This document shows, piece by piece, positions 1 through 64,000 of a stretch of DNA of 64,000 nucleotides. Made by a program: the position numbers and the translations under genes. The stretch is from Stutzerimonas stutzeri RCH2 (GTDB lineage Bacteria; Pseudomonadota; Gammaproteobacteria; Pseudomonadales; Pseudomonadaceae), in the NCBI RefSeq assembly GCF_000327065.1, contig NC_019936.1:3686001-3750000 (forward strand). Reading direction: 5' to 3'. The notes under the pieces were generated by a model. The model searched no databases. It was not told where the DNA came from and worked only from the letters and a program-made list of their open reading frames with translations. How positions within the stretch are numbered: the first letter of the stretch is position 1; each line of letters starts with the position of its first letter.

Positions 1-923
1 GTGCCGAACGGCATCTGCTGGAAGGCCAGCGGCAGGCTCATGAAGATCAGGCCAGGGCCGGCGGTCGGGTCCATGCCATTGGCGAAGATGATCGGGAAGA
101 TCGCCAGGCCCGCCAGCAGCGCGACGCAGGTGTCGGCGATGGCGACCATGAAGGTGGTGCGGGCGATGGACTGGTCATCCGGGATGTACGAGCCGTAGGT
201 GAGGATCGCACCGGAAGCCAGGCTGAGGGTGAAGAACGCGTGGCCAAGCGCGGCCAGCAGCGCCTCACCGGTGATCTTCGAGGTATCGAAGCTGAACAGG
301 AAGGCGAAGCCCTGATCGAAGCCGCCACTGGTCACCGCGTAACCCACCAGGATCAGCAGCAGCACGGCCAGGCCCGGCATCATCCAGCGCACGGCGTTCT
401 CGATGCCCTTCTGCACACCCTTGGCGACGATCCACAGGGTCAGCAGCGCTACCAGCAGACTCCAGCCGCCGAGCTGCCAGGGGTTGGAGTTGTGCGCCTC
501 GAATACGCCGCCCAATGCCTCGACGCTGGTCGCGGCCAGGGAGCCGTCGAGCATCTTCACCGTGTAGGCGAAGGCCCAGCCGGCAACCACCACATAGAAG
601 CAGAGGATCAGGAAGCCGGCCGTCATGGCCATGCCGCCGACCGCCTTCCACAGCGGGTTGCCGTTGTTCTCGCGGACCACCCGGCCGATGGCGTCGATCG
701 GGCTGCCACGGCCGCGGCGACCGATGGCGATCTCGCACATCATTACCGGTACGCCGATGGCGAGGATGCACAGCAGGTACATCAATACGAAGGCACCACC
801 GCCGAACTCGCCGGTGATGTAGGGGAATTTCCAGATGTTGCCCAGGCCCACGGCGGAGCCGGTTGCCGCGAGGATGAAGCCCCAGCGCGACAGCCAGAGG
901 TTCTTCGGTTTTTCACGAGTCAT
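1..923 (-). CDS. Sodium-dependent NSS/SNF-family transporter, C-terminus cut by window edge
   Basis: Sodium-coupled importer of the neurotransmitter:sodium symporter family, whose bacterial members take up amino acids across the inner membrane. The first 307 residues are present. Residues 21-35 carry the family signature of helix 1 (GSAVGLGNIWKFPY), which forms the sodium and substrate sites. Several hydrophobic helices follow, including a conserved GHAFFTLSL stretch. The ATG at 923 has an AGGTGA Shine-Dalgarno 5 nt upstream. It lies downstream of, and in the same direction as, the tyrosine-degradation genes and is a paralogue of the carrier at 5418-6827. An aromatic or branched amino acid is therefore a reasonable substrate, but this is inferred from context only. 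Family assignment is very secure. Confidence 0.93.
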   Translation of the reverse strand, partial: MTREKPKNLWLSRWGFILAATGSAVGLGNIWKFPYITGEFGGGAFVLMYLLCILAIGVPVMMCEIAIGRRGRGSPIDAIGRVVRENNGNPLWKAVGGMAMTAGFLILCFYVVVAGWAFAYTVKMLDGSLAATSVEALGGVFEAHNSNPWQLGGWSLLVALLTLWIVAKGVQKGIENAVRWMMPGLAVLLLILVGYAVTSGGFDQGFAFLFSFDTSKITGEALLAALGHAFFTLSLASGAILTYGSYIPDDQSIARTTFMVAIADTCVALLAGLAIFPIIFANGMDPTAGPGLIFMSLPLAFQQMPFG

Positions 924-934
924 ACGTCACCTGT

Positions 935-942
935 TTGTTGTT
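935..942 (-). promoter_or_regulatory. Crc/Hfq catabolite-activity motif before NSS transporter gene
   Basis: Reads AACAACAA on the minus strand, 11 nt before the start codon and directly 5' of the AGGTGA ribosome site. It fits the AAnAAnAA consensus recognised by Hfq with Crc in Pseudomonas, where binding blocks translation of catabolic mRNAs. Confidence 0.6.
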
Positions 943-1004
943 ATCTGTGACGGGATCGGGACCGTCGCGCAGGGCGCGGCGGCGTGCAAGGCGGATTCAG
1001 TCGT

Positions 1005-1664
1005 TCATTGAGCGTCGGGCTGCACCTCCGGCGCGGCCTGCTGGAAGGCCGGAAGCGTCTCGCAGCGGGCAACGATCTCGAGAATGCGTGGATACGCCGC
1101 GAGGTCACAGGCAAAACGGCGCGCATTGTATACCTGCGGCACCAGGCATGCCTCCAGATAACCTGGCCGATCGTTCAGGGAAAGCTTGTCACCAAAGGTT
1201 TCCAGGCCCTGCTCCACCGCCGCCAGCCCCTGGCTGACCCAATGCCGATACCAGGCATTCTTCGCCTCGTCATCGACGCCCAGTTCGGCGCTGAGGTACT
1301 GCAGCACGCGCAGGTTGTTCAGCGGATGGATCTCGCAGGCGATGTGCATGGCCAGCGAGCGCACCTGGGCGCGCTCAACCGGATCGGCCGGCAGCAGCGC
1401 CGGTACCGGAAACACCTCGTCGAGGTACTCCAGGATCGCCAGCGACTGGCTGATGCGCGCGCCGCCATTGCCTTCGTCCACCAGCAGCGGCACCAGCTGC
1501 TGCGGGTTGAGGGCGCGGTAATCGGCCGCACGCTGCTGGCCGCCATCCTTGACCAGATGCACCGGCACCTGGCGGTAGGCCAGGCCCTTCAGATTCAGCG
1601 CGATGCGCACCCGGTAGGCGGCACTGGAGCGCCAGTAGCCGTAGAGCGTCAGCTCAGTGCCCAT
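1005..1664 (-). CDS. maiA: Maleylacetoacetate isomerase (zeta-class GST fold)
   Basis: Cytosolic glutathione-dependent isomerase turning maleylacetoacetate into fumarylacetoacetate, the penultimate step of tyrosine breakdown. The 219-residue length is normal. The N-terminal thioredoxin-like domain holds the SSAAYRVRIALN signature with the active-site serines near residues 13-14, followed by a QLVPLLVD glutathione-site segment (cis-proline) and an all-helical C-terminal domain. An in-frame extension back to 1904 is open, but the ATG at 1664 gives the family-typical N-terminus. Its start overlaps the end of the hydrolase gene by 11 bp, so the two are probably translationally coupled. The order hydrolase-isomerase downstream of hppD and hmgA confirms the pathway. 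Confidence 0.95.
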   Translation of the reverse strand: MGTELTLYGYWRSSAAYRVRIALNLKGLAYRQVPVHLVKDGGQQRAADYRALNPQQLVPLLVDEGNGGARISQSLAILEYLDEVFPVPALLPADPVERAQVRSLAMHIACEIHPLNNLRVLQYLSAELGVDDEAKNAWYRHWVSQGLAAVEQGLETFGDKLSLNDRPGYLEACLVPQVYNARRFACDLAAYPRILEIVARCETLPAFQQAAPEVQPDAQ

Positions 1665-2637
1665 AGCGCTCCACCTGCTGATCGATGGCACCAAAGATGC
1701 TCTGCCCGGCGGCGTCGAACATCTCGATGCGCACCCGGTCGCCGAACTTGAGGAACGGCGTCTTCGCCTCGCCGTGCTCGACGACCTCGAGCATGCGTTT
1801 CTCGGCCAGGCAGGACGAGCCGGCGCTGCGGTCGTAGTTCGACACCGTACCCGAACCGATGATGGTGCCGGCGCCCAGCGGACGGGTGCGCGCGGCATGG
1901 GCAACCAGGGTCGGGAAGTTGAAGGTCATGTCGGTGCCGGCATCCGGCTGGCCGAACAGCTCGCCGTTGATGTGCGAGACCAGCGGCCGATGCACCTTGC
2001 CGTCGCGCCAGGTTTCGCCTAACTCGTCCGGCGTCACCGCCACCGGCGAGAAGCTCGACGACGGCTTGCTCTGGTAGAAGCCGAAGCCCTTGGCCAGCTC
2101 GCCGGGGATCAGGTTGCGCAGCGACACGTCGTTGACCAGCATCAGCAGCTGGATGTGCGAGGCCGCCTCGGCCGGCGTCGCACCCATGGGCACGTCGTCG
2201 GTGATCACCGCCAGCTCGCCTTCCAGGTCGATGCCCCAGGCCTCGTCGGCCAGGCGGATCGGGCTGTGCGGCGGGATAAAAGCATCGGCGCCGCCCTGGT
2301 ACATCAGCGGGTCGTGCCAGAAGGATTCCGGCATCTCCGCACCACGCGCCTTGCGCACCAGCTCGACGTGGTTGACGTAGGCACTGCCGTCGGCCCAGTG
2401 ATAGGCACGGGGCAGCGGGCTGTGGCAGGCGGTCTGGTCGAAGGCGAATGCGCCCTCCTCCAGCCCGTCGTTGAGGCGCTGGTAGACCGCTTCCAGCTTC
2501 GGCTTGCAGTAGTTCCAGTCATCCAGCGCGGCCTGCAGCGTGGCGGCGATCTGCGGCACTTTCACCGCCTGGGCGAGATCACGGGAGACCACGACGAGCA
2601 CGCCGTCGCGGCCCTGGTTGAGGGTTGCGAGTTTCAT
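1654..2637 (-). CDS. fahA: Fumarylacetoacetate hydrolase
   Basis: Last step of tyrosine/homogentisate degradation: cleaves fumarylacetoacetate to fumarate and acetoacetate in the cytosol, using a divalent metal. The protein has 327 residues, shorter than the ~430-residue animal-type enzyme. It has the FAH-family C-terminal fold with the metal-binding D-L-E-G-E motif at residues 137-141 and a conserved GSGTVSN segment. The ATG at 2637 shares one base with the preceding hmgA stop codon, and its 3' end overlaps maiA, so hmgA-fahA-maiA form one tight translational unit. Substrate is inferred from the intact pathway context, because the FAH superfamily has many specificities. Confidence 0.9.
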   Translation of the reverse strand: MKLATLNQGRDGVLVVVSRDLAQAVKVPQIAATLQAALDDWNYCKPKLEAVYQRLNDGLEEGAFAFDQTACHSPLPRAYHWADGSAYVNHVELVRKARGAEMPESFWHDPLMYQGGADAFIPPHSPIRLADEAWGIDLEGELAVITDDVPMGATPAEAASHIQLLMLVNDVSLRNLIPGELAKGFGFYQSKPSSSFSPVAVTPDELGETWRDGKVHRPLVSHINGELFGQPDAGTDMTFNFPTLVAHAARTRPLGAGTIIGSGTVSNYDRSAGSSCLAEKRMLEVVEHGEAKTPFLKFGDRVRIEMFDAAGQSIFGAIDQQVERYGH

Positions 2638-3776
2638 CAGGATTCCTTGCCCGGCGCACGCCAGGAGTTGACGTATTCGGGGACATCGACGGCGGCGGCA
2701 GCCTCGCCGACTTCCAGCGCGCGGCGGGTGTCGATCATCACTGCCACCTCGTCGGCAAAGGTCGCCGGGTCATCCTGCGCCTTCTTCAGCGCCTTCGGAT
2801 GCGGCCCGTGGGGGAAGCCGCAAGGGTGGAAGGTCACCATGCCCTGCTCGATGTTGTCGCGGCTGAAGAAGTTGCCGCGGTGGTAGAACAGCACTTCGTC
2901 GTAGTCATCGTTGTTGTGGAAGAACGGCACCTTTAGCGCACCCGGATCGGATTCCACCGGCCGCGGGGTGAAGGTGCAGACCACGAAACCGTTGGCGACG
3001 AAGGTGGTGTGCGCTGACGGCGGCAGGTGGTAGCGATGGCTCATCAGCGGGCGGATGTCGCGCCAGTTGAGCCGTACCACGGTGTTGTCGCCATGCCAGC
3101 CGACCACGTCCAGCGGGTTGTACGGGTAGGTCACGGTGGTGATCTGGTCGCGCCGCTTGATGCGGATCTGCCAGGGGTTCTCGTCCTGCTGCGCACGGAA
3201 GGCGTCGTCCAGGCGCGGATGATCGAGCACCGCGGCGTCGAAGATCGCGTGCGGGCCGACCAGGCCCTTGTCCGGCAGCTGGTAGGCGCCGTCGGTGTTC
3301 TCGATCAGCAGCATGAACACCGGCTGCGTCGCCTCGATGCGCCAGGCGGTGCCGCGCGGGATCATCAGGTAGTCGCCGTCGCGGAATTCCAGGTGGCCGA
3401 AGTCGCAGTACAAATGCCCGGCGCCCTCATGGATGAACAGCAGCTCGTCACCGTCGCCGTTGCGCACCAGATGACGCATGGCGCCGTTGGTCTTCCACAG
3501 GCGCAGCTTGACGTCGGCGTTGTGCAGCGCCAGCGGCGCCTGCAGCGGGCAGTCGCCTTCGCTGGGGATCTGATTGAAGTTGAAGGCGTGCGGACGCAGC
3601 GGGCCTTCCCAGTCGATCCAGCCGGTCGGCGGATGCTTGTGATGCAGGTGCGAAGCCGGGCCGAAGAAGCCTTCCCGGCCCATTTCGCGCTCGTAGGTGC
3701 CCTGCGGAAAATCGCAGTGCGCCTGACGCGAACTCTCACCCTCGCGGATGGGGAAACTGATCCATTTGCGGCTCAT
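2637..3776 (-). CDS. hmgA: Homogentisate 1,2-dioxygenase, short form
   Basis: Opens the homogentisate ring with O2 to give maleylacetoacetate; a cupin-fold Fe(II) enzyme. The product is 379 residues, against about 430-450 for the animal and classical Pseudomonas enzymes. Iron ligands can be aligned: H287 and E294 in an HNNDDYDE stretch and H323 in CGFPHGP. The ATG at 3776 has a GAGGAGA ribosome site, and the open frame further upstream (to 3863) has no typical N-terminus. Located between hppD and fahA. The compact form and the order hppD-hmgA-fahA-maiA recall the Shewanella arrangement. No catabolite-activity motif was seen before this gene, although hppD has one. Confidence 0.9.
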   Translation of the reverse strand: MSRKWISFPIREGESSRQAHCDFPQGTYEREMGREGFFGPASHLHHKHPPTGWIDWEGPLRPHAFNFNQIPSEGDCPLQAPLALHNADVKLRLWKTNGAMRHLVRNGDGDELLFIHEGAGHLYCDFGHLEFRDGDYLMIPRGTAWRIEATQPVFMLLIENTDGAYQLPDKGLVGPHAIFDAAVLDHPRLDDAFRAQQDENPWQIRIKRRDQITTVTYPYNPLDVVGWHGDNTVVRLNWRDIRPLMSHRYHLPPSAHTTFVANGFVVCTFTPRPVESDPGALKVPFFHNNDDYDEVLFYHRGNFFSRDNIEQGMVTFHPCGFPHGPHPKALKKAQDDPATFADEVAVMIDTRRALEVGEAAAAVDVPEYVNSWRAPGKES

Positions 3777-3830
3777 GTGCCTCTCCTCGTGATACCGCGT
3801 GATCTGAATGGCGCTGCGGTGGTTGCCGAT

Positions 3831-3920
3831 GCGTAGGGTGGAAGACTGCGAAGCATCTTCCACGCGTCTGTGTCAGGCCGACCGAACACGTGGATGTGCT
3901 GCGCGACATCCACCCTACGC
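3831..3920. repeat. REPIN-like paired hairpin element
   Basis: Two hairpins, GTGGAAGA...TCTTCCAC (from 3838) and GTGGATGT...ACATCCAC (to about 3914), bracketed by inverted outer arms GCGTAGGGTGGA (3831) and TCCACCCTACGC (3909-3920). Fills the 164-bp gap between hppD and hmgA. The same GTAGGGTGGA hairpins recur near 12.5, 19.7 and 29.8 kb. Confidence 0.75.
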
Positions 3921-3940
3921 AAACCACCTCGGCCCCGAAC

Positions 3941-5026
3941 TTACTCGTCCGCCTTGATCACGCCGCGGCGCAGCTGGTCTTCCTCGATGGATTCGAACAG
4001 CGCCTTGAAGTTGCCTTCGCCGAAGCCCTGGTTGCCCTTGCGCTGGATGATCTCGAAGAAGATCGGACCGATCACCGTGTTGGTGAAGATCTGCAGCAGA
4101 ATGCCGTCATCGCCCGGTGCACCATCGATCAGGATATTCAGCTCACGCAGCACGTCGGTCGGCTCGCCGTGGCCGGCGACGCGGGTGTCGACCTTCTCGT
4201 AGTAGGTGTCCGGGGTGGTCATGAAGTCCACGCCGTTGGCACGCAGCTGGCGCACGGTGGCGTAGATATCGTCGGTGGACAGCGCGATGTGCTGGATGCC
4301 CTCGCCGTGGTACTCGCGGATGAATTCCTCGATCTGCGACTTGTCGTCGGCCGACTCGTTGATCGGGATGCGGATCTTCCCGCACGGTGCGGTCATGGCG
4401 CGGGAGAACAGGCCGGTCAGCTTGCCTTCGATGTCGAAGTAGCGAATCTCACGGAAGTTGGCGATGCGCTCGTAGAAGCCGGACCACACGTCCATCTGCC
4501 CGCGCATGACGTTGTGGGTCAGGTGGTCGATGCACATCAGGCCGACGGCGTTGTCATTCGGCGTGCGCCCTTCGATGTACTCGAAGTCGACGTCGTAGAT
4601 GCTCTTGTCGCCGTAGCGATCGACGAGATACAGCAGCGAGCCGCCGATGCCTTCGACACAGGGGATGTTCAGCTCGCCGAAGTTGGCGTGGCTGCCGACC
4701 AGCTTGGCGCCCTGGGATTCGACGTAGGCCGCCGCCTGGGCGGCATTCTTCACCCGGAAGGCCATGGCGCAGGCGCTCGGCCCGTGCTTTTCGGCAAACG
4801 CATGCACATGCCCGGTGGGGCTGCCGTTGAGCACGATGTTGATGTCGTGCTGCTGGAACAGCCAGACCTCCTTGGAGCGGTGCTTGGCGGTTTCGGTGAA
4901 GCCCATCTGGGTGAACAGCGTGCGCAGCTGCTCGATGCCTTCGGCATTCGGCGCGGTGAATTCGACGAACTCGAAGCCGTCGGTACCAATGGGATTGTGT
5001 TGCTCGATCTTGTTCACGGCGTTCAT
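3941..5026 (-). CDS. hppD: 4-Hydroxyphenylpyruvate dioxygenase
   Basis: Converts 4-hydroxyphenylpyruvate (deaminated tyrosine) to homogentisate with O2 and non-haem Fe(II). The 361-residue length matches bacterial HPPD (about 357). It has tandem vicinal-oxygen-chelate domains; the 2-His-1-carboxylate ligands are visible as H168 (CIDHLTHN), H246 (GIQHIALST) and E325 (FFEIIQRKG). The C-terminal GNFKALFESIE helix that gates the active site is intact. The ATG at 5026 is preceded by AGGAGG. First gene of the tyrosine unit, separated from hmgA by a repeat element. Upstream lie a catabolite-activity motif and a possible PhhR/TyrR box. Confidence 0.97.
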   Translation of the reverse strand: MNAVNKIEQHNPIGTDGFEFVEFTAPNAEGIEQLRTLFTQMGFTETAKHRSKEVWLFQQHDINIVLNGSPTGHVHAFAEKHGPSACAMAFRVKNAAQAAAYVESQGAKLVGSHANFGELNIPCVEGIGGSLLYLVDRYGDKSIYDVDFEYIEGRTPNDNAVGLMCIDHLTHNVMRGQMDVWSGFYERIANFREIRYFDIEGKLTGLFSRAMTAPCGKIRIPINESADDKSQIEEFIREYHGEGIQHIALSTDDIYATVRQLRANGVDFMTTPDTYYEKVDTRVAGHGEPTDVLRELNILIDGAPGDDGILLQIFTNTVIGPIFFEIIQRKGNQGFGEGNFKALFESIEEDQLRRGVIKADE

Positions 5027-5038
5027 ATCGCCTCCTGA

Positions 5039-5046
5039 TTATTGTT
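5039..5046 (-). promoter_or_regulatory. Crc/Hfq catabolite-activity motif before hppD
   Basis: AACAATAA on the minus strand, 12 nt before the hppD start and just upstream of its AGGAGG site. Confidence 0.55.
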
Positions 5047-5150
5047 GTGAGGACTGCCGCTGCACGGCTTGGCTGGCCCCATCACACCCCAGGGCCGAGC
5101 GCCGAACAATGCTGTTTACGGGTACGGCAAGCAGCCGACGCCATCCCTGC

Positions 5151-5168
5151 TGTCAGGTTTTCCTTACA
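5151..5168 (-). promoter_or_regulatory. Possible PhhR/TyrR operator upstream of hppD
   Basis: Minus strand TGTAAG-N6-CTGACA resembles the TyrR/PhhR consensus TGTAAA-N6-TTTACA with three mismatches. It sits about 125 bp upstream of hppD, a normal distance for an activator site. PhhR is the usual aromatic amino-acid regulator in pseudomonads, but its gene is not in this window and no clear -24/-12 promoter was found nearby. Confidence 0.3.
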
Positions 5169-5286
5169 GCGCCTGTTTCGCTGAAAAGCCTGGCCCGGCG
5201 GCTTGCCAGGCGTAACGAAAAGCTGACAGAGCGGTGCGACAACCTGCCGCACATGTCATCTCCCGCTTAACCTGGCGCATAAAAAA

Positions 5287-5406
5287 GGTGGGCTGAAGCC
5301 CACCCCATGAAGGCCTGCGTCGGCCTTCCGATAGGATGGACCTGAGCCCACCAAAAGGACTTCGATAGAAGCCCGCAGCATTCTTGTAGAGTGGGCTTCA
5401 GCCCAC
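5287..5406. repeat. Palindromic GTGGGCT-type repeat pair in the 391-bp gap before hppD
   Basis: Contains perfect hairpins GGTGGGCTGAAGCCCACC (5287-5304) and GTGGGCTTCAGCCCAC (5391-5406), with AAGGCC/GGCCTT and a half copy (GAGCCCACC, 5344-5352) between. The pair occupies the end of the gap between the NSS carrier gene and hppD; the rest of that gap (5047-5280) shows only the possible operator. Likely a REPIN-type element that may also terminate the carrier transcript. Confidence 0.7.
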
Positions 5407-5417
5407 CAGGCGACCCG

Positions 5418-6827
5418 CTAGATCAAGCCGAGCAGGTTGAGAAACACCAGCACGATGGCCACTGGCGTGCCGTAGCGCAGCAGGTTCCACCAGGCCTGGA
5501 ACAGCCCGGCGTTGCGAATGCCGATGGCCTCGCTGACCACCTGACGCTGCAGCACCCAGCCGGTGAACAGCACGGTGCCCAGCCCGCCCAACGGCATCAG
5601 CCAGTTGGTGGTGAGGTAGTCCAGGGTGTCGAAGAAGGTCTTGCCGAACAGCTGGTAGTCCGCCCAGTGATTGAAGGAGAACACGCTGCCCAGGCTCAGC
5701 AGCCAGAGCACCAGACCGCTGCCCAGCACGGCCTTGGTCCGGCTGATACGGAAGCGTTCGGTGAGCCAGGCGATGCTCGGCTCGGAGAGCGAGATGGCCG
5801 ACGTCAGCGCGGCGATCACCAGCATGATGAAGAACAACCCACCGACGACCTGCCCCAACGGCATCTGGCCAAAGGCTATCGGCAGCGTGACGAAGATCAG
5901 CCCCGGCCCGGCACCCGGCTCCAGGCCGTTGCCGAACACCAGCGGGAAGATCGCCAGGCCGGCCAGCAGCGCCACCGCGGTATCGGCCAGCGCCACCAGA
6001 ATCGAGGTCTTGGCGATCGAGGTGCCTTCCGGCAGGTAGGAGCCGTAGACCATCATCGCGCCGCAGCCCAGGCTCAGGGTGAAGAAGGCATGGCCGAGGG
6101 CGATCAGCACGCTCTGCGCGGTCAGCGCGGAGAAATCCGGCACGAAGAGAAACTGCAGCGCCTGGGCGAATTCGCCTTCGATGGCGGCGTAAACGACCAG
6201 CACCAGCATCAGCACGAACAGCCCTGGCATCAGAAAGCGCAGCGATCGCTCCAGCCCGCCGCGCACGCCGAAGCCGACGATCAGCATGGTCGCCGCCAGC
6301 ACCAGCGTGGCGCAGACCACCAGGCGCAGCGGGTCCGCCAGCAGCGCGCCGAACAGCTCGCCGCTGGCCTCGCCGCTGACCCCGGCGAAGCCGCCGCTGA
6401 AGGTCGCCGGCACATAGGCCAGCGCCCAGCCAGCCACCACCAGATAGAAACTCAGGATGAGAAAGCCAGTCAGCCCGCCGAGCCAGCCGACCACGCGCCA
6501 GCGCGAACTGGCTCCGGCTTCACGGGCCAGCCGAGCGACGGCGCCATCAGGATTCGCCCGACCGCGACGGCCGATCATCACCTCGGTCATCAGCAGCGGA
6601 ATGCCGATCAGCAGGATGCAGGCGAGATACACCAGAACGAAGGCACCGCCGCCGTTCTGCCCGGTCACGTAGGGGAATTTCCAGATATTGCCCAGGCCCA
6701 CCGCCGAGCCGGTGGCGGCGAGGAAGAACACCCAGCGCGACGACCACAGGCCGCGGCTGGCGTTGTCTTGGATGCGTGCGCGCGCGCCGGCGAAGGTGCC
6801 GGCCGCGAGGCTGGTTTTATCGGACAT
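5418..6827 (-). CDS. Sodium-dependent NSS/SNF-family amino-acid transporter
   Basis: Complete NSS-family inner-membrane symporter of 469 residues. The N-terminal tail (about 27 residues) is followed by helix 1 with GSAVGLGNIWKFPYVTG, then GRRGRANPDG in the first cytoplasmic loop. About twelve hydrophobic helices follow, including the conserved GHAFFTLSLGCGAMMVYGSY segment. It shares long blocks with the partial carrier at 1-923, so the two are paralogues flanking the tyrosine genes. Placed just downstream of the Leu/Phe dehydrogenase, it probably imports the amino acid those enzymes degrade; the exact substrate cannot be read from sequence. The ATG at 6827 has GCAGGA upstream and a catabolite-activity motif beyond it. 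Confidence 0.93.
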   Translation of the reverse strand: MSDKTSLAAGTFAGARARIQDNASRGLWSSRWVFFLAATGSAVGLGNIWKFPYVTGQNGGGAFVLVYLACILLIGIPLLMTEVMIGRRGRANPDGAVARLAREAGASSRWRVVGWLGGLTGFLILSFYLVVAGWALAYVPATFSGGFAGVSGEASGELFGALLADPLRLVVCATLVLAATMLIVGFGVRGGLERSLRFLMPGLFVLMLVLVVYAAIEGEFAQALQFLFVPDFSALTAQSVLIALGHAFFTLSLGCGAMMVYGSYLPEGTSIAKTSILVALADTAVALLAGLAIFPLVFGNGLEPGAGPGLIFVTLPIAFGQMPLGQVVGGLFFIMLVIAALTSAISLSEPSIAWLTERFRISRTKAVLGSGLVLWLLSLGSVFSFNHWADYQLFGKTFFDTLDYLTTNWLMPLGGLGTVLFTGWVLQRQVVSEAIGIRNAGLFQAWWNLLRYGTPVAIVLVFLNLLGLI

Positions 6828-6840
6828 TGCGGATTCCTGC

Positions 6841-6848
6841 TTGTTGTT
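6841..6848 (-). promoter_or_regulatory. Crc/Hfq catabolite-activity motif before NSS carrier
   Basis: AACAACAA on the minus strand, 13 nt before the start codon at 6827, 5' of the GCAGGA ribosome site. Confidence 0.6.
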
Positions 6849-6955
6849 TTTGTCAGGGATGGTGCGAACGAACGGAGCGGGCGCAGCGCTGGCATTCAGA
6901 GCCCGCCGCCCCGCTCAGCGAAGGCCGGCGCACTCAGGCGGCCGGCCGGGATCAC

Positions 6956-8050
6956 TCATGAAGCCTGGCGCTTGAACGCTTCGGTTTGCGGCACGCCACC
7001 GGCGTGCAGCCGCTCCAACGCCAGGCGATCGGCGATCACCGAAGTCGGTTCACCGCTGGCAGCGGAGCGGGTGAAGATCTCGCCCAGCGTGTCGCCGATG
7101 GCTTTCACATGGGCGTCGATCTGCGCGGCGCTGCCGCCGGTGCGCTGGTAGTAGACGTCGATGATGCCGCCGGCGTTTATCGCGTAGTCCGGCGCGTAGA
7201 GCTGGTTGCGCCGCTGCAGTTCGATGCCGATCTCGGCGGTTGCCAGCTGGTTGTTCGCCGCGCCGGCGATCACCGGGGCGCGCAGCACTTCCAGGGTCTG
7301 CTCGTTGAGGATGCCGCCCATGGCGCAGGGCGCGAAAACGTCCACGTCCAGGCCGTAGATGTCCTGCGGACGCACCACGTTGGCGCCCACTTCCTCCATC
7401 GCCTGCTTGACGTTGGCATCGAAGATGTCTGCCACCCACAGCTCGGCGCCGGCAGCTTTGAGGTGCCGCGCCAGGCCCAGGCCGACATGGCCGACGCCCT
7501 GGATCGCCACCTTCAGCCCGGCCAGGTCATCGCGACCGAGGCGCTGACGCACCGCTTCCTTGAGGCCGACGAACACCCCGTAAGCGGTGGATGGCGAGGG
7601 GTCGCCGCTGGCGATACTGCCATCCAGCGTGGTGCGCGGCGTGGCGCCCACCACATGGCGGGTGCGCTGGGCAAACGCCTGCATCTCGGCATCGCCGGTG
7701 CCGGAATCCGCAGCGGTGATATAGCGCCCACCGAGGCTGTCGACGAAGTCGCCCATCGCATGCAGCAGCGTCTGGCTCTTGCCGGTGTGCGGGTCGCCGA
7801 TGATCACCGCCTTGCCGCCGCCGAGCTTGAGTCCGGCCAGCGAGGATTTCAGGGTCATCCCGCGCGACAGCCGCAGCACATCGCGCAGGGCGTCGTCGTC
7901 ATTGGCATAGGGGAACATCCGGCAGCCACCCAGCGCCGGACCGAGGCGCGTGTCGTGGATGGCGATAATGGCTTTCAGACCCGACGCCTGGTCATGGCAG
8001 AAGACCACCTGTTCGTGGCGATCGAAGTCGGGATGAGCGAAGACGGACAT
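6956..8050 (-). CDS. Leu/Phe-type amino-acid dehydrogenase (Glu/Leu/Phe/Val family)
   Basis: NAD-dependent oxidative deaminase giving a 2-oxo acid and ammonia. The 364-residue length equals Bacillus leucine dehydrogenase, and the catalytic lysines fall at the same numbers, K68 (GMTLKSS) and K80 (LKLGGGKAV), with D115 in AADSGTGD. The Rossmann domain shows IQGVGHVG near residues 185-192. Lying between the oxo-acid ferredoxin oxidoreductase and an NSS carrier, it most likely starts breakdown of leucine, phenylalanine or a related amino acid, handing the oxo acid to the oxidoreductase. Whether Leu or Phe is preferred cannot be settled here. The ATG at 8050 has an upstream GAGG. Confidence 0.88.
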
Positions 8051-8063
8051 TTGGGTTACCTCG

Positions 8064-8071
8064 TTCTTGTT
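8064..8071 (-). promoter_or_regulatory. Crc/Hfq catabolite-activity motif before the dehydrogenase
   Basis: AACAAGAA on the minus strand, 13 nt before the start codon at 8050. Confidence 0.5.
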
Positions 8072-8195
8072 GGTCTGGTTCCCTGCCGCGGGCAGGGCTA
8101 CTTGTCTGGTACCGGGGCCACCGCTATTCGGGCGATCCGGGCCGCGAAAAACTGGCAGGCGTTACTCCTGCGCCAGTAACTTCGCGGCCATCGCG

Positions 8196-11100
8196 CTAGG
8201 CCGCAGGCTGGAACAGCCGCACGCTCTGCACCTCGTCGCCCTTGGCCAATTGCTCGCGGAGCAACTTCTCCTGCTGGCGGGCCTTGGCGATGGAGCGCTC
8301 CTTCACCGGGCCGTAGCCGCGGATCTGTTCCGGTAGCGCGGCGATGGCCACGGCGGTGCGGTAGTTGGTCGGCTTGAGCTGGGCCAGCAGCTCGTCCACG
8401 GTTTTCTCGTACTCGCTGATCAGCTGGCGCTCGACGCGGCGGTCGTGGCCATAGCCGAACGGATCGAGCGGCGTACCGCGCAGGAAGCGGAACTTGGCCA
8501 GCACGCCAAACAGGTTCAGCACCCACGGCCCCAGCTCGCGCTTGCGCGGTTCACCGGTTACGGGGTCACGCTTGGCCAGCCAGGCCGGGGCGAGGTGGAA
8601 CTGCAGCTTGTAGTCGCCCTCGAACTGCGCTTCGAGCTGCTGGCGGAATTCCGGCTCGCTGTACAGCCGCGCCACCTCGTACTCGTCCTTGTAGGCGAGG
8701 AGCTTGAAGTAGTAGCGCGCGACGGCCTTGGATAGCGCCAGATCATCGGCGCTATCGGCGTCGCGCACGCGCTCGACCAGCTGGCGATAGCGGCGCGCCA
8801 GCCCGGCACTCTGGTAGCGGGTGAGGAAATCCACGCGCCAGTCGACGATCTCTTCCAAGGTCTTGCAGATCGGTTCGACCATATCGACGGGGCGTGCCAA
8901 CTGCTCCACCGCTTCACGCTCGAGCACGGCACGGCGGCCCCAGCGGAAGGCCTGCAGATTCAGCTTGGCCGACACGCCGTTGAGCTCGATGGCCTTCTCG
9001 ATGGCCTCGGCGCTGATCGGCAGCAGCCCCTGCTGATAGGCGAAGCCGAGCAGGAACAGGTTGGTGGCGATGCTGTCACCCAACAGCCGCGTGGCCAGGC
9101 GAGTGGCATCGACGAAGTGGGTCTTGTCGGCACCGACCGCATCGCTGATGGCCTGGCGCATAGCCGCGCCGGGCACCTGCGCATCCGGGTTGCGGGTGAA
9201 CTCTGCGGTGGCCGACTCGTGGCTGTTCACCACGGCGTTGCTGATCTGCTCGTTGAGCCGGGTCAGTGACTCGTCACCAGCGGCGACGATCAGGTCGCAG
9301 CCCAGCAGCAGGTCGGCTTCACCGGCAGCGATGCGCACGGCATAGATGTCGCTCTGCTTCGCGGCGATGCGCACGTGGGTGGTCACCGGGCCGAATTTCT
9401 GCGCCAGACCGGCCTGGTCGAGCACCGTGCAGCCCTTGCCTTCCAGATGCGCGGCCATGCCGAGCAGCGCGCCGAGTGTGGTCACGCCGCTGCCACCGAC
9501 GCCAGGAATCAGCACGTTCCATGGACGATCCAGCGTTGGGTGCTGCGGCTCGGGCAAAGTCGCCGCCTCGATACCGCCAGCTACTGCTTCGGGTTTGCGC
9601 AACCCGCCGCCATGCACGGTGACGAAGCTCGGGCAGAAGCCCTCGACGCAGGAGAAATCCTTGTTGCAGGCGTTCTGGTCGATCTCGCGCTTGCGCCCCA
9701 GTTCGGTTTCCAGCGGCAGCACGGCGAGGCAGTTGGACTTCTCACCGCAGTCGCCGCACCCCTCGCAGACCGCCGGGTTGATGAAGGCGCGCTTGGCCGG
9801 GTCTTCCATCTTGCCGCGCTTGCGCCGGCGACGCTTCTCGGTGGCGCAGGTCTGGTCGTAGATGATCACCGAGACGCCCTTGAACTCACGCAGCTCACGC
9901 TGCACGGCATCCAGTTCACGGCGGTGGTGGAAGCTGGTGATCGGCGCGAAGGTATCGCGGCTCGGGTACTTGTCCGGCTCGTCGCTGACCAGGGCGATGC
10001 GCTTGACGCCCTCGTGGAAGATCTGCCGGCTGAGCTGGTCGACGCGCAACTCGCCGTCGATCGGCTGGCCACCGGTCATGGCCACGGCATCGTTGTAGAG
10101 AATCTTGTAGGTGACGTTGACACCTGCTGCGACGGCGGCGCGCACCGCCAGGCTGCCGGAGTGGAAGTAGGTGCCGTCACCGAGGTTCTGGAACATGTGC
10201 GGGGTGTCGGTGAACGGCGCCTGGCCGATCCAGTTGACACCCTCGCCGCCCATCTGGGTAAAGGTCTCGGTGCGTCGGTCCATCCACTGCACCATGTAGT
10301 GACAGCCGATGCCGGCCGAGGCGCGGCTGCCCTCGGGCACCTTGGTCGAACTGTTGTGCGGGCAGCCGGAGCAGTAGTGCGGCGTACGCACGGTGCTGTA
10401 GCTGCGCGCGGCCAGGGCCTTCTCCTTGGCGGCCAGGAAGGCCAGACGGGCCTGGATGCTGTCGCTGGTGTAGATCGGCGCGAGGCGCTTGGCGATCACC
10501 CGCGCGATCATCGCCGGGGTCAGTTCGGAGAGGTTCGGCAGCAATGAATTGCCCTGCTCGTCGAACTCGCCAACCACCCGCGGACGCTTGCTGACGGGCC
10601 AGTTGTAGAGCTGCCCGGTGAGCTGGTCCTCGATGATGCTGCGCTTCTCCTCGACCACCAGAATCTCGTCCAGCCCCTGGGCGAACTCGTGCACCGAGAC
10701 CGGCTCCAGCGGCCAGCTCATGCCGACCTTGAGCACGCGCAGGCCGACCGAGGCGCACAGCGCTTCGTCCAGGCCCAGGTCATCCAGCGCCTGGCGCACA
10801 TCGAGATAGGACTTGCCGGTGGTGATGATGCCAAGCCGCGGATTCGGCGAATCGAGCATCACCCGGTTCAGGTTGTTGGCCCGGGCAAAGGCGCGAGCAG
10901 CGTAGATCTTGTACAGGTTGAGGCGCTTTTCCTGAGCCAGCGGCGGGTCCGGCCAGCGGATGTGCACGCCGTCCTCGGGCAGCTCGAAGTCTTCCGGAAT
11001 GCGCGTCTGCACGCGCAGCGGGTCGACTTCCACCACGGCGGAGGAGTCGACGTTCTCGGCAATGGTCTTCAGCGCCACCCAGCAGCCGGAGTAGCGCGAC

Positions 11101-11666
11101 AGCTCCCAGCCGATGATGCCGTAGTCGAGAATTTCCTGAACGTTGGCCGGGTTCAGCACCGGAATCGAGGCGGCGATGAAGGCATGCTCGCTCTGGTGCG
11201 GCAGCGTCGAGGATTTGCAGCCGTGGTCGTCACCCGCCAGCAGCAGCACGCCGCCCTGGGGCGACACACCCGCCGCATTCGCATGCTTGAACACGTCGCC
11301 GGCGCGGTCGACGCCCGGGCCCTTGCCGTACCACATGGCGAACACGCCGTCGTACTTGGCGCCGGGGAACAGGTTGGTCTGCTGGCTGCCCCACACCGCG
11401 GTGGCGGCCAACTCTTCGTTGACGCCGGGCTGAAAGTGGATGGCGTGTTGCTTGAGGTAGTCGCGGGCTTCCCAGAGGCTCTTGTCCAGCCCGCCCAGTG
11501 GCGAGCCGCGATAGCCGGAGATGAAGCCACCGGTATTCAAACCACGGGCCTGATCACGCTGATGCTGCAGCATCGGCAAGCGGGTCAGCGCCTGGGTGCC
11601 GGTGAGGTACAGATGACCGGTTGCAAGCCGGTACTTGTCGTCCAGACGGATCTCGGCCAGAGACAT
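8196..11666 (-). CDS. Fused indolepyruvate:ferredoxin oxidoreductase (IorA-IorB type)
   Basis: Cytosolic thiamine-diphosphate and iron-sulfur enzyme that oxidatively decarboxylates aryl or branched 2-oxo acids to acyl-CoA with ferredoxin as acceptor. At 1156 residues it is the proteobacterial fused form. The pyrimidine-binding alpha part comes first; a TPP-binding part with GIGCHYM and a GDGTYFHSG segment starts near residue 440. Next is a cysteine cluster near residues 630-685 (CEGCGDC, then CNKDFSC and FCPSF) for Fe4S4 centres. A gamma-type domain starts near 710 (IPGVGGSGVTTLG), ending in a long helical region. It follows amino-acid deamination and is transcribed away from an Lrp/AsnC regulator, the likely controller. 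The ATG at 11666 has TTAGGAG upstream. Confidence 0.93.
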   Translation of the reverse strand: MSLAEIRLDDKYRLATGHLYLTGTQALTRLPMLQHQRDQARGLNTGGFISGYRGSPLGGLDKSLWEARDYLKQHAIHFQPGVNEELAATAVWGSQQTNLFPGAKYDGVFAMWYGKGPGVDRAGDVFKHANAAGVSPQGGVLLLAGDDHGCKSSTLPHQSEHAFIAASIPVLNPANVQEILDYGIIGWELSRYSGCWVALKTIAENVDSSAVVEVDPLRVQTRIPEDFELPEDGVHIRWPDPPLAQEKRLNLYKIYAARAFARANNLNRVMLDSPNPRLGIITTGKSYLDVRQALDDLGLDEALCASVGLRVLKVGMSWPLEPVSVHEFAQGLDEILVVEEKRSIIEDQLTGQLYNWPVSKRPRVVGEFDEQGNSLLPNLSELTPAMIARVIAKRLAPIYTSDSIQARLAFLAAKEKALAARSYSTVRTPHYCSGCPHNSSTKVPEGSRASAGIGCHYMVQWMDRRTETFTQMGGEGVNWIGQAPFTDTPHMFQNLGDGTYFHSGSLAVRAAVAAGVNVTYKILYNDAVAMTGGQPIDGELRVDQLSRQIFHEGVKRIALVSDEPDKYPSRDTFAPITSFHHRRELDAVQRELREFKGVSVIIYDQTCATEKRRRRKRGKMEDPAKRAFINPAVCEGCGDCGEKSNCLAVLPLETELGRKREIDQNACNKDFSCVEGFCPSFVTVHGGGLRKPEAVAGGIEAATLPEPQHPTLDRPWNVLIPGVGGSGVTTLGALLGMAAHLEGKGCTVLDQAGLAQKFGPVTTHVRIAAKQSDIYAVRIAAGEADLLLGCDLIVAAGDESLTRLNEQISNAVVNSHESATAEFTRNPDAQVPGAAMRQAISDAVGADKTHFVDATRLATRLLGDSIATNLFLLGFAYQQGLLPISAEAIEKAIELNGVSAKLNLQAFRWGRRAVLEREAVEQLARPVDMVEPICKTLEEIVDWRVDFLTRYQSAGLARRYRQLVERVRDADSADDLALSKAVARYYFKLLAYKDEYEVARLYSEPEFRQQLEAQFEGDYKLQFHLAPAWLAKRDPVTGEPRKRELGPWVLNLFGVLAKFRFLRGTPLDPFGYGHDRRVERQLISEYEKTVDELLAQLKPTNYRTAVAIAALPEQIRGYGPVKERSIAKARQQEKLLREQLAKGDEVQSVRLFQPAA

Positions 11667-11680
11667 GGGGCGCTCCTAAT

Positions 11681-11688
11681 TTGTTGTT
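11681..11688 (-). promoter_or_regulatory. Crc/Hfq catabolite-activity motif before the oxidoreductase
   Basis: AACAACAA on the minus strand, 14 nt before the start at 11666, just 5' of the TTAGGAG ribosome site. Confidence 0.6.
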
Positions 11689-11836
11689 ATCGGAGTCAGG
11701 GCAGCGTTGTTCGCTACCCGCCTGACGCAGTCATGGAGAAACCGCACGGTTGTTTCTCGATGCTGGCAATCGGCAGGGGATCACCCCACCGTCGCGTGTC
11801 GATTAACAGTCTGGCCGTGACGAAGAGAGATTTTCT

Positions 11837-11855
11837 TTCTACTTTTGCGGTAGAA
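11837..11855. promoter_or_regulatory. Candidate Lrp/AsnC operator in divergent intergenic region
   Basis: Inverted repeat TTCTAC-N7-GTAGAA in an AT-rich patch between the oxidoreductase and the Lrp-family gene, 53-71 bp upstream of the regulator start. Lrp-family proteins commonly bind imperfect palindromes in their own divergent promoters. No stronger repeat was seen in this 241-bp gap. Confidence 0.4.
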
Positions 11856-11883
11856 CAGTGCTTCTGTGCATGACCCATTCGCT

Positions 11884-11894
11884 AACAACAAGAA
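11884..11894 (+). promoter_or_regulatory. Crc/Hfq catabolite-activity motif before the Lrp-family gene
   Basis: AACAACAAGAA contains two overlapping AAnAAnAA matches, the second ending 13 nt before the ATG at 11908. Confidence 0.5.
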
Positions 11895-11907
11895 AACAGG
11901 CACGACC

Positions 11908-12378
11908 ATGCAGACTTCGCCACTAAGCAGCATCGATCGCAAGATTCTCCTGCTGCTGCAACACAACGCCGATCTCTCCGCGGCGGAAATCGCCGAGAAG
12001 GTCGAACTGTCGCAATCGCCGTGCTGGCGACGCATCCACCGCATGCAGGAAGAGGGGCTGATCGAGCGCAAGGTCGCCCTGCTCAACCCGAAGAAACTCG
12101 GGCTGAACATGACGGTGTTCGTCAACATCAAGCTCTCGGCCCACGGGCGCAGCAACCTCGACGAGTTCGAGCGGGCCGTGGTCGGGTATCCCGAGGTGCT
12201 GGAGTGCCACACCATGGCTGGCGAGTCGGATTACCTGCTCAAGGTGGTGGCGCGCGATATCGACAGCTACGAGCGCTTCCTGCGTGACCAGCTTTTGCAG
12301 CGGCCGCACGTGCAGGAGGCGCATTCGCATATCGCCATGAGCGAGGTGAAGCGCACCACGGAGTTGCCGCTGGATTAA
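11908..12378 (+). CDS. Lrp/AsnC-family transcriptional regulator
   Basis: DNA-binding regulator of 156 residues. The N-terminal winged helix-turn-helix (about residues 6-60) contains SAAEIAEKVELSQSPCWRRIHRMQEEGLI split over the two helices. The C-terminal RAM/AsnC effector domain (about 70-150) shows the usual EVLECHTMAGESDYLL segment where amino acids bind. The ATG at 11908 gives the typical N-terminus; an in-frame codon 42 bp upstream adds residues without family resemblance. Divergent from the fused oxidoreductase and next to amino-acid catabolic genes, it probably senses an amino acid such as leucine or an aromatic one and controls that block. Ligand and sign of regulation are inferred only. 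Confidence 0.92.
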   Translation: MQTSPLSSIDRKILLLLQHNADLSAAEIAEKVELSQSPCWRRIHRMQEEGLIERKVALLNPKKLGLNMTVFVNIKLSAHGRSNLDEFERAVVGYPEVLECHTMAGESDYLLKVVARDIDSYERFLRDQLLQRPHVQEAHSHIAMSEVKRTTELPLD

Positions 12379-12472
12379 GCGTTAAGACTGGCGGGACGTT
12401 CGCGGCAGGCGGTGGATAAGGCGGAGCCGTGATACAGCCTACGGGCGAAGCAGCCGCCACGAGGGAATGAAA

Positions 12473-12595
12473 GCGTAGGGTGGAAAACGGCCAGAGCCTT
12501 TTCCACGCGTCCACCAGGATCGCCTCCGACACCGTCCAGGGCACCCGCATGCGTCGGGCCTGATTGCGGTGGATAAGGCTTCGCCGTTATCCACC
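12473..12595. repeat. REP-type hairpin cluster
   Basis: First hairpin GTGGAAAA...TTTTCCAC (12480-12506) preceded by GCGTAGG; second hairpin GGTGGATAA...TTATCCACC (12568-12595). Both belong to the GTAGGGTGGA family. They occupy the 236-bp gap between two convergent genes, where they could act as bidirectional terminators; a degenerate copy may start near 12409. Confidence 0.65.
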
Positions 12596-12614
12596 CGACA
12601 CACCGCTTGCACGC

Positions 12615-13031
12615 CTACTCCTGCGGTATCCCTTCCAGACGCGCGTCCCGTCCGATCTGCCGCTCGGCGAACCAGCCCTGGTTCATCTCCAGCGCATAAC
12701 GCGCGGGCCGCTTCGAACATCGTATTTCGGTGTTGAATGGCTCCAGGTCGAGCACATCGACCAGAACGCCGTCCTCATCGAAGAACGCCGCGGACAGAGG
12801 CAGCGGCGTGTCCTTCATCCACAGGCAATGCCGGCGCACTTCGTCGAAGCGGAACAGCATGCCGCTGTCGGCGGCCAGTTCACTGCGCCCCATCAGGCCG
12901 CGTTCGCGCCGGGCGACGGTCTGCGCGTACTCGGCGTGCAGTTCATGTCCATCCAGACGCAGCCGCAATGGCTCATCGGCCTGAACGGTGCCTGCAAGCA
13001 CCAGCAGTGACAGCAAAAGCGCAACAGGCAT
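12615..13031 (-). CDS. DUF192 family exported protein
   Basis: Protein of 138 residues with a short hydrophobic N-terminal signal segment (residues 1-18, cleavage likely after VQA) and a DUF192 domain for the rest. Typical DUF192 features include ARRERGLMGRSEL, GMLFRFDE and the CLWMKDTPLPLSAAFFD block. The function of DUF192 is not established; it is a small beta-rich fold found as single-gene periplasmic proteins in many proteobacteria. It points away from the atoE gene and has no operon partner here. A start at the ATG at 13031 with GAGGAGG just upstream (minus strand) is convincing. Confidence 0.85.
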   Translation of the reverse strand: MPVALLLSLLVLAGTVQADEPLRLRLDGHELHAEYAQTVARRERGLMGRSELAADSGMLFRFDEVRRHCLWMKDTPLPLSAAFFDEDGVLVDVLDLEPFNTEIRCSKRPARYALEMNQGWFAERQIGRDARLEGIPQE

Positions 13032-13120
13032 CGAGCAACCTCCTCAAGCGGAGCGCAGCGGGAACAGCCGGCCGCCGCCGCACTCATAAGCGAAGCGCCG
13101 CACCTGCGCGGCGACATAAC

Positions 13121-13128
13121 GACAACAA
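13121..13128 (+). promoter_or_regulatory. Near-match catabolite-activity motif before atoE
   Basis: GACAACAA, 7 of 8 positions of AAnAAnAA, followed by AGGGAG and the GTG start 14 nt downstream. Confidence 0.35.
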
Positions 13129-13142
13129 GGGAGAACCCCATC

Positions 13143-14483
13143 GTGCTCAACAGAATAACCGCCGCCAGCGTCTATCTGGTGCAACGCTTCCTCCCCTCGC
13201 CCTTCGTCTTCGCCATCCTGCTCACGCTGATCGTGCTGATCGCCGCCATGCTCAGCACCGGCCAGGGCCTGCCGGCGATGGCGCAGCACTGGGGCAACGG
13301 CTTCTGGAACCTGCTGGCCTTCACCATGCAGATGTCGCTGATCCTGGTCACCGGCCATGCCCTGGCACGGGCGCCGGCAATCAATCGCCTGCTCGACCGC
13401 ATGGCGCGCATCCCGCAGTCGCCCGGGCAGGCCATCATTCTGGTGACGCTGGTGGCGCTGGCCGGCTCCTGGATCAACTGGGGCTTTGGCCTGGTGATCG
13501 GCGCGGTGTTCGCCCGCGCGCTGGCGCGCCAGGTGCGCGGCGTTGACTATCCGCTGCTGGTGGCCTCGGCCTACTCAGGCTTCCTGATCTGGCACGGCGG
13601 CTTTTCCGGTTCGATCCCGCTGTCCCTGGCCAGCGGTGGCGCCGATCTGGAAAAGATGACCGGCGGCGCGCTGACCGAAGCCATCGGCGTCGGCCAGACG
13701 CTGTTCGCCTCCTACAACCTGATCATCATCGCCGTGCTGGTGGTGGGCCTGCCGCTGTTGAACTGGGCTATGCAGCCGAAGACGCCGAAAGTGGTCGACC
13801 CGGCGCTGCTGGAGGAACCCCAGCCGAGCGACATCCCGCGGGAAACCGCCACCCAGCGCCTGGACGACAGCCGCATCCTCGGCCTGATCATGGTTGCCCT
13901 GGCGGTGCTGTTCTTCTACCAGCACTTCAGCAATAACGGTCTGGCACTGAGCCTGAACATCGTCATCTCGATCTTTCTCTTCGCCGGCCTGCTGATGCAT
14001 GGCACGCCGGAGCGCTACATGCGCGCCATCGAGGAAAGCATTCGCGGCATCGCCGGGATCGTCGTGCAGTTCCCCTTCTACGCCGGGATCATGGGCATGA
14101 TGGTCGGCGCCAATGCCGCTGGTGTGTCCCTCGGCCGCCAGGTCACCGACACCTTTATCGCCTGGTCGTCGGCCGAGAGCTTCCCGGTGCTGGCCTTTCT
14201 CAGCGCCGGGCTGGTCAACGTCTTCGTGCCCTCCGGTGGCGGCCAGTGGGCGGTACAGGGGCCGATCATGCTGCCGGCTGGCGCCGCGCTCGGCGTGGCA
14301 CCGGAAGTCACGGCCATGGCGATCGCCTGGGGCGATGCCTGGACCAACATGATCCAGCCGTTCTGGGCCCTGCCGCTGCTGGGCATCGCCGGACTCGGGG
14401 CGCGCGACATCATGGGCTACTGCCTGCTCTGCCTGGTGTTCTCCGGTGTGGTGATCGCTGGTGGGCTGTACTTCCTGACCTGA
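13143..14483 (+). CDS. AtoE-family short-chain fatty acid / acetoacetate transporter
   Basis: Inner-membrane carrier of 446 residues with about ten to twelve hydrophobic helices, belonging to the AtoE (short-chain fatty acid transporter) family. Characteristic blocks are GSWINWGFGLVIGAVFAR, FYAGIMGMM, FVPSGGGQWAVQGP and GDAWTNMIQPFWALP. Members import acetoacetate or butyrate-like acids. The start is GTG with an AGGGAG ribosome site 9 nt upstream. It is followed after 273 bp by a permease and 3-hydroxybutyrate dehydrogenase, which fits ketone-body use. A paralogue lies at 20794-22128. Exact substrate is not readable. Confidence 0.9.
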   Translation: MLNRITAASVYLVQRFLPSPFVFAILLTLIVLIAAMLSTGQGLPAMAQHWGNGFWNLLAFTMQMSLILVTGHALARAPAINRLLDRMARIPQSPGQAIILVTLVALAGSWINWGFGLVIGAVFARALARQVRGVDYPLLVASAYSGFLIWHGGFSGSIPLSLASGGADLEKMTGGALTEAIGVGQTLFASYNLIIIAVLVVGLPLLNWAMQPKTPKVVDPALLEEPQPSDIPRETATQRLDDSRILGLIMVALAVLFFYQHFSNNGLALSLNIVISIFLFAGLLMHGTPERYMRAIEESIRGIAGIVVQFPFYAGIMGMMVGANAAGVSLGRQVTDTFIAWSSAESFPVLAFLSAGLVNVFVPSGGGQWAVQGPIMLPAGAALGVAPEVTAMAIAWGDAWTNMIQPFWALPLLGIAGLGARDIMGYCLLCLVFSGVVIAGGLYFLT

Positions 14484-14493
14484 TACGCCTCTG

Positions 14494-14575
14494 CATTCCG
14501 GACCGCGCTGCTGTCCGGAATGCTGGACCGCACTGTCCAGCATTCAAGACATCGATACCGTCCACCATTTTGGAC
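14494..14575. promoter_or_regulatory. Triple GGAC/GTCC inverted repeats, probable enhancer-binding-protein sites
   Basis: Three nested dyads: CATTCCGGAC...GTCCGGAATG (14494-14522), TGCTGGAC...GTCCAGCA (14521-14542) and GTCCA...TGGAC (14560-14575). They lie 41-123 bp upstream of the -24 element of a sigma-54 promoter, where activators of this class bind. The first could also serve as the atoE terminator, but the shared GGAC/GTCC core and spacing suggest a protein-binding array. Confidence 0.55.
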
Positions 14576-14615
14576 AGCCTGCAGAAACCCTATCGAAATC
14601 AGTGAGTTGCATATC

Positions 14616-14631
14616 TGGCACGGAACTCGCT
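14616..14631 (+). promoter_or_regulatory. Sigma-54 (-24/-12) promoter for gntP-like gene and bdhA
   Basis: TGGCACG-N4-TCGCT matches the consensus TGGCACG-N4-TTGCW at all but one position, with the invariant GG (14617) and GC (14629) exactly 12 bp apart. Predicted start of transcription is near 14643, giving a leader of about 115 nt to the ATG at 14757. In P. aeruginosa the homologous hydroxybutyrate genes are controlled by a sigma-54 activator (HbcR); its gene is not in this window. Confidence 0.75.
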
Positions 14632-14660
14632 AAATCACGGTGCGGCCTGTCCGCAGCCGA

Positions 14661-14668
14661 AACAAGAA
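14661..14668 (+). promoter_or_regulatory. Possible catabolite-activity motif in the gntP leader
   Basis: AACAAGAA in the leader, 18 nt after the predicted sigma-54 transcription start but 88 nt before the start codon, so its effect on translation is less certain than for the start-proximal copies. Confidence 0.3.
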
Positions 14669-14756
14669 AAACAATGCGCCTGCCGTGCAGCAGCGAGTCC
14701 CCGAATGCCCTCGGCAGCGTTCGGTCGTGCCGCACGGGGCCAGGAGATCGTCCCCG

Positions 14757-16148
14757 ATGAGCGTCGTCATCGCCCTTGCTGCATTGGCCCTGCTGATGCT
14801 CGCCGCCTACCGCGGCTACAGCGTCATTCTGTTTGCTCCCATCGCCGCCATGGGTGCGGTGCTGCTCACCGACCCGTCCGCGGTGGCGCCGGCGTTCACC
14901 GGCATCTTCATGGAGAAGATGGTCGGCTTCATCAAGCTCTATTTCCCGGTATTCCTGCTCGGTGCGGTGTTCGGCAAGCTGATCGAAATGTCCGGCTTCT
15001 CGCGCTCCATCGTCGCCGCGGCGATCCGCCTGCTCGGCACCAGCCAGGCGATGCTGGTGATCGTGCTGGTCTGCGCGCTGCTGACCTACGGCGGCGTGTC
15101 GCTGTTCGTCGTGGTGTTCGCGGTGTACCCCTTCGCCGCCGAGATGTTCCGCCAGAGCAACATGCCCAAGCGGCTAATCCCGGCGACCATCGCCCTCGGC
15201 GCGTTCACCTTCACCATGACCGCCATTCCCGGCACGCCGCAGATCCAGAACATCATCCCCACCACCTTCTTCAACACCACCACCTGGGCTGCGCCCTGGC
15301 TGGGTCTGATCGGCACCGTCTTCGTCTTCGGCCTGGGCATGCTTTATCTGAAGTGGCAGCTTGGCAAGGCCATGGCCGCCGGCGAAGGCTACGGCACCAA
15401 CCTGCGCAACGAGCCGGAAACACCCGCCGATATTGCCCTGCCGAACCCCTGGCTGGCGCTGTCGCCGTTGATTCTGGTGCTGGTGGCCAACCTCTTGTTC
15501 ACCCGCTGGATTCCCGAGTTCTACGGCACCAGCCATAGCCTGCAGCTACCGGGCATGAGCGCGCCGCTGGTCACCGAGGTCGGCAAGCTCACCGCCATCT
15601 GGGCGGTGGAAGCGGCGCTGCTGCTGGGCATTGCCCTGGTACTGGCGACCAGCTTCGGCACCCTGCGCGGCAAGCTTGCCGAGGGCAGCCGCACGGCGGT
15701 CGGAGGCTCGCTGCTGGCGGCGATGAATACCGCCTCGGAATTCGGTTTCGGCGCGGTGATCGCCTCACTGCCAGGCTTCATCGTGGTGGCCGATGCGCTC
15801 TCGGCGATTCCCAACCCGCTGCTCAACGAAGCCATCACCGTCAACCTGCTGGCCGGCATCACCGGCTCGGCCTCCGGCGGCATGAGCATCGCGCTGGCGG
15901 CGATGGCCGACAGTTTCGTCGCTGCGGCGAATGCCGCGCAGATTCCCCTGGAAGTGCTGCACCGGGTTGCCTCGATGGCCTCCGGCGGGCTCGACACCCT
16001 GCCGCATAACGGCGCGGTAATCACCCTGCTGGCGGTCACCGGGCTGACCCACCGCGAATCCTACAAGGACATCTTCGCCATCACCCTGATCGCCACGGCC
16101 GCGGCCTTCTTCGTGATCGGCGTGTACTACGCTACCGGCATCGTCTGA
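14757..16148 (+). CDS. GntP-family permease, probably for 3-hydroxybutyrate
   Basis: Inner-membrane permease of 463 residues with about twelve hydrophobic helices, of the GntP/hydroxy-acid permease family. Family-like segments include TAIPGTPQIQNIIPTTFF and the C-terminal GGLDTLPHNGAVITLLAV block. The ATG at 14757 is chosen because a GGAG sits 10 nt upstream; the same frame is open back to 14640, but this would add residues upstream of the first helix and overlap the promoter leader. It lies 115 bp before 3-hydroxybutyrate dehydrogenase and behind a sigma-54 promoter, matching the permease-dehydrogenase pair known in P. aeruginosa. Substrate is therefore inferred from context. Confidence 0.88.
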   Translation: MSVVIALAALALLMLAAYRGYSVILFAPIAAMGAVLLTDPSAVAPAFTGIFMEKMVGFIKLYFPVFLLGAVFGKLIEMSGFSRSIVAAAIRLLGTSQAMLVIVLVCALLTYGGVSLFVVVFAVYPFAAEMFRQSNMPKRLIPATIALGAFTFTMTAIPGTPQIQNIIPTTFFNTTTWAAPWLGLIGTVFVFGLGMLYLKWQLGKAMAAGEGYGTNLRNEPETPADIALPNPWLALSPLILVLVANLLFTRWIPEFYGTSHSLQLPGMSAPLVTEVGKLTAIWAVEAALLLGIALVLATSFGTLRGKLAEGSRTAVGGSLLAAMNTASEFGFGAVIASLPGFIVVADALSAIPNPLLNEAITVNLLAGITGSASGGMSIALAAMADSFVAAANAAQIPLEVLHRVASMASGGLDTLPHNGAVITLLAVTGLTHRESYKDIFAITLIATAAAFFVIGVYYATGIV

Positions 16149-16150
16149 TG

Positions 16151-16196
16151 GTGGCGGCTGCTCGCCGTTATCGGCGAAGCGCCGCGCCATCAGCGA
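16151..16196. other. Imperfect hairpin between permease and bdhA
   Basis: Nested dyads GATGG...CCATC and CGCCG-TTAT-CGGCG follow the permease stop codon. Without a T-tract this looks more like an mRNA-stabilising or processing stem than a full terminator, so the downstream gene is still likely co-transcribed. Confidence 0.35.
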
Positions 16197-16208
16197 TTGC
16201 CTTCCGAC

Positions 16209-16216
16209 AACAAAAA
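16209..16216 (+). promoter_or_regulatory. Possible catabolite-activity motif before bdhA
   Basis: AACAAAAA within an A-rich run, 47 nt before the bdhA start. Fits AAnAAnAA but is further from the start codon than the other copies. Confidence 0.3.
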
Positions 16217-16263
16217 AAGCAAAGGCACCGTCCTCGGGCGGTCGCCGCCAAGCGGGAGAAACC

Positions 16264-17034
16264 ATGAACCTCACAGGCAAGACCGCACTGGTCACCGGCT
16301 CCACCAGCGGCATTGGCCTCGGGATCGCACTGAAGCTGGCCGAAGCCGGCGCCGACCTGATCCTCAACGGTTTCGGTGATGCCTCGGCAGCGCTGGCCGA
16401 AGTCGGCCGCCATGGCCGCAAGGTCGGCCACCACGGCGCGGACGTGTCCGATCCGGCACAGATCGCCGAGCTGTTCGCCTATGCCGAGCGCGATTTCGGT
16501 GGCGTCGACATCCTGGTCAACAATGCCGGCATCCAGCACGTGGCGCCGGTGGAGGAGTTTCCGGTAGAGCGCTGGGACGCGATCATCGCCATCAACCTGT
16601 CCTCGGCGTTTCACACCACACGCCTGGCCCTGCCCGGCATGCGTCAGCGCGGCTGGGGGCGGATCATCAATATCGCTTCGGTGCACGGGCTGGTGGGCTC
16701 CGAGCAGAAGGCCGCCTACGTCGCCGCCAAGCACGGCCTGGTCGGGCTGACCAAGGTGGTCGCGCTGGAAACCGCCACCACGCCGATCACCTGCAACGCC
16801 ATCTGCCCCGGTTGGGTACTGACCCCACTGGTACAGCAGCAGATCGACGAGCGCGCGCGGGAGAGCGGCGATGAACAGCAAGCCCGCCACGACCTGCTGG
16901 CCGAGAAGCAACCCTCGCTGGACTTCGTCACCCCCGCGCAACTGGGTGCCATGGCGCTGTTTCTCTGCAGCGAGGCCGGTGACCAGGTGCGCGGTGCGGC
17001 ATGGAACATGGACGGCGGCTGGGCGGCGCGCTGA
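16264..17034 (+). CDS. bdhA: 3-Hydroxybutyrate dehydrogenase
   Basis: Cytosolic short-chain dehydrogenase/reductase oxidising D-3-hydroxybutyrate to acetoacetate with NAD. The 256-residue length is standard. It has the cofactor motif TGSTSGIG (11-18), NNAGIQ (86-91) and the catalytic triad S139, Y152, K156 (YVAAK). The substrate-family segment CPGWVLTPLVQQQI is typical of HBDH. A GGGAGAAACC ribosome site precedes the ATG. It follows the GntP-type permease and closes the ketone-body region; acetoacetate made here or by the tyrosine pathway needs a CoA transferase or ligase that is not in this window. Confidence 0.93.
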   Translation: MNLTGKTALVTGSTSGIGLGIALKLAEAGADLILNGFGDASAALAEVGRHGRKVGHHGADVSDPAQIAELFAYAERDFGGVDILVNNAGIQHVAPVEEFPVERWDAIIAINLSSAFHTTRLALPGMRQRGWGRIINIASVHGLVGSEQKAAYVAAKHGLVGLTKVVALETATTPITCNAICPGWVLTPLVQQQIDERARESGDEQQARHDLLAEKQPSLDFVTPAQLGAMALFLCSEAGDQVRGAAWNMDGGWAAR

Positions 17035-17147
17035 ATACGGTTTTTGCTGACCTGCGGCAACGCACCAGGGCAAAACGCGCGCGGCCGCTTGGCAAGCGGC
17101 GCTACGCTGAGGCTAGATAGCCATCATCCCTCCAGCGATGCGCGCGC

Positions 17148-18728
17148 ATGACCACCATCAGCAGTGAAACACCGATCAATGGCAAGTCTCCGGTGCACCT
17201 GGCGCTGCGCCGGGTTGCGATCGATACCTACCGGGAAAACGTCGCCTACCTGCACCGCGACTGTGCCGCCTGCCGCGCCGAAGGTTTCCAGGCGCTGGCC
17301 AAGGTGGAGATTCGCGTCAACGGCAAGCGCATTCTGGCCAGCCTCAATCTGGTGGACGACCCGGCCATCGTCGGCTGTGACGAGCTCGGTTTGTCCGAAG
17401 ATGCCTTCGCCCAGCTTGGCGCCGAAGCCGGCGTGCCGGCATCGATTTCCCAGGCTGAACCGGCGGCATCCATTCCCGCCCTGCATCGCAAGATCGCCGG
17501 CGAACGCCTGCGCCGCGAGGACTTTCTGGCGATCATGCGCGACATCGCCGAGCATCGTTATTCAAAGATCGAGCTGACCGCCTTCGTGGTCGCCTGCAAC
17601 CAGGGCGAACTGGACCGTGAGGAGGTGTTCTTCCTCACCGACGCGATGATTCAGGTCGGCCGCCGCCTGGACTGGCGCGAGCACCCTGTGGTCGACAAGC
17701 ACTGCATCGGCGGCATCCCCGGCAATCGCACGTCGATGCTGGTGGTGCCCATCGTCGCCGCCCACGGCATGCTGTGCCCGAAGACCAGCTCGCGGGCGAT
17801 CACCTCACCGGCCGGTACCGCCGACACCATGGAGGTGCTGGCCAACGTCGAACTGCCGTTCGAGCGCCTCTGCGAGATGGTCCGCGAGGAACGCGGCTGC
17901 CTGGCCTGGGGCGGCACCAGCGAGCTGTCGCCGGCCGATGACGTGCTGATCGCCGTCGAGCGGCCGCTGTCGATCGACTCGCCCGGGCAGATGGTCGCTT
18001 CGATCCTGTCGAAGAAGATTGCCGCCGGCTCCACTCACCTGCTGCTGGACATTCCCATCGGCCCGACGGCCAAGGTGCGTTCGATGGCCGAGGCGCAGCG
18101 CCTGCGCAAGCTCTTCGAATTCGTCGCCTCTCGCCTGGGCCTGACCCTGGACGTGGTGATCACCGATGGCCGCCAGCCGATCGGCAATGGTATCGGCCCG
18201 GTGCTGGAGGCACGCGACGTGATGCAGGTGCTGCAGAACGATCCGGCGGCGCCGATCGACCTGCGCCAGAAGGCGCTACGCCTGGCCGGACGCATGCTGG
18301 AGTTCGACCCCGACGTACGCGGCGGCGACGGCTATGCCATCGCCCGCGACATCCTCGATTCGGGCCGGGCGCTGAAGAAAATGCATTCGATCATCGCCGC
18401 CCAGGGCAGCAAGCCCTTCGATCACAACCATCCACCACTCGCCCGCCTCAGCTTCGACGTGCTGGCCGAGCGCAGCGCGGTGGTCACCGGCATCGACAAC
18501 CTGCAGCTGGCACGCATTGCGCGGCTGGCCGGCGCACCCAAGGTGCAGGGTGCCGGCGTGGACATTCTGCGCAAGCTCGGCGAACCGGTGCAGGCTGGTG
18601 ACTGTCTGTATCGCGTTTACGCGGATTTTCCCGCCGACCTCGCCTTCGCCCGCCAGGCCACCGAGCGCGCCAGCGGCGTCAGCCTCGGCAGTGCCGACCA
18701 GGTTCCCAGTGTTTTCGTGGAGTTCTGA
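17148..18728 (+). CDS. AMP-phosphorylase-like thymidine phosphorylase family protein
   Basis: Nucleoside/nucleotide phosphorylase of 526 residues. It is longer than DeoA (about 440) because of an N-terminal domain of about 90 residues, the architecture of archaeal AMP phosphorylase. The phosphate-site loop reads [11 protein letters not shown] (183-193), as in the archaeal-type subgroup rather than the STGGVGD of DeoA, followed by [18 protein letters not shown] (214-231). A C-terminal PYNP-like domain begins near 430. By family it would cleave AMP or a nucleoside with phosphate, giving a base and ribose 1,5-bisphosphate or a pentose 1-phosphate. Its stop codon overlaps the start of a PRPP-synthetase-like gene (TGATG), implying tight coupling. 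No RuBisCO or ribose-bisphosphate isomerase gene is nearby. Substrate is open. Confidence 0.82.
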
Positions 18729-19624
18729 TGCAAAGCCAGCTGCTGTATTTCGATGATGAGCGCGCCGCCGCCCTGCGCCTGGCCGAAGCCTGCGGCCTGA
18801 CCGCGGCGCAGATCGAGCGCCACCGCTTTCCCGATGACGAACTGCGCCTGCGCCTGCCGCTGGCCGACGGCGAAGCGATCGCCGAGCAACTGGTGATCTA
18901 CCGCGGCCTCGATCATCCCAACGAGAAGCTGGTCGAGCTGCTGCTGATCGCGGGCGAGGCGCGCCGCCTGGGCGCCAAGCGACTGGTTCTGGTCACGCCT
19001 TATTTGGCCTACATGCGTCAGGACATCGCCTTCAACCCGGGCGAGGTGGTCAGCCAGCGGGTCATCGGCCAGCTGCTGGCCGGGCAGTTCGACGGGCTGA
19101 TCACCGTCGACCCGCACCTGCACCGCGTTGCCACCCTGCAGGAAGCCGTGCCGCTGGAAGATGCCGTCACCCTCTGCGCGGCCCCTGCACTGGCACGGCT
19201 GATCGCCGAGCGCCATCCCGATGCCCTGCTGATCGGCCCGGATGCCGAGGCGCTGCAGTGGATCGAAGCGGCGGCCGCCGAGCATGGCTTCGCCCATGGC
19301 GTCTGCAGCAAGGTCCGCCACGGCGACCATCAGGTGGAGATCGCCCTGCCGGAACTGCAGTTTGCCGGACGCCATGTGGTGCTGCTCGATGACGTCGCCA
19401 GCTCCGGCCGCACCCTCGCCCAAGCCGCGGAGAAGCTGCTCGCTGCCGGTGCCGCCTCGGTCGACGTGGCCGTGACCCATGCGCTGTTTGCCGGCGATGC
19501 GCTGCAGGTGATACGCGACGCCGGCGTCGGCCATGTCTGGAGCACCGACTGCATCGCCCACGGGAGCAACGCCGTGAGCATGGCGCCGCAGCTGGCCGAA
19601 GCGCTCAGGCCGCTGTTGCGCTGA
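18728..19624 (+). CDS. Ribose-phosphate pyrophosphokinase-like protein (divergent Prs)
   Basis: PRPP-synthetase family protein of 298 residues, shorter than housekeeping Prs (about 315). Conserved parts include FPDDE (34-38, in place of FPDGE), the Y-x-R-Q-D segment (95-99), VDPHLH (128-133, in place of VDLHAxQ), K195/R197 at the catalytic flexible loop, and the PRPP loop VVLLDDVASSGRT (217-229). The active-site set therefore looks intact. The start codon overlaps the phosphorylase stop, so the pair is co-translated. Likely product is PRPP, but coupling to a phosphorylase that may release ribose 1,5-bisphosphate raises the possibility of another substrate. The cell's main prs would lie elsewhere. 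Confidence 0.82.
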   Translation: MQSQLLYFDDERAAALRLAEACGLTAAQIERHRFPDDELRLRLPLADGEAIAEQLVIYRGLDHPNEKLVELLLIAGEARRLGAKRLVLVTPYLAYMRQDIAFNPGEVVSQRVIGQLLAGQFDGLITVDPHLHRVATLQEAVPLEDAVTLCAAPALARLIAERHPDALLIGPDAEALQWIEAAAAEHGFAHGVCSKVRHGDHQVEIALPELQFAGRHVVLLDDVASSGRTLAQAAEKLLAAGAASVDVAVTHALFAGDALQVIRDAGVGHVWSTDCIAHGSNAVSMAPQLAEALRPLLR

Positions 19625-19660
19625 GACGCTAGGCAACGCACAGCAGAGCCCGACCGCGAC

Positions 19661-19837
19661 GTGGACAAGGCGCTGCCGTTGTCCACCCTACGAGCATCCT
19701 GCACCGGCGAACCATCTACGCCTCAACACCACGCCGCCGTAGGGTGGAAAACACGCAGCTTTTTCACCGAGCCGGGCGACCACCTCGGCGGCGGCGGAAC
19801 AACCGCGTGGACAAGGCTGCGCCGTTGTCCACCCTAC
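19661..19837. repeat. Three REP-type hairpins between convergent genes
   Basis: GTGGACAA...TTGTCCAC followed by CCTACG (19661-19692), an inverted copy starting GTAGGGTGGAAAA and ending TTTTTCACC (19739-19768), and a third GTGGACAA...TTGTCCAC-CCTAC (19807-19837). The last copy supplies the TAG stop codon (19834-19836) of the convergent glycosylase gene, so the repeat has moved into or formed its 3' end. Confidence 0.7.
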
Positions 19838-20616
19838 CCCTCATCCACCGCACTCGGCTCCTCGGGCACGAGCTGTGATGAATCACCGTAGCGCTTTTGG
19901 CAGCGCTCGCAGAAGAACGCCCGCCGCCTGCTGCGCCCCAGTTCTTTCACCTTCACCAGCGGAATATGGCAGCGCACGCAGGCCGTCTTGCCATGGGCCA
20001 ACCAGTGCGCCTTGAGCACGCCGGCCTGTTTCCACTCGAGAAACTCGAAGCTGTAGCTACGCGCCTCGCGTACCAGTTCGCGCAGCTTGGCTGGCGGCAA
20101 CTCGCCGATCAGCGACAGCGGATGCACACGAATCCGATAGAGCACCTCGTTCTTGATGATGTTGCCGGAGCCGGCGAACAGCGTCTGGTCGAGCAGCGCA
20201 TCGCAGGCCAGCAACCGTGGCCGTGCGCGCAAACGCTTGAGCGTCGTGCGCGGGCTCCAGGCATCGCTCATCACATCCATGCTCCAGTCATAGGCCGCAC
20301 CCAGCGGCCCCTCGATCAGCTGCACGGAGCAGGCATAGAAGTTCAGCTCGCCATTGGCAAAAGCCAGGCTCAGCCGTGCGGTGGCGTCCTTGCGTTCGTT
20401 GATGCGGTAACTGCCGAACAGCAACAGATGGATGCGAACGGCGACGTCTTCCAGCTCGATCAGGAAATGCTTGCCCCAACTATGGAAGCCGCGCACCGCC
20501 TGACCGACGAGGCGAGACATGTCGATCTTCGCGCTGCCTTCGGCACGCTCGACGGTGCGCCCGCTGAATGCCGCGACTTCTTCACGCAGGATAACGATGG
20601 AGGGACCTTCGGGCAT
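19834..20616 (-). CDS. Fpg/Nei-family DNA glycosylase (endonuclease VIII-like)
   Basis: Base-excision repair glycosylase/AP lyase for oxidised bases, 260 residues. The N-terminus MPEGPSIVIL supplies the Schiff-base proline P2 and E3; the Nei-family glutamate at position 6 is serine here. K49 (WGKHF) and the GSGNIIKNE block with N152 match the family, and the C-terminal zinc finger has C213, C216, C236 and C239. The end of the frame lies inside a REP hairpin. It is monocistronic and convergent with the PRPP-synthetase-like gene. Substrate preference (pyrimidine or 8-oxoG lesions) cannot be told; the PEGP start favours Nei over MutM. Confidence 0.88.
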   Translation of the reverse strand: MPEGPSIVILREEVAAFSGRTVERAEGSAKIDMSRLVGQAVRGFHSWGKHFLIELEDVAVRIHLLLFGSYRINERKDATARLSLAFANGELNFYACSVQLIEGPLGAAYDWSMDVMSDAWSPRTTLKRLRARPRLLACDALLDQTLFAGSGNIIKNEVLYRIRVHPLSLIGELPPAKLRELVREARSYSFEFLEWKQAGVLKAHWLAHGKTACVRCHIPLVKVKELGRSRRRAFFCERCQKRYGDSSQLVPEEPSAVDEG

Positions 20617-20793
20617 GGCGGTATCGCTTCTGCTGGAGCAATACCGATATCGACTGAAGCCTGGCCTGAAGGTGCGATGGGGGTGACCGAATGACCCGAG
20701 CCGACTCGCAAGCTGGCTAGATCACCCGGCCAACGCTGCCGCAAGGATGACGATGGCAGGACAGGTCTGACGTCCCAGGGCTAGCTGTGGCCC

Positions 20794-22128
20794 TCAGGCA
20801 GCAAGGTAGCCCCAGATCCAGATAGTGCCGCTAAAGATGAGTCCCAGATAGCCCAGGATCAGCACCATGTAGCCCATCACATCGCGCAGTTTCAGCTTGG
20901 AAATTGCCAGCGCCGGCAGTATCCAGAACGGCTGAATCATGTTGGTCCACTGATCGCCGACCTGCACACCCAGTGCGGTTGCCGCCAGGGACGCATTCAG
21001 CTCGCGCGCAGCCTCGATCACAACGGGCCCCTGCATCGCCCACTGACCACCCCCCGACGGCGCGAGAATATTGATCAGTCCACCGCTGATGAACGACCAG
21101 ATCGGCAGCGTTTCGGCAGTGGAAATCCGGACGAACAGCTCGGCGAAGGATACAACCAGCCCCGAACCAACCAGGACGCCCATGATGCCGGCGTAGAACG
21201 GGTACTGGATGATGATCCCCGAAACGATCTTCACCCCTTCAGCCAACGCCGCCAGATAGCGGGCCGGCGAAGCGAACAGCAGAATCCCGAGAAACACGAA
21301 GATGAAATTGACCGTGTTCAGATCCAGCGAACCACCATCGGAGAAGCGCAAGCCGACATAGAACAATCCGAGCGCGCCGATGACGATCCCGGTCACCTTG
21401 CTGTGATTCATCCGATCAGCCAGGGTCGCCTCAGTGTTTCCTGCCAGGCTCGGCTCGAACGGGATGGCGACCGTTGTCGGATCGATTTCAACGATCTGCC
21501 TGGGGTTCTTCGGATGAAGCCAGGCGTTGAACAGCGGTAGCGTCAGCACAACCAGTGCCGATGCGATCAGCAGCGGAGCGCTGAAGATGGTCTCCGAAAG
21601 GGGTATCAACCCCATGCGGTCCTGCAGGAAATGCCCTTCGGTCGCGATCAGCAGCGGGACACTGCCAGACAAACCGATACCGTAAACCGAGAACCCGGAA
21701 AACGCTGCCGCGATTACCAGCGGGTAATGCAGGCCCGGCACCTTCAGTGCCAGCTTCTGAGCGACGATGCTGCCAATCACCAGGCCGAACCCCCAGTTCA
21801 GCCAGCTGCCGATCGTACCGACCAGGGTGGCGACGACAATGGCGGCAAACGGCGTACGTACAGTGCCGGCGATCCGGTCTAGCAAACCGTCGACGAGAGG
21901 GGTGCGAGCCAGTATGTAACCTGCCAGGAGGATGACCGTCATCTGCATGCTGAACGCCAGCAGGTTCCAGAAACCACCGCCCCAGTAGCGCGTAACGTCG
22001 AGCGGGCTGCTGCCTTCGACAAGCACCGCAAGGAGCATGGTTAGAACCGTGAGCCCCATGGCGATGACCAACGGGTCCGGCATATAGCGATTGACTAGGC
22101 GTGTGAAGAAGTTGGCTAACGCATTCAT
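20794..22128 (-). CDS. AtoE-family short-chain fatty acid transporter, second copy
   Basis: Inner-membrane carrier of 444 residues, a clear paralogue of the carrier at 13143-14483: it shares WGGGFWNLLAFSMQMT, GSWLNWGFGLVIGS, FYAGIMGVL, PSGGGQWAMQGP and GDQWTNMIQPFW. The ATG at 22128 has a perfect AGGAGG; a frame extension of 21 codons upstream lacks support. It is alone, without a CoA transferase or thiolase next to it, so the substrate (acetoacetate, butyrate or similar) is unknown. A catabolite-activity motif and a GTTCG/CGAAC palindrome upstream suggest carbon-source control. Confidence 0.88.
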   Translation of the reverse strand: MNALANFFTRLVNRYMPDPLVIAMGLTVLTMLLAVLVEGSSPLDVTRYWGGGFWNLLAFSMQMTVILLAGYILARTPLVDGLLDRIAGTVRTPFAAIVVATLVGTIGSWLNWGFGLVIGSIVAQKLALKVPGLHYPLVIAAAFSGFSVYGIGLSGSVPLLIATEGHFLQDRMGLIPLSETIFSAPLLIASALVVLTLPLFNAWLHPKNPRQIVEIDPTTVAIPFEPSLAGNTEATLADRMNHSKVTGIVIGALGLFYVGLRFSDGGSLDLNTVNFIFVFLGILLFASPARYLAALAEGVKIVSGIIIQYPFYAGIMGVLVGSGLVVSFAELFVRISTAETLPIWSFISGGLINILAPSGGGQWAMQGPVVIEAARELNASLAATALGVQVGDQWTNMIQPFWILPALAISKLKLRDVMGYMVLILGYLGLIFSGTIWIWGYLAA

Positions 22129-22143
22129 GGGGCCTCCTGGCCG

Positions 22144-22151
22144 TTGTTTTT
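22144..22151 (-). promoter_or_regulatory. Crc/Hfq catabolite-activity motif before second atoE
   Basis: AAAAACAA on the minus strand, 15 nt before the start codon at 22128 and 5' of the AGGAGG site. Confidence 0.45.
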
Positions 22152-22209
22152 CTGGACGGCGACGGTAGACGGCCTGGATCAAAGCCAACAATCCGATAAT
22201 CGAGTAACG

Positions 22210-22224
22210 GTTCGTTTATCGAAC
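22210..22224. promoter_or_regulatory. Possible IclR-type operator upstream of second atoE
   Basis: Perfect dyad GTTCG-TTTAT-CGAAC in an AT-richer patch 82 bp upstream of the atoE start. Its 15-bp form resembles sites of IclR-family regulators (PcaR/PobR type). No such regulator gene is in the window, so this is only a candidate. Confidence 0.3.
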
Positions 22225-22386
22225 GCTTTCGATTGGACGCACGAAGCCTCAGCCGTGATGGAATGAGGCAAGGGATGCATTGATCACTGAGAGAAGCGAA
22301 ACCCGGGCGGCTGGGGCGCGCCGCCTTGTGCGCAATGGCGGTACGAAGCTCGGCCCTGATGCTCTATGGAACGAGCAACCCGCGGA

Positions 22387-23271
22387 TCACCACTCGAGCT
22401 GCAGCATGCTCTCGAACTCGCGCAGCGCTCCGCTCAACGGGTCGCGAAAGCGCAAGCCGCGTGCCAGCAGCTTGAGCGGGCGTGCGTAGTCGTCAGCGTC
22501 GCGCTGGCTTCGCTCCAGCAGCTGCGGGTAGAAGGGGTCGTTGCAGATGCCGGCGCCGAGCGTGGCCATGTGCAGGCGCAGCTGGTGCTTTTTGCCACTG
22601 ATGGGTGAAAGCCCATAGCGCCAGAAGTCGCCGCGCCTTTCCAGCACCTCGATCAGTGTCTCGCTGTTCGGTTCGCCATCGCCTTCGCGCATGAGGAAGA
22701 ACGGCTCACCCGGCACCATGCACAGGCGTCGGCGCATGGGGAACTCAAGCCCAGGCAGCGCCGGGCAGATCGCCTCGTAGCGCTTGTTGATCTCTCGCTG
22801 ACGAAACAGCGCCTGGTAGGCACCGCGGCTCTCGCGGTTGGCCGAGAACAGCACCAGCCCGGCGGTGAGACGGTCGATGCGATGGATCGGCACCAGATCG
22901 GCGTTACCCAGCCGTTTGCTGAGCCGCGCCAGCAGGGTTTCGTTGACGTACTCGCCGGCGGGCATTACCGAAAGAAAGTGCGGTTTGTCCGCCACCACCA
23001 GATGCTCGTCGACATGCAGGACGCGCTCCTCGAACGGCACCGGCGTCTCGTTCGGAACTTCGCGAAAGTAATGGATGCGCATGCCGACCCGATAGGCCTG
23101 CGCGGCATCGATCGGCTGCATGTCGGCATCCAGCACCCGGCCACGGGCCATGCGATCGAGCCAGGTGTCGCGACCGATCGCTGGAAAATGCGCGCACAGG
23201 CAGTCGAGTACCGTAGGCCAGTCGCCTTGGGGCAGATGCAGGGTGCTGGGACGGGAGTTGGAAACGGACAT
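22387..23271 (-). CDS. RluA-family RNA pseudouridine synthase
   Basis: Isomerises uridine to pseudouridine in rRNA or tRNA, 294 residues. The catalytic aspartate D133 lies in HRIDRLTAGL, and the later NKRYEAI and SGKKHQLRLHM motifs complete the RluA-family active site. No clear S4 domain is present at the N-terminus. The ATG at 23271 has no strong ribosome site. It is flanked by unrelated genes and likely transcribed alone. The exact target base cannot be assigned. Confidence 0.9.
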   Translation of the reverse strand: MSVSNSRPSTLHLPQGDWPTVLDCLCAHFPAIGRDTWLDRMARGRVLDADMQPIDAAQAYRVGMRIHYFREVPNETPVPFEERVLHVDEHLVVADKPHFLSVMPAGEYVNETLLARLSKRLGNADLVPIHRIDRLTAGLVLFSANRESRGAYQALFRQREINKRYEAICPALPGLEFPMRRRLCMVPGEPFFLMREGDGEPNSETLIEVLERRGDFWRYGLSPISGKKHQLRLHMATLGAGICNDPFYPQLLERSQRDADDYARPLKLLARGLRFRDPLSGALREFESMLQLEW

Positions 23272-23435
23272 GGAAGCAGCTACGCGGCGCGACGAGGAGC
23301 TGGATGATACCCGCTCTATCAGTGGCTGCCTCCCGTTGCGGGAGTATCGCCGCAGGTGCCCGCTGAGCGCAGCGCCGCCTCAGCAAGGCGATGCATGCGC
23401 TCAGCGTAAACGTCAGTTGCGCGGTGGATGCAGCA

Positions 23436-23699
23436 TCAGTCTTCCTTTTCCTTGGTCACTTCGCCGGTGCGGCCGTCGATGCTGAACTCGTACTTCTTGC
23501 CGTCCTGCTTCATGCCCTCGCCTTCCCAGCCGTCGTCATCGGCTTCGATGCCGTGCAGTTCGGTATAGCCGGCGGCCTTCGCCTTCTCCACAGCTTGCTC
23601 AAGGGTGATCCAGTCGGCGCCGGGCTTGTCGGCTGCAAAGGCAGCGCCAGAACCCAGGATGGCAACAGCGAACGCGGCGGTCAGTGTCTTGTTATACAT
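23436..23699 (-). CDS. Small PepSY-domain periplasmic protein
   Basis: Exported protein of 87 residues: signal peptide (1-22, cut after AFA) followed by one PepSY domain ending YEFSIDGRTGEVTKEKED. PepSY domains are small inhibitory or sensory modules; a free-standing copy often lies near two-component systems or metal-response genes. Start at the ATG at 23699 with AAGGA upstream. Two more PepSY proteins sit 1.6 kb away next to a response regulator, so these may respond to the same envelope signal. Function unproven. Confidence 0.85.
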   Translation of the reverse strand: MYNKTLTAAFAVAILGSGAAFAADKPGADWITLEQAVEKAKAAGYTELHGIEADDDGWEGEGMKQDGKKYEFSIDGRTGEVTKEKED

Positions 23700-23925
23700 C
23701 TCGTTTTCCTTCTGCGAGCGGAACCAGATCGGGCCATATGAATAGGCCCCTGCCTGAATTACGAGCGCAACGACGGCCGCTAAGTTCAACCGCGGCACCG
23801 CCAGCTGCCGGGCATGTGCAGGTCCGATGTCGATTTCGCCTGGCGCCAATCGACTCTGCCACAGGGCCATCGCCACGCGACGCTGGCTCCGCGCACGCTC
23901 CCCAATTCGCGCCCCGGAGGTTCCC

Positions 23926-24699
23926 ATGGCAACGCACAAGGTCGTATCCGATCAGGACTGGCTGGCTGCTCACAGCGCCCATCTGCAGGAAGAAAAACAG
24001 CTCACCCGCCAGCGCGATGCGCTCTTCGAGAAGCGCCGGCAATTGCCCTGGCGGCGCATCACCCAGGACTACCACTTTCACGACGCTGGCGGCCCGGTTC
24101 GCCTGAGCGAGCTGTTCGAAGGGCGCAGCCAGCTGGTGATCAAGCACTTCATGTTCGGCCCGGACTGGACCGAGGGCTGCGTCGGCTGTTCGTTCGAGGC
24201 CGATCATATCGGCGGCGCGCTGCTGCACCTGCTGCACCATGACGTCAGCTTTGCCGCTATTTCCCGCGCCTCGTTCGACCGGCTGGAGGCGTTCCGCCAG
24301 CGCATGGGCTGGTCATTCCGCTGGCTGTCGTCAGCGGGCAGCACGTTCAACCGTGACTTCCACGTGTCCTTCGATGCCGAGGACATCGTTGAGGGCAAGG
24401 TCTTCTACAACTTCGCCTGGCAACCCTTCGTCTGCGAGGAGCTGTCGGGCTTCAGCGTTTTCTACCGGGACCGGCAGGGCAAGATCTTCCACACCTTCTC
24501 GGCCTATGGTCGTGGCGCGGAAGAACTACTCGGCACCTATGTCCTGCTGGACATGACGCCCAACGGGCGCAACGAAACCGGGCCCCAACACAACCTCACC
24601 GACTGGGTACGCCTGCATGACCGTTACGACAGCGACGATCGCGTTGCCCCGACCGGTCGCTCCGAGCCCGCTGGCTGCTGCCATGAGCAGCGACGCTGA
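23926..24699 (+). CDS. DUF899 family thioredoxin-like protein
   Basis: Soluble protein of 257 residues of the DUF899 (AhpC/TSA-related, thioredoxin-fold) family. Typical blocks are LPWRRITQDYHFH, LFEGRSQLVIKHFMFGPDW with a nearby CVGCSFEADH, where the two cysteines may be redox active, and GWSFRWLSSAGSTFNRDF. The ATG at 23926 follows GGAGG with 5-nt spacing. The biochemical activity of the family is not established. Its 3' end is only 2 bp from the stop of the convergent copper-binding gene, which leaves no room for a separate terminator. Confidence 0.85.
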   Translation: MATHKVVSDQDWLAAHSAHLQEEKQLTRQRDALFEKRRQLPWRRITQDYHFHDAGGPVRLSELFEGRSQLVIKHFMFGPDWTEGCVGCSFEADHIGGALLHLLHHDVSFAAISRASFDRLEAFRQRMGWSFRWLSSAGSTFNRDFHVSFDAEDIVEGKVFYNFAWQPFVCEELSGFSVFYRDRQGKIFHTFSAYGRGAEELLGTYVLLDMTPNGRNETGPQHNLTDWVRLHDRYDSDDRVAPTGRSEPAGCCHEQRR

Positions 24700-24701
24700 G
24701 G

Positions 24702-25058
24702 CTACTGCCGTCGAATGAAGACGATCTGCGGGTCCATCTCGCCGTCGGTGAAGCGAAACTCCACCGCATCGCCCACGGCCAGCCCGCGGAGCTGTGCGGC
24801 GTCCACCGTGAACGGCATCACCATCGCCGGCCACTTCAATTCCGGCACGGGCCCGTGGGCGATGGTGACGCTGCCCTGCTGCGCATCGATGGCACGGATC
24901 ACGCCTTCAGCCCGGTAAGCGGTCTCGGCCTCCAGACTGTTGCCAGCCGACACATCATCGACCGGCGGCGGTGTGGTGGAGGGTTTCAGCAGGTCTTCGG
25001 CTACGGCGTGCCCCGCCAGGCAAAGCGTGACAAGCAGCGCGACAAGTGCGGTCTTCAT
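24702..25058 (-). CDS. CusF-like periplasmic copper-binding protein
   Basis: Small exported protein of 118 residues: signal peptide to about residue 20, a linker rich in Pro/Thr/Asp, then a CusF-type OB-fold domain. The metal site is visible as KWPAMVMPF, whose Trp and two Met residues match the copper/silver ligands of CusF, with DGEMDPQIVFIRR at the end. The ATG at 25058 has GGGGTGA; a GTG 9 bp upstream is possible but has no ribosome site. No CusCBA pump genes are in the window. It is divergent from a PepSY-two-component unit, suggesting a shared metal or envelope stress response. Confidence 0.85.
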   Translation of the reverse strand: MKTALVALLVTLCLAGHAVAEDLLKPSTTPPPVDDVSAGNSLEAETAYRAEGVIRAIDAQQGSVTIAHGPVPELKWPAMVMPFTVDAAQLRGLAVGDAVEFRFTDGEMDPQIVFIRRQ

Positions 25059-25160
25059 GTGGCTCACCCCGATCGATTCGGTGCGACGTGCTGGATAAGC
25101 CTAGTAGGCCTGGTGGCGTTCGCCCTCGCCCGAACGATGCATTTGCCACGGCTGAATGAC

Positions 25161-25177
25161 ATTAAGTTTCGTTTAAG
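25161..25177 (+). promoter_or_regulatory. PmrA/QseB-type direct-repeat operator
   Basis: ATTAAG-N5-TTTAAG closely matches the tandem hexamer consensus (YTTAAG-N5-YTTAAG) bound by PmrA/QseB-like response regulators. It lies 52 bp upstream of the first PepSY gene, in the position of a -35 box, and in the divergent gap with the CusF-like gene. A regulator of that class is encoded four genes into the plus-strand unit's direction, at 25851, suggesting autoregulation. Confidence 0.6.
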
Positions 25178-25228
25178 CCAGCCCCCGTAACCTGTGAATC
25201 GTCGAAACCAACCACAGGAATCAACACC

Positions 25229-25537
25229 ATGAAAACACTGACTACGCTGTTCACCGCTGCAACCCTCGCCCTCGGTGCCAACCTGGCCATGGCCAAGGAC
25301 ATCGGTCCGGACGAAGCACTGAAGCTGCGCGATGCCGGCACCATTCAGTCGTTCGAGAAGCTCAATGAAGCAGCACTGGCCAAACACCCCGGCGCGACCA
25401 TCGAGGAGACCGAGCTGGAAGAAGAGTACGGCCGCTACGTCTACCAGCTTGAATTGCGCGACGACAAAGGTGTGCAATGGGATCTCGAACTCGACGCCAA
25501 GACCGGCGAAGTGCTGAAGGACCATCAGGACGACTGA
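25229..25537 (+). CDS. PepSY-domain exported protein
   Basis: Protein of 102 residues with signal peptide (1-22, cut after AMA) and a PepSY domain that contains GATIEETELEEEYGRYVYQLEL and ends LDAKTGEVLKDHQDD. Start ATG follows ACAGGA. First gene of a four-gene unit with another PepSY protein, a response regulator and a histidine kinase, with intergenic gaps of 8 bp or overlaps. It probably modulates the kinase in the periplasm or is a target of the system; the sequence does not decide which. Confidence 0.88.
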   Translation: MKTLTTLFTAATLALGANLAMAKDIGPDEALKLRDAGTIQSFEKLNEAALAKHPGATIEETELEEEYGRYVYQLELRDDKGVQWDLELDAKTGEVLKDHQDD

Positions 25538-25545
25538 GGCCAGCC

Positions 25546-25851
25546 ATGCGTGCCCCATTTCTCGCAACGCTTCCACTCGCACTGCTGCTCGCTGCCACTC
25601 CGGCAGCGAGCCGCGACCTCGATCAGGACGAAGCCCTGCGGCTGCGCAATGAGGGCCTGATCGTGCCGCTGGAAACGTTGATCCAGCGGGCGCTGGAGCG
25701 CTATCCCGGGGCACGGCTGCTGGAGGCGGAGCTGGAAGAAGACGACGATATCTACGTCTATGAAATCGAATTGCTGACCACCCAGGGCGTTGCCCGCGAG
25801 CTGGAGTTCGATGCTCGCGATGGCCGCCTGATCAAGGACGAGGAAGACTGA
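25546..25851 (+). CDS. PepSY-domain exported protein, second in operon
   Basis: Protein of 101 residues, related to its upstream neighbour: signal peptide (1-22), [14 protein letters not shown], then [22 protein letters not shown] and the PepSY ending [14 protein letters not shown]. The ATG at 25546 is chosen because it starts a proper signal peptide 8 bp after the previous stop; the frame is open further upstream inside the preceding gene. Its stop overlaps the response-regulator start (TGATG), so translation is coupled. Tandem duplication of the preceding gene is likely. Confidence 0.85.
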
Positions 25852-26516
25852 TGCGTCTGCTCTTGGTCGAAGACAACGTTCCGCTGGCCGACGAACTGGT
25901 CGCCAGTCTCAGCCGCAACGGCTATGCGATCGACTGGCTCACCGATGGCCGCGATGCCGAATACCAGGGCTCAAGCGAGCCCTACGACCTGATCATTCTC
26001 GACCTCGGCTTGCCTGGCAAACCGGGGCTGGAGGTGCTGCGGGCCTGGCGCGCCGGCGGCCTCACCACACCGGTGCTGATCCTCACCGCGCGCGGCTCCT
26101 GGGCCGAGCGCATCGATGGCCTCAAGGCCGGCGCCGATGACTACCTGACCAAGCCCTTCCACCCCGAAGAACTGCTGCTGCGCATCCAGGCACTGTTGCG
26201 CCGTGCCCACGGCCTGGCCAACCAGCCCATGCTGCAGGCCGGTGGTCTGGAGCTGGACGAATCGCGCCAGTGCTGCCGCAAGGACGGCGAGGACATTGAA
26301 CTCACCGCCGGTGAGTTCCGCCTGCTGCGCTATTTCATGCTGCACCCTGGCCAGCTGCTCTCCAAGTCACAACTGACCGAACATCTCTACGACGGAGAAA
26401 CCGAACGCGACTCCAATGTCATCGAGGTGCACATCAACCGGCTGCGCGGCAAGCTCGGCCGCGAGCTGATCGAAACGCGCCGCGGTCAGGGCTATCGCTT
26501 CGGCGGCCAGGTGTGA
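25851..26516 (+). CDS. OmpR/PhoB-family response regulator (PmrA/QseB type)
   Basis: Two-component response regulator of 221 residues. Receiver domain with acidic pocket E7/D8, phospho-acceptor D51 in [10 protein letters not shown], and K101 in TKPF. A winged-helix DNA-binding domain of OmpR type (about residues 125-218) ends in the usual [12 protein letters not shown]. The start overlaps the PepSY stop and the end overlaps the kinase GTG start. The PmrA/QseB-like operator upstream of the unit fits this subfamily, but the signal (metal, cationic peptide or other) is unknown. Confidence 0.93.
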
Positions 26517-27829
26517 AGTCGATCCAGCGCAGCCTCGGGCTGGCACTGATTGCCACGTTGTTGCTGGTGGCACTGGTATTGGTACAGACCAGCCTGTGGC
26601 TGTTCGAGTCGGGACTCAGACGCAGCCTGGAGACAGACCTGCGCGAGGAGACCGAAGGCTTGCTGATCGCCCTGGTGAAGGGGCCGAACGGTGATCAGCT
26701 GGACCTGAAGCGCCTCAATCCGCGCTATCAACGGCCCTTTTCCGGCCACTATTTCAAGATCGAGCTGCCCGGGCGCACCTGGCGCTCACGCTCGCTGTGG
26801 GATGCCACACCGCAATGGCCAGACCGTGCGGGGCTGGCAGACGAACTGCTCGACGGCCCCCAGGGCCAGCGATTGCTCGGCTATCGCGCCGAGTACCGCC
26901 GCGATGGTCAGCCGATCATCATCAGCGTGGCGCAGGACTACACGCCTATCCTCGACAGCTTTGCCCGCGTGCGGCTGAGCGGTCTGGGTCTGGTCGGCTT
27001 CGCCCTGCTCGCTCTGCTGCTGTTGCAACGCTACGCCATGGCCCTGGCACTACGACCGCTGGAGCGCGCACGCCAGCAGATCGCCCAGCTGCAGCAGGGC
27101 CAGCGCCAGCAGCTGGACCAGCAGGCGCCCGTCGAACTGCAGCCGCTGGTGGAGCAGATCAACCATCTGCTCAGCCACACCGAGGAGACACTGCAGCGCT
27201 CGCGGCATGCGCTGGGCAATCTCGGCCATGCGCTGAAGACGCCGCTGGCGGTGCTCGGCAGCCTGGTACAACGCGAGGAACTGGCCGCCCATCCCGAACT
27301 GCAGGCCAGCCTGCAGGAGCAGCTGGAGCAGATTCAGCAGCGCGTCAGCCGCGAACTTGGCCGCGCACGGCTCTCTGTCGACGTGCTGCCCGGCGCCCAT
27401 TTCGATTGCGACGCCGAACTGCCGGCGCTGTTCGACACCCTGGCGATGATCCACCGCTCCGACCTCGAGCTGCGCTGGCATGCCCCAGCCGACTGCCGTC
27501 TGCCGCATGATCGCGAGGACATGCTCGAGCTGCTCGGCAACCTGCTGGACAACGCCTGCAAATGGGCCAGCAACCGTGTCGAGCTGAGCATCGAGCGCAG
27601 CAGCAACGGCTTCGTTCTGCTGGTGGACGACGACGGGCCGGGTATACCCGCGCAACAGCGGGAAAAGGTCATCGACCGCGGTGTGCGACTGGACGAGACG
27701 GCGGAAGGTCACGGCCTGGGGCTGGGAATCGTCAGCGACATCCTGACGGCCTGGCGTGGGGAATGGAGCCTGGAGGAAAGTCCGCTGGGGGGCTTGCGTG
27801 TGCGCGTCGCGCTACCCGCGATTCGTTGA
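26513..27829 (+). CDS. Sensor histidine kinase
   Basis: Membrane histidine kinase of 438 residues, partner of the preceding regulator. TM1 spans about residues 7-30, a periplasmic domain of about 125 residues follows, and TM2 spans about 155-175, then a HAMP-like linker. H239 in [10 protein letters not shown] is the phosphorylation site. The ATPase domain shows the N box [14 protein letters not shown] and G boxes DDGPGIP and GHGLGLGI. Starts with GTG overlapping the regulator stop by 4 bp. The periplasmic domain has no recognised ligand motif; the adjacent PepSY proteins are candidates for interaction. Confidence 0.93.
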
Positions 27830-27834
27830 GGCGA

Positions 27835-28050
27835 TTACCGCGGACGTGCCAGCTCGTTGCGCATGTCTTCGAGAATGGTTTCCACCAGTAGTGTGTTCTG
27901 TACCTGATGTCCGGCCACGATCCGCGTCGCATGGGTGCCATTGATCGGATAGCCGACATGGACTTCCAGCCTGCCGTCCGCCTGCGGCTCCACGCGGGTG
28001 CGGTATTGCGAAGTGAAGGTATCGGCCAAATGACGGGACAGAGTCTTCAT
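27835..28050 (-). CDS. Small hypothetical protein
   Basis: Open frame of 71 residues on the strand opposite the kinase, 5 bp from the kinase stop. The protein is soluble, without signal peptide or cysteines; motif-like parts are VEPQADGRLEVHVGYPI and TLLVETILEDMRNEL. GC-rich third positions and an ATG with AGAG upstream suggest a real gene, but I do not recognise a family. Possibly co-transcribed with the 32-residue membrane protein gene 107 bp upstream. Confidence 0.5.
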   Translation of the reverse strand: MKTLSRHLADTFTSQYRTRVEPQADGRLEVHVGYPINGTHATRIVAGHQVQNTLLVETILEDMRNELARPR

Positions 28051-28157
28051 GGAGCATCTCTAGCAGTGAGCCTGAGACAAAGACCCGGTTCTACGCTCGG
28101 AGATTCCAGCCGTCCATCGGGAAGCCTTCGATCTTCAACAAACTGTAACCCTCCTCG

Positions 28158-28256
28158 TCATTTGCGATCGGCATCGGCATAGGCCAGCCATGCCAGCAAA
28201 AGCATCGCGACAAACGCCGCACAGGACATCACCAACGCATTGATCAGCAGGCTCAT
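28158..28256 (-). CDS. Predicted 32-residue single-helix membrane protein
   Basis: Very short frame encoding one hydrophobic helix (ALVMSCAAFVAMLLLAWLAY) followed by the polar tail ADADRK, so a single-pass inner-membrane miniprotein with the tail probably cytoplasmic. The ATG at 28256 has GAGGAG 8 nt upstream, a better ribosome site than many full-size genes here, and the stop is followed by another GAGG. It resembles small accessory subunits of membrane complexes only in general form; no family recognised. Divergent from the WYL regulator gene. Confidence 0.45.
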   Translation of the reverse strand: MSLLINALVMSCAAFVAMLLLAWLAYADADRK

Positions 28257-28290
28257 GTCAGGGTCTCCTCATCCACCGGATCGAGTTGAA

Positions 28291-28333
28291 ACATACCCCG
28301 AATATATGTAGCGTTGCGCGACACGTCGACGTG
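28291..28333. promoter_or_regulatory. Palindromes in front of the WYL regulator gene
   Basis: Dyad ACATA-N9-TATGT (28291-28309) and the perfect 12-bp palindrome CACGTCGACGTG (28322-28333), both 40-85 bp before the regulator start. WYL regulators of the BrxR/CapW class bind inverted repeats in their own promoter, so either may be the autoregulatory operator. Confidence 0.4.
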
Positions 28334-28375
28334 CTCGACATAGGCATGTAAATCTTTGGAACAGGTGCAGAGGCG

Positions 28376-29248
28376 ATGAAACGCAAGCAATCGATCAGTC
28401 AGATTCGCTGGGACCTGGCGCTGCGCTACCGGCTGATCGAGACCATCGCCTGGTGGGAAGGCCGCCTGACCACGGGCCACCTGATGCAGAGTTTCGGCAT
28501 CAGCCGCCAGCAGGCATCGAAGGACATCAACACCTACCTGAACGAACATGCGCCCAAAAACCTGACATATGACCGCCACCTGAAGGGCTACAAGCCGACC
28601 AAAGTCTTCCAGCCGCTGTTCATCGACGGCAGCGCCAGCGCCTACCTGCACCTGCTTGACCAGAACCGCGTGCGCGCCCCGCATATCGAGGGCCTGGCGC
28701 TGGCCTACGCGCATACCGAAGTACTGCAGGTGCCGGACCGCAGCATCCGTCCGGAGGTACTGCGGCCGATCCTGCAGGCCTGCCGCGAGGGCCTGCGCCT
28801 GGAGAGCGAGTACGTCTCGCTGGCCAACCCGGAGGTGGAAATCCGCGTGATGGCGCCGCACACGCTGGTGTTCACCGGCATGCGCTGGCACGTGCGCGCC
28901 TACTGCGAGAAGAATCGCGAGTACCGCGACTTCGTCCTCAGCCGCTTCCGCGGCGAGCCGGACCTGATGGACGCAAGCGACCACACCCGCGAGCAGGACG
29001 ATGCGTGGAACACGCCGGTGACTGTGCTGATCGAGCCGGACGCGCGATTGAGCCCGGCGCAGAAGGCGATCATCGAGGTGGACTTCGGCATGCTCGACGG
29101 CCACCTACCGGTGGAGACGCGCGGGGCGCTGGTGCAGTACGTGCTGCAGCGCTTCGGCATCGACCCGAATACCGTGCAGGCGAATGCGGCGGCGCAGCAG
29201 CTGCAGGTGGGGAATCTGCAGGCGTTGAAGGGGTGGTTGTACTCGTGA
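28376..29248 (+). CDS. WYL-domain transcriptional regulator (BrxR/CapW-like)
   Basis: Transcription regulator of 290 residues. An N-terminal winged helix-turn-helix (about 10-75; GRLTTGHLMQSFGISRQQASKDINTYL) is followed by a WYL domain (about 125-200) and a C-terminal WCX-like extension. The signature is altered: GMRWHVRAYCEKNREYRDFVLSRF carries W-H-V where W-Y-L is usual. Length and layout match BrxR and CapW, repressors found beside phage-defence systems (BREX, CBASS). Here no defence effector follows, only a gene-free repeat segment and sbcDC. The regulated target is unknown, possibly the divergent miniprotein gene or itself. Confidence 0.85.
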   Translation: MKRKQSISQIRWDLALRYRLIETIAWWEGRLTTGHLMQSFGISRQQASKDINTYLNEHAPKNLTYDRHLKGYKPTKVFQPLFIDGSASAYLHLLDQNRVRAPHIEGLALAYAHTEVLQVPDRSIRPEVLRPILQACREGLRLESEYVSLANPEVEIRVMAPHTLVFTGMRWHVRAYCEKNREYRDFVLSRFRGEPDLMDASDHTREQDDAWNTPVTVLIEPDARLSPAQKAIIEVDFGMLDGHLPVETRGALVQYVLQRFGIDPNTVQANAAAQQLQVGNLQALKGWLYS

Positions 29249-29334
29249 GGGCTTGTGGGGGTGGTCTTGGCCGTGAAGGGCATCGGCGCGGATTTCGGTA
29301 TGTGAGCGCCGCGCTTTGCTTGGCATTTAGCTCA

Positions 29335-29523
29335 GGTTTCGCCCTGCTGGGCGACTCACTTTTCTTTGCACGCGCAAAGAAAAGTAAGCAAAAGAAAGCG
29401 CGCCCCTACATCCGGCCCTGCGCTACGCGCAGGGTTCGTTCGCTCCATCGCCGCTCCAGGGGTCGGCTTACAAGGGCCATCCATGGCCCTTTAAGCCTTT
29501 CGCCGCATCCATGCGGCTCACCC
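29335..29523. repeat. Left copy of a large inverted repeat (about 190 bp)
   Basis: Begins with GGTTTCGCCCTGCTGGGCGACT (29335-29356), then a strong hairpin ACTTTTCTTTG...CAAAGAAAAGT, a GCCCCTACATCCGGCCC block and GCATCCATGCGGCTCACCC (29505-29523). The blocks recur in the same order, on the other strand, at 29962-30158. I recognise the CTTTTCTTTGC...GCAAAGAAAAGT part as a motif common between genes in Pseudomonas genomes. Confidence 0.7.
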
Positions 29524-29961
29524 CCTTGCGCAACGATTCCGCTCTCCCTACTGAAGGGGAATCTGGTGCTGCCTGTCAGGCCGCGCATGGAAACGCACAA
29601 AGCAAAGTCAACTGCGAAGCAAAGCGAAGTCAGCCTTCGATCCATCAGGCGGCCCGGACTGGAATCCTCTTCAGGAAGCCGAACGCAGGCGTTGCGCAGG
29701 GGGACGCAAGGCGTTGACGCCGAGCAAGGAATGACGGAACAGGAACGTCCCGTCATAACATGTCCCCAGAGCAGCGATGTAGGGTGGAAAACTGCGCAGC
29801 ATTTTCCACCGCAGGCTTCAAGCAAGTTTTTGCCGGGCCACGGCGGGTCACTTTGCAAACCGGTAGGTAAGCTTCGCGTTACCCGCCCATCCCTAATTGC
29901 ACGACCTTTCAGGCAACACCAAACGCCCCTTTCAGGAGGCCGAGCGCAGGTGGCGTGGAAA
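29524..29961. other. Gene-free core between the inverted copies
   Basis: No credible gene. Contains a GTAGGGTGGA-type hairpin (29779-29810) and a further direct repeat, CAGGAAGCCGAACGCAGG (29672-29689) against CAGGAGGCCGAGCGCAGG (29933-29950), 16 of 18 identical. Long open frames run through on both strands but have no domain, no ribosome site and repeat-derived composition. Confidence 0.6.
29779..29810. repeat. REP-type hairpin
   Basis: GTAGGGTGGAAAA...TTTTCCACC, a single member of the dispersed family seen near 3.8, 12.5 and 19.7 kb, here inside the core between the large inverted copies. Confidence 0.7.
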
Positions 29962-30158
29962 GGGTTGAGCGGCATGGATGCCGCGAGAGCTGCGATGGAC
30001 CAGGGATGGCCCTTCGCAGCGGACCCTTGGAACGTCACCGGAGCGAGGGAACCCCGGCGCAGCCGGGGCCGGATGCAGGGGCAAGAGTTTTTGGTTCCTT
30101 TGGGCGGGGCCGGCCATCCGGCGACTGCTAAAAGGAACTCGCCCAGCAGGGCGAAACC
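29962..30158. repeat. Right copy of the large inverted repeat
   Basis: Ends with ACTCGCCCAGCAGGGCGAAACC (30137-30158), which pairs with 21 of 22 bases of the left end. Internal blocks GGGCCGGATGCAGGGGC and GGGTTGAGCGGCATGGATGC (29962-29981) are the reverse complements of blocks in the left copy, more diverged than the tips. It stops about 135 bp before sbcD. Confidence 0.7.
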
Positions 30159-30292
30159 AGCGCGTCAAAACAGCACGATAAGTGACAGCCACATCCGACC
30201 GCGCCCACAAGCCTTACATCCGACGCAACTGCCCGCCGCACAAACCAAGCCAGTGGTTCGCCGCTGCGTCCGCACACAATGAGCCTGAGCCC

Positions 30293-31528
30293 ATGCGCCT
30301 GATCCACACCTCCGACTGGCACCTCGGCCAGACCCTCCACGGCCAGGACCGCGACTACGAGCACGCGCAATTCCTCGCCTGGCTGCTCGACCAGCTGGTA
30401 GCCCACCGCGCCGACGCCCTGCTGATCGCCGGCGATGTGTTCGACACGGTCAACCCGCCACTCAAGGCACAGGAGCGCCTCTACGACTTCATCGTCCGCA
30501 CCCACGAAAAGCTCCCGCAGCTGGACATCGTGATGATCGCCGGCAACCACGACTCGGGCGGGCGCATCGAACTGCCGGCGCCGCTGATGAAGCGCCTCAA
30601 TGCCCATGCCGTCGGTCGTATCAGCTGGGTCGCCGAGGGCCAGCTCGATCACCAGCGGCTGCTGGTGCCGCTGCATGACGCCAATGGCAACACCGCCGCC
30701 TGGTGTCTCACCCTGCCCTTCCTGCGTCCGGCCGAAGTCACCGGCATGGAGCTGGGCGATGACTACATGGCCGGCATTCGCCAGGTCCACGAGCGGCTGA
30801 TCGCTGCTGCCGAAACCGCACGCCAGCCCGGCCAGGCGCTGGTCGCCATGAGCCACGCGCACATGGCCGGCGGTGCGGTGTCGGAGGAATCCGAGCGCAA
30901 CATCGTCATCGGCAACGCGGAAGCGCTGCCGGCCAGCCTGTTTCCCGAGTCCGTCGCTTACGTCGCGCTTGGCCATTTGCACAAGCCGCAGCAGGTCGCC
31001 GGGCAGGCGCGCATCCGTTACAGCGGCTCGCCGCTGCCGCTGTCCTTCGCCGAGGTCAATTACCCGCATCAGGTGCTGCTGGTCGAACTGGACGGCGACC
31101 AATTGAAAAACGTCGAACAGCTGCCGGTGCCGCGCGCGGTGGAGATGATCCGTATCGGTCGCGCGTCGCTGGCCGAGGTGATCGCCGCGCTGGAGGCGCT
31201 GCCGCCCACCGGCCTGTTCGACGACAACCTGCCCTGGCTGGAGGTACGCGTGCTGCTCGACGAGCCACTGCCGGACCTGCGCCAGCGCATCGAAACCGCG
31301 ATAACCGGCAAGGCCTGCCGACTGGTGCGCATCGCCAGCGAATACGCCGGCAAACGCGGCGAGGCGGAATCGGAAGTATTGCTCGGCCTGGACCAGATCA
31401 GCCCGCAGGAGCTGTTCGCGCGCGCCTGGGAAGAACAGTACGGCAACCCGGCGGACGAACAGGCGCTGGACGATTTCGCCACGTTGCTGCAACGGGTCGA
31501 GTTCGCCCATGAGGAGATTGAGCGATGA
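30293..31528 (+). CDS. sbcD: SbcD, nuclease subunit of the SbcCD (Mre11-Rad50) complex
   Basis: Metal-dependent 3'-5' exonuclease and hairpin endonuclease working with SbcC on palindromes, replication forks and protein-blocked ends. 411 residues. The five phosphoesterase motifs are present: HTSDWHLG, IAGDVFD, IAGNHDS, MSHAHM and GHLHKP. The ATG at 30293 begins the standard MRLIHTSDWHLG; the open frame further upstream lies in the repeat-derived sequence. The stop overlaps the sbcC start (ATGA), so the two subunits are translated together. It sits next to a large inverted repeat, the DNA structure its complex cuts, though this may be chance. Confidence 0.97.
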   Translation: MRLIHTSDWHLGQTLHGQDRDYEHAQFLAWLLDQLVAHRADALLIAGDVFDTVNPPLKAQERLYDFIVRTHEKLPQLDIVMIAGNHDSGGRIELPAPLMKRLNAHAVGRISWVAEGQLDHQRLLVPLHDANGNTAAWCLTLPFLRPAEVTGMELGDDYMAGIRQVHERLIAAAETARQPGQALVAMSHAHMAGGAVSEESERNIVIGNAEALPASLFPESVAYVALGHLHKPQQVAGQARIRYSGSPLPLSFAEVNYPHQVLLVELDGDQLKNVEQLPVPRAVEMIRIGRASLAEVIAALEALPPTGLFDDNLPWLEVRVLLDEPLPDLRQRIETAITGKACRLVRIASEYAGKRGEAESEVLLGLDQISPQELFARAWEEQYGNPADEQALDDFATLLQRVEFAHEEIER

Positions 31529-34500
31529 AAATCCTCGCCATCCGTCTGAAGAACCTGGCCTCACTGGCCGGCGAACAGGTCATCGACTTCACCACCGAAC
31601 CGCTGGCCAGCGCTGGCCTGTTCGCCATCACCGGGCCGACGGGGGCCGGCAAGAGCACCATTCTCGACGCCCTGTGCCTGGCGCTCTTCGGCAGCACACC
31701 GCGGCTCGACAGCGTCTCCCCGCTGAACAAGGTCCCCGACGTCGAAGCCGAGATCGGCGGTGGCGACGAACGCAATCTGCTGCGCCGCGGTTGTGGTGCA
31801 GGGTTCGCCGAGGTGGATTTCGTCGGCGTCGACGGCCACCGCTACCGCGCCCGCTGGGAGGTCAAGCGCGCCCGCGAAAAGGTCGACGGCCGCCTGCAGG
31901 CCAGCAGCCAAAGCCTTACGGATCTCGACAGTGGCACACTCCTGGCCAGCGGCAAGAAGCGCGAATTCAAGGAGCTGCTCGAAGCCCGCCTGGGGCTGAC
32001 GCTGGCGCAGTTCACCCGCGCCGTGCTGCTGGCGCAGAGCGAGTTTTCCGCCTTCCTCAAGGCCGACGACAACGAGCGCGGCACGCTGCTGGAAAAGCTC
32101 ACCGACACCGGTCTCTACAGCCGACTCGGCCAGGCTGCCTTCGAGGCCGCCAAGCAGGCGAAGGAAAGCCTCACCCGCCTGGAACAGCAGGCTGGCGGCT
32201 TGCAGCCGCTGGAACCCGAGCAGCGTGACGTACTGGAGCGCGAACATCAGGCCCAGCTCGAAGAATTGAAGAAGCTGCAACAGCAGCTCAAGGAACTGGA
32301 AGCCCAGCGGCAATGGCTCAGCGAACTGCAGCGCCTGGAAAACGAGCGCGAAGCGGCACGCCAGCAGCTGCAGGACGCCGAAGACGAGCGTGAAAGCCTG
32401 ACCGCGGCCCGCCGTATCCTCGACCTGTTCGAACTGCTCGCGCCGCAGCGCCATCGTTTTCTGCGTCAGCAGGAACTCGAACCCCTGCTCGGCAAGGCCG
32501 CCGAAAGTCTCACTCGCCTGCAGCACGAGGCGCAAAGCCTGCAGCAACGTCTCGACAGCTTGCAGAGGCAGTGCGAAGCCGCTGGCAACGACCTGCGCGC
32601 AGCCGAACAGGCGCGGCAGACGGCCGAGCCGAGGCTTGCACAAGCGCGCCGCGAAGAGGAGCGCCTCAGCCATCTGAACGCCGACCTCGCCTCGATCCGC
32701 GAAGAAAGCGCCCAGGCCGATGCCGCGGCCAGCGCCGGCGAGGCAACGCTCAAGCAGCTCGGCGATCAGCAACAGCGCGCCGCCGAACAGCTGGCGACGC
32801 TGACGCAGCAACTCGAGACCAGCGCAGCGCTGCAACCGCTCTGTGTCGCCTGGGGTGGCTACCGCCCGCGCTTGCAACAGGCGGTTCAGCTGGCAGCACG
32901 CTTGCAGCAGGGTCAGAGCGAACTCCCCGCGCTGCAAGCGCAGGCTGAGGCCGCGGAGTCGCAGCAAAGCCTGGCACGCGAGGCGCTGGATAATCTGCAA
33001 CGCGAGCGCGACAGCGAACTCGGGCTGGCCGAACAGCTGGCCGGTCTGCACCGACAACTCGATGAATGGCGCCAGGCCGAGCGCGAAACCGATGCGCTGC
33101 AACAGCTCTGGGCGCAGCAGCTGACGCTCACCGCCAGCCAGCACGAACTGAGCAACGCCAACAGTCGCCAGCAGGCCGAACTGGACAGCCTGGTGCCGCT
33201 GGGCAAACAGGTCCGCAATGATCGCGACGCTGCCGAGCAGGCGCTCAAGGTCACCCTTGCCCTGCTCGAACGCCAACGTCTGGCACGCAGCGAGAATGTC
33301 GAAGCGCTGCGCGCGTCGCTGGTCCCGGGCGAGCCCTGCCCGGTCTGCGGCAGCGACGAGCATCCCTGGCAGCAGACCGACGCGCTGGTCGCCAGTCTCG
33401 ATCGCCACGACGACAGCGAGGCCGCGCACGCGCAGCAGGCGCTACAGGAACAGGACCAGCGCCTGCAGGAGCTGCGTGACCGCCACGTCGCGCTCAGCAC
33501 GCAGTTGCGTCAGACGCAACAACGCCAGAGCGAAGTCGAGCTGCAGCTGCAGGCCCTAGCACCGCGCCTGCTCGCCCTGCCCGTCCACACGCGATTGCTT
33601 GAGCAGCCGGAAGCCGAGCGTTCGCAATGGCTGGAAACGCAGCTGACCAATCTCAAAGACCAGATCGCCAGCGCCAGCCAGCGTCAGCAGCAGTTGCTCG
33701 CCCTACAACAGCGCAGCGAAACCCTGCAGCAGGCCTGGCAGGCCGCGCGCGAAGCCTGTGTCGAGGCGACGCAGCAACTCGCCCGCCAGCGCGACGCCCT
33801 TGCCCGCGACAGCCAACAGCTCGACGAGGAATTGCTGGCCTTTGCCGAGCTGCTGCCCGTCGAACAGCTGCAGCGCTGGCGCGAAAACCCGGCGCAGACC
33901 TTTATGCAGCTGGACGCCAGCATCGCCACGCGACTGCAGCAACTGCAGGCGCAAACCGAGCTCGCCGAGGAGCTGCGCCAGTGCGAGCAGCGCCGCAGCG
34001 ACGAGCAGTTGCAACAACGCCATCGTCAGGAGAAACAGGCTAGCTGCAGCGCACGACTGAGCGAGCGCGAGAAACTGCTGCTGGCCTGCCAGCAGGCGCT
34101 GCGTACCAGCCTTGGCGAGCAAAGCAGCGCCAGCGCCTGGCAACAGCAGCTAGATGCGGCAATCCAGACCGCCCGCCAGGCGCAGACCGCGATCGATCAG
34201 CAGCTCAACGAGAGCAAGCTCGGCCTGACGCGCTTGCACAGCGAGCAGCAGAACTGCCGCCAGCGCCATGCCGAACTGGCGCAGGAACGCGATGCGCTGA
34301 ACGCCGAACTGGCAAGCTGGCGCGCCGACCATCCGCAGCTGGACGACGCCAGTCTCGCCCAGCTGCTGCATATGGACGACCAGCTGATCGCCGAGGCGCG
34401 CCAGCGTTTGCGAGAGAACAGCGACAGCCTGACCCGCTGTCGCGAGCGTCTCGACGGTTGCCTCAACCGCCTGAACCTGCACAAACAGCAGCAGAGCGAC

Positions 34501-35178
34501 GCCCCGGATACCGAGCAGCTGCAACAGCGCTATGCCGAGCAGCTGCAGCAGTGCGAGCAGGCCGATCAACGCTGCGCGGAAACCCGCGCCCAGCTGATCG
34601 ACGACGACAAACGCCGCAGTCAGAGCCAGGCGCTGCTCACCCAGATCGACGCGGCGCGGGCCGAGCATCAGCGCTGGGGGCGTATCGCCGCGCTGATCGG
34701 TTCCAGCGACGGCGGCGCCTTCCGCAAGATCGCCCAGGCCTACAACCTCGACCTGCTGGTGCAGCACGCCAACGTGCAGCTGCGCCAACTGGCGCGGCGC
34801 TATCGGCTCAAGCGCGGCGGCAGCCCGCTGGGGTTGCTGGTGCTGGATACCGAAATGGGTGACGAACTGCGCTCGGTGCATTCGCTGTCCGGCGGCGAGA
34901 CCTTCCTCGTTTCGCTGGCCCTGGCGCTGGGCCTGGCATCGATGGCGTCGAGCAAGCTGAAGATCGAATCGCTGTTCATCGACGAAGGCTTCGGCAGCCT
35001 CGACCCCGAGTCGCTGCAGATCGCCATGGACGCGCTGGATTCGCTGCAGGCCCAAGGCCGCAAGGTGGCGGTGATCAGTCACGTCGCGGAGATGCACGAG
35101 CGCATTCCGGTGCAGATCCGTGTACGGCGTCAGGGCAATGGGCAAAGCGATCTGCAGATTGTCGGGGGGCCTTCATAA
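31525..35178 (+). CDS. sbcC: SbcC, SMC/Rad50-type ATPase subunit
   Basis: ATPase partner of SbcD, 1217 residues. The N-terminal half-ATPase has Walker A GPTGAGKST (37-45). Two very long Gln/Leu/Arg-rich coiled coils flank a zinc hook C605-P-V-C608. The C-terminal half has the ABC signature LSGGE (1121-1125) and Walker B LFIDEG (1150-1155). Length is somewhat greater than E. coli SbcC (about 1050), the excess being in the coiled coils. Overlaps sbcD by 4 bp. Downstream is the cobalamin riboswitch region in the same direction, with no obvious terminator. Confidence 0.97.
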   Translation: MKILAIRLKNLASLAGEQVIDFTTEPLASAGLFAITGPTGAGKSTILDALCLALFGSTPRLDSVSPLNKVPDVEAEIGGGDERNLLRRGCGAGFAEVDFVGVDGHRYRARWEVKRAREKVDGRLQASSQSLTDLDSGTLLASGKKREFKELLEARLGLTLAQFTRAVLLAQSEFSAFLKADDNERGTLLEKLTDTGLYSRLGQAAFEAAKQAKESLTRLEQQAGGLQPLEPEQRDVLEREHQAQLEELKKLQQQLKELEAQRQWLSELQRLENEREAARQQLQDAEDERESLTAARRILDLFELLAPQRHRFLRQQELEPLLGKAAESLTRLQHEAQSLQQRLDSLQRQCEAAGNDLRAAEQARQTAEPRLAQARREEERLSHLNADLASIREESAQADAAASAGEATLKQLGDQQQRAAEQLATLTQQLETSAALQPLCVAWGGYRPRLQQAVQLAARLQQGQSELPALQAQAEAAESQQSLAREALDNLQRERDSELGLAEQLAGLHRQLDEWRQAERETDALQQLWAQQLTLTASQHELSNANSRQQAELDSLVPLGKQVRNDRDAAEQALKVTLALLERQRLARSENVEALRASLVPGEPCPVCGSDEHPWQQTDALVASLDRHDDSEAAHAQQALQEQDQRLQELRDRHVALSTQLRQTQQRQSEVELQLQALAPRLLALPVHTRLLEQPEAERSQWLETQLTNLKDQIASASQRQQQLLALQQRSETLQQAWQAAREACVEATQQLARQRDALARDSQQLDEELLAFAELLPVEQLQRWRENPAQTFMQLDASIATRLQQLQAQTELAEELRQCEQRRSDEQLQQRHRQEKQASCSARLSEREKLLLACQQALRTSLGEQSSASAWQQQLDAAIQTARQAQTAIDQQLNESKLGLTRLHSEQQNCRQRHAELAQERDALNAELASWRADHPQLDDASLAQLLHMDDQLIAEARQRLRENSDSLTRCRERLDGCLNRLNLHKQQQSDAPDTEQLQQRYAEQLQQCEQADQRCAETRAQLIDDDKRRSQSQALLTQIDAARAEHQRWGRIAALIGSSDGGAFRKIAQAYNLDLLVQHANVQLRQLARRYRLKRGGSPLGLLVLDTEMGDELRSVHSLSGGETFLVSLALALGLASMASSKLKIESLFIDEGFGSLDPESLQIAMDALDSLQAQGRKVAVISHVAEMHERIPVQIRVRRQGNGQSDLQIVGGPS

Positions 35179-35364
35179 AGGTCGGCGTCGAACGCTAGAC
35201 ATCCCGCTGCGCGCAACTCCATCGCGTTTTTTGCGCAACCTGTGAGCAGCCCTGGAGCGCGGCTTTGCTCGGAAACCACAGGCGCTGGCAGCCCTTGCGG
35301 CCATTCGTCCGCTTGTGTTTCCCCAGCACCAGCCGTAAGGTTCGCGCGTTTTCTTATCCGCCCA

Positions 35365-35550
35365 GGTGTGCACGACCGCAAGGTCCGCATTAAACGGGAA
35401 GCCGGTGCGCTCGATGAGCAAGGCCGGCGCTGCCCCCGCAACGGTAATCGACCGCGATCCTTGGGATCGCCGTCCGCTCCATAGCCACTGTGTTCCGACA
35501 TGGGAAGGTGAGCGTGATGCGCGTCGACAGCCCGGAGACCGGCCTGACGG
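35365..35550 (+). ncRNA. Cobalamin (AdoCbl) riboswitch
   Basis: Conserved parts in order: GGGAAGCCGGTGCG (35396), the B12 box-like GCTGCCCCCGCAACGGTAAT (from 35430), CACTGTG and TGGGAAGG (about 35486-35508), and AGCCCGGAGACCGGCCTG (35529-35546). It lies in the 480-bp leader between sbcC and btuB. When bound to adenosylcobalamin it should repress btuB; the output helix is listed separately. Confidence 0.9.
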
Positions 35551-35622
35551 ATTCGACTGGTGTTGCGGAGGGCAGCACCGTCAAGCGCTGCTGCCCGTAA
35601 TCCCCGCGCTTGTTCCTGCCCT

Positions 35623-35648
35623 CCTCAAAAGTCTGCGATCTTTTGAGG
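35623..35648 (+). promoter_or_regulatory. Ribosome-site-sequestering hairpin of the btuB leader
   Basis: Perfect 9-bp stem CCTCAAAAG (35623-35631) and CTTTTGAGG (35640-35648) whose 3' strand contains the GAGGA ribosome site 9 nt before the btuB ATG. There is no U-tract, so control is at translation: formation of this stem hides the ribosome site. Confidence 0.7.
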
Positions 35649-35658
35649 AATTCCTAGA

Positions 35659-37521
35659 ATGAAACTGTCCCGACTTGCCTTGGCCGTGGCGCTGCTGCCT
35701 GGCGTGCAGGTGTTTGCTGCCGATGCCGAGCAGGAACTGCCGAGCATGCTAATCACCTCGGCCCGCCAGGCCGAGCCCCGCGCCCAAGCCACTGCAGCCA
35801 ATACTGTCTTCACTCGCGCCGATATCGAACGCCTGCAGGCACGCAGCGTGCCCGAGCTGTTGCGTCGGGTCCCGGGCGTGCAGGTAAGTAGCGCTGGTGG
35901 TTTGCCGTCGCTGTCGCTGCGCGGCACCGGCACCGCGCAAACACTGGTGCTGGTCGACGGCCAACGCATTGCCTCGGCCACCAGCGGTTTCGCCCGTCTC
36001 GACTATCTGGCCATCGACAACATCGAGCGGGTCGAAGTGATCCGTGGCCCGCGCTCCTCGCTTTACGGCGCGGATGCCATTGGTGGCGTCATCCAGATCT
36101 TTACCCGTGGCGGCAAAACCGGAATAAACCCGGAAGTCCGCTTGGCCGCCGGCAGCGAGCAGACCTTCCAGCGCAGCCTGAGCCTCGCAGCCGGAACGGA
36201 GCAGACTCGCGTCCACCTCGGCGCCAGCCTCGACGAGCGCGACGGCTTCGATATCACCCGCGACAACCGCGGCGCCGACCGGGACAACGATGGCCAGCGT
36301 AACAAGGCCTTGCACCTGAAGCTGGATCACCAGTTCGATGCAAACTGGAAAACGGGCTTGAGCCTCAACGACCAGCGCGGCAAGAACGAGTATGACGATG
36401 CCAATGATTTCGAACCCGGAACGCCGCAGGACGAGTTTCGGGTCAGCAGTTACAGCGGCTACCTGGACGGTCAGTTGACCGACATGTGGAATAGCCGTCT
36501 GGAGCTGGGTCGCAGCTTCGATCGTAATCACGCCGTCGGCGCCGGCAGCGCTTGGAATAACACCCTGTTGGAGACCACGCGTCATTCGGCGGCCTGGATA
36601 AATCGGCTGCAATTGAGCGAGCGCCAGCAACTGAGCGTCGGCGGCGACTGGTATGAAGACCAACTCGATTCCGCGACGATTTTTGAGGAAGACAGCCGCG
36701 ACAACTCGGCTTTCTTTGCCCAGCACAGCTTTCAAGGCGAGCGCTTCGGCACCGAGCTGGGGCTACGCCACGATGACAACCAGCAGTTCGGCAGCCACAA
36801 CAGCTGGAATGCCGCGGTCAGCCTGCCGGTAGGTCAGTCGCAGCGCTGGATTCTGAGCTATGGCGAAGGCTTCCGCGCTCCAACATTCTCCGATCTTTAC
36901 GGACCGCCGTTGTGGGGACCAAATCCGGACCTCAAGCCGGAGACCTCGAAGACCTATGAGTTGCAATGGCGCGCTGATCTGGACGCCACTCAGCTCGAAG
37001 CAGCGCTCTATCGTACCGACGTCGAAGACATGATCGCCTGGGGCGAAAACCGGATGGGGAACGTCAGCCAGGCACGGATCAACGGTTTCGAAGCCAGTGC
37101 GGCGCGCGAACTGCTGGGCTGGCAGGCGAGCCTCGGCGTTAGCATCATCGATCCACGCGATCGGGACAGCGGCCATACTCTGGCGCGCCGGGCAAAGCGC
37201 ACGCTCAGCATCGACCTTGATCGCACTTTCGGCACGCTTTCGGCTGGCGCCGGTTGGCACGTTTCCAGCGCTCGTTACGACACGATCGCAAACACCCGCG
37301 AGCTGTCCGGCTATGGCGTTTTTGATCTGCGCGCTGGCTGGCAGAGCCATCCGGAGCTGCGTTGGGAGGCGAAGGTCAACAACCTGTTCGACCGCGACTA
37401 CGCGCTGGCGACCTACAACCGCCCAGACGGAACTAATTGGTGGGATCCGTCGCAGAATTACGGCTATCGCGAAGCGGGCCGCACCGCGCTGTTCGCCGTC
37501 ACCTGGACTCCGTCACTGTAG
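35659..37521 (+). CDS. btuB: BtuB, TonB-dependent vitamin B12 receptor
   Basis: Outer-membrane receptor for cobalamin, 620 residues. Signal peptide 1-20 (cut after VFA), a TonB box near MLITSARQ, a plug domain with SVPELLRRVPGVQV and VEVIRGPRSSLYGADAIGGVIQIFT, then a 22-strand barrel ending in the aromatic terminal strand TALFAVTWTPSL. Length equals E. coli BtuB (about 610). Riboswitch upstream and a BtuF gene convergent 22 bp downstream support B12 as the substrate. Energy would come from a TonB system, one of which is encoded at 55-59 kb. Confidence 0.93.
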   Translation: MKLSRLALAVALLPGVQVFAADAEQELPSMLITSARQAEPRAQATAANTVFTRADIERLQARSVPELLRRVPGVQVSSAGGLPSLSLRGTGTAQTLVLVDGQRIASATSGFARLDYLAIDNIERVEVIRGPRSSLYGADAIGGVIQIFTRGGKTGINPEVRLAAGSEQTFQRSLSLAAGTEQTRVHLGASLDERDGFDITRDNRGADRDNDGQRNKALHLKLDHQFDANWKTGLSLNDQRGKNEYDDANDFEPGTPQDEFRVSSYSGYLDGQLTDMWNSRLELGRSFDRNHAVGAGSAWNNTLLETTRHSAAWINRLQLSERQQLSVGGDWYEDQLDSATIFEEDSRDNSAFFAQHSFQGERFGTELGLRHDDNQQFGSHNSWNAAVSLPVGQSQRWILSYGEGFRAPTFSDLYGPPLWGPNPDLKPETSKTYELQWRADLDATQLEAALYRTDVEDMIAWGENRMGNVSQARINGFEASAARELLGWQASLGVSIIDPRDRDSGHTLARRAKRTLSIDLDRTFGTLSAGAGWHVSSARYDTIANTRELSGYGVFDLRAGWQSHPELRWEAKVNNLFDRDYALATYNRPDGTNWWDPSQNYGYREAGRTALFAVTWTPSL

Positions 37522-37543
37522 TCGCGTTAACCGGCGCGCCCGC

Positions 37544-38344
37544 TCAGGGCGCTGCCGCCATCACTTCGCAGAGCTTCCCGATCGCCCCCAGCATCTGGAA
37601 GCTCGGCCGCTCCAGCCCCTTGTCGGGGACTTCCAGTAATCGCCCATCGCGCACAGCACTGAGCTGCGGCCAGGCCTGCCACTCATCCAGCTGCGCACCA
37701 CTGCCGGCCAGAATGACTTCAGGATCGCGAGCAAGCACGGCTTCGATGCTGACCTGAGGCGCCGCCAGGGTCAGATCGGCGAAGACATTCTGCCCACCAC
37801 ACACCTCGATCGCTTCGCTGATGATCTGCTGTCCGCCGAGGGTATACAGCGGGCGATTCCAGATCTGATAGAACACCCGCAGCGGTTGCTCACGTACATA
37901 CTTCCGGCGCAGCTCGACCAAGCCCTGGCGAAAACGCTCGGCCAGTCTCTCCCCTTCCTCGGCTCGATTGACGGCATTGCCGACCACGACGAATTGTTCG
38001 GCCAGCCTTTCGAGACGGGTTTGCTCGACGACCAGAACAGGAATACCGAACTGCTGCAGCTGCTCTCGCTGGCTACGCGGCACGCTGTCCGGCCAGAGCA
38101 GGACGAGATCAGGACGCAGGCTGAGCAGGGTTTCCATCTCCACCTGGCCGTAGCGCCCAACCGAAGGTACCGACTGCAGCGCGGCTGGACGCTCGCCACC
38201 ATCCAGGACGCCAACCAGCCGGTCGGCAGCATCGAGTTCGAGCATGATCTCGCTGAGCGATGGCGCCAGGCTCACTACTCGCTCGGCAGCCAACGCAGGC
38301 AATGACGCCAGGGAAACCAGCGCGGCGAGTAGCAGACGTCGCAT
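37544..38344 (-). CDS. btuF: BtuF-like periplasmic cobalamin-binding protein
   Basis: Periplasmic class III solute-binding protein of 266 residues carrying B12 to the BtuCD importer. Signal peptide 1-19 (cut after ALA), then RVVSLAPSLSEIMLELDAADRLVGV, typical of BtuF/helical-backbone metal-binding proteins, and VEMETLLSLRPDLVLLW. The ATG at 38344 shares one base with the stop of the upstream membrane-protein gene. BtuC and BtuD genes are not in the window. Assignment as B12 rather than haem or siderophore carrier rests on the neighbouring btuB and riboswitch. Confidence 0.85.
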   Translation of the reverse strand: MRRLLLAALVSLASLPALAAERVVSLAPSLSEIMLELDAADRLVGVLDGGERPAALQSVPSVGRYGQVEMETLLSLRPDLVLLWPDSVPRSQREQLQQFGIPVLVVEQTRLERLAEQFVVVGNAVNRAEEGERLAERFRQGLVELRRKYVREQPLRVFYQIWNRPLYTLGGQQIISEAIEVCGGQNVFADLTLAAPQVSIEAVLARDPEVILAGSGAQLDEWQAWPQLSAVRDGRLLEVPDKGLERPSFQMLGAIGKLCEVMAAAP

Positions 38345-38751
38345 CAATGCAATTGCCGCGGAATGCGGTAGAGCACCAGCAACACCAGGCTGCCAAATAC
38401 CAGCAACAGGCGAGCAACCGGCTCCATGCCGAATAGCGCACCCGCAGCGCCGAACCATGCCGGTAATGAGGCGATCAGCAGACCGCGACGGCGCACACGA
38501 CGCAGATCGCTCCAAGCATCGTCCTCCACCGGGCCGTTCAGCGCCTGTTCGGTGGCGATCAGTGCATGTTTGAAGCGGGTGAAGGCTCGCAGGCTGAAGA
38601 ACAGCGAAACCAGGCCGGCAGCGAAGAGCGGCAGACCCCAATCGGCAAACACCACCGATGTGCGCCCAAGCACCAGCACAGGCAGCACCATCAGCAGCGT
38701 ATGCAGCCAGCCATCACGTGCGAGCTGGCGAAGGGCGGCGGCTCGCGTCAC
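38344..38751 (-). CDS. Small integral membrane protein of unknown function
   Basis: Protein of 135 residues with three to four hydrophobic helices: two in the first half ([12 protein letters not shown] and [16 protein letters not shown]) and two near the C-terminus ([18 protein letters not shown] and [14 protein letters not shown]), separated by a charged loop with [13 protein letters not shown]. No family recognised. It overlaps the ribA end by 4 bp and the btuF start by 1 bp, so it is translated between these two genes. A role in B12 or flavin uptake is a guess from position only. Confidence 0.7.
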
Positions 38752-39365
38752 GACTGCTCGGCTTCGCCCTGGTGAATCTCGCCGAGCATGTGGCCGAGCT
38801 TGCCGGCCTTGGTGGCGAGGTATTTGCGGTTATGCGGATTGTGCGCGATCTGCAGCGGCTTGCGCTCGGCGACGCGAATGCCGAAGCCCTGCAGCGCCTT
38901 GACCTTGCGCGGGTTGTTGGTCATCAGCTTGATTTCGGCGATGCCCAGATGCTCGAGCATCGGCAGGCAGATGCCGTAGTCGCGCATGTCAGGCGCGAAG
39001 CCCAGGCGCTCGTTGGCCTCAACGGTATCGGCGCCGGCGTCCTGCAACTCGTAGGCGCGGATCTTGTTCAGCAGGCCGATGCCGCGGCCTTCCTGGCGCA
39101 GATAGAGCAGCACGCCGCGGCCCTCGTCGGCAATCGCCCGCAGGGCCGCTTCCAGCTGGAAGCCGCAATCACAGCGCAGGCTGAACAACGCATCGCCGGT
39201 CAGGCACTCGGAATGCAGACGGCCCAGCACCGGCTTGCCATCGGCCACATCGCCCAGCGTCAGCGCGACATGCTCCTTGCCAGTGTCCTGGTCGAGAAAA
39301 CCATGCATGGTGAACACACCGAACGGCGTCGGCAGTTGGGAAGCGGCGACGAACACGACAGACAC
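38748..39365 (-). CDS. ribA: GTP cyclohydrolase II
   Basis: First committed step of riboflavin synthesis: GTP to 2,5-diamino-6-ribosylamino-4-pyrimidinone phosphate, formate and pyrophosphate. With the GTG start at 39365 it has 205 residues, and the zinc cysteines fall at C54, C65 and C67 ([17 protein letters not shown]), the same numbers as in E. coli RibA; this supports the GTG over an ATG-like in-frame codon 33 bp upstream. The RQEGRGIGL and MTNNPRKV motifs are intact. It is separate from the main rib cluster, and it is needed because the RibBX C-terminal domain is inactive-looking. Confidence 0.93.
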
Positions 39366-39486
39366 GGGCGGAAATCCCAGAGGCGGAAAAGCGGACATTG
39401 TAACACCAACAAAAGACGAATCAGGCCGCAGAGTTTTGCCAGCGTAAGCGCCAATCGTGCCGCTCAGCGAGCTTGGCGACCGGTTG

Positions 39487-40134
39487 CTAGGACGTCTTCG
39501 ACTCCAGCACCAGCACGCCCTGCTCCTCGCGCCAGCTGACGCGACCGAGAAAACTCATGCCGAGCAGCGCTTCGGTGGGCGAGCCCCCCTCGACGACTAC
39601 CGCTTCCACGCCGATCACTTCGATCGCACCGACCTTCACACTGTTGAGATGGACGCGCCAGGCCTTGGCAGTACCGCTGGCGGTACTCACCACCATCGGC
39701 CGGCCGTTGACCCGGTAGTCGATGCCCAACCGGCGCGCCTGATGTTCGTTGATCGCCACCGAGGTAGCGCCGGTATCGACGAGAAACTGGATCGGCTGAC
39801 CATTGATCGCCCCGGCGATCCAGTAATGGCCGCCGGTGCCCTTGGCGACGCTCAGCTGAGTCTTGCTTGGAGTGGCGTAGGCGCCGCTGTACTCGCGGCT
39901 CAGGTTGTAGTGACGCTCGACGCCATCGACCCGCAGCACCGCGCCACTGGCATCGGCACTGATCACCTGAACGCCGCCCGGCCCGGTCTGGCCGACCTTG
40001 ACCAGCTTGCGCTGGCCGTCGACATTGACCACCGCAGCCCCCGGAAACAGCCCGACCACCTGCACCATGGATGCGGCCTGCGCCAGAGCGGGAAGCAGCA
40101 ACAGGCTGGCGAACACGATGGGGATGCTACGCAT
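39487..40134 (-). CDS. Retropepsin-like clan AA aspartic protease, exported
   Basis: Protein of 215 residues: signal peptide (1-20, cut after AQA), a beta-rich N-terminal region, and a retropepsin-like domain with the catalytic triad in [13 protein letters not shown] and a second conserved segment [21 protein letters not shown]. This is the periplasmic/membrane-associated TIGR02281-like family, whose physiological substrates are unknown. The ATG at 40134 has GAGGAG. It lies between ribA and the pgpA end without overlap. Confidence 0.85.
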
Positions 40135-40220
40135 GACTATCTCCTCGAAACCAGGCCGCCCGGGCCGGAACGGCCGATCATCCATTAACCGCCGGCACGC
40201 TGCAGCGACCGGACGCACAA

Positions 40221-40718
40221 TCAAACCAGCAGCGCCACCAGCCCCTGCATGACGACCCAGGCCGCGACGCCGGCAAGGATGTCATCGAGCATGATCCCGA
40301 AGCCGCCATGGATATGCCGATCTACCCAGCTGATCGGCCAGGGCTTGGCGATATCCATCACGCGGAAGATGACGAAACCAAGCAGCATCCAGTACCAGCC
40401 TTCCGGCACCAGCCAGAAGGTGATCCAGATGCCGACGAACTCATCCCAGACGATACCTTCGTGGTCGTGCACACCGAGTTCGCGCGCCACCTTGCCGCAC
40501 AGCCAGACGCCGAACAGCATGGTCAGCCCGAGCATCAGCAGATAACCCCAGCCCGGCAGCAGTTGCCACAGCGGCACGAACGGCAGTGCTACCAGCGAAC
40601 CCCAGGTGCCCGGCGCCTTGGGCATCAGCCCGGAACCGAAGCCGAACGCCAGGTTGTGCCAGGGATTGGACCAGACCAGGGTTTGCGGCTTGGCCGCGAC
40701 CGGCGAGGAGTCAGTCAA
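40221..40718 (-). CDS. pgpA: Phosphatidylglycerophosphatase A
   Basis: Inner-membrane phosphatase making phosphatidylglycerol from its phosphate, 165 residues with about four helices. The family core GSGLMPKAPGTWGSL, GIVWDEFVGIWITF and a late FRVMDIAKPWPI ... HGGFGIMLDDILAG is complete. The start is TTG at 40718 with AAGGA 8 nt upstream; the frame is open far upstream within thiL, but nothing there resembles the family. Gene order thiL-pgpA is standard for pseudomonads. Confidence 0.93.
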   Translation of the reverse strand: MTDSSPVAAKPQTLVWSNPWHNLAFGFGSGLMPKAPGTWGSLVALPFVPLWQLLPGWGYLLMLGLTMLFGVWLCGKVARELGVHDHEGIVWDEFVGIWITFWLVPEGWYWMLLGFVIFRVMDIAKPWPISWVDRHIHGGFGIMLDDILAGVAAWVVMQGLVALLV

Positions 40719-40770
40719 AACAGCGTTCCTTATCGGGTCGGAGCAAGCGCCTGCTGGCTCGCAGCGGCGC

Positions 40771-41733
40771 TTACGCATTGAAATGGTTGTAGCCGCGTTC
40801 GGACACGGGCACTTCGTTGCCCGCCGCATCGAGCAGTTGCACAGCCTGGCCAGCCACCACTTGACCGATGACGTGTACCGACCAGCCCGCGTCGAGCAGC
40901 GCCGGTAATTCAGCGGGCGGCAGCGTAAAAGCGAGCAGGTAGTCATCGCCACCGGCCAGCGCGCAGCGCAACGCTTCTGCCTCACCAGCGAAACGCCGCA
41001 ATGGTTCGGACAACGGCAGCCGATCGCGCTCGATCCGCAGCGCGACGCCCGAAGCCTTGGCGATATGCCCGCAGTCGGCCAGCAGACCGTCGGAGATATC
41101 CAGCGCCGCCGTGGCCTTGCCTCGCAGCGCTTCACCCAGGGCCAACTGCGGTTGCGGCGACCAGTAGCGCGCCAGCAGGTGTTCGGCGACATCCGCATCG
41201 GTTTCGGCCTGACCGAGCACCAGCGGCAACGCGCCGGCCGCTTCACCAAGCACGCCGCCGACGCAGAGCAGATCGCCGACCTGCGCGCCGGAACGAGCCA
41301 GCGCCTGGCCGGCCGGCACCCGGCCGAACACGGTGACGGTCAGGCTCAGCGGGCCACGGGTGGTGTCGCCGCCAATCAAACGCAGGCTGCAATCAAGCGC
41401 CATCGAATCCAGGCCACGGGCAAGTTCCGCCAGCCAGAGTGGATCGCCAGCAGGCAAGGTCAGGGCGAGAGTGAAGCCGATGGGCGTGGCGCCCATGGCG
41501 GCAAGATCACTGGCCGCCACGGCCAACGCGCGTTGGCCGAGCAGGAAAGGATCGCAGGGATCGGGGAAATGCACCCCGGCGACCAGGGTATCGGTGGAAA
41601 CAGCCAGCTGTTCGCCGACCGGAAGCTGCAGCAGGGCACAATCATCGCCAATGCCGAGAACGACTTCGCCGCCAGCCCTGGCACAAGCGGCGGCGGCGAA
41701 GTAGTGACGGATCAGCTCGAACTCACCCAGCAA
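40771..41733 (-). CDS. thiL: Thiamine-monophosphate kinase
   Basis: Phosphorylates thiamine monophosphate to thiamine pyrophosphate with ATP. 320 residues of the PurM/ThiL fold: GEFELIRHYF, VVLGIGDDCALL, DTLVAGVHFP, AMGATPIGFTLAL, GGDTTRGPLSLTVTVFG and ALDISDGLLADCGHIA are all present and carry the metal/ATP ligands. The start is TTG at 41733 with GAGGG upstream, 12 bp after nusB. Thiamine pyrophosphate is also the cofactor of the 2-oxo-acid oxidoreductase at 8.2-11.7 kb. Confidence 0.95.
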   Translation of the reverse strand: MLGEFELIRHYFAAAACARAGGEVVLGIGDDCALLQLPVGEQLAVSTDTLVAGVHFPDPCDPFLLGQRALAVAASDLAAMGATPIGFTLALTLPAGDPLWLAELARGLDSMALDCSLRLIGGDTTRGPLSLTVTVFGRVPAGQALARSGAQVGDLLCVGGVLGEAAGALPLVLGQAETDADVAEHLLARYWSPQPQLALGEALRGKATAALDISDGLLADCGHIAKASGVALRIERDRLPLSEPLRRFAGEAEALRCALAGGDDYLLAFTLPPAELPALLDAGWSVHVIGQVVAGQAVQLLDAAGNEVPVSERGYNHFNA

Positions 41734-41745
41734 GGCGAGCAGCCC

Positions 41746-42231
41746 TCAGCGCTTGTGGTTGCGCACTTCGGCGCTGCGCAGCGTGGGGGCCAGCTTGTCC
41801 AGCACGCCGTTGACGAACTTGTGCCCGTCGGTGGCGCCATAGACCTTGGCCAGCTCGATGCCTTCGTTGATGACCACGCGGTAAGGCACGTCGATGCGCT
41901 GCATCAGCTCGTAGGTGGACAACCGCAGGATCGCCAGCTCCACCGGATCGAGCTCGTCCAGCGGACGGTCGAGATTCGGCGCGATGGCACCGTCGACTTC
42001 GCTTTTGCTGCGCGCGACACCGGTCAGCAGCTCATGGAAGTAGCTGCCATCAACGCCGGAGAAATCGTTGTCGACGCGAAACTGCGCCTCGATTTCGTTG
42101 AGGCTCTGACCGGCCATGTGCCACTGATACAGCGCCTGCATCGCCAGGCTGCGGGCAACCCGGCGCGTGGCGATCTTGCCCTTGGCCTTGGGCTGCGGAG
42201 CGTCCTGGCTATCGTCGTGATTCAGGCTCAC
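41746..42231 (-). CDS. nusB: Transcription antitermination factor NusB
   Basis: RNA-binding all-helical protein of 161 residues acting with NusE/S10 at boxA of rRNA operons. Core segments [64 protein letters not shown] are typical. The start is GTG at 42231, with GGAGGCGAA upstream, overlapping the ribH stop by 4 bp (GTGA). The ribH-nusB linkage is conserved widely in proteobacteria. Confidence 0.96.
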
Positions 42232-42704
42232 TTCGCCTCCAGCTGCGACAGCAGGCTCACCATTTCCAGTGCGGAAAGTGCGGCTTCGGCGCCCTTGTTG
42301 CCGGCCTTGGTGCCGGAACGCTCGATGGCCTGTTCGATGGAATCGACGGTCAGTACGCCGAAGGCGACCGGTACACCGAATTCCATGGAGACCTGGGCCA
42401 GGCCCTTGGTGCACTCACCGGCGACGTATTCGAAATGCGGCGTGCCGCCACGAATGACCGCGCCGAGGGCGACGATGGCGTCGTATTCACCCTGCTGGGC
42501 AACCTTCTGCGCGACCAGCGGAATCTCGAAGGCACCCGGTGCGCGGATGATGGTGATGTCGTTCTCGCTGACGCCGTGGCGAACCAGCGCGTCGACCGCG
42601 CCGCTGACCAGGCTCTCGACGACGAAACTGTTGAAGCGGCCTACGACCAGGGCGTATTTGCCCTGCGGGGCGATGAAGGTTCCTTCGATGGTCTTCAGGG
42701 GCAT
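42228..42704 (-). CDS. ribH: 6,7-Dimethyl-8-ribityllumazine synthase
   Basis: Condenses 5-amino-6-ribitylaminouracil with 3,4-dihydroxy-2-butanone 4-phosphate; penultimate riboflavin step. 158 residues, normal. [43 protein letters not shown] (with the catalytic histidine) and [23 protein letters not shown] are intact. ATG at 42704; a strong hairpin sits in the 59-bp gap before it. Confidence 0.96.
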
Positions 42705-42733
42705 GGGTGCTTTCTCATCTCTTTAAAGAACGA

Positions 42734-42758
42734 AGGCGCCGCGGACTGCGCGGCGCCT
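42734..42758 (-). terminator. Strong hairpin between ribBX and ribH
   Basis: Stem AGGCGCCGCG and CGCGGCGCCT, 10 bp with a 5-nt loop, followed on the minus strand by TCGTTCTTT. The short T-run makes it a leaky terminator at best; it may uncouple ribH-nusB levels from the FMN-controlled genes upstream. Confidence 0.55.
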
Positions 42759-42763
42759 CTGAT

Positions 42764-43843
42764 TTATTCGGCCGGCAGGTATTCTACAACTTCCAGATCG
42801 AAGCCGGATATCGCGTTGAACTTCATCGGCGCACTCATCAGGCGCATCTTGCGCACACCCAGATCACGCAAAATCTGCGAACCGGCGCCGACGGTGCTGT
42901 AAGTGGCCGGTGTCGGCGGTTGCTGACGGGTCAGCTGCGCCAGCAGCTGCGGACCGGTCAGCGGATTGCCGAGCAGCAGCACCACGCCCTTGCCCGCCTT
43001 GGCCACTTCACTCATCGCCGCGCGCAGGCTCCAGCGACCCGGTACGGTGACCAGCAGCAGATCACGCAGCGGCTCCATGTTGTGCACACGCACCAACGTC
43101 GGCTCCTCCGGGGAGATTTCGCCGCGGGTCAGCGCCATGTGCACGGTGTCCTCGACGCCGTCGCGATAGGTAACCAGGTTGAACTGGCCCAGCTCGGTTT
43201 CCAGCGGCTGCTCGGAAACCCGCTCGACGGTGCGCTCGTGGATCATGCGGTAATGGATCAGGTCGGCGATGGTGCCGATCTTGAGCCCGTGCTGCTCGGC
43301 GAACAGCTCGAGCTCCGGGCGGCGCGCCATGGTGCCGTCGTCGTTCATGATTTCGCAGATCACGCCGCTGGCCTCGAACCCGGCCATGCGCGCCAGATCG
43401 CAGGCGGCTTCGGTATGACCGGCACGCGCCAGTACCCCGCCTGGTTGCGCCATCAGCGGGAAGATGTGGCCCGGGCTGACGATGTCTTCGGCTTTCGCAG
43501 CACGCGCCACAGCAGCCTGCACGGTACGGGCGCGGTCTGCCGCGGAAATGCCGGTGGTCACGCCTTCAGCCGCCTCGATGGAAACGGTGAACTTGGTGCC
43601 GAAACCGGAACCATTGCGCGGCGCCATCAGCGGCAGTTTGAGCAATTCGCAGCGCTCGCGGGTCATCGGCATGCAGATCAGGCCGCGGGCGAAGCGCGCC
43701 ATGAAGTTGATGTGCTCGGCGGTGACGCATTCGGAGGCGACGATGATGTCGCCCTCGTTCTCGCGGTCTTCGTCATCCATGAGGATGACCATCTTGCCGG
43801 CGCGGATGTCTTCGATCAGTTCTTCAGCGGTATTGAGCGCCAT
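42764..43843 (-). CDS. ribBX: DHBP synthase with degenerate GTP cyclohydrolase II domain (RibBX)
   Basis: N-terminal RibB domain (1 to about 200) makes 3,4-dihydroxy-2-butanone 4-phosphate from ribulose 5-phosphate; the metal and catalytic motif DDEDRENEGD and the GHTEAACDLARMAG block are intact. The C-terminal part (about 205-359) aligns in position with GTP cyclohydrolase II, but the zinc region that should contain three cysteines reads RVHNMEPLRDLLLVTVPGRW, with none, and the RQEGRGIGL loop is missing. It is therefore the RibBX form, monofunctional as far as can be seen. 359 residues; ATG at 43843 with GAGGAG. A separate full ribA is at 38748-39365. Confidence 0.92.
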   Translation of the reverse strand: MALNTAEELIEDIRAGKMVILMDDEDRENEGDIIVASECVTAEHINFMARFARGLICMPMTRERCELLKLPLMAPRNGSGFGTKFTVSIEAAEGVTTGISAADRARTVQAAVARAAKAEDIVSPGHIFPLMAQPGGVLARAGHTEAACDLARMAGFEASGVICEIMNDDGTMARRPELELFAEQHGLKIGTIADLIHYRMIHERTVERVSEQPLETELGQFNLVTYRDGVEDTVHMALTRGEISPEEPTLVRVHNMEPLRDLLLVTVPGRWSLRAAMSEVAKAGKGVVLLLGNPLTGPQLLAQLTRQQPPTPATYSTVGAGSQILRDLGVRKMRLMSAPMKFNAISGFDLEVVEYLPAE

Positions 43844-43854
43844 GGGGCGTCTCC

Positions 43855-44517
43855 TCAATTCTTCAGGTAGCCGTGCTCGGCGAGAAAACCTTCGGTAAGC
43901 CCCGAGGCCTTGGGTTCGGCGGCCTTGTCGCCCATCATCAGGCGCTCCAGGTAACGTGCCAGCAGGTCGACTTCCAGGTTCACCTGCCGCCCGGGGCGGT
44001 AGTCGGCCATGATGGTTTCGCCGAGGGTGTGCGGCACGATGGTCAGCTCGAACTCGGCGCCATTGACCGCGTTGACCGTGAGGCTGGTGCCATCGACGGT
44101 GATCGAGCCCTTGAGCGCGATGTACTTGGCCAGCTCGCGCGGCGCGCGGATGCGGAACTGCACGGCGCGGGCGTTATCTTCCCGCGCCACGACTTCGCCG
44201 ACCCCGTCGACGTGACCGCTGACCAGATGGCCGCCAAGACGGCTGGTAGGCGTCAGGGCCTTTTCCAGGTTGACCCGGCTACCGGCCTTGAGATCGATAA
44301 AGGCGGTGCGCGCCAGGGTTTCGCGGCTGACGTCGGCCCAGAAGCCGTTGCCCGGCAGCTCGACCGCGGTCAGGCAGACGCCGTTGACGGCGATGCTGTC
44401 GCCCAGCTTGACGTCGCCCAGATCCAACTTGCCGGTGTCGACCAGCACGCGGACATCACCGCCCTTGGGCGTGAGCGCACGAATGGTGCCAATGGATTCG
44501 ATTATTCCGGTGAACAT
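43855..44517 (-). CDS. ribE: Riboflavin synthase, alpha chain
   Basis: Dismutates two lumazines to riboflavin. 220 residues with two related lumazine-binding barrels: the first starts MFTGIIESIGTI and contains DSIAVNGVCLTA, the second contains GGHLVSGHVDGVG and GSITVDGTSLTVN. First gene after the FMN riboswitch. Its GGGAGG ribosome site (4 nt before the ATG) lies in a stem; see the riboswitch entries. Followed 11 bp later by ribBX. Confidence 0.96.
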   Translation of the reverse strand: MFTGIIESIGTIRALTPKGGDVRVLVDTGKLDLGDVKLGDSIAVNGVCLTAVELPGNGFWADVSRETLARTAFIDLKAGSRVNLEKALTPTSRLGGHLVSGHVDGVGEVVAREDNARAVQFRIRAPRELAKYIALKGSITVDGTSLTVNAVNGAEFELTIVPHTLGETIMADYRPGRQVNLEVDLLARYLERLMMGDKAAEPKASGLTEGFLAEHGYLKN

Positions 44518-44520
44518 GTG

Positions 44521-44581
44521 GCCTCCCGTGGAAGGCGGGTAAAACGCTGCATACGACGAACTCCTGTTTTTGAAAAACAGG
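44521..44581 (-). promoter_or_regulatory. Expression platform of the FMN riboswitch
   Basis: Two stems on the minus strand: CCTGTTTTT/AAAAACAGG (44563-44581) and GCCTTCC/GGGAGGC (44521-44536). The second buries the ribosome site of ribE, so control is probably at translation initiation. Confidence 0.6.
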
Positions 44582-44639
44582 GCGCTACAGATCGATAGGG
44601 ATGCATGACGGATGCACGGACGGCGCCCATCGGGATATC

Positions 44640-44772
44640 CCGCTCTCTCTCATCCGGACTATACCGTCGGCCCCGGAATCACACCGAGTCTGCTGACCTT
44701 GCCGAAGCAAGCGCTCGCGGGCTAGGCCGTGGCCATTACCGCCGGTGGGGAATCGCACCCCGCCCTGAGAAC
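44640..44772 (-). ncRNA. FMN riboswitch (RFN element)
   Basis: On the minus strand the RFN parts appear in order: CTCAGGGCGGGGTGCGATTCC, CACCGGCGGTAATG, an AGCCCGCGAGCG segment, GGTCAGCAGACTCGGTGTGATTCCGGGGCCGACGGT and ATAGTCCGGATGAGAGA. It sits after ribD and before ribE, so it governs ribE-ribBX and downstream genes but not ribD. The remaining bases of this 386-bp gap (44773-44903) hold only a GGGCCGC/GCGGCCC stem. Confidence 0.95.
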
Positions 44773-44903
44773 GTTGGGCCGCTTGCGGCCCGGCAGCGTT
44801 TTTAACACAAATAGCGGCGCGGGGCAGCCCGATATCGCCCGATAGCAGCTATGAGGGTGCAAGACGAACGCTATCGGCAGACGCAGCCGGCATGCGTTGC
44901 CGA

Positions 44904-46004
44904 TCAGTTGGCCGGGCGCGCCACGATCTTCCAGTCGTCGCCCACCGCACGGATGTCGACGATTTTGAGCTCGCGCGCCTCGCTCATGCGCTCGAGCGGC
45001 AGCTCCAGCAACGGCCGCGCCGAGGAGCCGAGAAACTTGGCGGCCATGAATATCTGGTATTCGTCGATCAAACCAAGACTGGCGAAGGCGCCGACCAGCC
45101 GCGGGCCGGCTTCGACCAGCACCTCGTTGGCACCACGCGCGCCCAGCTCACGCAACAATGCAGTTAGATCGACCCGCTCCTGGCCCAACACCAGCAACTC
45201 ATGCCCCGCAGCAGCGAACGCACCCTCATGGCCAGCGACAGTGGTGGCGACCAGCGCCGGACCTGCCTGAAAGAACGGTGCATCCAGCGGCACGCGCAGC
45301 TGCCCATCGACCAGCACCCGCAGAGGCGGACGCTGCAGCGCCAGTGCCGTGGTTTCCGCATCCAGCCCCAGCTCATCGCCACGCACGGTCAGCCGCGCGG
45401 CGTCCATCAGCACGGTATCGGCGCCGGTCAGCACCACGCTGGAGCGGGCGCGCAAGCGCTGCACCTCGGCACGGGCGGCCGGGCCGGTGATCCACTGGCT
45501 TTCGCCGCTGGCCATCGCGGTGCGCCCGTCCAGGCTCATCGCGAGTTTGGCGCGAACGAACGGCAGGCCGCTTTCCATACGCTTGATAAAGCCGCAGTTG
45601 ATCTCGCGCGCCTCGGCTTCCAGCACACCGCTGACGACTTCGATGCCGGCGCTGCGCAGTAATTGCAGGCCACGCCCAGCGACCTGCGGGTTGGGGTCCT
45701 GCATGGCCGCCACCACGCGCCCGACGCCGGCCTTGACCAGCGCTTCGGCACAGGGCGGTGTACGCCCGTAGTGGCTGCAGGGTTCGAGGGTGACGTAGGC
45801 GGTGGCGCCGCGGGCGCGCTCACCCGCCTGGCGCAGCGCATGGACTTCGGCATGCGGCTCGCCGGCGCGTACATGCCAGCCTTCGCCGACCAGCTCGCCA
45901 GCGGCGACGATCACGCAACCGACCCGCGGGTTCGGATGGGTCGAATACAGGCCTTTGCGCGCCAGCTGCAGCGCGCGGGCCATCCAGGCGTGATCGGTAG
46001 TCAT
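44904..46004 (-). CDS. ribD: Bifunctional riboflavin deaminase/reductase RibD
   Basis: Deaminates and then reduces the pyrimidine intermediate of riboflavin synthesis. 366 residues. The N-terminal cytidine-deaminase-like domain has zinc ligands H51 (with E53), C76 and C85 ([10 protein letters not shown] and [12 protein letters not shown]). The C-terminal NADPH reductase domain (from about 150) shows [13 protein letters not shown] and [15 protein letters not shown]. Start overlaps the nrdR stop by 4 bp (ATGA). Transcribed from upstream of nrdR, ahead of the FMN riboswitch. Confidence 0.96.
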
Positions 46005-46468
46005 TCGGGCTTCGCGGGCTCGCGGGACAGCCGCTCGATTTCCTCACGGAATTCGTTGAGGTCCTGGAAGCGGCGGTAGACCGAGGCGAAGCGGATATAG
46101 GCGACCTCGTCGAGCTTCTGCAGCTCGGCCATCACCAGTTCGCCGAGCACCCGCGACTTGATTTCGCGCTCGCCGGTGGCGCGTAGCTGATGCTTGATAT
46201 GGGCGATCGCAGCTTCCAGGCGCTCGACGCTGACCGGGCGTTTCTCCAGCGCGCGCTGCATGCCGGCGCGCAGCTTCTGCTCGTCGAACGGCTGGCGGCT
46301 GCCGTCGGACTTGATCAGGCGCGGCATCACCAGCTCGGCGGTTTCGAAGGTGGTGAAACGCTCACCACAGGCCAGGCACTCGCGGCGACGGCGCACCTGA
46401 TCGCCCTCGGCAACCAGGCGGGAATCGATGACCTTGGTATCGTTGGCAGCACAGAAGGGACAATGCAT
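46001..46468 (-). CDS. nrdR: Transcriptional repressor NrdR
   Basis: ATP/dATP-sensing repressor of ribonucleotide reductase genes. 155 residues: zinc ribbon with C3, C6, C31 and C34, then an ATP-cone domain (about 46-136). The ATG at 46468 starts the invariant MHCPFC; upstream in-frame codons are shadow sequence. Heads the nrdR-ribD pair, a common order in gammaproteobacteria. Confidence 0.97.
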
Positions 46469-46580
46469 GGGGCTGAAATCGGTCGTACGTCGGGACGGCC
46501 ATGGTAGCGCATCCGACCCGCAAGACAAGGCGACGGCTTTGCTGCTATACAACCCGCAATCGTCGTTCAGGAGGCTGTCC

Positions 46581-47006
46581 GTGCCGCCACGTTTTTTCGT
46601 TCTACCTGCCTTCCTGGCCCTGCTCGCCGGCTGCAGCAGTCAGCCAAGCGAAGCGCCGACCGCACCGGTCGAGCTGAGCACCGCCCCGCACTCCAAACTG
46701 CTCAACGAACTGAGCGGTAGCCTGATCGGCGCGCCGGCTGGCAGCGATGTCGAACTCGCCTTGCTGGAAGTCGATCGTCGCGACCAGCCGGACCGCCTGC
46801 TCAGCAACGTCCAGCTCAAGGGCCGCGATAGCCAACTGCCCTTCATCCTGCAGTTCAACCCCGACGCCTTCCCCACCGGCCAGCGTGTCGAGCTGCGCGG
46901 CCGGGTCACCCAGGCCGGTCAGCTGATCATGCGGCTGCCGCCGCGGACTATTTCCAGCCCAGCCAGTCAGGCGCTCGGCCCGCTGCAGCTGGTTCCTGCG
47001 CCGTGA
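46581..47006 (+). CDS. YbaY-family lipoprotein
   Basis: Protein of 141 residues with a lipoprotein signal: hydrophobic stretch then LLAGC at residues 14-18, lipidated on the cysteine. The remainder is the YbaY beta-barrel-like domain ([18 protein letters not shown] and [24 protein letters not shown]). Starts with GTG at 46581, supported by CAGGAGG 6-7 nt upstream. Role of the family is not settled. Its stop overlaps the methyltransferase GTG start by 4 bp. Confidence 0.85.
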
Positions 47007-47656
47007 CAGCGCCGGCACCCTTACAGGCGGCACTGAACGAGCTGCTGGGCGATGCGCGTCTGGTCGTAGAGCCGCTGCCGGACACCGACCTGCGCCTCTG
47101 GCTGATCGACGCAGCCAATATGGACCGCGCCTTCAGCGCCGAGGAAACCCGACGGATTCTCGAAGACCCGCCGTACTGGAGCTTCTGCTGGGCCAGCGGC
47201 CTCGTGCTGGCGCGCTGGTTGGCCGAACGGCCGGAGTGGGTGCGCGGCAAGCGCGTGCTGGATTTCGGTGCCGGCTCAGGTGTCGCCGCCATCGCCGCCG
47301 CCAAGGCCGGCGCTGCCGAAGTGGTGGCCTGCGATCTGGACCCGCTGGCGCTCGCCGCCTGCCAGGCCAACGCCGCGCTGAATGAGGTCGAGCTACGCTA
47401 TTCGCAAGACTTCTTCGGCGAGGCGGATCGCTACGACCTGATCATCGTCGCCGATGTGCTCTACGACCGCGCCAATCTGCCGCTGCTGGATCACTTCCTC
47501 AGTCGTGGACGCGAAGCGCTGGTGGCCGATTCGCGGGTGCGCGATTTCGCCCACCCGCTGTACCGGCGCCTGGACGTGCTGGATGCCTGCACCTGGCCGG
47601 ATCTGGCCGAGCCGGCAGAGTTTCGCCAGGTCAGCCTCTATCACGCGACGCGCTAG
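47003..47656 (+). CDS. Class I SAM-dependent methyltransferase (ETFB-lysine/NNMT-like)
   Basis: Soluble methyltransferase of 217 residues. Motif [21 protein letters not shown], acidic motif II DLDPLAL and motif [13 protein letters not shown] match the METTL20/nicotinamide N-methyltransferase-like group that modifies protein lysines. Target not identifiable. Starts with GTG overlapping the lipoprotein stop. Followed 16 bp later by thpR. Confidence 0.85.
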
Positions 47657-47672
47657 TCGCACGGAGACCACC

Positions 47673-48194
47673 ATGAGCGAGGAAAACCTGCGGCTGTTCT
47701 TCGCGCTGCCCTGCCCGCCCGAGCAGGCGGCTGCGATCTGCGCGTGGCGGGACGACCAGGCAATCGATGGCCGAGCGGTACCGCGCGACAACCTGCACCT
47801 GACCCTGGCATTTCTCGGCGCACAGCCGAAGGATCATCTCGACGCCCTTTTGCAGATGGCGGCGACGGTGCAGACCGATTCATTCAGCCTCACCCTCGAC
47901 CGCCTGACCACGATCGGAAAAGGTTTCATCTGCCTGCAGCCCAGCAATACAAACCCCGCACTACTGCAGCTTGTCGAAGCGCTGAGCGAGCGGCTGGCGG
48001 CGCTTGGCGTAATTCTCGACTGCCGCCCGTTCCTGCCGCACCTGACGTTGAGCCGCCAGGCCCGGAGCCGACCGCAGCAACCGGCTCCGGACTTCAGCTG
48101 GCACGTCGATCGCTTCGTGCTCTACCGCTCACGCAATACCGAGGATGGTGTGCACTACGACGAACTGGGCAGCTGGCCGCTGGCTGCGCCATAG
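47673..48194 (+). CDS. thpR: RNA 2',3'-cyclic phosphodiesterase
   Basis: 2H phosphoesterase opening 2',3'-cyclic phosphates to 2'-phosphates (also called LigT). 173 residues with the two H-x-T-x motifs: HLTL at 42-45 (LHLTLAFLG) and again in PFLPHLTLSR. The ATG at 47673 has CGGAGA upstream; the frame is open further back within the methyltransferase gene. Role in cells is uncertain, probably tRNA or oligoribonucleotide repair. Confidence 0.92.
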   Translation: MSEENLRLFFALPCPPEQAAAICAWRDDQAIDGRAVPRDNLHLTLAFLGAQPKDHLDALLQMAATVQTDSFSLTLDRLTTIGKGFICLQPSNTNPALLQLVEALSERLAALGVILDCRPFLPHLTLSRQARSRPQQPAPDFSWHVDRFVLYRSRNTEDGVHYDELGSWPLAAP

Positions 48195-48223
48195 CAACCC
48201 AAAGGCTGCAATGGCGCTGTCGC

Positions 48224-48463
48224 TCAACGCGGTACTTCGATCAGAAAGCGAAACAGCGCGCCGTGCTGCTCCACCGCCAGACAATTGTAGCCCTTGGCCT
48301 TGGCATCTTCGGGAATGCCATGTACCGACTGCGAGCAATCGGTCACCACCTCGAGCAACTGCCCCGGCTGCATGGTTTCCAGGGTTTCCAGCGTAGCGAT
48401 AGCGTTATACGGGCAGTGCTCGCCACGTAGATCAAGCGAGAGATTCGGTTTGGCCTGGCTCAC
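48224..48463 (-). CDS. TusA/YeeD-family sulfur-transfer protein
   Basis: Small sulfur carrier of 79 residues. The family motif reads LDLRGEHCPYNAIATLETL; the sulfur-accepting cysteine is present, but the usual C-P-x-P is C-P-Y-N. The GTG at 48463 is preferred because AAGGAG lies 8 nt upstream; a start 36 bp earlier has none. It overlaps the end of the YeeE-type transporter gene by 32 bp, so the two are made together, as in YeeE-YeeD thiosulfate uptake modules. Confidence 0.88.
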   Translation of the reverse strand: MSQAKPNLSLDLRGEHCPYNAIATLETLETMQPGQLLEVVTDCSQSVHGIPEDAKAKGYNCLAVEQHGALFRFLIEVPR

Positions 48464-49658
48464 GGGCAGGACTCCTTTTCGGTTGGAAACGACGGGCATT
48501 GAGGTGCACCAGCAACATGGCGATGGCTAGGCCGGCGAAGGTCAGCAGCAAGCCACTGGCCGGGCCGAAGCTCTCCAGCAGATTGATCTTCGGATAGGGC
48601 AGCGCCAGCGACGTGCCGAGTTCGTCCCAGTAGACCGCCACCAGCGTGCCGCCGATGACATTGCCGACGCCGACCACCCAGAAGTGCACCTGCCCTTCCA
48701 TGGCGCGATACATCCAGCCGGTTTCGCAGCCGCCGGCAACGACGATACCGATGCCAAACAGCACGCCACCGATGATTGCGTTCGGCCCCATCCAGAAAAT
48801 CTTCGGGCTTGCCCCTAGCGCGATGGCGCCGAAAGTACCGACGCAGGCCACAGCCATGCCCAGCAGGATGCCGTAGGCAGCGCGGGTTCGGCCGGTGGTC
48901 CAGAGATCGCGCGCGGCACTGGTAAAGCAGATCTGTGCACGCTCGATTAGCCCGCCGAACAGGAGGCCGAACAGCACCGCCATGCCGAGCACCAGCGAGG
49001 CATCGAAACGCCAGGCGGCGAAGGCGACCGCAAGCACCGCGACCGCCGTGCCGATCCGGGCCTGCACCGTGGCCCGCCGCCGCGTGCCTTCCGCATCGCC
49101 GAACAGCGAACTGGCCTGGCTACCGACCTTCAGCGGCGTGCGCAACCAGGGCAACAGGCAGATCTTCACGCCAATCCAGGCGCCACCCACGGTGGCCAGC
49201 ATGAACGCCCAGGCGTGCAGCGAGAACATCGGAATGCCGGTGAAGAAAGCCGCCAGGTTGCAACCCATTGCCAGGCGCGCGCCGAAGCCGGCGACTACCC
49301 CACCGATCAGCCCCTGCAACAAGCGGCGCTTGCTGGTCGGCCAGCGCAGGCTGACGTTGTTTGCCCACAACGCCGCACACAGTGCGCCAAATAACATTCC
49401 GATGATCATCACGCCATCCACGCGATCGAGCGGAGTGCCGGACAAGCCGATCAGCTTGAAGTAACTCCACTCCTCAGGTGCGTAGCCGAACCAGGAAATG
49501 ACGTGTCCACCCCAGCGAGTGAACTCGCCGGTAACGGCCCAGAAGGTGCCGGTTATGGCGAAGTAGTAAGCGGAAGCGACGCCCAGCGCGACAAGCGCGG
49601 GCAGCGGCGACCAGAAGCGCACGAGGTAGCGCTCCCGGAAGTCGGAGAGAACGGACAT
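48432..49658 (-). CDS. YeeE/YedE-family thiosulfate transporter
   Basis: Inner-membrane protein of 408 residues with about ten helices and an internal duplication. The conserved cysteines sit in LAMGCNLAAFF and AGGCETGW, with another in ERAQICFTSAARD. These cysteines relay thiosulfate in the characterised YeeE (TsuA). A TusA-like carrier overlaps its 3' end. YedE homologues are also linked to selenium metabolism, but no selenium genes are near. ATG at 49658 with AAGGAG. Confidence 0.88.
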   Translation of the reverse strand: MSVLSDFRERYLVRFWSPLPALVALGVASAYYFAITGTFWAVTGEFTRWGGHVISWFGYAPEEWSYFKLIGLSGTPLDRVDGVMIIGMLFGALCAALWANNVSLRWPTSKRRLLQGLIGGVVAGFGARLAMGCNLAAFFTGIPMFSLHAWAFMLATVGGAWIGVKICLLPWLRTPLKVGSQASSLFGDAEGTRRRATVQARIGTAVAVLAVAFAAWRFDASLVLGMAVLFGLLFGGLIERAQICFTSAARDLWTTGRTRAAYGILLGMAVACVGTFGAIALGASPKIFWMGPNAIIGGVLFGIGIVVAGGCETGWMYRAMEGQVHFWVVGVGNVIGGTLVAVYWDELGTSLALPYPKINLLESFGPASGLLLTFAGLAIAMLLVHLNARRFQPKRSPAREPGQTESLA

Positions 49659-49865
49659 GTGAAACTCCTTATGACGCGCGACTGCAAACGCCGCACCGGT
49701 CTAGGAAAAGGGTTGCGCCACGATGCGCCGGCAAGAAGCCTGCGCCACCTGGCGGGCGCAACCATAGACCAATGGCAACCGCCATGCGAGCCCTTGCTTC
49801 CCGTGGCGAGCGCCCCCACATACCATGCACAGCCTTTCAGTCATTCGTCGCCCACGAGAATCCCG

Positions 49866-50735
49866 ATGAGCCAGACGCCCTATATCTTCGATGTCACCAC
49901 CGCCAGCTTCGAACAGCTGGTGCTCGAGAACTCGTTTCACAAGCCGGTACTGGTCGACTTCTGGGCCGAATGGTGCGCGCCATGCAAGGCGCTGATGCCA
50001 ATGCTGGCGAAGATCGCCGAGGAGTATCAGGGCGAGCTGCTGCTGGCCAAGGTCAACTGCGACATCGAGCAGGAAGTCGTCGCCCGCTTCGGCATTCGCA
50101 GCCTGCCGACCGTGGTGCTGTTCAAGGACGGTCAGCCGGTGGACGGCTTTGCCGGTGCGCAGCCGGAATCGGCCATTCGCGCCATGCTCGAGCCCCATGT
50201 GCAGGCACCGGCGACGCCGCAGGGCAACTTGCTGGAAAGCGCCCAGGCTGCCTTCGCCGAAGGCCGTTTCGCCGAGGCCGAGACTCAGTTGCAGCAACTG
50301 CTGAGTGAAGACAACGAGAACGCTGCTGGCCTGATCCTCTATGCCCGCTGCCTGGCCGAACGTGGTGAGCTGGCCGAAGCCGAAACGGTGCTTGATGCCG
50401 TGAAAGGCGACGAGCACAAGCAGGCCCTGGCCGGTGCGCGCGCTCAGCTGACGTTTTTGCGTCAGGCCACCGACCTGCCCGAGGTAGCCACGCTGAAGAG
50501 CCGGCTGGCACAAAACGGCGAGGACGATGAAGCGGCTTATCAGCTGGCCATCCAGCAGCTGGCGCGCCAGCAATATGAGGCGGCGCTCGACGGCCTGCTC
50601 AAGCTGTTCGTGCGCAATCGCAACTATGCCGACGGGCAACCGCACAAGACGCTGCTGCAAGTCTTCGATCTGCTGGGCAACGACCATCCGCTGGTGACGC
50701 TGTACCGCCGCAAGCTCTATCAGGCGATCTATTGA
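49866..50735 (+). CDS. CnoX/YbbN-like thioredoxin-TPR co-chaperone
   Basis: Cytosolic protein of 289 residues: thioredoxin domain (1 to about 110) plus tetratricopeptide-like repeats (about 120-285). The catalytic motif is W-C37-A-P-C40, so unlike E. coli YbbN, which lacks one cysteine, this one can act as a redox thioredoxin; cis-proline lies in RSLPTVV. The family holds unfolding proteins under chlorine or oxidative stress and passes them to GroEL/DnaK. ATG at 49866; the long open frame upstream (from 49503) is antisense to the YeeE gene start. Monocistronic. Confidence 0.92.
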   Translation: MSQTPYIFDVTTASFEQLVLENSFHKPVLVDFWAEWCAPCKALMPMLAKIAEEYQGELLLAKVNCDIEQEVVARFGIRSLPTVVLFKDGQPVDGFAGAQPESAIRAMLEPHVQAPATPQGNLLESAQAAFAEGRFAEAETQLQQLLSEDNENAAGLILYARCLAERGELAEAETVLDAVKGDEHKQALAGARAQLTFLRQATDLPEVATLKSRLAQNGEDDEAAYQLAIQQLARQQYEAALDGLLKLFVRNRNYADGQPHKTLLQVFDLLGNDHPLVTLYRRKLYQAIY

Positions 50736-50760
50736 TCGTTCGCAACAGCAGGCGAGCCGT

Positions 50761-51111
50761 TCAGGACGGCTCGCCGACCCAGTGGTAGCAGGGCGAGTCG
50801 GCACCGTGCTCGACTTTCACGTCGTCGCAATGCCGCAGCCGCACCAATAGCCGCTTAGCCAGCTGTGCGTTGCCGGTCAGGGCTTCCAGTTCGGCGAGCA
50901 GCTCGGGGCCGTCCAATTTGCCAGCGCGGCGCAAACGCTCGCGAGCGCTGTGCCACAGCGCATCGACGGGCGGCGCTGCGGTCGCCGGAGCGCTACCGGT
51001 TACCACGCCGACATCGGCTAAGCCACGGGCCAGCTGCGACCAGTCCCGCTCACCAAGCTCGATTTCAAGATCGACCGGCCAATCGCCTATACGTCCGCGA
51101 ATTCGAATCAT
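50761..51111 (-). CDS. Conserved hypothetical protein
   Basis: Soluble protein of 116 residues starting MIRIRGRIGDWPVDLEIELGE, followed by a helical region with LLAELEALTGNAQLAKRLLVRLRHCDDV and a C-terminal CYHWVG. The ATG at 51111 has AGGAGG. I do not recognise a named domain. It is divergent from the zinc-uptake operon across the Zur-like site, so could share zinc control, but that is only positional. Confidence 0.7.
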   Translation of the reverse strand: MIRIRGRIGDWPVDLEIELGERDWSQLARGLADVGVVTGSAPATAAPPVDALWHSARERLRRAGKLDGPELLAELEALTGNAQLAKRLLVRLRHCDDVKVEHGADSPCYHWVGEPS

Positions 51112-51178
51112 GCTGCGCCTCCTGATTGATGCACGCATGCTCACACGACGGCAGCGGACTGGCCAGCGGCGCAGCAAA

Positions 51179-51197
51179 GTTGTTATAAGGTAACAAC
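51179..51197. promoter_or_regulatory. Zur-like operator
   Basis: Perfect inverted repeat GTTGTTA-N5-TAACAAC, matching the GTTATA/TATAAC-type Zur consensus, 21 bp before the zrgA start and in the divergent gap. In P. aeruginosa the orthologous operon (PA4063-PA4066) is induced by zinc lack via Zur. Confidence 0.8.
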
Positions 51198-51218
51198 CCC
51201 TTTTCGATGGAGCTGACC

Positions 51219-51836
51219 ATGCGCCACCTATTGCTTGCCGTGCCTGTGCTTCTGCTGCCTCTGAGCTACAGCCACGCCCAGGAAGAACACCATCACCATG
51301 CACATGAAGAGGCCTCCAGCCTGGGCGCGCATGAGCACGGCGCGGCGCGACTGAATGTGGCGCTGGATGGCAAGCGGCTGGAGCTGGAGCTGTTCAGCCC
51401 GGCGATGAATCTGCTGGGTTTCGAGCACGCACCGGCCAATGCAGCGGATGAAGCGAAGATCGCCAGTGCCCGCTCGCAACTGGAACAACCCCAGGCCCTG
51501 TTCGGCCTACCGGCGGCGGCAGGCTGCAGCTTGAGTGAACAGCAGTTTGCCGGCGAACTGCTCGGCTCGGCCCATGCAGGCTATCAGCGCGGTGATCAAC
51601 ATGATCACAAGCAGGAACATAAGCACGGTCACGACGACCATGAGGCCGCTGGCCATAGCGATATCGAAGCGCACTACCAGTTCGACTGCAGCAAACCTGA
51701 CGCGCTGCAGGCCTTGGATCTGAAAGGCCTGTTCGAAAGCTTCCCCGGCACGGAAAAGATTCAGGTACAACTGATCGGCCCTAACGGCCAGCAGGGCGTG
51801 GAACTGACTCCGGCACGCTCGCAACTGCCCTTCTGA
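51219..51836 (+). CDS. zrgA: ZrgA-family zinc-binding periplasmic protein (DUF2796)
   Basis: Exported zinc-binding protein of 205 residues. Signal peptide 1-20 (cut after SHA), a first His cluster EEHHHHAHEE, the DUF2796 core GAHEHGAARLNVALDGKRLELELFSPA, and a second long His/Asp/Glu/Lys loop at about 130-150 that would gather zinc. The ATG at 51219 has GGAG and follows a Zur-like operator. First gene of a four-gene unit with an ABC ATPase, a permease and a DUF3299 protein. Confidence 0.9.
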   Translation: MRHLLLAVPVLLLPLSYSHAQEEHHHHAHEEASSLGAHEHGAARLNVALDGKRLELELFSPAMNLLGFEHAPANAADEAKIASARSQLEQPQALFGLPAAAGCSLSEQQFAGELLGSAHAGYQRGDQHDHKQEHKHGHDDHEAAGHSDIEAHYQFDCSKPDALQALDLKGLFESFPGTEKIQVQLIGPNGQQGVELTPARSQLPF

Positions 51837-51852
51837 AACATTCTGGACCTCG

Positions 51853-52560
51853 ATGACTGCTCCACTACTTGCAATCGACAGTCTCGGCTTCGCCTGGCCT
51901 CGCCAGGCCGAGTTGCTGGATATTCCAACGTTTCGCCTCGAACGTGGCGAAAGTCTCTTTCTCAAGGGCCCTTCAGGCAGTGGCAAGACCACCCTGCTGG
52001 GGCTGATCGGCGGCGTGCAGAAAGCCGGCCGCGGCAGCATTCGCCTGCTCGACCATGATCTTGGCCGCCTTTCGGCCGGTGCCCGGGATCGCTTCCGCGT
52101 CGATCACACCGGCTACATCTTCCAGCAGTTCAACCTGCTGCCTTTTCTTTCGGTGCGTGAAAACGTCGGTCTGCCCTGCCATTTTTCGCGGCTGCGTGCC
52201 GAACGTGCGCGCAAGCGTCACGGCAGCACCGATGCCGCGGCGGCGAGCCTGCTGGAGCATCTGGGACTGTCCCCGGAGCTGTTCGAGCGGCGCGCCGACG
52301 CACTCTCGATCGGCCAGCAGCAGCGCGTTGCGGCCGCTCGCGCCCTGATCGGCCAACCGGAACTGGTCATCGCCGACGAGCCGACCTCGGCGCTGGATGC
52401 AGATAGCCGCGAAGCCTTCCTGCACCTGCTGTTCTCCGAATGTCGCGCGGCCGGCGCGAGCCTGCTGTTCGTCAGCCATGACCAGAGCCTGGCGCCGTTG
52501 TTCGACCGCAGCCTGTCACTGGCCGAGCTGAACCGCGCAGCCAGCAATCCGGAGCTTTAG
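51853..52560 (+). CDS. ABC transporter ATP-binding protein (LolD/MacB type)
   Basis: ATPase of 235 residues. Walker A GPSGSGKTT (39-47), Q-loop IFQQFNLLPFLSVRENV, signature LSIGQQQRVAAARA (a variation on LSGGQ), Walker B LVIADEPTSALD and H-loop LFVSHDQ. Class matches mechanotransmission-type ABC systems that pair with FtsX/MacB permeases, as the next gene does (3-bp gap). Proposed role in zinc starvation comes from the operon's Zur-like site. Confidence 0.93.
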   Translation: MTAPLLAIDSLGFAWPRQAELLDIPTFRLERGESLFLKGPSGSGKTTLLGLIGGVQKAGRGSIRLLDHDLGRLSAGARDRFRVDHTGYIFQQFNLLPFLSVRENVGLPCHFSRLRAERARKRHGSTDAAAASLLEHLGLSPELFERRADALSIGQQQRVAAARALIGQPELVIADEPTSALDADSREAFLHLLFSECRAAGASLLFVSHDQSLAPLFDRSLSLAELNRAASNPEL

Positions 52561-52563
52561 CCG

Positions 52564-53829
52564 ATGTATCTCCTGCGCCTGGCCCTGGCGAGCCTGAACA
52601 ATCGCCGTTTCACTGCCCTGCTGACGGTATTCGCCATCGCCCTGTCGGTGTGCCTGCTGCTCGCCGTTGAACGGGTGCGCAATGAAACCCGCGCGAGCTT
52701 CGCCAACACCATCAGCGGTACCGATCTGGTGGTCGGCGCCCGTTCCGGTTCGGTAAACCTGCTGCTGTACTCGGTGTTTCGCATCGGCAATGCGACCAAC
52801 AATATTCGCTGGGACAGTTACCAACGCTTCGCCGAGCACCCGCGGGTCGACTGGGCAATCCCGATTTCCCTCGGCGACTCCCATCGCGGTTATCGCGTGA
52901 TGGGCACCAGCACCAATTACTTCGAGCACTACCGTTACGGCCGCAAACAGCCACTGCAGCTGGCCGAAGGCCGCGCCTTCGAAAGCGACCCGTTCGAGGT
53001 TGTACTGGGCGCGGAAGTGGCCAGCGCGCTGGGCTACCAGCTGGATGACAGCATCGTCCTCGCCCACGGCGTAGCACGGGTCAGCCTGGTTCAACATGAG
53101 GACAAGCCGTTCCGTGTGGTCGGCGTGCTGCAGCGCACCGGTACGCCGGTCGATCGCACGCTGCACATCAGCCTTGAAGGCATGGAAGCGCTGCATGTCG
53201 ACTGGCAGAACGGTATGCCGGCCCGCGGCGCGGCGCGTATCGACGCCGAGCAGGCGCGCCAGCTCGATCTTCAGCCACAGCAGATCACAGCGTTCCTACT
53301 CGGCCTCAACAGCAAGATCGCGACGTTCACCCTGCAGCGGGAAATCAACGAGTACCGCGGCGAGCCGCTGCTGGCGATTCTGCCCGGCGTCGCCCTGCAG
53401 GAACTGTGGAGCCTGATGGGTACGGCCGAGAAGGCGCTGTTCGTGGTTTCACTGTTCGTCGTGCTGACCGGCCTGATCGGCATGCTCACGGCGATCCTCA
53501 CCAGCCTGAACGAGCGCCGCCGCGAGATGGCGATCCTGCGCTCAGTTGGTGCCCGTCCCTGGCATATCGCCGCGCTGCTGATCATCGAGGCGTTCGGCTT
53601 GGCATTGGCTGGAACACTGCTGGGCCTGGCACTGCTCTATCTCGGCATCGCCGTGGCGCAGTCACCGCTGCAGAGCCTCTACGGGCTGTACCTGCCGCTT
53701 GCCTGGCCGAGCAGCTATGAGTGGAGTCTGCTCGGCGCTATCCTGCTGGCGGCACTGCTGATGGGCAGCGTGCCGGCCTGGCGTGCCTATCGCCAATCGC
53801 TGGCCGATGGCCTGTCGATTCGACTGTGA
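52564..53829 (+). CDS. FtsX/MacB-like ABC permease
   Basis: Permease of 421 residues with the four-helix type VII ABC layout: TM1 near residues 15-35, a large periplasmic domain (about 40-285), then three helices, with MAILRSVGARPWHIAALLIIEAFGLALAG marking the coupling helix region. The operon lacks an outer-membrane channel or membrane fusion protein. Substrate unknown; probably extracts or processes an envelope component in zinc lack. Confidence 0.9.
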   Translation: MYLLRLALASLNNRRFTALLTVFAIALSVCLLLAVERVRNETRASFANTISGTDLVVGARSGSVNLLLYSVFRIGNATNNIRWDSYQRFAEHPRVDWAIPISLGDSHRGYRVMGTSTNYFEHYRYGRKQPLQLAEGRAFESDPFEVVLGAEVASALGYQLDDSIVLAHGVARVSLVQHEDKPFRVVGVLQRTGTPVDRTLHISLEGMEALHVDWQNGMPARGAARIDAEQARQLDLQPQQITAFLLGLNSKIATFTLQREINEYRGEPLLAILPGVALQELWSLMGTAEKALFVVSLFVVLTGLIGMLTAILTSLNERRREMAILRSVGARPWHIAALLIIEAFGLALAGTLLGLALLYLGIAVAQSPLQSLYGLYLPLAWPSSYEWSLLGAILLAALLMGSVPAWRAYRQSLADGLSIRL

Positions 53830-53837
53830 GGAACCCG

Positions 53838-54350
53838 ATGTCGCGCCTGTTGATCGCCCTGCTCCTAGCCTGCGTGCTGCCCGTGCACGCAGCCGAAGTC
53901 CGTCTGCTGCAGTGGGCAGAGCTGATCCCCGAAGGCGCGCCGCCACCACCGCCGCCGCTGGCGATACATGACATGTCGCAGCTCGCCGATGCGCTGGCTG
54001 CCGAGGCAGGGCCAGCCGCCGCGCAGCAATCACCGGCCGCGCCTGTCGTCGAAGCACTCGATGGTCAGATGGTGAAGTTGCCGGGCTATATCGTGCCGCT
54101 GGACATGACCGACGAAGGTCGCGTTACCGAATTCCTGCTGGTGCCGTATTTCGGCGCCTGCATCCATGTGCCGCCACCGCCGTCCAACCAGATCGTGCAT
54201 GCCACCAGCGAACTGGGCGTGCGGGTGGATGCGCTATACGAGCCGTTCTGGATCGAGGGCCCCCTCAGCGTCGAACATGCCAGCAGCGAGCTGGCGGAGG
54301 CGGGTTACCGCATGCAGGCACAGAAGATCTATCCCTACGAGCTGCAGTAA
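53838..54350 (+). CDS. DUF3299 exported protein
   Basis: Protein of 170 residues: signal peptide 1-18 (cut after VHA), a Pro-rich segment PPPPPPLAIHD and the DUF3299 core KLPGYIVPLDMTDEGRVTEFLLVPYFGACIHVPPPPSNQIV with a conserved cysteine and histidine. Last gene of the zinc-starvation unit, 8 bp after the permease. Biochemical function is not known. Convergent with the TPR gene; the 45-bp gap holds no clear terminator. Confidence 0.88.
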   Translation: MSRLLIALLLACVLPVHAAEVRLLQWAELIPEGAPPPPPPLAIHDMSQLADALAAEAGPAAAQQSPAAPVVEALDGQMVKLPGYIVPLDMTDEGRVTEFLLVPYFGACIHVPPPPSNQIVHATSELGVRVDALYEPFWIEGPLSVEHASSELAEAGYRMQAQKIYPYELQ

Positions 54351-54395
54351 CCGCCAGTCGGCCAACGCGGCGGCGATTACGTTTTGCCAGTCTGA

Positions 54396-55487
54396 TCAGT
54401 GTGCGCTGGCGACCTGCCGTTCGCGCTCGAAGCTGAGCTCGCCTTCGGCCCACTCGCGCCATTCGCGCACCCGACGACGCTCTGCGCCCGCCCGCTCGGC
54501 CTGCTTCAAGGCCTCGAGGCCGGCCTGCCAGCGCGCCTGTTCCAGCTCGAGCTGGGCGACGTTCATCCAGAACTTGGCGCTGCCCGTCTGGGTCGCCAAC
54601 TGGCGGTAGATCTTCGAAGCTTCGGTACGCTCGCGTGCCTGCCACCAGAGCATACCCATGCGCTCCTGGCGCGTCGCGTTGCTCGGCAGCAAGCGCGATG
54701 CCAGCATGCCTTCGAGCAGCTTGGCGCCTTGCCACGGCTGGCCGGCGGCACTGGCGAGAGCGACGAGGTTGTCCAGCTCCGCTTCGCTGAAGCGCAAGCC
54801 CTTTGCATGTGCCGCGCGCAGCGTTGCCAGCGCACGATCTTCCGCACCAGCCAGCTGCTGCAGACCGGCCAGCTGACGCCAGGCCTTGGCCTGATCGGGA
54901 TGGCGCAGCAACAGCTTTTTCTGCCAGCCTTCAGCCGCTTGATAGCGCTTCAGCTCGGCGTTACCGGCAACCAGAAACTGCAACCAGGTATCGCCGGCTT
55001 TCGGATTGGCCTGCACATAGCGCTCGGCCAGCGGCAGCGCCTTGGCGTGCTGGCCGAGGCCCTGATAGGACTGCACCAGCATCTGCAGCACTTCTTCGTT
55101 GGCCTGATTGGCCGAGCCCAGCAGGCTGACCACCTTGGCATAGCGACCCTCGACCAGATTCAGACGTGCCAGATTGAGCCGTTCGCCGGCGAGTAGCTCT
55201 TCATCCAGCTTGCCGCTGGCTACGGCTTTATCCAACCACTCCAGTGCCTGGCGATTGTTGCCCTCGGCCCAGGCCAGATAACCACGGCTGCGCCAGAGCA
55301 ACGCCTCTTCACCGCTACCGGCCTTGGCGGTCACAGCCTCGAGCGCCTTGCGTGCTGTCGCGTAGTCGCCTTTGCTCTGCGCGGTCTGTGCGCGCTCAAG
55401 GGCCATGAACACGGCCGGGTCGATGGCCTGGGCAGCCTGGACCGAAGCAGCGAGGGAAAAGGTGAGCACAAGCAGCTGACGAAGCAT
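54396..55487 (-). CDS. TPR-repeat periplasmic protein of the TonB2 cluster
   Basis: Exported protein of 363 residues: signal peptide 1-21 (cut after AQA) and about eight helical repeats of the tetratricopeptide type along the rest. Such a protein closes the TonB2 clusters of Vibrio and Shewanella. It starts 1 bp after the tonB stop. Function unproven; probably a periplasmic scaffold aiding the TonB complex. Confidence 0.82.
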   Translation of the reverse strand: MLRQLLVLTFSLAASVQAAQAIDPAVFMALERAQTAQSKGDYATARKALEAVTAKAGSGEEALLWRSRGYLAWAEGNNRQALEWLDKAVASGKLDEELLAGERLNLARLNLVEGRYAKVVSLLGSANQANEEVLQMLVQSYQGLGQHAKALPLAERYVQANPKAGDTWLQFLVAGNAELKRYQAAEGWQKKLLLRHPDQAKAWRQLAGLQQLAGAEDRALATLRAAHAKGLRFSEAELDNLVALASAAGQPWQGAKLLEGMLASRLLPSNATRQERMGMLWWQARERTEASKIYRQLATQTGSAKFWMNVAQLELEQARWQAGLEALKQAERAGAERRRVREWREWAEGELSFERERQVASAH

Positions 55488-55488
55488 C

Positions 55489-56202
55489 TCAGCGTTCTCC
55501 TTGCAGGCGGAAGTGCAGGGTTTTCACGGCTTCACGGGATACCGCCGCACCGTTTTCGGTACGCGGTGCGAAACGCCAACGGGCCGCGGCACGCCGAGCC
55601 TCGCGGTCAAATACGTTACGTGGCGAAGCCTCCAGCACACGAATGTTCTCCACGCGACCCTGCGGGTTGATGGTGAAGGCCAGCTTGATATGCCCTTCGA
55701 TGCCCTGCTGCCGCGCACGATAGGGGTACTCGGGGCGCACATCATTGAGCGGCATCACTTCCTGCTCTGGGCCACCCGGGTTACCCGCCGCTTCCACTGC
55801 CGCAGTGGCCGGCGCTGGGGCGGCTGCAGGGGCGCTCGGCGCGGCCGTCAGACCGGACAGGCTAGGAGCCGGCGCGGTGGCGACGGAAATACCGGCGTTG
55901 ATGCTCGGCAGATCGAGATCGAGCTTCGGCAGGTTGGCGTCCGGCGTCGCCATGTTCGGCGTCGGCGGTGTCGGTGGTTGCGGCGTCTTGGGTTGCGGCG
56001 GCTGCGGCGCCTGCTGGCGAGAACGCGTGGCGCTGTCTTCGTTGCGCCCGTCCATGCGCACGAAGTTGGCGATCGCCAGCGGGTCTTCCTGAATCTTGCT
56101 GCGCGGCGGATTGACCATGCTCAGCATCAGAGCGAACAGCAGCAGCGCCACCACGCAGGCGGCGACGAAGGCCAGACTGAAGCGCACCAGCCGCGGTTGC
56201 AT
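55489..56202 (-). CDS. TonB-family energy transducer (TonB2 type)
   Basis: Energy transducer of 237 residues. One N-terminal membrane helix (about 8-30), a Pro/Ala-rich spacer (about 60-145, with PQPPQPKTPQPPTPPTPN and an Ala/Pro tract), and a C-terminal TonB domain (YPYRARQQGIEGHIKLAFTI to RWRFAP). Shorter spacer than TonB1 types. The ATG at 56202 overlaps the exbD stop (TGATG); a TTG one codon earlier is less likely. Would serve receptors such as btuB. Confidence 0.92.
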   Translation of the reverse strand: MQPRLVRFSLAFVAACVVALLLFALMLSMVNPPRSKIQEDPLAIANFVRMDGRNEDSATRSRQQAPQPPQPKTPQPPTPPTPNMATPDANLPKLDLDLPSINAGISVATAPAPSLSGLTAAPSAPAAAPAPATAAVEAAGNPGGPEQEVMPLNDVRPEYPYRARQQGIEGHIKLAFTINPQGRVENIRVLEASPRNVFDREARRAAARWRFAPRTENGAAVSREAVKTLHFRLQGER

Positions 56203-56615
56203 CAACGCGCCCCCGTGCTGGCAGCCAGCGCGACGTCCTGCACGCCGGCCTGACGCGCCTGATCCATGACCTGCACCACCAGCCCGGTGCGCGCATCCTG
56301 GTCGGCCTGTACCACCACCGCGCCTTCCGGTTGATCCACACGCAGCCGCTCGACATGCGCGCGCACGCTGCGCACGTCCACTGCCTGCTTGTCGATCCAG
56401 ACCTGGCCGTCGGCGGTGACGGCGATAAGAATATTGCCCTTGTCCTGCGCACTGGCGGTATCCGCCTGCGGACGATGGACCTCCACACCGGACTCCTTGA
56501 TGAAGGAGCTGGTGACGATGAAGAAGATCAGCATGATGAAGACCACATCGAGCATCGGCGTAAGGTCGATGCCGGTGTCCTCTTCCTGCTGGTAATGATG
56601 ACGACGCATACGCAT
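56202..56615 (-). CDS. ExbD-type biopolymer transport protein
   Basis: Proton-motive subunit of 137 residues: cytoplasmic start MRMRRHHYQQEEDTGIDLTPMLDVVFIMLIFFIVTSSF, with the essential aspartate in the helix (PMLDVV), then a periplasmic domain. GAGGA 8 nt before the ATG. Between exbB and tonB in the cluster. Confidence 0.94.
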   Translation of the reverse strand: MRMRRHHYQQEEDTGIDLTPMLDVVFIMLIFFIVTSSFIKESGVEVHRPQADTASAQDKGNILIAVTADGQVWIDKQAVDVRSVRAHVERLRVDQPEGAVVVQADQDARTGLVVQVMDQARQAGVQDVALAASTGAR

Positions 56616-56626
56616 CCCGCTAATCC

Positions 56627-57172
56627 TCAGTCGTGACGCAGCTGGTCAGCCAGCCGGTCGAGAGACTGGCGCGCGATACGCTCAAGGCGCGCCAGACTGA
56701 ACAATCCTGTGATGGCCAGCACCATGCCGGCCATGGTTGGCAGGGTCGCCTGCCAGACACCCGCGGCCATACCGCGCGGGTTGCCGGAGCCACTCAGCGC
56801 CAGCACGTCGAATACCGCGATCATGCCGCTGACCGTGCCGAGAAGCCCGAGCAGCGGATACATCGCAACCAGGGTCTTGCTTAGCCGTAGAGGTCCGGAC
56901 AATTGCTGCTGCGCTTGCGCCAGCCAGGCCGAGCGCACCGCACGCTGCCAGCTGCCAGGCTCGTCGGCCATCTGCGCCCAGGCCTGCCGGCGTGACTCCA
57001 CCCAATGCGGGAAGACCCGCCGCATGAACCACAGGCGCTCGAAAACCAGCGTCCAATACAGCACGCACAGGCCTGCCAGCGCCCACATCACCACCCCGCC
57101 TGCAGTCATGAAATCGAGCAGTGCATGACCGCTATCGACCAGACTCAGCCAGTGGGCACGCAGATCAGTCAC
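56627..57172 (-). CDS. ExbB/MotA/TolQ-family proton channel (ExbB2)
   Basis: Inner-membrane protein of 181 residues, short for an ExbB. Three helices: near 18-38, then the conserved pair TLVAMYPLLGLLGTVSGMIAVFD and TLPTMAGMVLAITGLFSL. Starts with GTG at 57172 inside the 3' end of the larger TtpC-like gene (8-bp overlap). Small ExbB of this kind is typical of TonB2 systems, where a second TolQ-like protein (TtpC) is also needed. Confidence 0.9.
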   Translation of the reverse strand: MTDLRAHWLSLVDSGHALLDFMTAGGVVMWALAGLCVLYWTLVFERLWFMRRVFPHWVESRRQAWAQMADEPGSWQRAVRSAWLAQAQQQLSGPLRLSKTLVAMYPLLGLLGTVSGMIAVFDVLALSGSGNPRGMAAGVWQATLPTMAGMVLAITGLFSLARLERIARQSLDRLADQLRHD

Positions 57173-58511
57173 GGCGTGACGCCCCCGACAGATGCAGTGC
57201 AATCAAACCGGCACTCTGCTGTTCCAGGAGCTGGATCAGCGCTTTGCTGCGACTGGCCAGCAGGCTGTGCAGGAACAGCAGCGGGATCGCTACCACCAGG
57301 CCCAGCACGGTGGTCACCAGTGCCTGGGAGATACCGTCGGCCATCAGCCGCGAATCGCCACCACCGCTCTGAGTGATCGCCTGGAAGGTGATGATCATGC
57401 CAGTCACGGTACCGAGCAGACCGAGCAGCGGTGCGACGGCTGCAAGCAGCTTGAGCAGCGGCTGGCCGCGCTCCAGTGGCGGAGTCTCCTGGAGAATCGC
57501 CTCGTCCAGCTTGAGCTCCAGCGTCTCAAGATCCGACAACTGGGGCTTCGGCCCAAGCACGCCAATGATGCGCCCGAGCGGATTGTCGTCGCGCGGATGA
57601 TTGAGCTCACGCATCTGGCTACCGACCTTGCGACCGATGCCGCCGAGATAAACCATGCGCCAGATTGCCAGCAGCAGGCCGATGGCGCCGAGCACCAGAA
57701 TCACGCCACCAACCAGACCGCCTTGTTTGACGCGATCCCAGAGGTCCGGCTGGCGCTGCAATTGCGCGATCAGGGTGCCACGGCTCGGGTCCAGCGGCAG
57801 AGTGGCGAGCGCATCGGAGCTTTTCAGGTAATCACCGATCAGCCCTTGCCCCGATGGCTGGCGCGTCGGCACCAGCAGTTCGCCAGCATCGGCGTCATAG
57901 CGCAGGAAGGCATTGTCAGTAAACGCAGAGAAGCTGCCGACTCGCAGCACCGGCTGCTCACTACGTGCGCCATCGGTGCCCACCACGGGCAGTTGGATGC
58001 GCTCGACACGTCCGCTGGCAGCCAGATCTTCCAGCAGAGTCATCCAGAAGGCATCCAGATCATCGGCTGACGGCAGGGCGCGGCTTTCCGCCAGGCTGCG
58101 CAGCTGGGTCAGGCGCTCGGGATACTGGGCATTGAGCATGCTGTCCTGCCACTGACCCGCAATATCACCGGCACTTTGGCGGACCACCCCGAACAACTCA
58201 CCAAGATGGCCAACGCGCTGTGCCAGAAGCTTCTCCTGCTCGGCCAGTTCGGCTTCCTGCCGGTCGAAATCGGCCTTCTGTCGTTCGGCCTCGGCCTTCT
58301 GCTCGGCCAGGGCGGCACGTGCACGGGCGAGTAGCTGCTGCTGTTCGCCGCGGTCGCGGACGAAGGCCTGTTCACGCGCCTGCATGGCGCTGACTTCCGC
58401 TGCTCGATCGCTGCGAATACGTTCGAGCAGCTGATCAGGGCTGAGCGGTTCTGCCGCATGAGCCGCAAGGGGCAACAGCGCGACCAGGAAAAGGGAAAAC
58501 AGACGACTCAT
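57165..58511 (-). CDS. ttpC: TtpC-like MotA/TolQ/ExbB protein with periplasmic coiled-coil domain
   Basis: Protein of 448 residues. Signal-type helix 1-19; coiled-coil region about 35-105 (many Ala/Glu/Gln/Arg); a beta-rich periplasmic part to about 270; then three membrane helices, the first at about 285-310 and the ExbB-family pair LLAAVAPLLGLLGTVTGMIITFQ and ISQALVTTVLGLVVAIPLLFLH. This is the TtpC form known to be required for TonB2 function in Vibrio. ATG at 58511 overlaps the DUF3450 stop (ATGA). Confidence 0.9.
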   Translation of the reverse strand: MSRLFSLFLVALLPLAAHAAEPLSPDQLLERIRSDRAAEVSAMQAREQAFVRDRGEQQQLLARARAALAEQKAEAERQKADFDRQEAELAEQEKLLAQRVGHLGELFGVVRQSAGDIAGQWQDSMLNAQYPERLTQLRSLAESRALPSADDLDAFWMTLLEDLAASGRVERIQLPVVGTDGARSEQPVLRVGSFSAFTDNAFLRYDADAGELLVPTRQPSGQGLIGDYLKSSDALATLPLDPSRGTLIAQLQRQPDLWDRVKQGGLVGGVILVLGAIGLLLAIWRMVYLGGIGRKVGSQMRELNHPRDDNPLGRIIGVLGPKPQLSDLETLELKLDEAILQETPPLERGQPLLKLLAAVAPLLGLLGTVTGMIITFQAITQSGGGDSRLMADGISQALVTTVLGLVVAIPLLFLHSLLASRSKALIQLLEQQSAGLIALHLSGASRRD

Positions 58512-59293
58512 TGCGAGGCCTCCTCGGCCAGGGTCTTCACGGGCAGTTGCAGGTAGGCAGGTGCCTGCTGCTGACGGGCAATGGCAATGGCCTGCGTCAG
58601 CGGACGGCGGGCGCTGCCATCGAGCACTTCCCAGCTGCGCGTCTGCGCGTTCCACCAGCCGCTCTCGTGAGCATCGAGGGTCTGGTAATAGAGCATCACC
58701 CGGCCCAGCCGCAGGAACTCCACGCTGCGCGAGTCGCCGTCTCCAGGCAGCTCGCCACGCCAGGCCTCCAGCGTGCGCCCATAGTCGCTTTCGATCTGAT
58801 ACGCCTCGAGGATGCGGCGATACTTTTCAGCCAGGCTGACATCGGCTCGCGGGAGCAAGTCCTGCAAGCCAGCGAGACGGTCCGCGCGCTCGTCGGGCAG
58901 GAATGGCACGTCGGCAGCGATGAACTCACCCAGCACCTCGACCATACGGCTCATCTGCGGGGTTACCGCTTCCTGCGTGCGCTCGATGCTGTCCAGCTGG
59001 CGCTGAAAGCCGACCAGCTCCTTGCGCTGCGCCGCCGTCAGTTCCTGCAACTGCTTGTTGTAAGCCTTCAGCGCCTCGGTCTGCTGCAACGCACTGCGGT
59101 ACTCGTTGAGCATTTCACGGGTGGCGTCGTCGAGCTGATCGATCCGCGCTTGCGAAGCCTTGGCCTCGGCAGACAGACGCTCGCTCTCATCCAGCGCAGC
59201 GTCCAGCGGAGCCGCGGACAGCGACCCGGCGTAAAGCTGCAGACAGCATGGCAGCACGGCAACCGCCAGCAGGCGGGGGATGAAGGAAGGCAT
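58508..59293 (-). CDS. DUF3450 periplasmic coiled-coil protein, first gene of TonB2 unit
   Basis: Exported protein of 261 residues: signal peptide (1-27), a long coiled coil (about 35-105, with QQTEALKAYNKQLQELTAAQ), then the DUF3450 core VPFLPDERADRLAGL and AEKYRRILEAYQIESDYGRTLEA. DUF3450 proteins regularly precede ttpC in TonB2 clusters. The promoter region to 59476 is shared with divergent ompW; a weak GATGATAATG stretch may be a partial Fur site. Confidence 0.88.
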   Translation of the reverse strand: MPSFIPRLLAVAVLPCCLQLYAGSLSAAPLDAALDESERLSAEAKASQARIDQLDDATREMLNEYRSALQQTEALKAYNKQLQELTAAQRKELVGFQRQLDSIERTQEAVTPQMSRMVEVLGEFIAADVPFLPDERADRLAGLQDLLPRADVSLAEKYRRILEAYQIESDYGRTLEAWRGELPGDGDSRSVEFLRLGRVMLYYQTLDAHESGWWNAQTRSWEVLDGSARRPLTQAIAIARQQQAPAYLQLPVKTLAEEASQ

Positions 59294-59399
59294 TGAAGGA
59301 TCCTTGGGACGGGCGTTAACTCAAAAGAGAAACATTATCATCTGTGAATTGACGCAAAGCAACCCGGGCGTTTCGTCGCAGTAGCCGACGCCCCTTTCA

Positions 59400-59440
59400 T
59401 TGAGCTGGATCAAAAAGCGCCCGCGCTCACTCCCTACCAT
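59400..59440 (+). promoter_or_regulatory. Anr/FNR site and promoter of ompW
   Basis: TTGAG-CTGG-ATCAA (59400-59413) matches TTGAT-N4-ATCAA with one mismatch, and TACCAT (59435-59440) is placed where a -10 box should be for a site centred at about -41.5. Transcription would start near 59447 and be activated under low oxygen. Confidence 0.7.
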
Positions 59441-59476
59441 GGCCCCCAATCGCATTCCAACAAACGGAGCATCATC

Positions 59477-60154
59477 ATGCGCAAGACCCTGTTCACCGCT
59501 TCCGCGCTGGCCCTGGCGCTGGCCGCCCCCTTCGCCCAGGCTTTCGAGGCCGGGGACATCATCGTTCGCGCTGGTGCGATTACCGTTGATCCGCGTGAAG
59601 ATAGCAGCACTATTGCTACCGCAGTCACCGGCCCACTGGCCGGAACAAAGGCCACACTCGACAGCGACACTCAGCTCGGCCTGAACTTCGCCTACATGGT
59701 TACCGACAAGGTCGGTATTGAACTACTCGCAGCAACTCCGTTCAGCCACGACGTCGGCGTGAAGGGACTGCCAGGAAACATGGACGGCAAGTTCGGCAGC
59801 ATCAAGCACCTGCCACCGACCCTGAGCGTCATCTACTACCCGCTCGATAAGACATCCGCGTTCCAGCCCTACGTCGGAGCAGGCGTTAACTACACTTGGT
59901 TCTTCGACGACAAGCTGAGCAGCCACGCCGAAGGCAATGGCTTCAATGGCTTGGACTTGAAAGATTCTTGGGGCTTGGCCGCCCAGGTAGGCATGGATTA
60001 CATGCTGACCGACAACATCATGCTCAACGCTCAGGTTCGCTATATCGACATCGATACCGAAGCCACTTCCAACCATGCAGTACTGGGCAAGGTTAAAGTC
60101 GACGTCGATGTAGACCCCTTCGTCTACATGGTCGGCCTCGGCTACAAGTTCTGA
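59477..60154 (+). CDS. ompW: OmpW-family outer-membrane protein
   Basis: Eight-stranded outer-membrane barrel of 225 residues: signal peptide 1-22 (cut after AQA), FEAGDIIVRAGAITVDP, GLNFAYMVTDKVGIELLAATPFSHDV, KHLPPTLSVIYYPLD, QPYVGAGVNYTWFF and the terminal strand FVYMVGLGYKF ending in Phe. The ATG at 59477 has CGGAG upstream. OmpW proteins form narrow hydrophobic channels; control by oxygen regulators is common. Terminator follows the gene. Confidence 0.93.
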   Translation: MRKTLFTASALALALAAPFAQAFEAGDIIVRAGAITVDPREDSSTIATAVTGPLAGTKATLDSDTQLGLNFAYMVTDKVGIELLAATPFSHDVGVKGLPGNMDGKFGSIKHLPPTLSVIYYPLDKTSAFQPYVGAGVNYTWFFDDKLSSHAEGNGFNGLDLKDSWGLAAQVGMDYMLTDNIMLNAQVRYIDIDTEATSNHAVLGKVKVDVDVDPFVYMVGLGYKF

Positions 60155-60185
60155 CGAAACCGGCCTAGCCGAATCGCAGACAAAC

Positions 60186-60208
60186 AAAAGGCGCCTAGGG
60201 CGCCTTTT
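60186..60208. terminator. Bidirectional terminator between ompW and the epimerase gene
   Basis: AAAAGGCGCC-TAG-GGCGCCTTTT: a GC stem with A-tract and T-tract on its two sides, fitting rho-independent termination from both convergent genes. Confidence 0.9.
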
Positions 60209-60225
60209 GTGTTTACGGCATCCGC

Positions 60226-61149
60226 TTACAGACCCAACAACCTGGCTAATCCTTCGCGCATGCTGGTTGGCGGTTCTGGCAGGCGATAGCGCTGCACCAG
60301 CCGGGCATTGTTCGCTCGCGAATGACGAATATCCCCGGACCGCGACGCCTGATAGCTCACCTCCGGCAGTCCGCCCAGCACATCACCGATCGCCTCCAGC
60401 AATTGATTCAGCGATGTAGCCTGATTAAGCCCAACATTCACCGCGCCTTCCGCCGCCTCAGGCGACTCCAGCGCCTGCACCAGCACCTCAACCAGATCGC
60501 CAACATAGACGAAATCGCGCGTCTGCTCGCCATCGCCAAACACTGCAATCGGCAAGCCCTTCTGCGCCCGCTCGGTGAAGATGCTGATCACCCCGGAATA
60601 CGGTGACGAGGGATCCTGGCGCGGCCCAAAGATATTGAAGAAGCGGAACACCACCGGCTCCAGGCCATGCTGGCGACGGTAGAAATCCAGGTAATGCTCG
60701 CTGGCCAGCTTGTCCGCAGCATAAGGCGTCAGCGGCGCCTTCGGCGTGTCTTCGTCGATGGCCTGGCCTTCGCCATTGTTGCCATAGACCGCGGCACTCG
60801 AGGCGAACAGCACCCGCTTCACGCCCGCTTCACGCATCGCCTCGCACAGGTTCAGCGTGCCGACCAGATTGCTCTGATGCGTGCCAATCGGATCGTCCAC
60901 CGACGCCTGCACCGATGCCACCGCCGCCAGATGCACCACTGCCCGACAACCCTGCACGGCACGACGCACGCAGTCCGCATCGGCCACGTCACCAACGATC
61001 AGCTCGACGTCCTGCGGCAGATTCTCGCGTTTGCCGGTTGAAAGATTGTCCAGCACACGAACGGCGTAGCCGCGCGCCAGCAACGCATCGACCAGGTTCG
61101 AGCCAATGAACCCGGCACCGCCGGTAACCAGAATCGGGGCATCAACCAT
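60226..61149 (-). CDS. NAD-dependent sugar-nucleotide epimerase (GalE-like SDR)
   Basis: Extended SDR of 307 residues. Cofactor motif VTGGAGFIGSNLVDALL, then SSAAVYG, and the active-site Y-x-x-x-K in TPYAADK; FNIFGPRQDPSSPYSGVISIF and VGDLVEVL are typical of UDP-glucose/N-acetylglucosamine 4-epimerases. ATG at 61149 lies inside the end of the next gene upstream (8-bp overlap), so both are coupled. Likely role is O-antigen or exopolysaccharide precursors; no glycosyltransferase is near. Confidence 0.88.
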   Translation of the reverse strand: MVDAPILVTGGAGFIGSNLVDALLARGYAVRVLDNLSTGKRENLPQDVELIVGDVADADCVRRAVQGCRAVVHLAAVASVQASVDDPIGTHQSNLVGTLNLCEAMREAGVKRVLFASSAAVYGNNGEGQAIDEDTPKAPLTPYAADKLASEHYLDFYRRQHGLEPVVFRFFNIFGPRQDPSSPYSGVISIFTERAQKGLPIAVFGDGEQTRDFVYVGDLVEVLVQALESPEAAEGAVNVGLNQATSLNQLLEAIGDVLGGLPEVSYQASRSGDIRHSRANNARLVQRYRLPEPPTSMREGLARLLGL

Positions 61150-62026
61150 GGCGGTAGTAGCGCTCCAGCAGGCTCGGCAGCCCCGTGCGCCAGGCGCGCG
61201 GCTTGACGCCGAAAGTGGTGAAAATCTTCTTGCAGGCAAGCACGCCATGCTGCGGCTCGGCAGCGGCATCCGAGCAATCGGCATGGGCCACGGCGGTAAG
61301 ATTCGCGCTCGTTACGTCACGGTACTTGCCGGCCTCGCCGAGCAGCGCTTGTGCGACCAGCAAAGGGGTGGAGGCTTCATGCCCGCCGTAGTGATACGTC
61401 CCCCACAGCGGTGCCTGGCAGTCGAGCTGCTTCAACACAGCCAGGATAACCCGCGCGGCATCGTCCACTGGCGTTGGGTTCCCCCTGCGATCATCCGCGA
61501 GCAGTATCGGTTCGCTCTGCTCGAGCCGCTGCAGCACGCGCCCCAACACGCCGTCGCGACTGTCATCGAGCAGCCAGCCAAAGCGCAGCAGCACGTGGCG
61601 CGGACATAGCGAGCGCACGCTCTGCTCGATGCGCCAGAGCGCATGCCCCCGGGCATCCAGCGGCGCGACTTCATCCTTTTCGCTGTAGGCAGTGGTGCGC
61701 GCGCCATCGAACACGCGGTAGCTCGATGGCTGCAACAGGACGAAGTCATGATGCTGACAAAGCTCGGCGAGACGCTCGACTGCCCGCTCCTGCGCTGCGA
61801 GCGCCGGCTCGTTGGGCTGCCCGCTCTGGAACCAGTCGTAATAGTAGGCAAGGTTGACCACGACATCCGGACGGTTGTCATCGAGCAACTGGGTGAGACT
61901 GGCGGCATCCCAACCCTGGGCGGGCGGGCGCGGCGCGAGAAAGCCGATGTCTTCCTCGGCACCGAGGCGGATGAGCGCCTGGCCCAGGGCATTGCCGCCA
62001 CCCAACAGCATCAGGCGCATTCGCAT
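61142..62026 (-). CDS. RmlD/RfbD-like sugar-nucleotide-binding SDR
   Basis: Protein of 294 residues related to dTDP-4-dehydrorhamnose reductase. LMLLGGGNALGQALIRLG replaces the usual GxxGxxG, and VVVNLAYYYDW stands in place of the typical VVNxAAYT. SSYRVFDG, GNPTPVDDAARVI are as in the family, but the catalytic Y-x-x-x-K is not evident, so it may be structural or altered in activity. ATG at 62026; a second in-frame ATG 6 bp later is possible. 10 bp after ssb. Confidence 0.75.
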   Translation of the reverse strand: MRMRLMLLGGGNALGQALIRLGAEEDIGFLAPRPPAQGWDAASLTQLLDDNRPDVVVNLAYYYDWFQSGQPNEPALAAQERAVERLAELCQHHDFVLLQPSSYRVFDGARTTAYSEKDEVAPLDARGHALWRIEQSVRSLCPRHVLLRFGWLLDDSRDGVLGRVLQRLEQSEPILLADDRRGNPTPVDDAARVILAVLKQLDCQAPLWGTYHYGGHEASTPLLVAQALLGEAGKYRDVTSANLTAVAHADCSDAAAEPQHGVLACKKIFTTFGVKPRAWRTGLPSLLERYYRHG

Positions 62027-62036
62027 TCAGAGAACT

Positions 62037-62531
62037 CTAGAAGGGGATGTCGTCGTCGAAGCTGTCGTAGTCCGGCGCAGGCTGTTGCCGTGCAGCGGGC
62101 TGCTGCGGCTGAGCCTGCTGACGCGGCGCCTGCTGCGGCTCGCGCTGCTGCGGACGAGCTTGACGCGGGGCATCATCGGAACTGCCGCCACGACCGCCCA
62201 GCAACTGCATGCTGCCGTTCATGTCGACGACGATTTCCGTGGTGTAGCGCTTGACGCCGTCCTTCTCCCACTCACGGGTCTGCAGACGGCCTTCGATGTA
62301 GCACTGCGAACCCTTGCGCAGGTACTCGCCGGCGATCTCCGCAACCTTGCCGAACAGCACCACACGGTGCCACTCGGTGCGCTCCTGGAGCTGGCCGGTC
62401 TGCTTGTCCTTCCAGCTGTCGGTGGTTGCCAGCGTGATGTTGGTCACCGCATTGCCATTGGGCATGTAGCGGGTTTCCGGGTCGCCGCCGACATTGCCGA
62501 TCAAGATGACTTTATTCACCCCTCTGGCCAT
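62037..62531 (-). CDS. ssb: Single-stranded DNA-binding protein
   Basis: Essential ssDNA-binding protein of replication and repair, 164 residues. OB fold (1 to about 110) begins [22 protein letters not shown], followed by a Gln/Pro/Arg-rich flexible linker and the conserved acidic tip DDDIPF that binds partner proteins. ATG at 62531 with AGGAG. The neighbourhood ssb-MFS is the usual one next to uvrA in pseudomonads. Confidence 0.97.
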
Positions 62532-62695
62532 GGGTAACTCCTCTTGGAACATTGAAATTAAATGGGCTCGCCGATGGCGATCCTGCTACCAGCAAACCCG
62601 ATGACCGCGAATCTTACCTCAGCCACCCCTGACAACCAACCGACGCACCGTCAAGTTGCGCCGGCTTCCGCACCTGCCCGGGCAAGCGCACGGTT

Positions 62696-64000
62696 TCAGG
62701 CGACGAGACGATCCAGCGCTTCACGATCCAGCTGCTGAGTATCGACCTTGATGTACGCCGCTGCCTCTTCGATAACGATCAGCACATCGCTGACCCCCGT
62801 CACCTGCAACAGGTCGTCACCAAGCCCGGCGTTGGCCAGCGCACCGGTGGAGAGCGGCAAGCGCAGACTAGTCACATAAGGAGGCTCGCGCATACTGAAG
62901 GCCACCAGAAACCACAGCGCGCAGAGCGCAGCGCAACCGGCAAAGACCAACGCCAGCCCACCCTGCTGATAGAGCACGCCGCCCAGCACGCCCCCCAGGC
63001 CGGCACCGAGAAACTGGCTGGTGGAATAGACCCCCATCGCGGTGCCCTTGCCGCCGGCCGGGGCTACCTTGCTGATCAATGAAGGCAGCGATGCTTCCAG
63101 CAGATTGAACGCGATGAAGAAGCCGACCATGCCGACGACCAACATCCACAGCCCGTTACCGAACCACCAGAAGAACAGCTCGCAAATTAGCAACGCGGTA
63201 ACCGCGCCCAACAGCACGCGACGCATCTGCCGCTTCTTCTCGCCATAAATAATGAAGGGAATCATCCCGAAGAAGCCCACCAGCAGTGCCGTGAGATAGA
63301 CCCACCAGTGCTCTTCCTTGGGTAATGCGCCCTGCTCCACCAGCGCCAGCGGCAGCGCAACGAAGCTGGCCATCAGGATCGCGTGCAGCGCCAGAATGCT
63401 GAAATCCAGGCGCAGCAGATCGGGATGGCGCAGCGTCAGGCCGAGCGCCTGCTTGGCAACGCCCGATTCACGATGGCGCACATGGGCCTCGGCCTTCGGC
63501 AGCACGGCAACGATCACACCACCAAGCACGGCCATGCCGGCGGTTACCCAGAACAGTCCGGACAGCCCGAAGGCGCGGGTCAGCAAGGGCCCGACGATCA
63601 TCGCCACGGCGAAAGAGAAACCGATGCTAACGCCGATCAGCGCCATCGCCTTGGTCCGATGCTGTTCGCGGGTGAGGTCCGAGAGCAGCGCCATAACTGC
63701 CGCAGAAATCGCCCCGGCGCCCTGCAGGATGCGCCCGGCAACTACGCCCCAGATGCTGTCCGACATCGCCGCCAGCGCCGCGCCGGCTGCGAAGATCAGC
63801 AAACCGAAATAGATGATGGGTAGGCGACCAATACGATCAGAAAGAATGCCGAAGGGAATTTGCAGCAGCGCCTGGGTCAAACCATAGGCACCTATCGCAA
63901 GACCGATAAGGGTCGGCGTAGCGCCTTCCAGGTCCATGCCGTAGGTTGCCAGCACAGGCAAAACCATGAACATGCCGAGCATGCGAAAAGCGAACACCAG
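62696..64000 (-). CDS. MFS transporter, N-terminus cut by window edge
   Basis: Major facilitator superfamily protein; about 434 residues present, with the first helix already inside at the window edge (FAFRMLGMFMVLPVLATYG). The loop motif GILSDRIGRLP lies between helices 2 and 3. About twelve helices are followed by a cytoplasmic C-terminal tail of about 60 residues (TGVSDVLIVIEEAAAYIKVD) found in the conserved Pseudomonas gene beside ssb. Drug or sugar efflux is possible; substrate unknown. The true start is beyond 64000. Confidence 0.9.
   Translation of the reverse strand: MVFAFRMLGMFMVLPVLATYGMDLEGATPTLIGLAIGAYGLTQALLQIPFGILSDRIGRLPIIYFGLLIFAAGAALAAMSDSIWGVVAGRILQGAGAISAAVMALLSDLTREQHRTKAMALIGVSIGFSFAVAMIVGPLLTRAFGLSGLFWVTAGMAVLGGVIVAVLPKAEAHVRHRESGVAKQALGLTLRHPDLLRLDFSILALHAILMASFVALPLALVEQGALPKEEHWWVYLTALLVGFFGMIPFIIYGEKKRQMRRVLLGAVTALLICELFFWWFGNGLWMLVVGMVGFFIAFNLLEASLPSLISKVAPAGGKGTAMGVYSTSQFLGAGLGGVLGGVLYQQGGLALVFAGCAALCALWFLVAFSMREPPYVTSLRLPLSTGALANAGLGDDLLQVTGVSDVLIVIEEAAAYIKVDTQQLDREALDRLVA

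Follow-up and report, generated by a model that had tools for sequence, protein, structure and literature searches.

Arrangement of the gene pair

What does a gene annotated as thymidine phosphorylase do when its last base is also the first base of a gene for a PRPP-synthetase-like (Prs-like) protein? The two genes were found in a window (the whole stretch of DNA analysed) of 64,000 bp from the genome of Stutzerimonas stutzeri RCH2, here designated G000. The answer proposed, which we consider probable, is a coupled module likely serving RNA-nucleotide salvage, in which the phosphorylase would convert NMPs (NMP + Pi -> base + ribose 1,5-bisphosphate, R15P) and the Prs-like partner would carry R15P on to PRPP or ribose 5-phosphate (R5P).

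17148..18728, plus strand: phosphorylase gene of the NF003338/PRK04350 family, with the annotation 'thymidine phosphorylase'; putative NMP phosphorylase
18719..18730, plus strand: GGAG and the TGATG stop/start overlap
18728..19624, plus strand: PRPP-synthetase-like gene, NF005537/PRK07199 family

The ORFs, both on the plus strand, encode 526 and 298 amino acids, respectively. The TGA of the phosphorylase gene (18726-18728) and the ATG of the Prs-like gene (18728-18730) have an A in common, so the stop/start overlap claimed in the initial annotation is real; its description of the pair as translationally fused does not hold, as these are separate ORFs overlapping by one base. GGAG (18719-18722) is located five bases 5′ of the second ATG. 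An overlap of the two genes was seen in 54 of 73 measured pairs, as counted with an ORF caller that used the first start codon. Two longer proteins were also identified, P0125 (821 aa) and P0127 (820 aa), with Pfam domains of both halves in P0127 and of the phosphorylase only in P0125. The closest named relatives belong to Stutzerimonas, with 88-92% identity in the Prs-like protein. Promoter and terminator scans found nothing.

Distribution of the pair

The pair is widespread in Pseudomonadota as a module. Among 398 genomes of this phylum, 44 had the phosphorylase above its cut-off and 40 had the Prs variant above its own. The variant accompanied the phosphorylase in 40 of the 44 genomes (Fisher p 3e-49; 39 genomes with both above cut-off, and G285, counted as positive although its Prs falls just short), and in 38 genomes, adjacency being counted by genome, the two genes were at most 300 nt apart, which supports the coupling proposed from the single locus. 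The non-adjacent pairs were those of G236, split across contigs, and G293, with the order Prs, phosphoketolase, ribonuclease-type gene, phosphorylase. A second phosphorylase without adjoining Prs in G304, and a Prs variant without phosphorylase in G383, count against the proposal.

The survey of 340 Gammaproteobacteria gave 74 genomes with the phosphorylase, 70 of which had the variant (66 with a Prs above cut-off), and at 71 of 76 places the two genes were adjacent; five genomes with Prs fragments or sub-cut-off scores were counted as positive, and four of them also hold the phosphorylase. Phosphorylase genomes without the variant were G566 and G504, where the loci end at contig ends, and G588 and G655, where no Prs gene was called near the phosphorylase and no PhnN was seen by eye, which again counts against the proposal. 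Conversely, seven gammaproteobacterial genomes carried the variant without an over-cut-off phosphorylase, and in the five that were fetched (G587, G670, G710, G738 on a 4.7 kb contig, and G769) no phosphorylase was called beside it, which likewise counts against the proposal.

Within the genus, where the phosphorylase alone was searched, it was over cut-off in 14 of 56 Stutzerimonas genomes, so the pair is patchy and dispensable. Loss in close relatives, which the initial annotation had named as refuting the idea, was thus found in part.

Family and active site of the phosphorylase

17196..17463, plus strand: N-terminal extra domain, about residues 17-105, which archaeal AMP phosphorylase shares and nucleoside phosphorylases lack
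17694..17726, plus strand: catalytic loop, residues 183-193
17790..17807, plus strand: SRAITS, residues 215-220, equal to residues 194-199 of the Thermococcus kodakarensis (Tk) enzyme; GRGLGH in DeoA-type rows
18072..18074, plus strand: K309, aligned with Tk K288, where DeoA-type rows have F or M

The phosphorylase exceeded the cut-offs of NF003338 (709 bits, cut-off 434) and TIGR02645 'putative thymidine phosphorylase' (610 bits, cut-off 434.6). Against TIGR03327 (AMP phosphorylase) it scored 484 bits, under the equivalog cut-off of 535, which counts against the proposal. The TIGR03327 alignment spans positions 3 to 490 of the 500 in the profile and thus takes in the N-terminal domain, bearing out the likeness to archaeal AMP phosphorylases that had been noticed at first; at two tabulated columns of this domain, all ten DeoA-type rows are gapped. 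The thymidine/pyrimidine nucleoside phosphorylase cut-offs were missed (TIGR02643, 154 of 571 bits; TIGR02644, 197 of 409; NF004490, 197 of 269; NF004747, 134 of 559). The nearest solved structure, 4GA5, is an AMP phosphorylase from Thermococcus that was deposited under the name 'putative thymidine phosphorylase'.

Residues were compared at the AMP-binding positions of the Tk enzyme, which we take from its HAMAP/UniProt entry to be G168, 194-199, T203, D256, S264 and K288. The Tk residue is kept at these positions in at least 98 of 99 Prs-associated phosphorylase rows (the row sets, for this protein and for the Prs variant, include some genes twice), and in 120 fusions to a PhnN domain it is kept except for eight N at D256 and eight R at K288. 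At the K288 equivalent, K was present in all 99 Prs-associated rows and in 112 fusions, whereas the ten DeoA-type rows had F (nine) or M (one), together with G194, G196, L197, G198 and H199 in Tk numbering. Tk W233 and G235 split in the same way, with Prs-associated and fusion forms on one side and DeoA-type on the other. In a quick tree, Prs-associated, fusion and Tk phosphorylases were grouped apart from DeoA (SH-aLRT 100, with a long-branch warning), and 14 fusions formed one clade among the Prs-associated forms (support 89).

With TK0352 of T. kodakarensis (4GA5) the window's enzyme thus shares the N-terminal domain, GGxPGN loop, SRAITS, W233, G235 and K288. The archaeal AMP/NMP phosphorylase, which according to excerpts of PMC9700705 and PMC8376864 converts NMPs to R15P, differs in having DVH where the window's enzyme has DKH; the latter is also below the equivalog cut-off and partnered with a Prs-like enzyme. 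DKH is the form of nucleoside phosphorylases and counts against the proposal. Hence, of the loop DKHxIGGIPGN, at first regarded as archaeal throughout, the GGxPGN part agrees with Tk and the DKH part does not.

DKH would fit a nucleoside phosphorylase working with an ordinary PRPP synthetase, in which ribose 1-phosphate would pass through phosphopentomutase to R5P and on to PRPP for base salvage. Such an enzyme would also fill a gap, because searches of the window's genome with PF00591 and NF003338 gave no second full-length DeoA/PyNP-type phosphorylase. Its active site, however, is unlike those of the ten DeoA-type enzymes at the AMP-binding positions, and we consider this explanation unlikely. 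Although annotated as thymidine phosphorylase, the protein is more probably an NMP phosphorylase, chiefly in view of the PhnN fusions described below. If the nucleoside explanation held, the annotation names would be nearly right.

Fusions to PhnN and the probable product of the phosphorylase

In all four phosphorylase genomes of the 398 that lack the Prs variant, a PhnN domain precedes the phosphorylase on the same chain (181, 186, 169 and 164 bits against TIGR02322, cut-off 156). In three of the four, nadC, encoding an enzyme that consumes PRPP, is directly upstream of the fusion gene. The best 120 matches to one fusion were 648-702 aa long, and the named ones were mostly called PhnN or thymidine phosphorylase. 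Fusions from Bosea, Jiella and Azorhizobium thus combine the same phosphorylase family with a kinase that, as given in excerpts of PMC11452294 and PMC9700705, takes R15P to PRPP. They differ from the window's pair in that the partner has an unrelated kinase fold and in the adjoining nadC; at the window locus, PhnN is neither fused nor adjacent to the phosphorylase.

The attachment of an R15P kinase to the phosphorylase is the best evidence that this enzyme releases R15P and hence uses NMPs; we infer that its product is R15P and its substrate an NMP. The R15P route, suggested as a possibility in the initial annotation, is now favoured by these natural fusions, which also tell against a nucleoside phosphorylase.

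An alternative is an anabolic shunt, in which R15P from surplus NMPs would be turned into PRPP and rebalance nucleotide or NAD pools, with no role in fermentation or energy supply. The nadC gene beside three of the four fusions favours such a shunt, as does bug27, which adjoins nadC and phnN in Variovorax and Jezberella (excerpts of PMC11452294). The Prs-associated form is linked to a beta-CASP gene instead and, in Bradyrhizobium, is tied to low oxygen and FixK2 (both below), and we regard a purely anabolic role as possible, if doubtful.

RuBisCO, PhnN and R15P isomerase across genomes

Co-occurrence was counted in 40 pair-positive and 40 family-matched pair-negative genomes picked from the 398, without the PhnN-fusion genomes G249, G308, G382 and G392 and without G383; some singleton families lacked a matched control. 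The absence of RuBisCO, at first stated for the window, holds for the whole of G000, where PF00016 had no match. A survey of the pair without RuBisCO had been called for, and RuBisCO was present in 19 of 40 genomes with the pair and in 19 of 40 without, so it was rejected as a hidden partner. R15P isomerase (TIGR00511) was over cut-off in none of the 80 genomes. The pair therefore differs from the archaeal pentose bisphosphate (NMP) shunt in both respects, with no isomerase over cut-off in the 80 genomes and no RuBisCO in G000.

Of the 40 pair genomes, 10 had a PhnN over cut-off, as did 8 of the 40 controls, and co-occurrence of PhnN with the pair was likewise rejected. G000 itself carries a PhnN over cut-off at G000:C1:90317, away from the pair, which counts against the proposal.

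Residues and reaction of the Prs-like protein

19016..19024, plus strand: RQD, residues 97-99, kept as in canonical Prs
19106..19126, plus strand: VDPHLHR, residues 127-133; H130 canonical, H132 and R133 a subfamily signature
19235..19261, plus strand: GPDAEALQW, residues 170-178; E174 and W178 in place of canonical G and R
19310..19318, plus strand: K195 and R197, catalytic flexible loop, each in 109 of 109 rows
19388..19414, plus strand: PRPP loop DDVASSGRT, residues 221-229

The Prs-like protein scored 389 bits against NF005537 (ribose-phosphate diphosphokinase subfamily; cut-off 322), and its nearest solved structure is the archaeal-type PRPP synthetase of M. jannaschii, 1U9Y, with which it shares the fold family and all catalytic residues. 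Each of K195, R197, H130, R97, Q98, D99, D221, D222 and T229 was present in 109 of 109 rows of the Prs variant, which bears out the reported intact PRPP loop and catalytic K/R. Differences beside the active-site motifs are fixed as well: E174 for G, W178 for R (canonical) or F (M. jannaschii), H132-R133 (HLHR), and D200. E174 occurred in 109 and W178 in 108 of 109 rows; the G and R of canonical PDxGGxxRA were each present in 12 of 12. The VDPHLH motif indeed differs from the canonical one, but it is a signature of the subfamily (H132 and R133 in 109 of 109 rows) and not specific to this locus. FPDDE, also singled out at first as altered, is a local variant of no special standing, with FPDGE in 16 of 19 aligned members.

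With every known catalytic residue of PRPP synthetase retained, the Prs-like protein should be an enzyme. The ordinary reaction of R5P and ATP is conceivable for the variant on the same residues, which counts against the proposal and favours the pairing of a nucleoside phosphorylase with an ordinary PRPP synthetase. At the other extreme, the protein could be a regulatory or inactive paralogue modulating the phosphorylase, in the manner of the PRPP-synthetase-associated proteins of animals. The fixed E174 and W178 near the active site would suit such a role. So would the presence of other Prs-type genes in G000, indicated by four NF005537 matches of which one is over cut-off; in this respect, too, the gene differs from the 1U9Y system, as it is not the sole Prs-type gene of its genome. 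The invariance of K195, R197, H130, D221 and D222 and the occurrence of the variant alone in some genomes make an inactive paralogue very unlikely.

Since the Prs variant occupies the slot of PhnN, and since over-cut-off PhnN was present in only 10 of 40 pair genomes and over-cut-off R15P isomerase in none of 80, it would be a user of R15P. In PRPP synthetase, the phosphorus on the C1 oxygen of PRPP derives from the beta position of ATP. The 1-phosphate of R15P would be in the same place, which makes R15P + AMP -> R5P + ADP, or R15P -> PRPP, conceivable; the former would be the normal Prs transfer minus the end phosphate. A Prs-like enzyme specific for such a phosphotransfer from R15P would allow a bacterium to burn its own RNA for ATP once oxygen is exhausted, with a beta-CASP ribonuclease, the phosphorylase, phosphoketolase and acetate kinase as partners, an extension that we regard as rather unlikely.

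Linked ribonuclease-type and phosphoketolase genes

In 17 of the 40 pair genomes, a beta-CASP ribonuclease-type gene was located at most 3 kb away from the pair. Counted over the whole genome, such a gene was present in 28 of 40 pair genomes, compared with 10 of 40 in the matched controls (p 1e-4). These metallo-hydrolases carry Beta-Casp and RMMBL domains, and the best solved match for one of them was the ribonuclease TTHA0252. In 12 of the 40 pair genomes, including all eleven of family f39, there was no beta-CASP match, which counts against the proposal. A phosphoketolase gene was at most 3 kb from the pair in 4 of 40 genomes, and its co-occurrence was not significant (13 of 40 versus 7 of 40, p 0.2), which also counts against the proposal.

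G000 itself has a divergent phosphoketolase (XFP, 143 bits) in head-to-head orientation with a beta-CASP gene. The matches span G000:C1:3058689-3060893, some 640 kb away from the pair, and the two precede genes that by eye resemble recX, recA and cinA. The counterparts of the phosphoketolase and beta-CASP genes in Pseudomonas aeruginosa are, by synteny, presumably PA3613 and PA3614. Both of these are marked 'U' (up) in a table of genes linked to anaerobic growth, perhaps in its Anr column (excerpt of PMC8575079).

Oxygen response in Bradyrhizobium and box scans

Both genes occur in the same order in Bradyrhizobium diazoefficiens, where bll3117 (thymidine phosphorylase family) and bll3116 (ribose-phosphate pyrophosphokinase) are followed by the MBL-fold gene bll3115. 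At 0.5% oxygen, the log2 rise in protein was 2.1, 4.4 and 2.9, and the rise in transcript 5.1-, 7.7- and 15.4-fold, for bll3117, bll3116 and bll3115, respectively (table excerpts of PMC6515984). In that table the three genes carry '-' both under induction in bacteroids and under the direct FixK2 regulon as defined earlier, which counts against the proposal. Excerpts of PMC9104804, a later paper, give bll3117-bll3116-bll3115 as a predicted operon and place the box ATGATCTGGGTCAA at -74 of bll3117; in the fixK2 mutant, bll3117 was down 6.6-fold, bll3115 down 30.6-fold, and the phosphoketolase-acetate kinase operon bll2518-bll2517 down tenfold.

In our box scan, the identical ATGATCTGGGTCAA was found at 74 nt in locus L134. 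Of 42 diverse loci, 7 had an upstream FNR-type site with at most one mismatch (1.1 expected), as did 7 of 63 named loci (0.65 expected), the expected counts being derived from shuffles that preserve single-base content; that so few loci have a site counts against the proposal. Two of the seven box-bearing diverse loci were not Prs pairs: L139 is a PhnN fusion, and L143 has a frame-broken, sub-cut-off phosphorylase. Bradyrhizobium is an alphaproteobacterium with an MBL-fold gene in the predicted operon and a FixK2 box, and neither is beside the window's pair. No FNR-type site with at most one mismatch was found in the window between 2146 and 29713, a region that includes the pair; this counts against oxygen control here, and any low-oxygen link in Stutzerimonas is one that we infer.

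Proposed role

In the coupled module, nucleotides from RNA breakdown at low oxygen would be the likely source of NMPs, and R5P might flow onward through phosphoketolase to acetyl phosphate. The pair would thus provide a RuBisCO-free route from RNA nucleotides through R15P to PRPP or pentose phosphate. R15P metabolism is known mainly from archaea and from phosphonate breakdown. Each half already has a family name, and databases have a name for the fusion; a literature search on the pair, the fusion or an R15P route, judged from titles and abstract openings, found no paper that describes what the pair does. What is new is the predicted presence in bacteria, without RuBisCO, of an archaeal-type NMP phosphorylase coupled to a Prs variant.

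If this is true, R15P metabolism would be widespread in Pseudomonadota with no need of RuBisCO, many proteins now called 'thymidine phosphorylase family' would get a corrected name, and an R15P role would be suggested for a subfamily of PRPP synthetases. It would also give a testable tie between RNA turnover and low-oxygen survival in denitrifiers and root-nodule bacteria.

Other genes beside the pair

Neighbouring genes were called with a codon-position score, and some antisense ORF calls persist in high-GC loci. We rejected a functional link to the 3-hydroxybutyrate genes upstream, as the GntP-like permease adjoins the pair in few loci: among the clustered loci, it accompanies the pair in the window and in six Stutzerimonas loci and nowhere else.

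Run-on proteins and copy number of the phosphorylase

Two proteins related to the phosphorylase of the window, P0125 (821 aa) and P0127 (820 aa), were 94% and 92% identical to it, respectively. Both the phosphorylase and the Prs halves were represented among the Pfam domains listed for P0127, and P0125 looks like the same kind of run-on, as judged by length only. These run-ons are either genuine fusions or frameshifts in the data.

Two phosphorylases over the cut-off were present in each of the surveyed genomes G154, G259, G304, G454 and G511, and additionally two Prs variants over the cut-off in G154, G454 and G511. In the 1.3 Mb genome G655, a phosphorylase gene was overlapped by a beta-CASP-like gene (locus L193 4936-7817), and no Prs variant was called near this phosphorylase gene.

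Neighbouring genes

A TIGR00730 (LOG-like) gene was located at most 133 nt from the pair in 8 of the 11 loci holding such a gene (one member scanned), i.e. L062, L076, L092, L101, L108, L111, L112 and L147 (gene at 9509-10372 in the last). Relatives of the TIGR00730 protein split NMPs, releasing the base and ribose 5-phosphate.

The gene for the fusion of PhnN (ribose 1,5-bisphosphate kinase) to the phosphorylase was immediately preceded at its 5′ side by nadC in three loci:
L139 5470-8433
L140 6619-9616
L142 5425-8080

In PMC11452294, nadC and phnN are reported to adjoin bug27, and this phnN may be the PhnN-phosphorylase fusion.

Around the pair, the window contained:
13143-17034, short-chain fatty acid (SCFA) transporter, GntP-like permease and 3-hydroxybutyrate dehydrogenase, 5′ of the pair
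19834-20616, divergent Fpg/Nei-type DNA glycosylase, below all NCBIfam cut-offs listed
20794-22191, second SCFA transporter

FNR-type sites

Elsewhere in the genome of the window, divergent phosphoketolase and beta-CASP metallo-hydrolase genes were arranged head to head (L166 9193-13149, G000:C1 about 3057192-3061148). At L166 11669, barely within the called start of the second gene, was CTGATATGTATCAA, a near FNR site. The same arrangement was found in locus L167, with CTGACATGTATCAA as the near FNR site. Within the window, three FNR-like sites with one mismatch apiece were located inside 250 bases (59349-59599).
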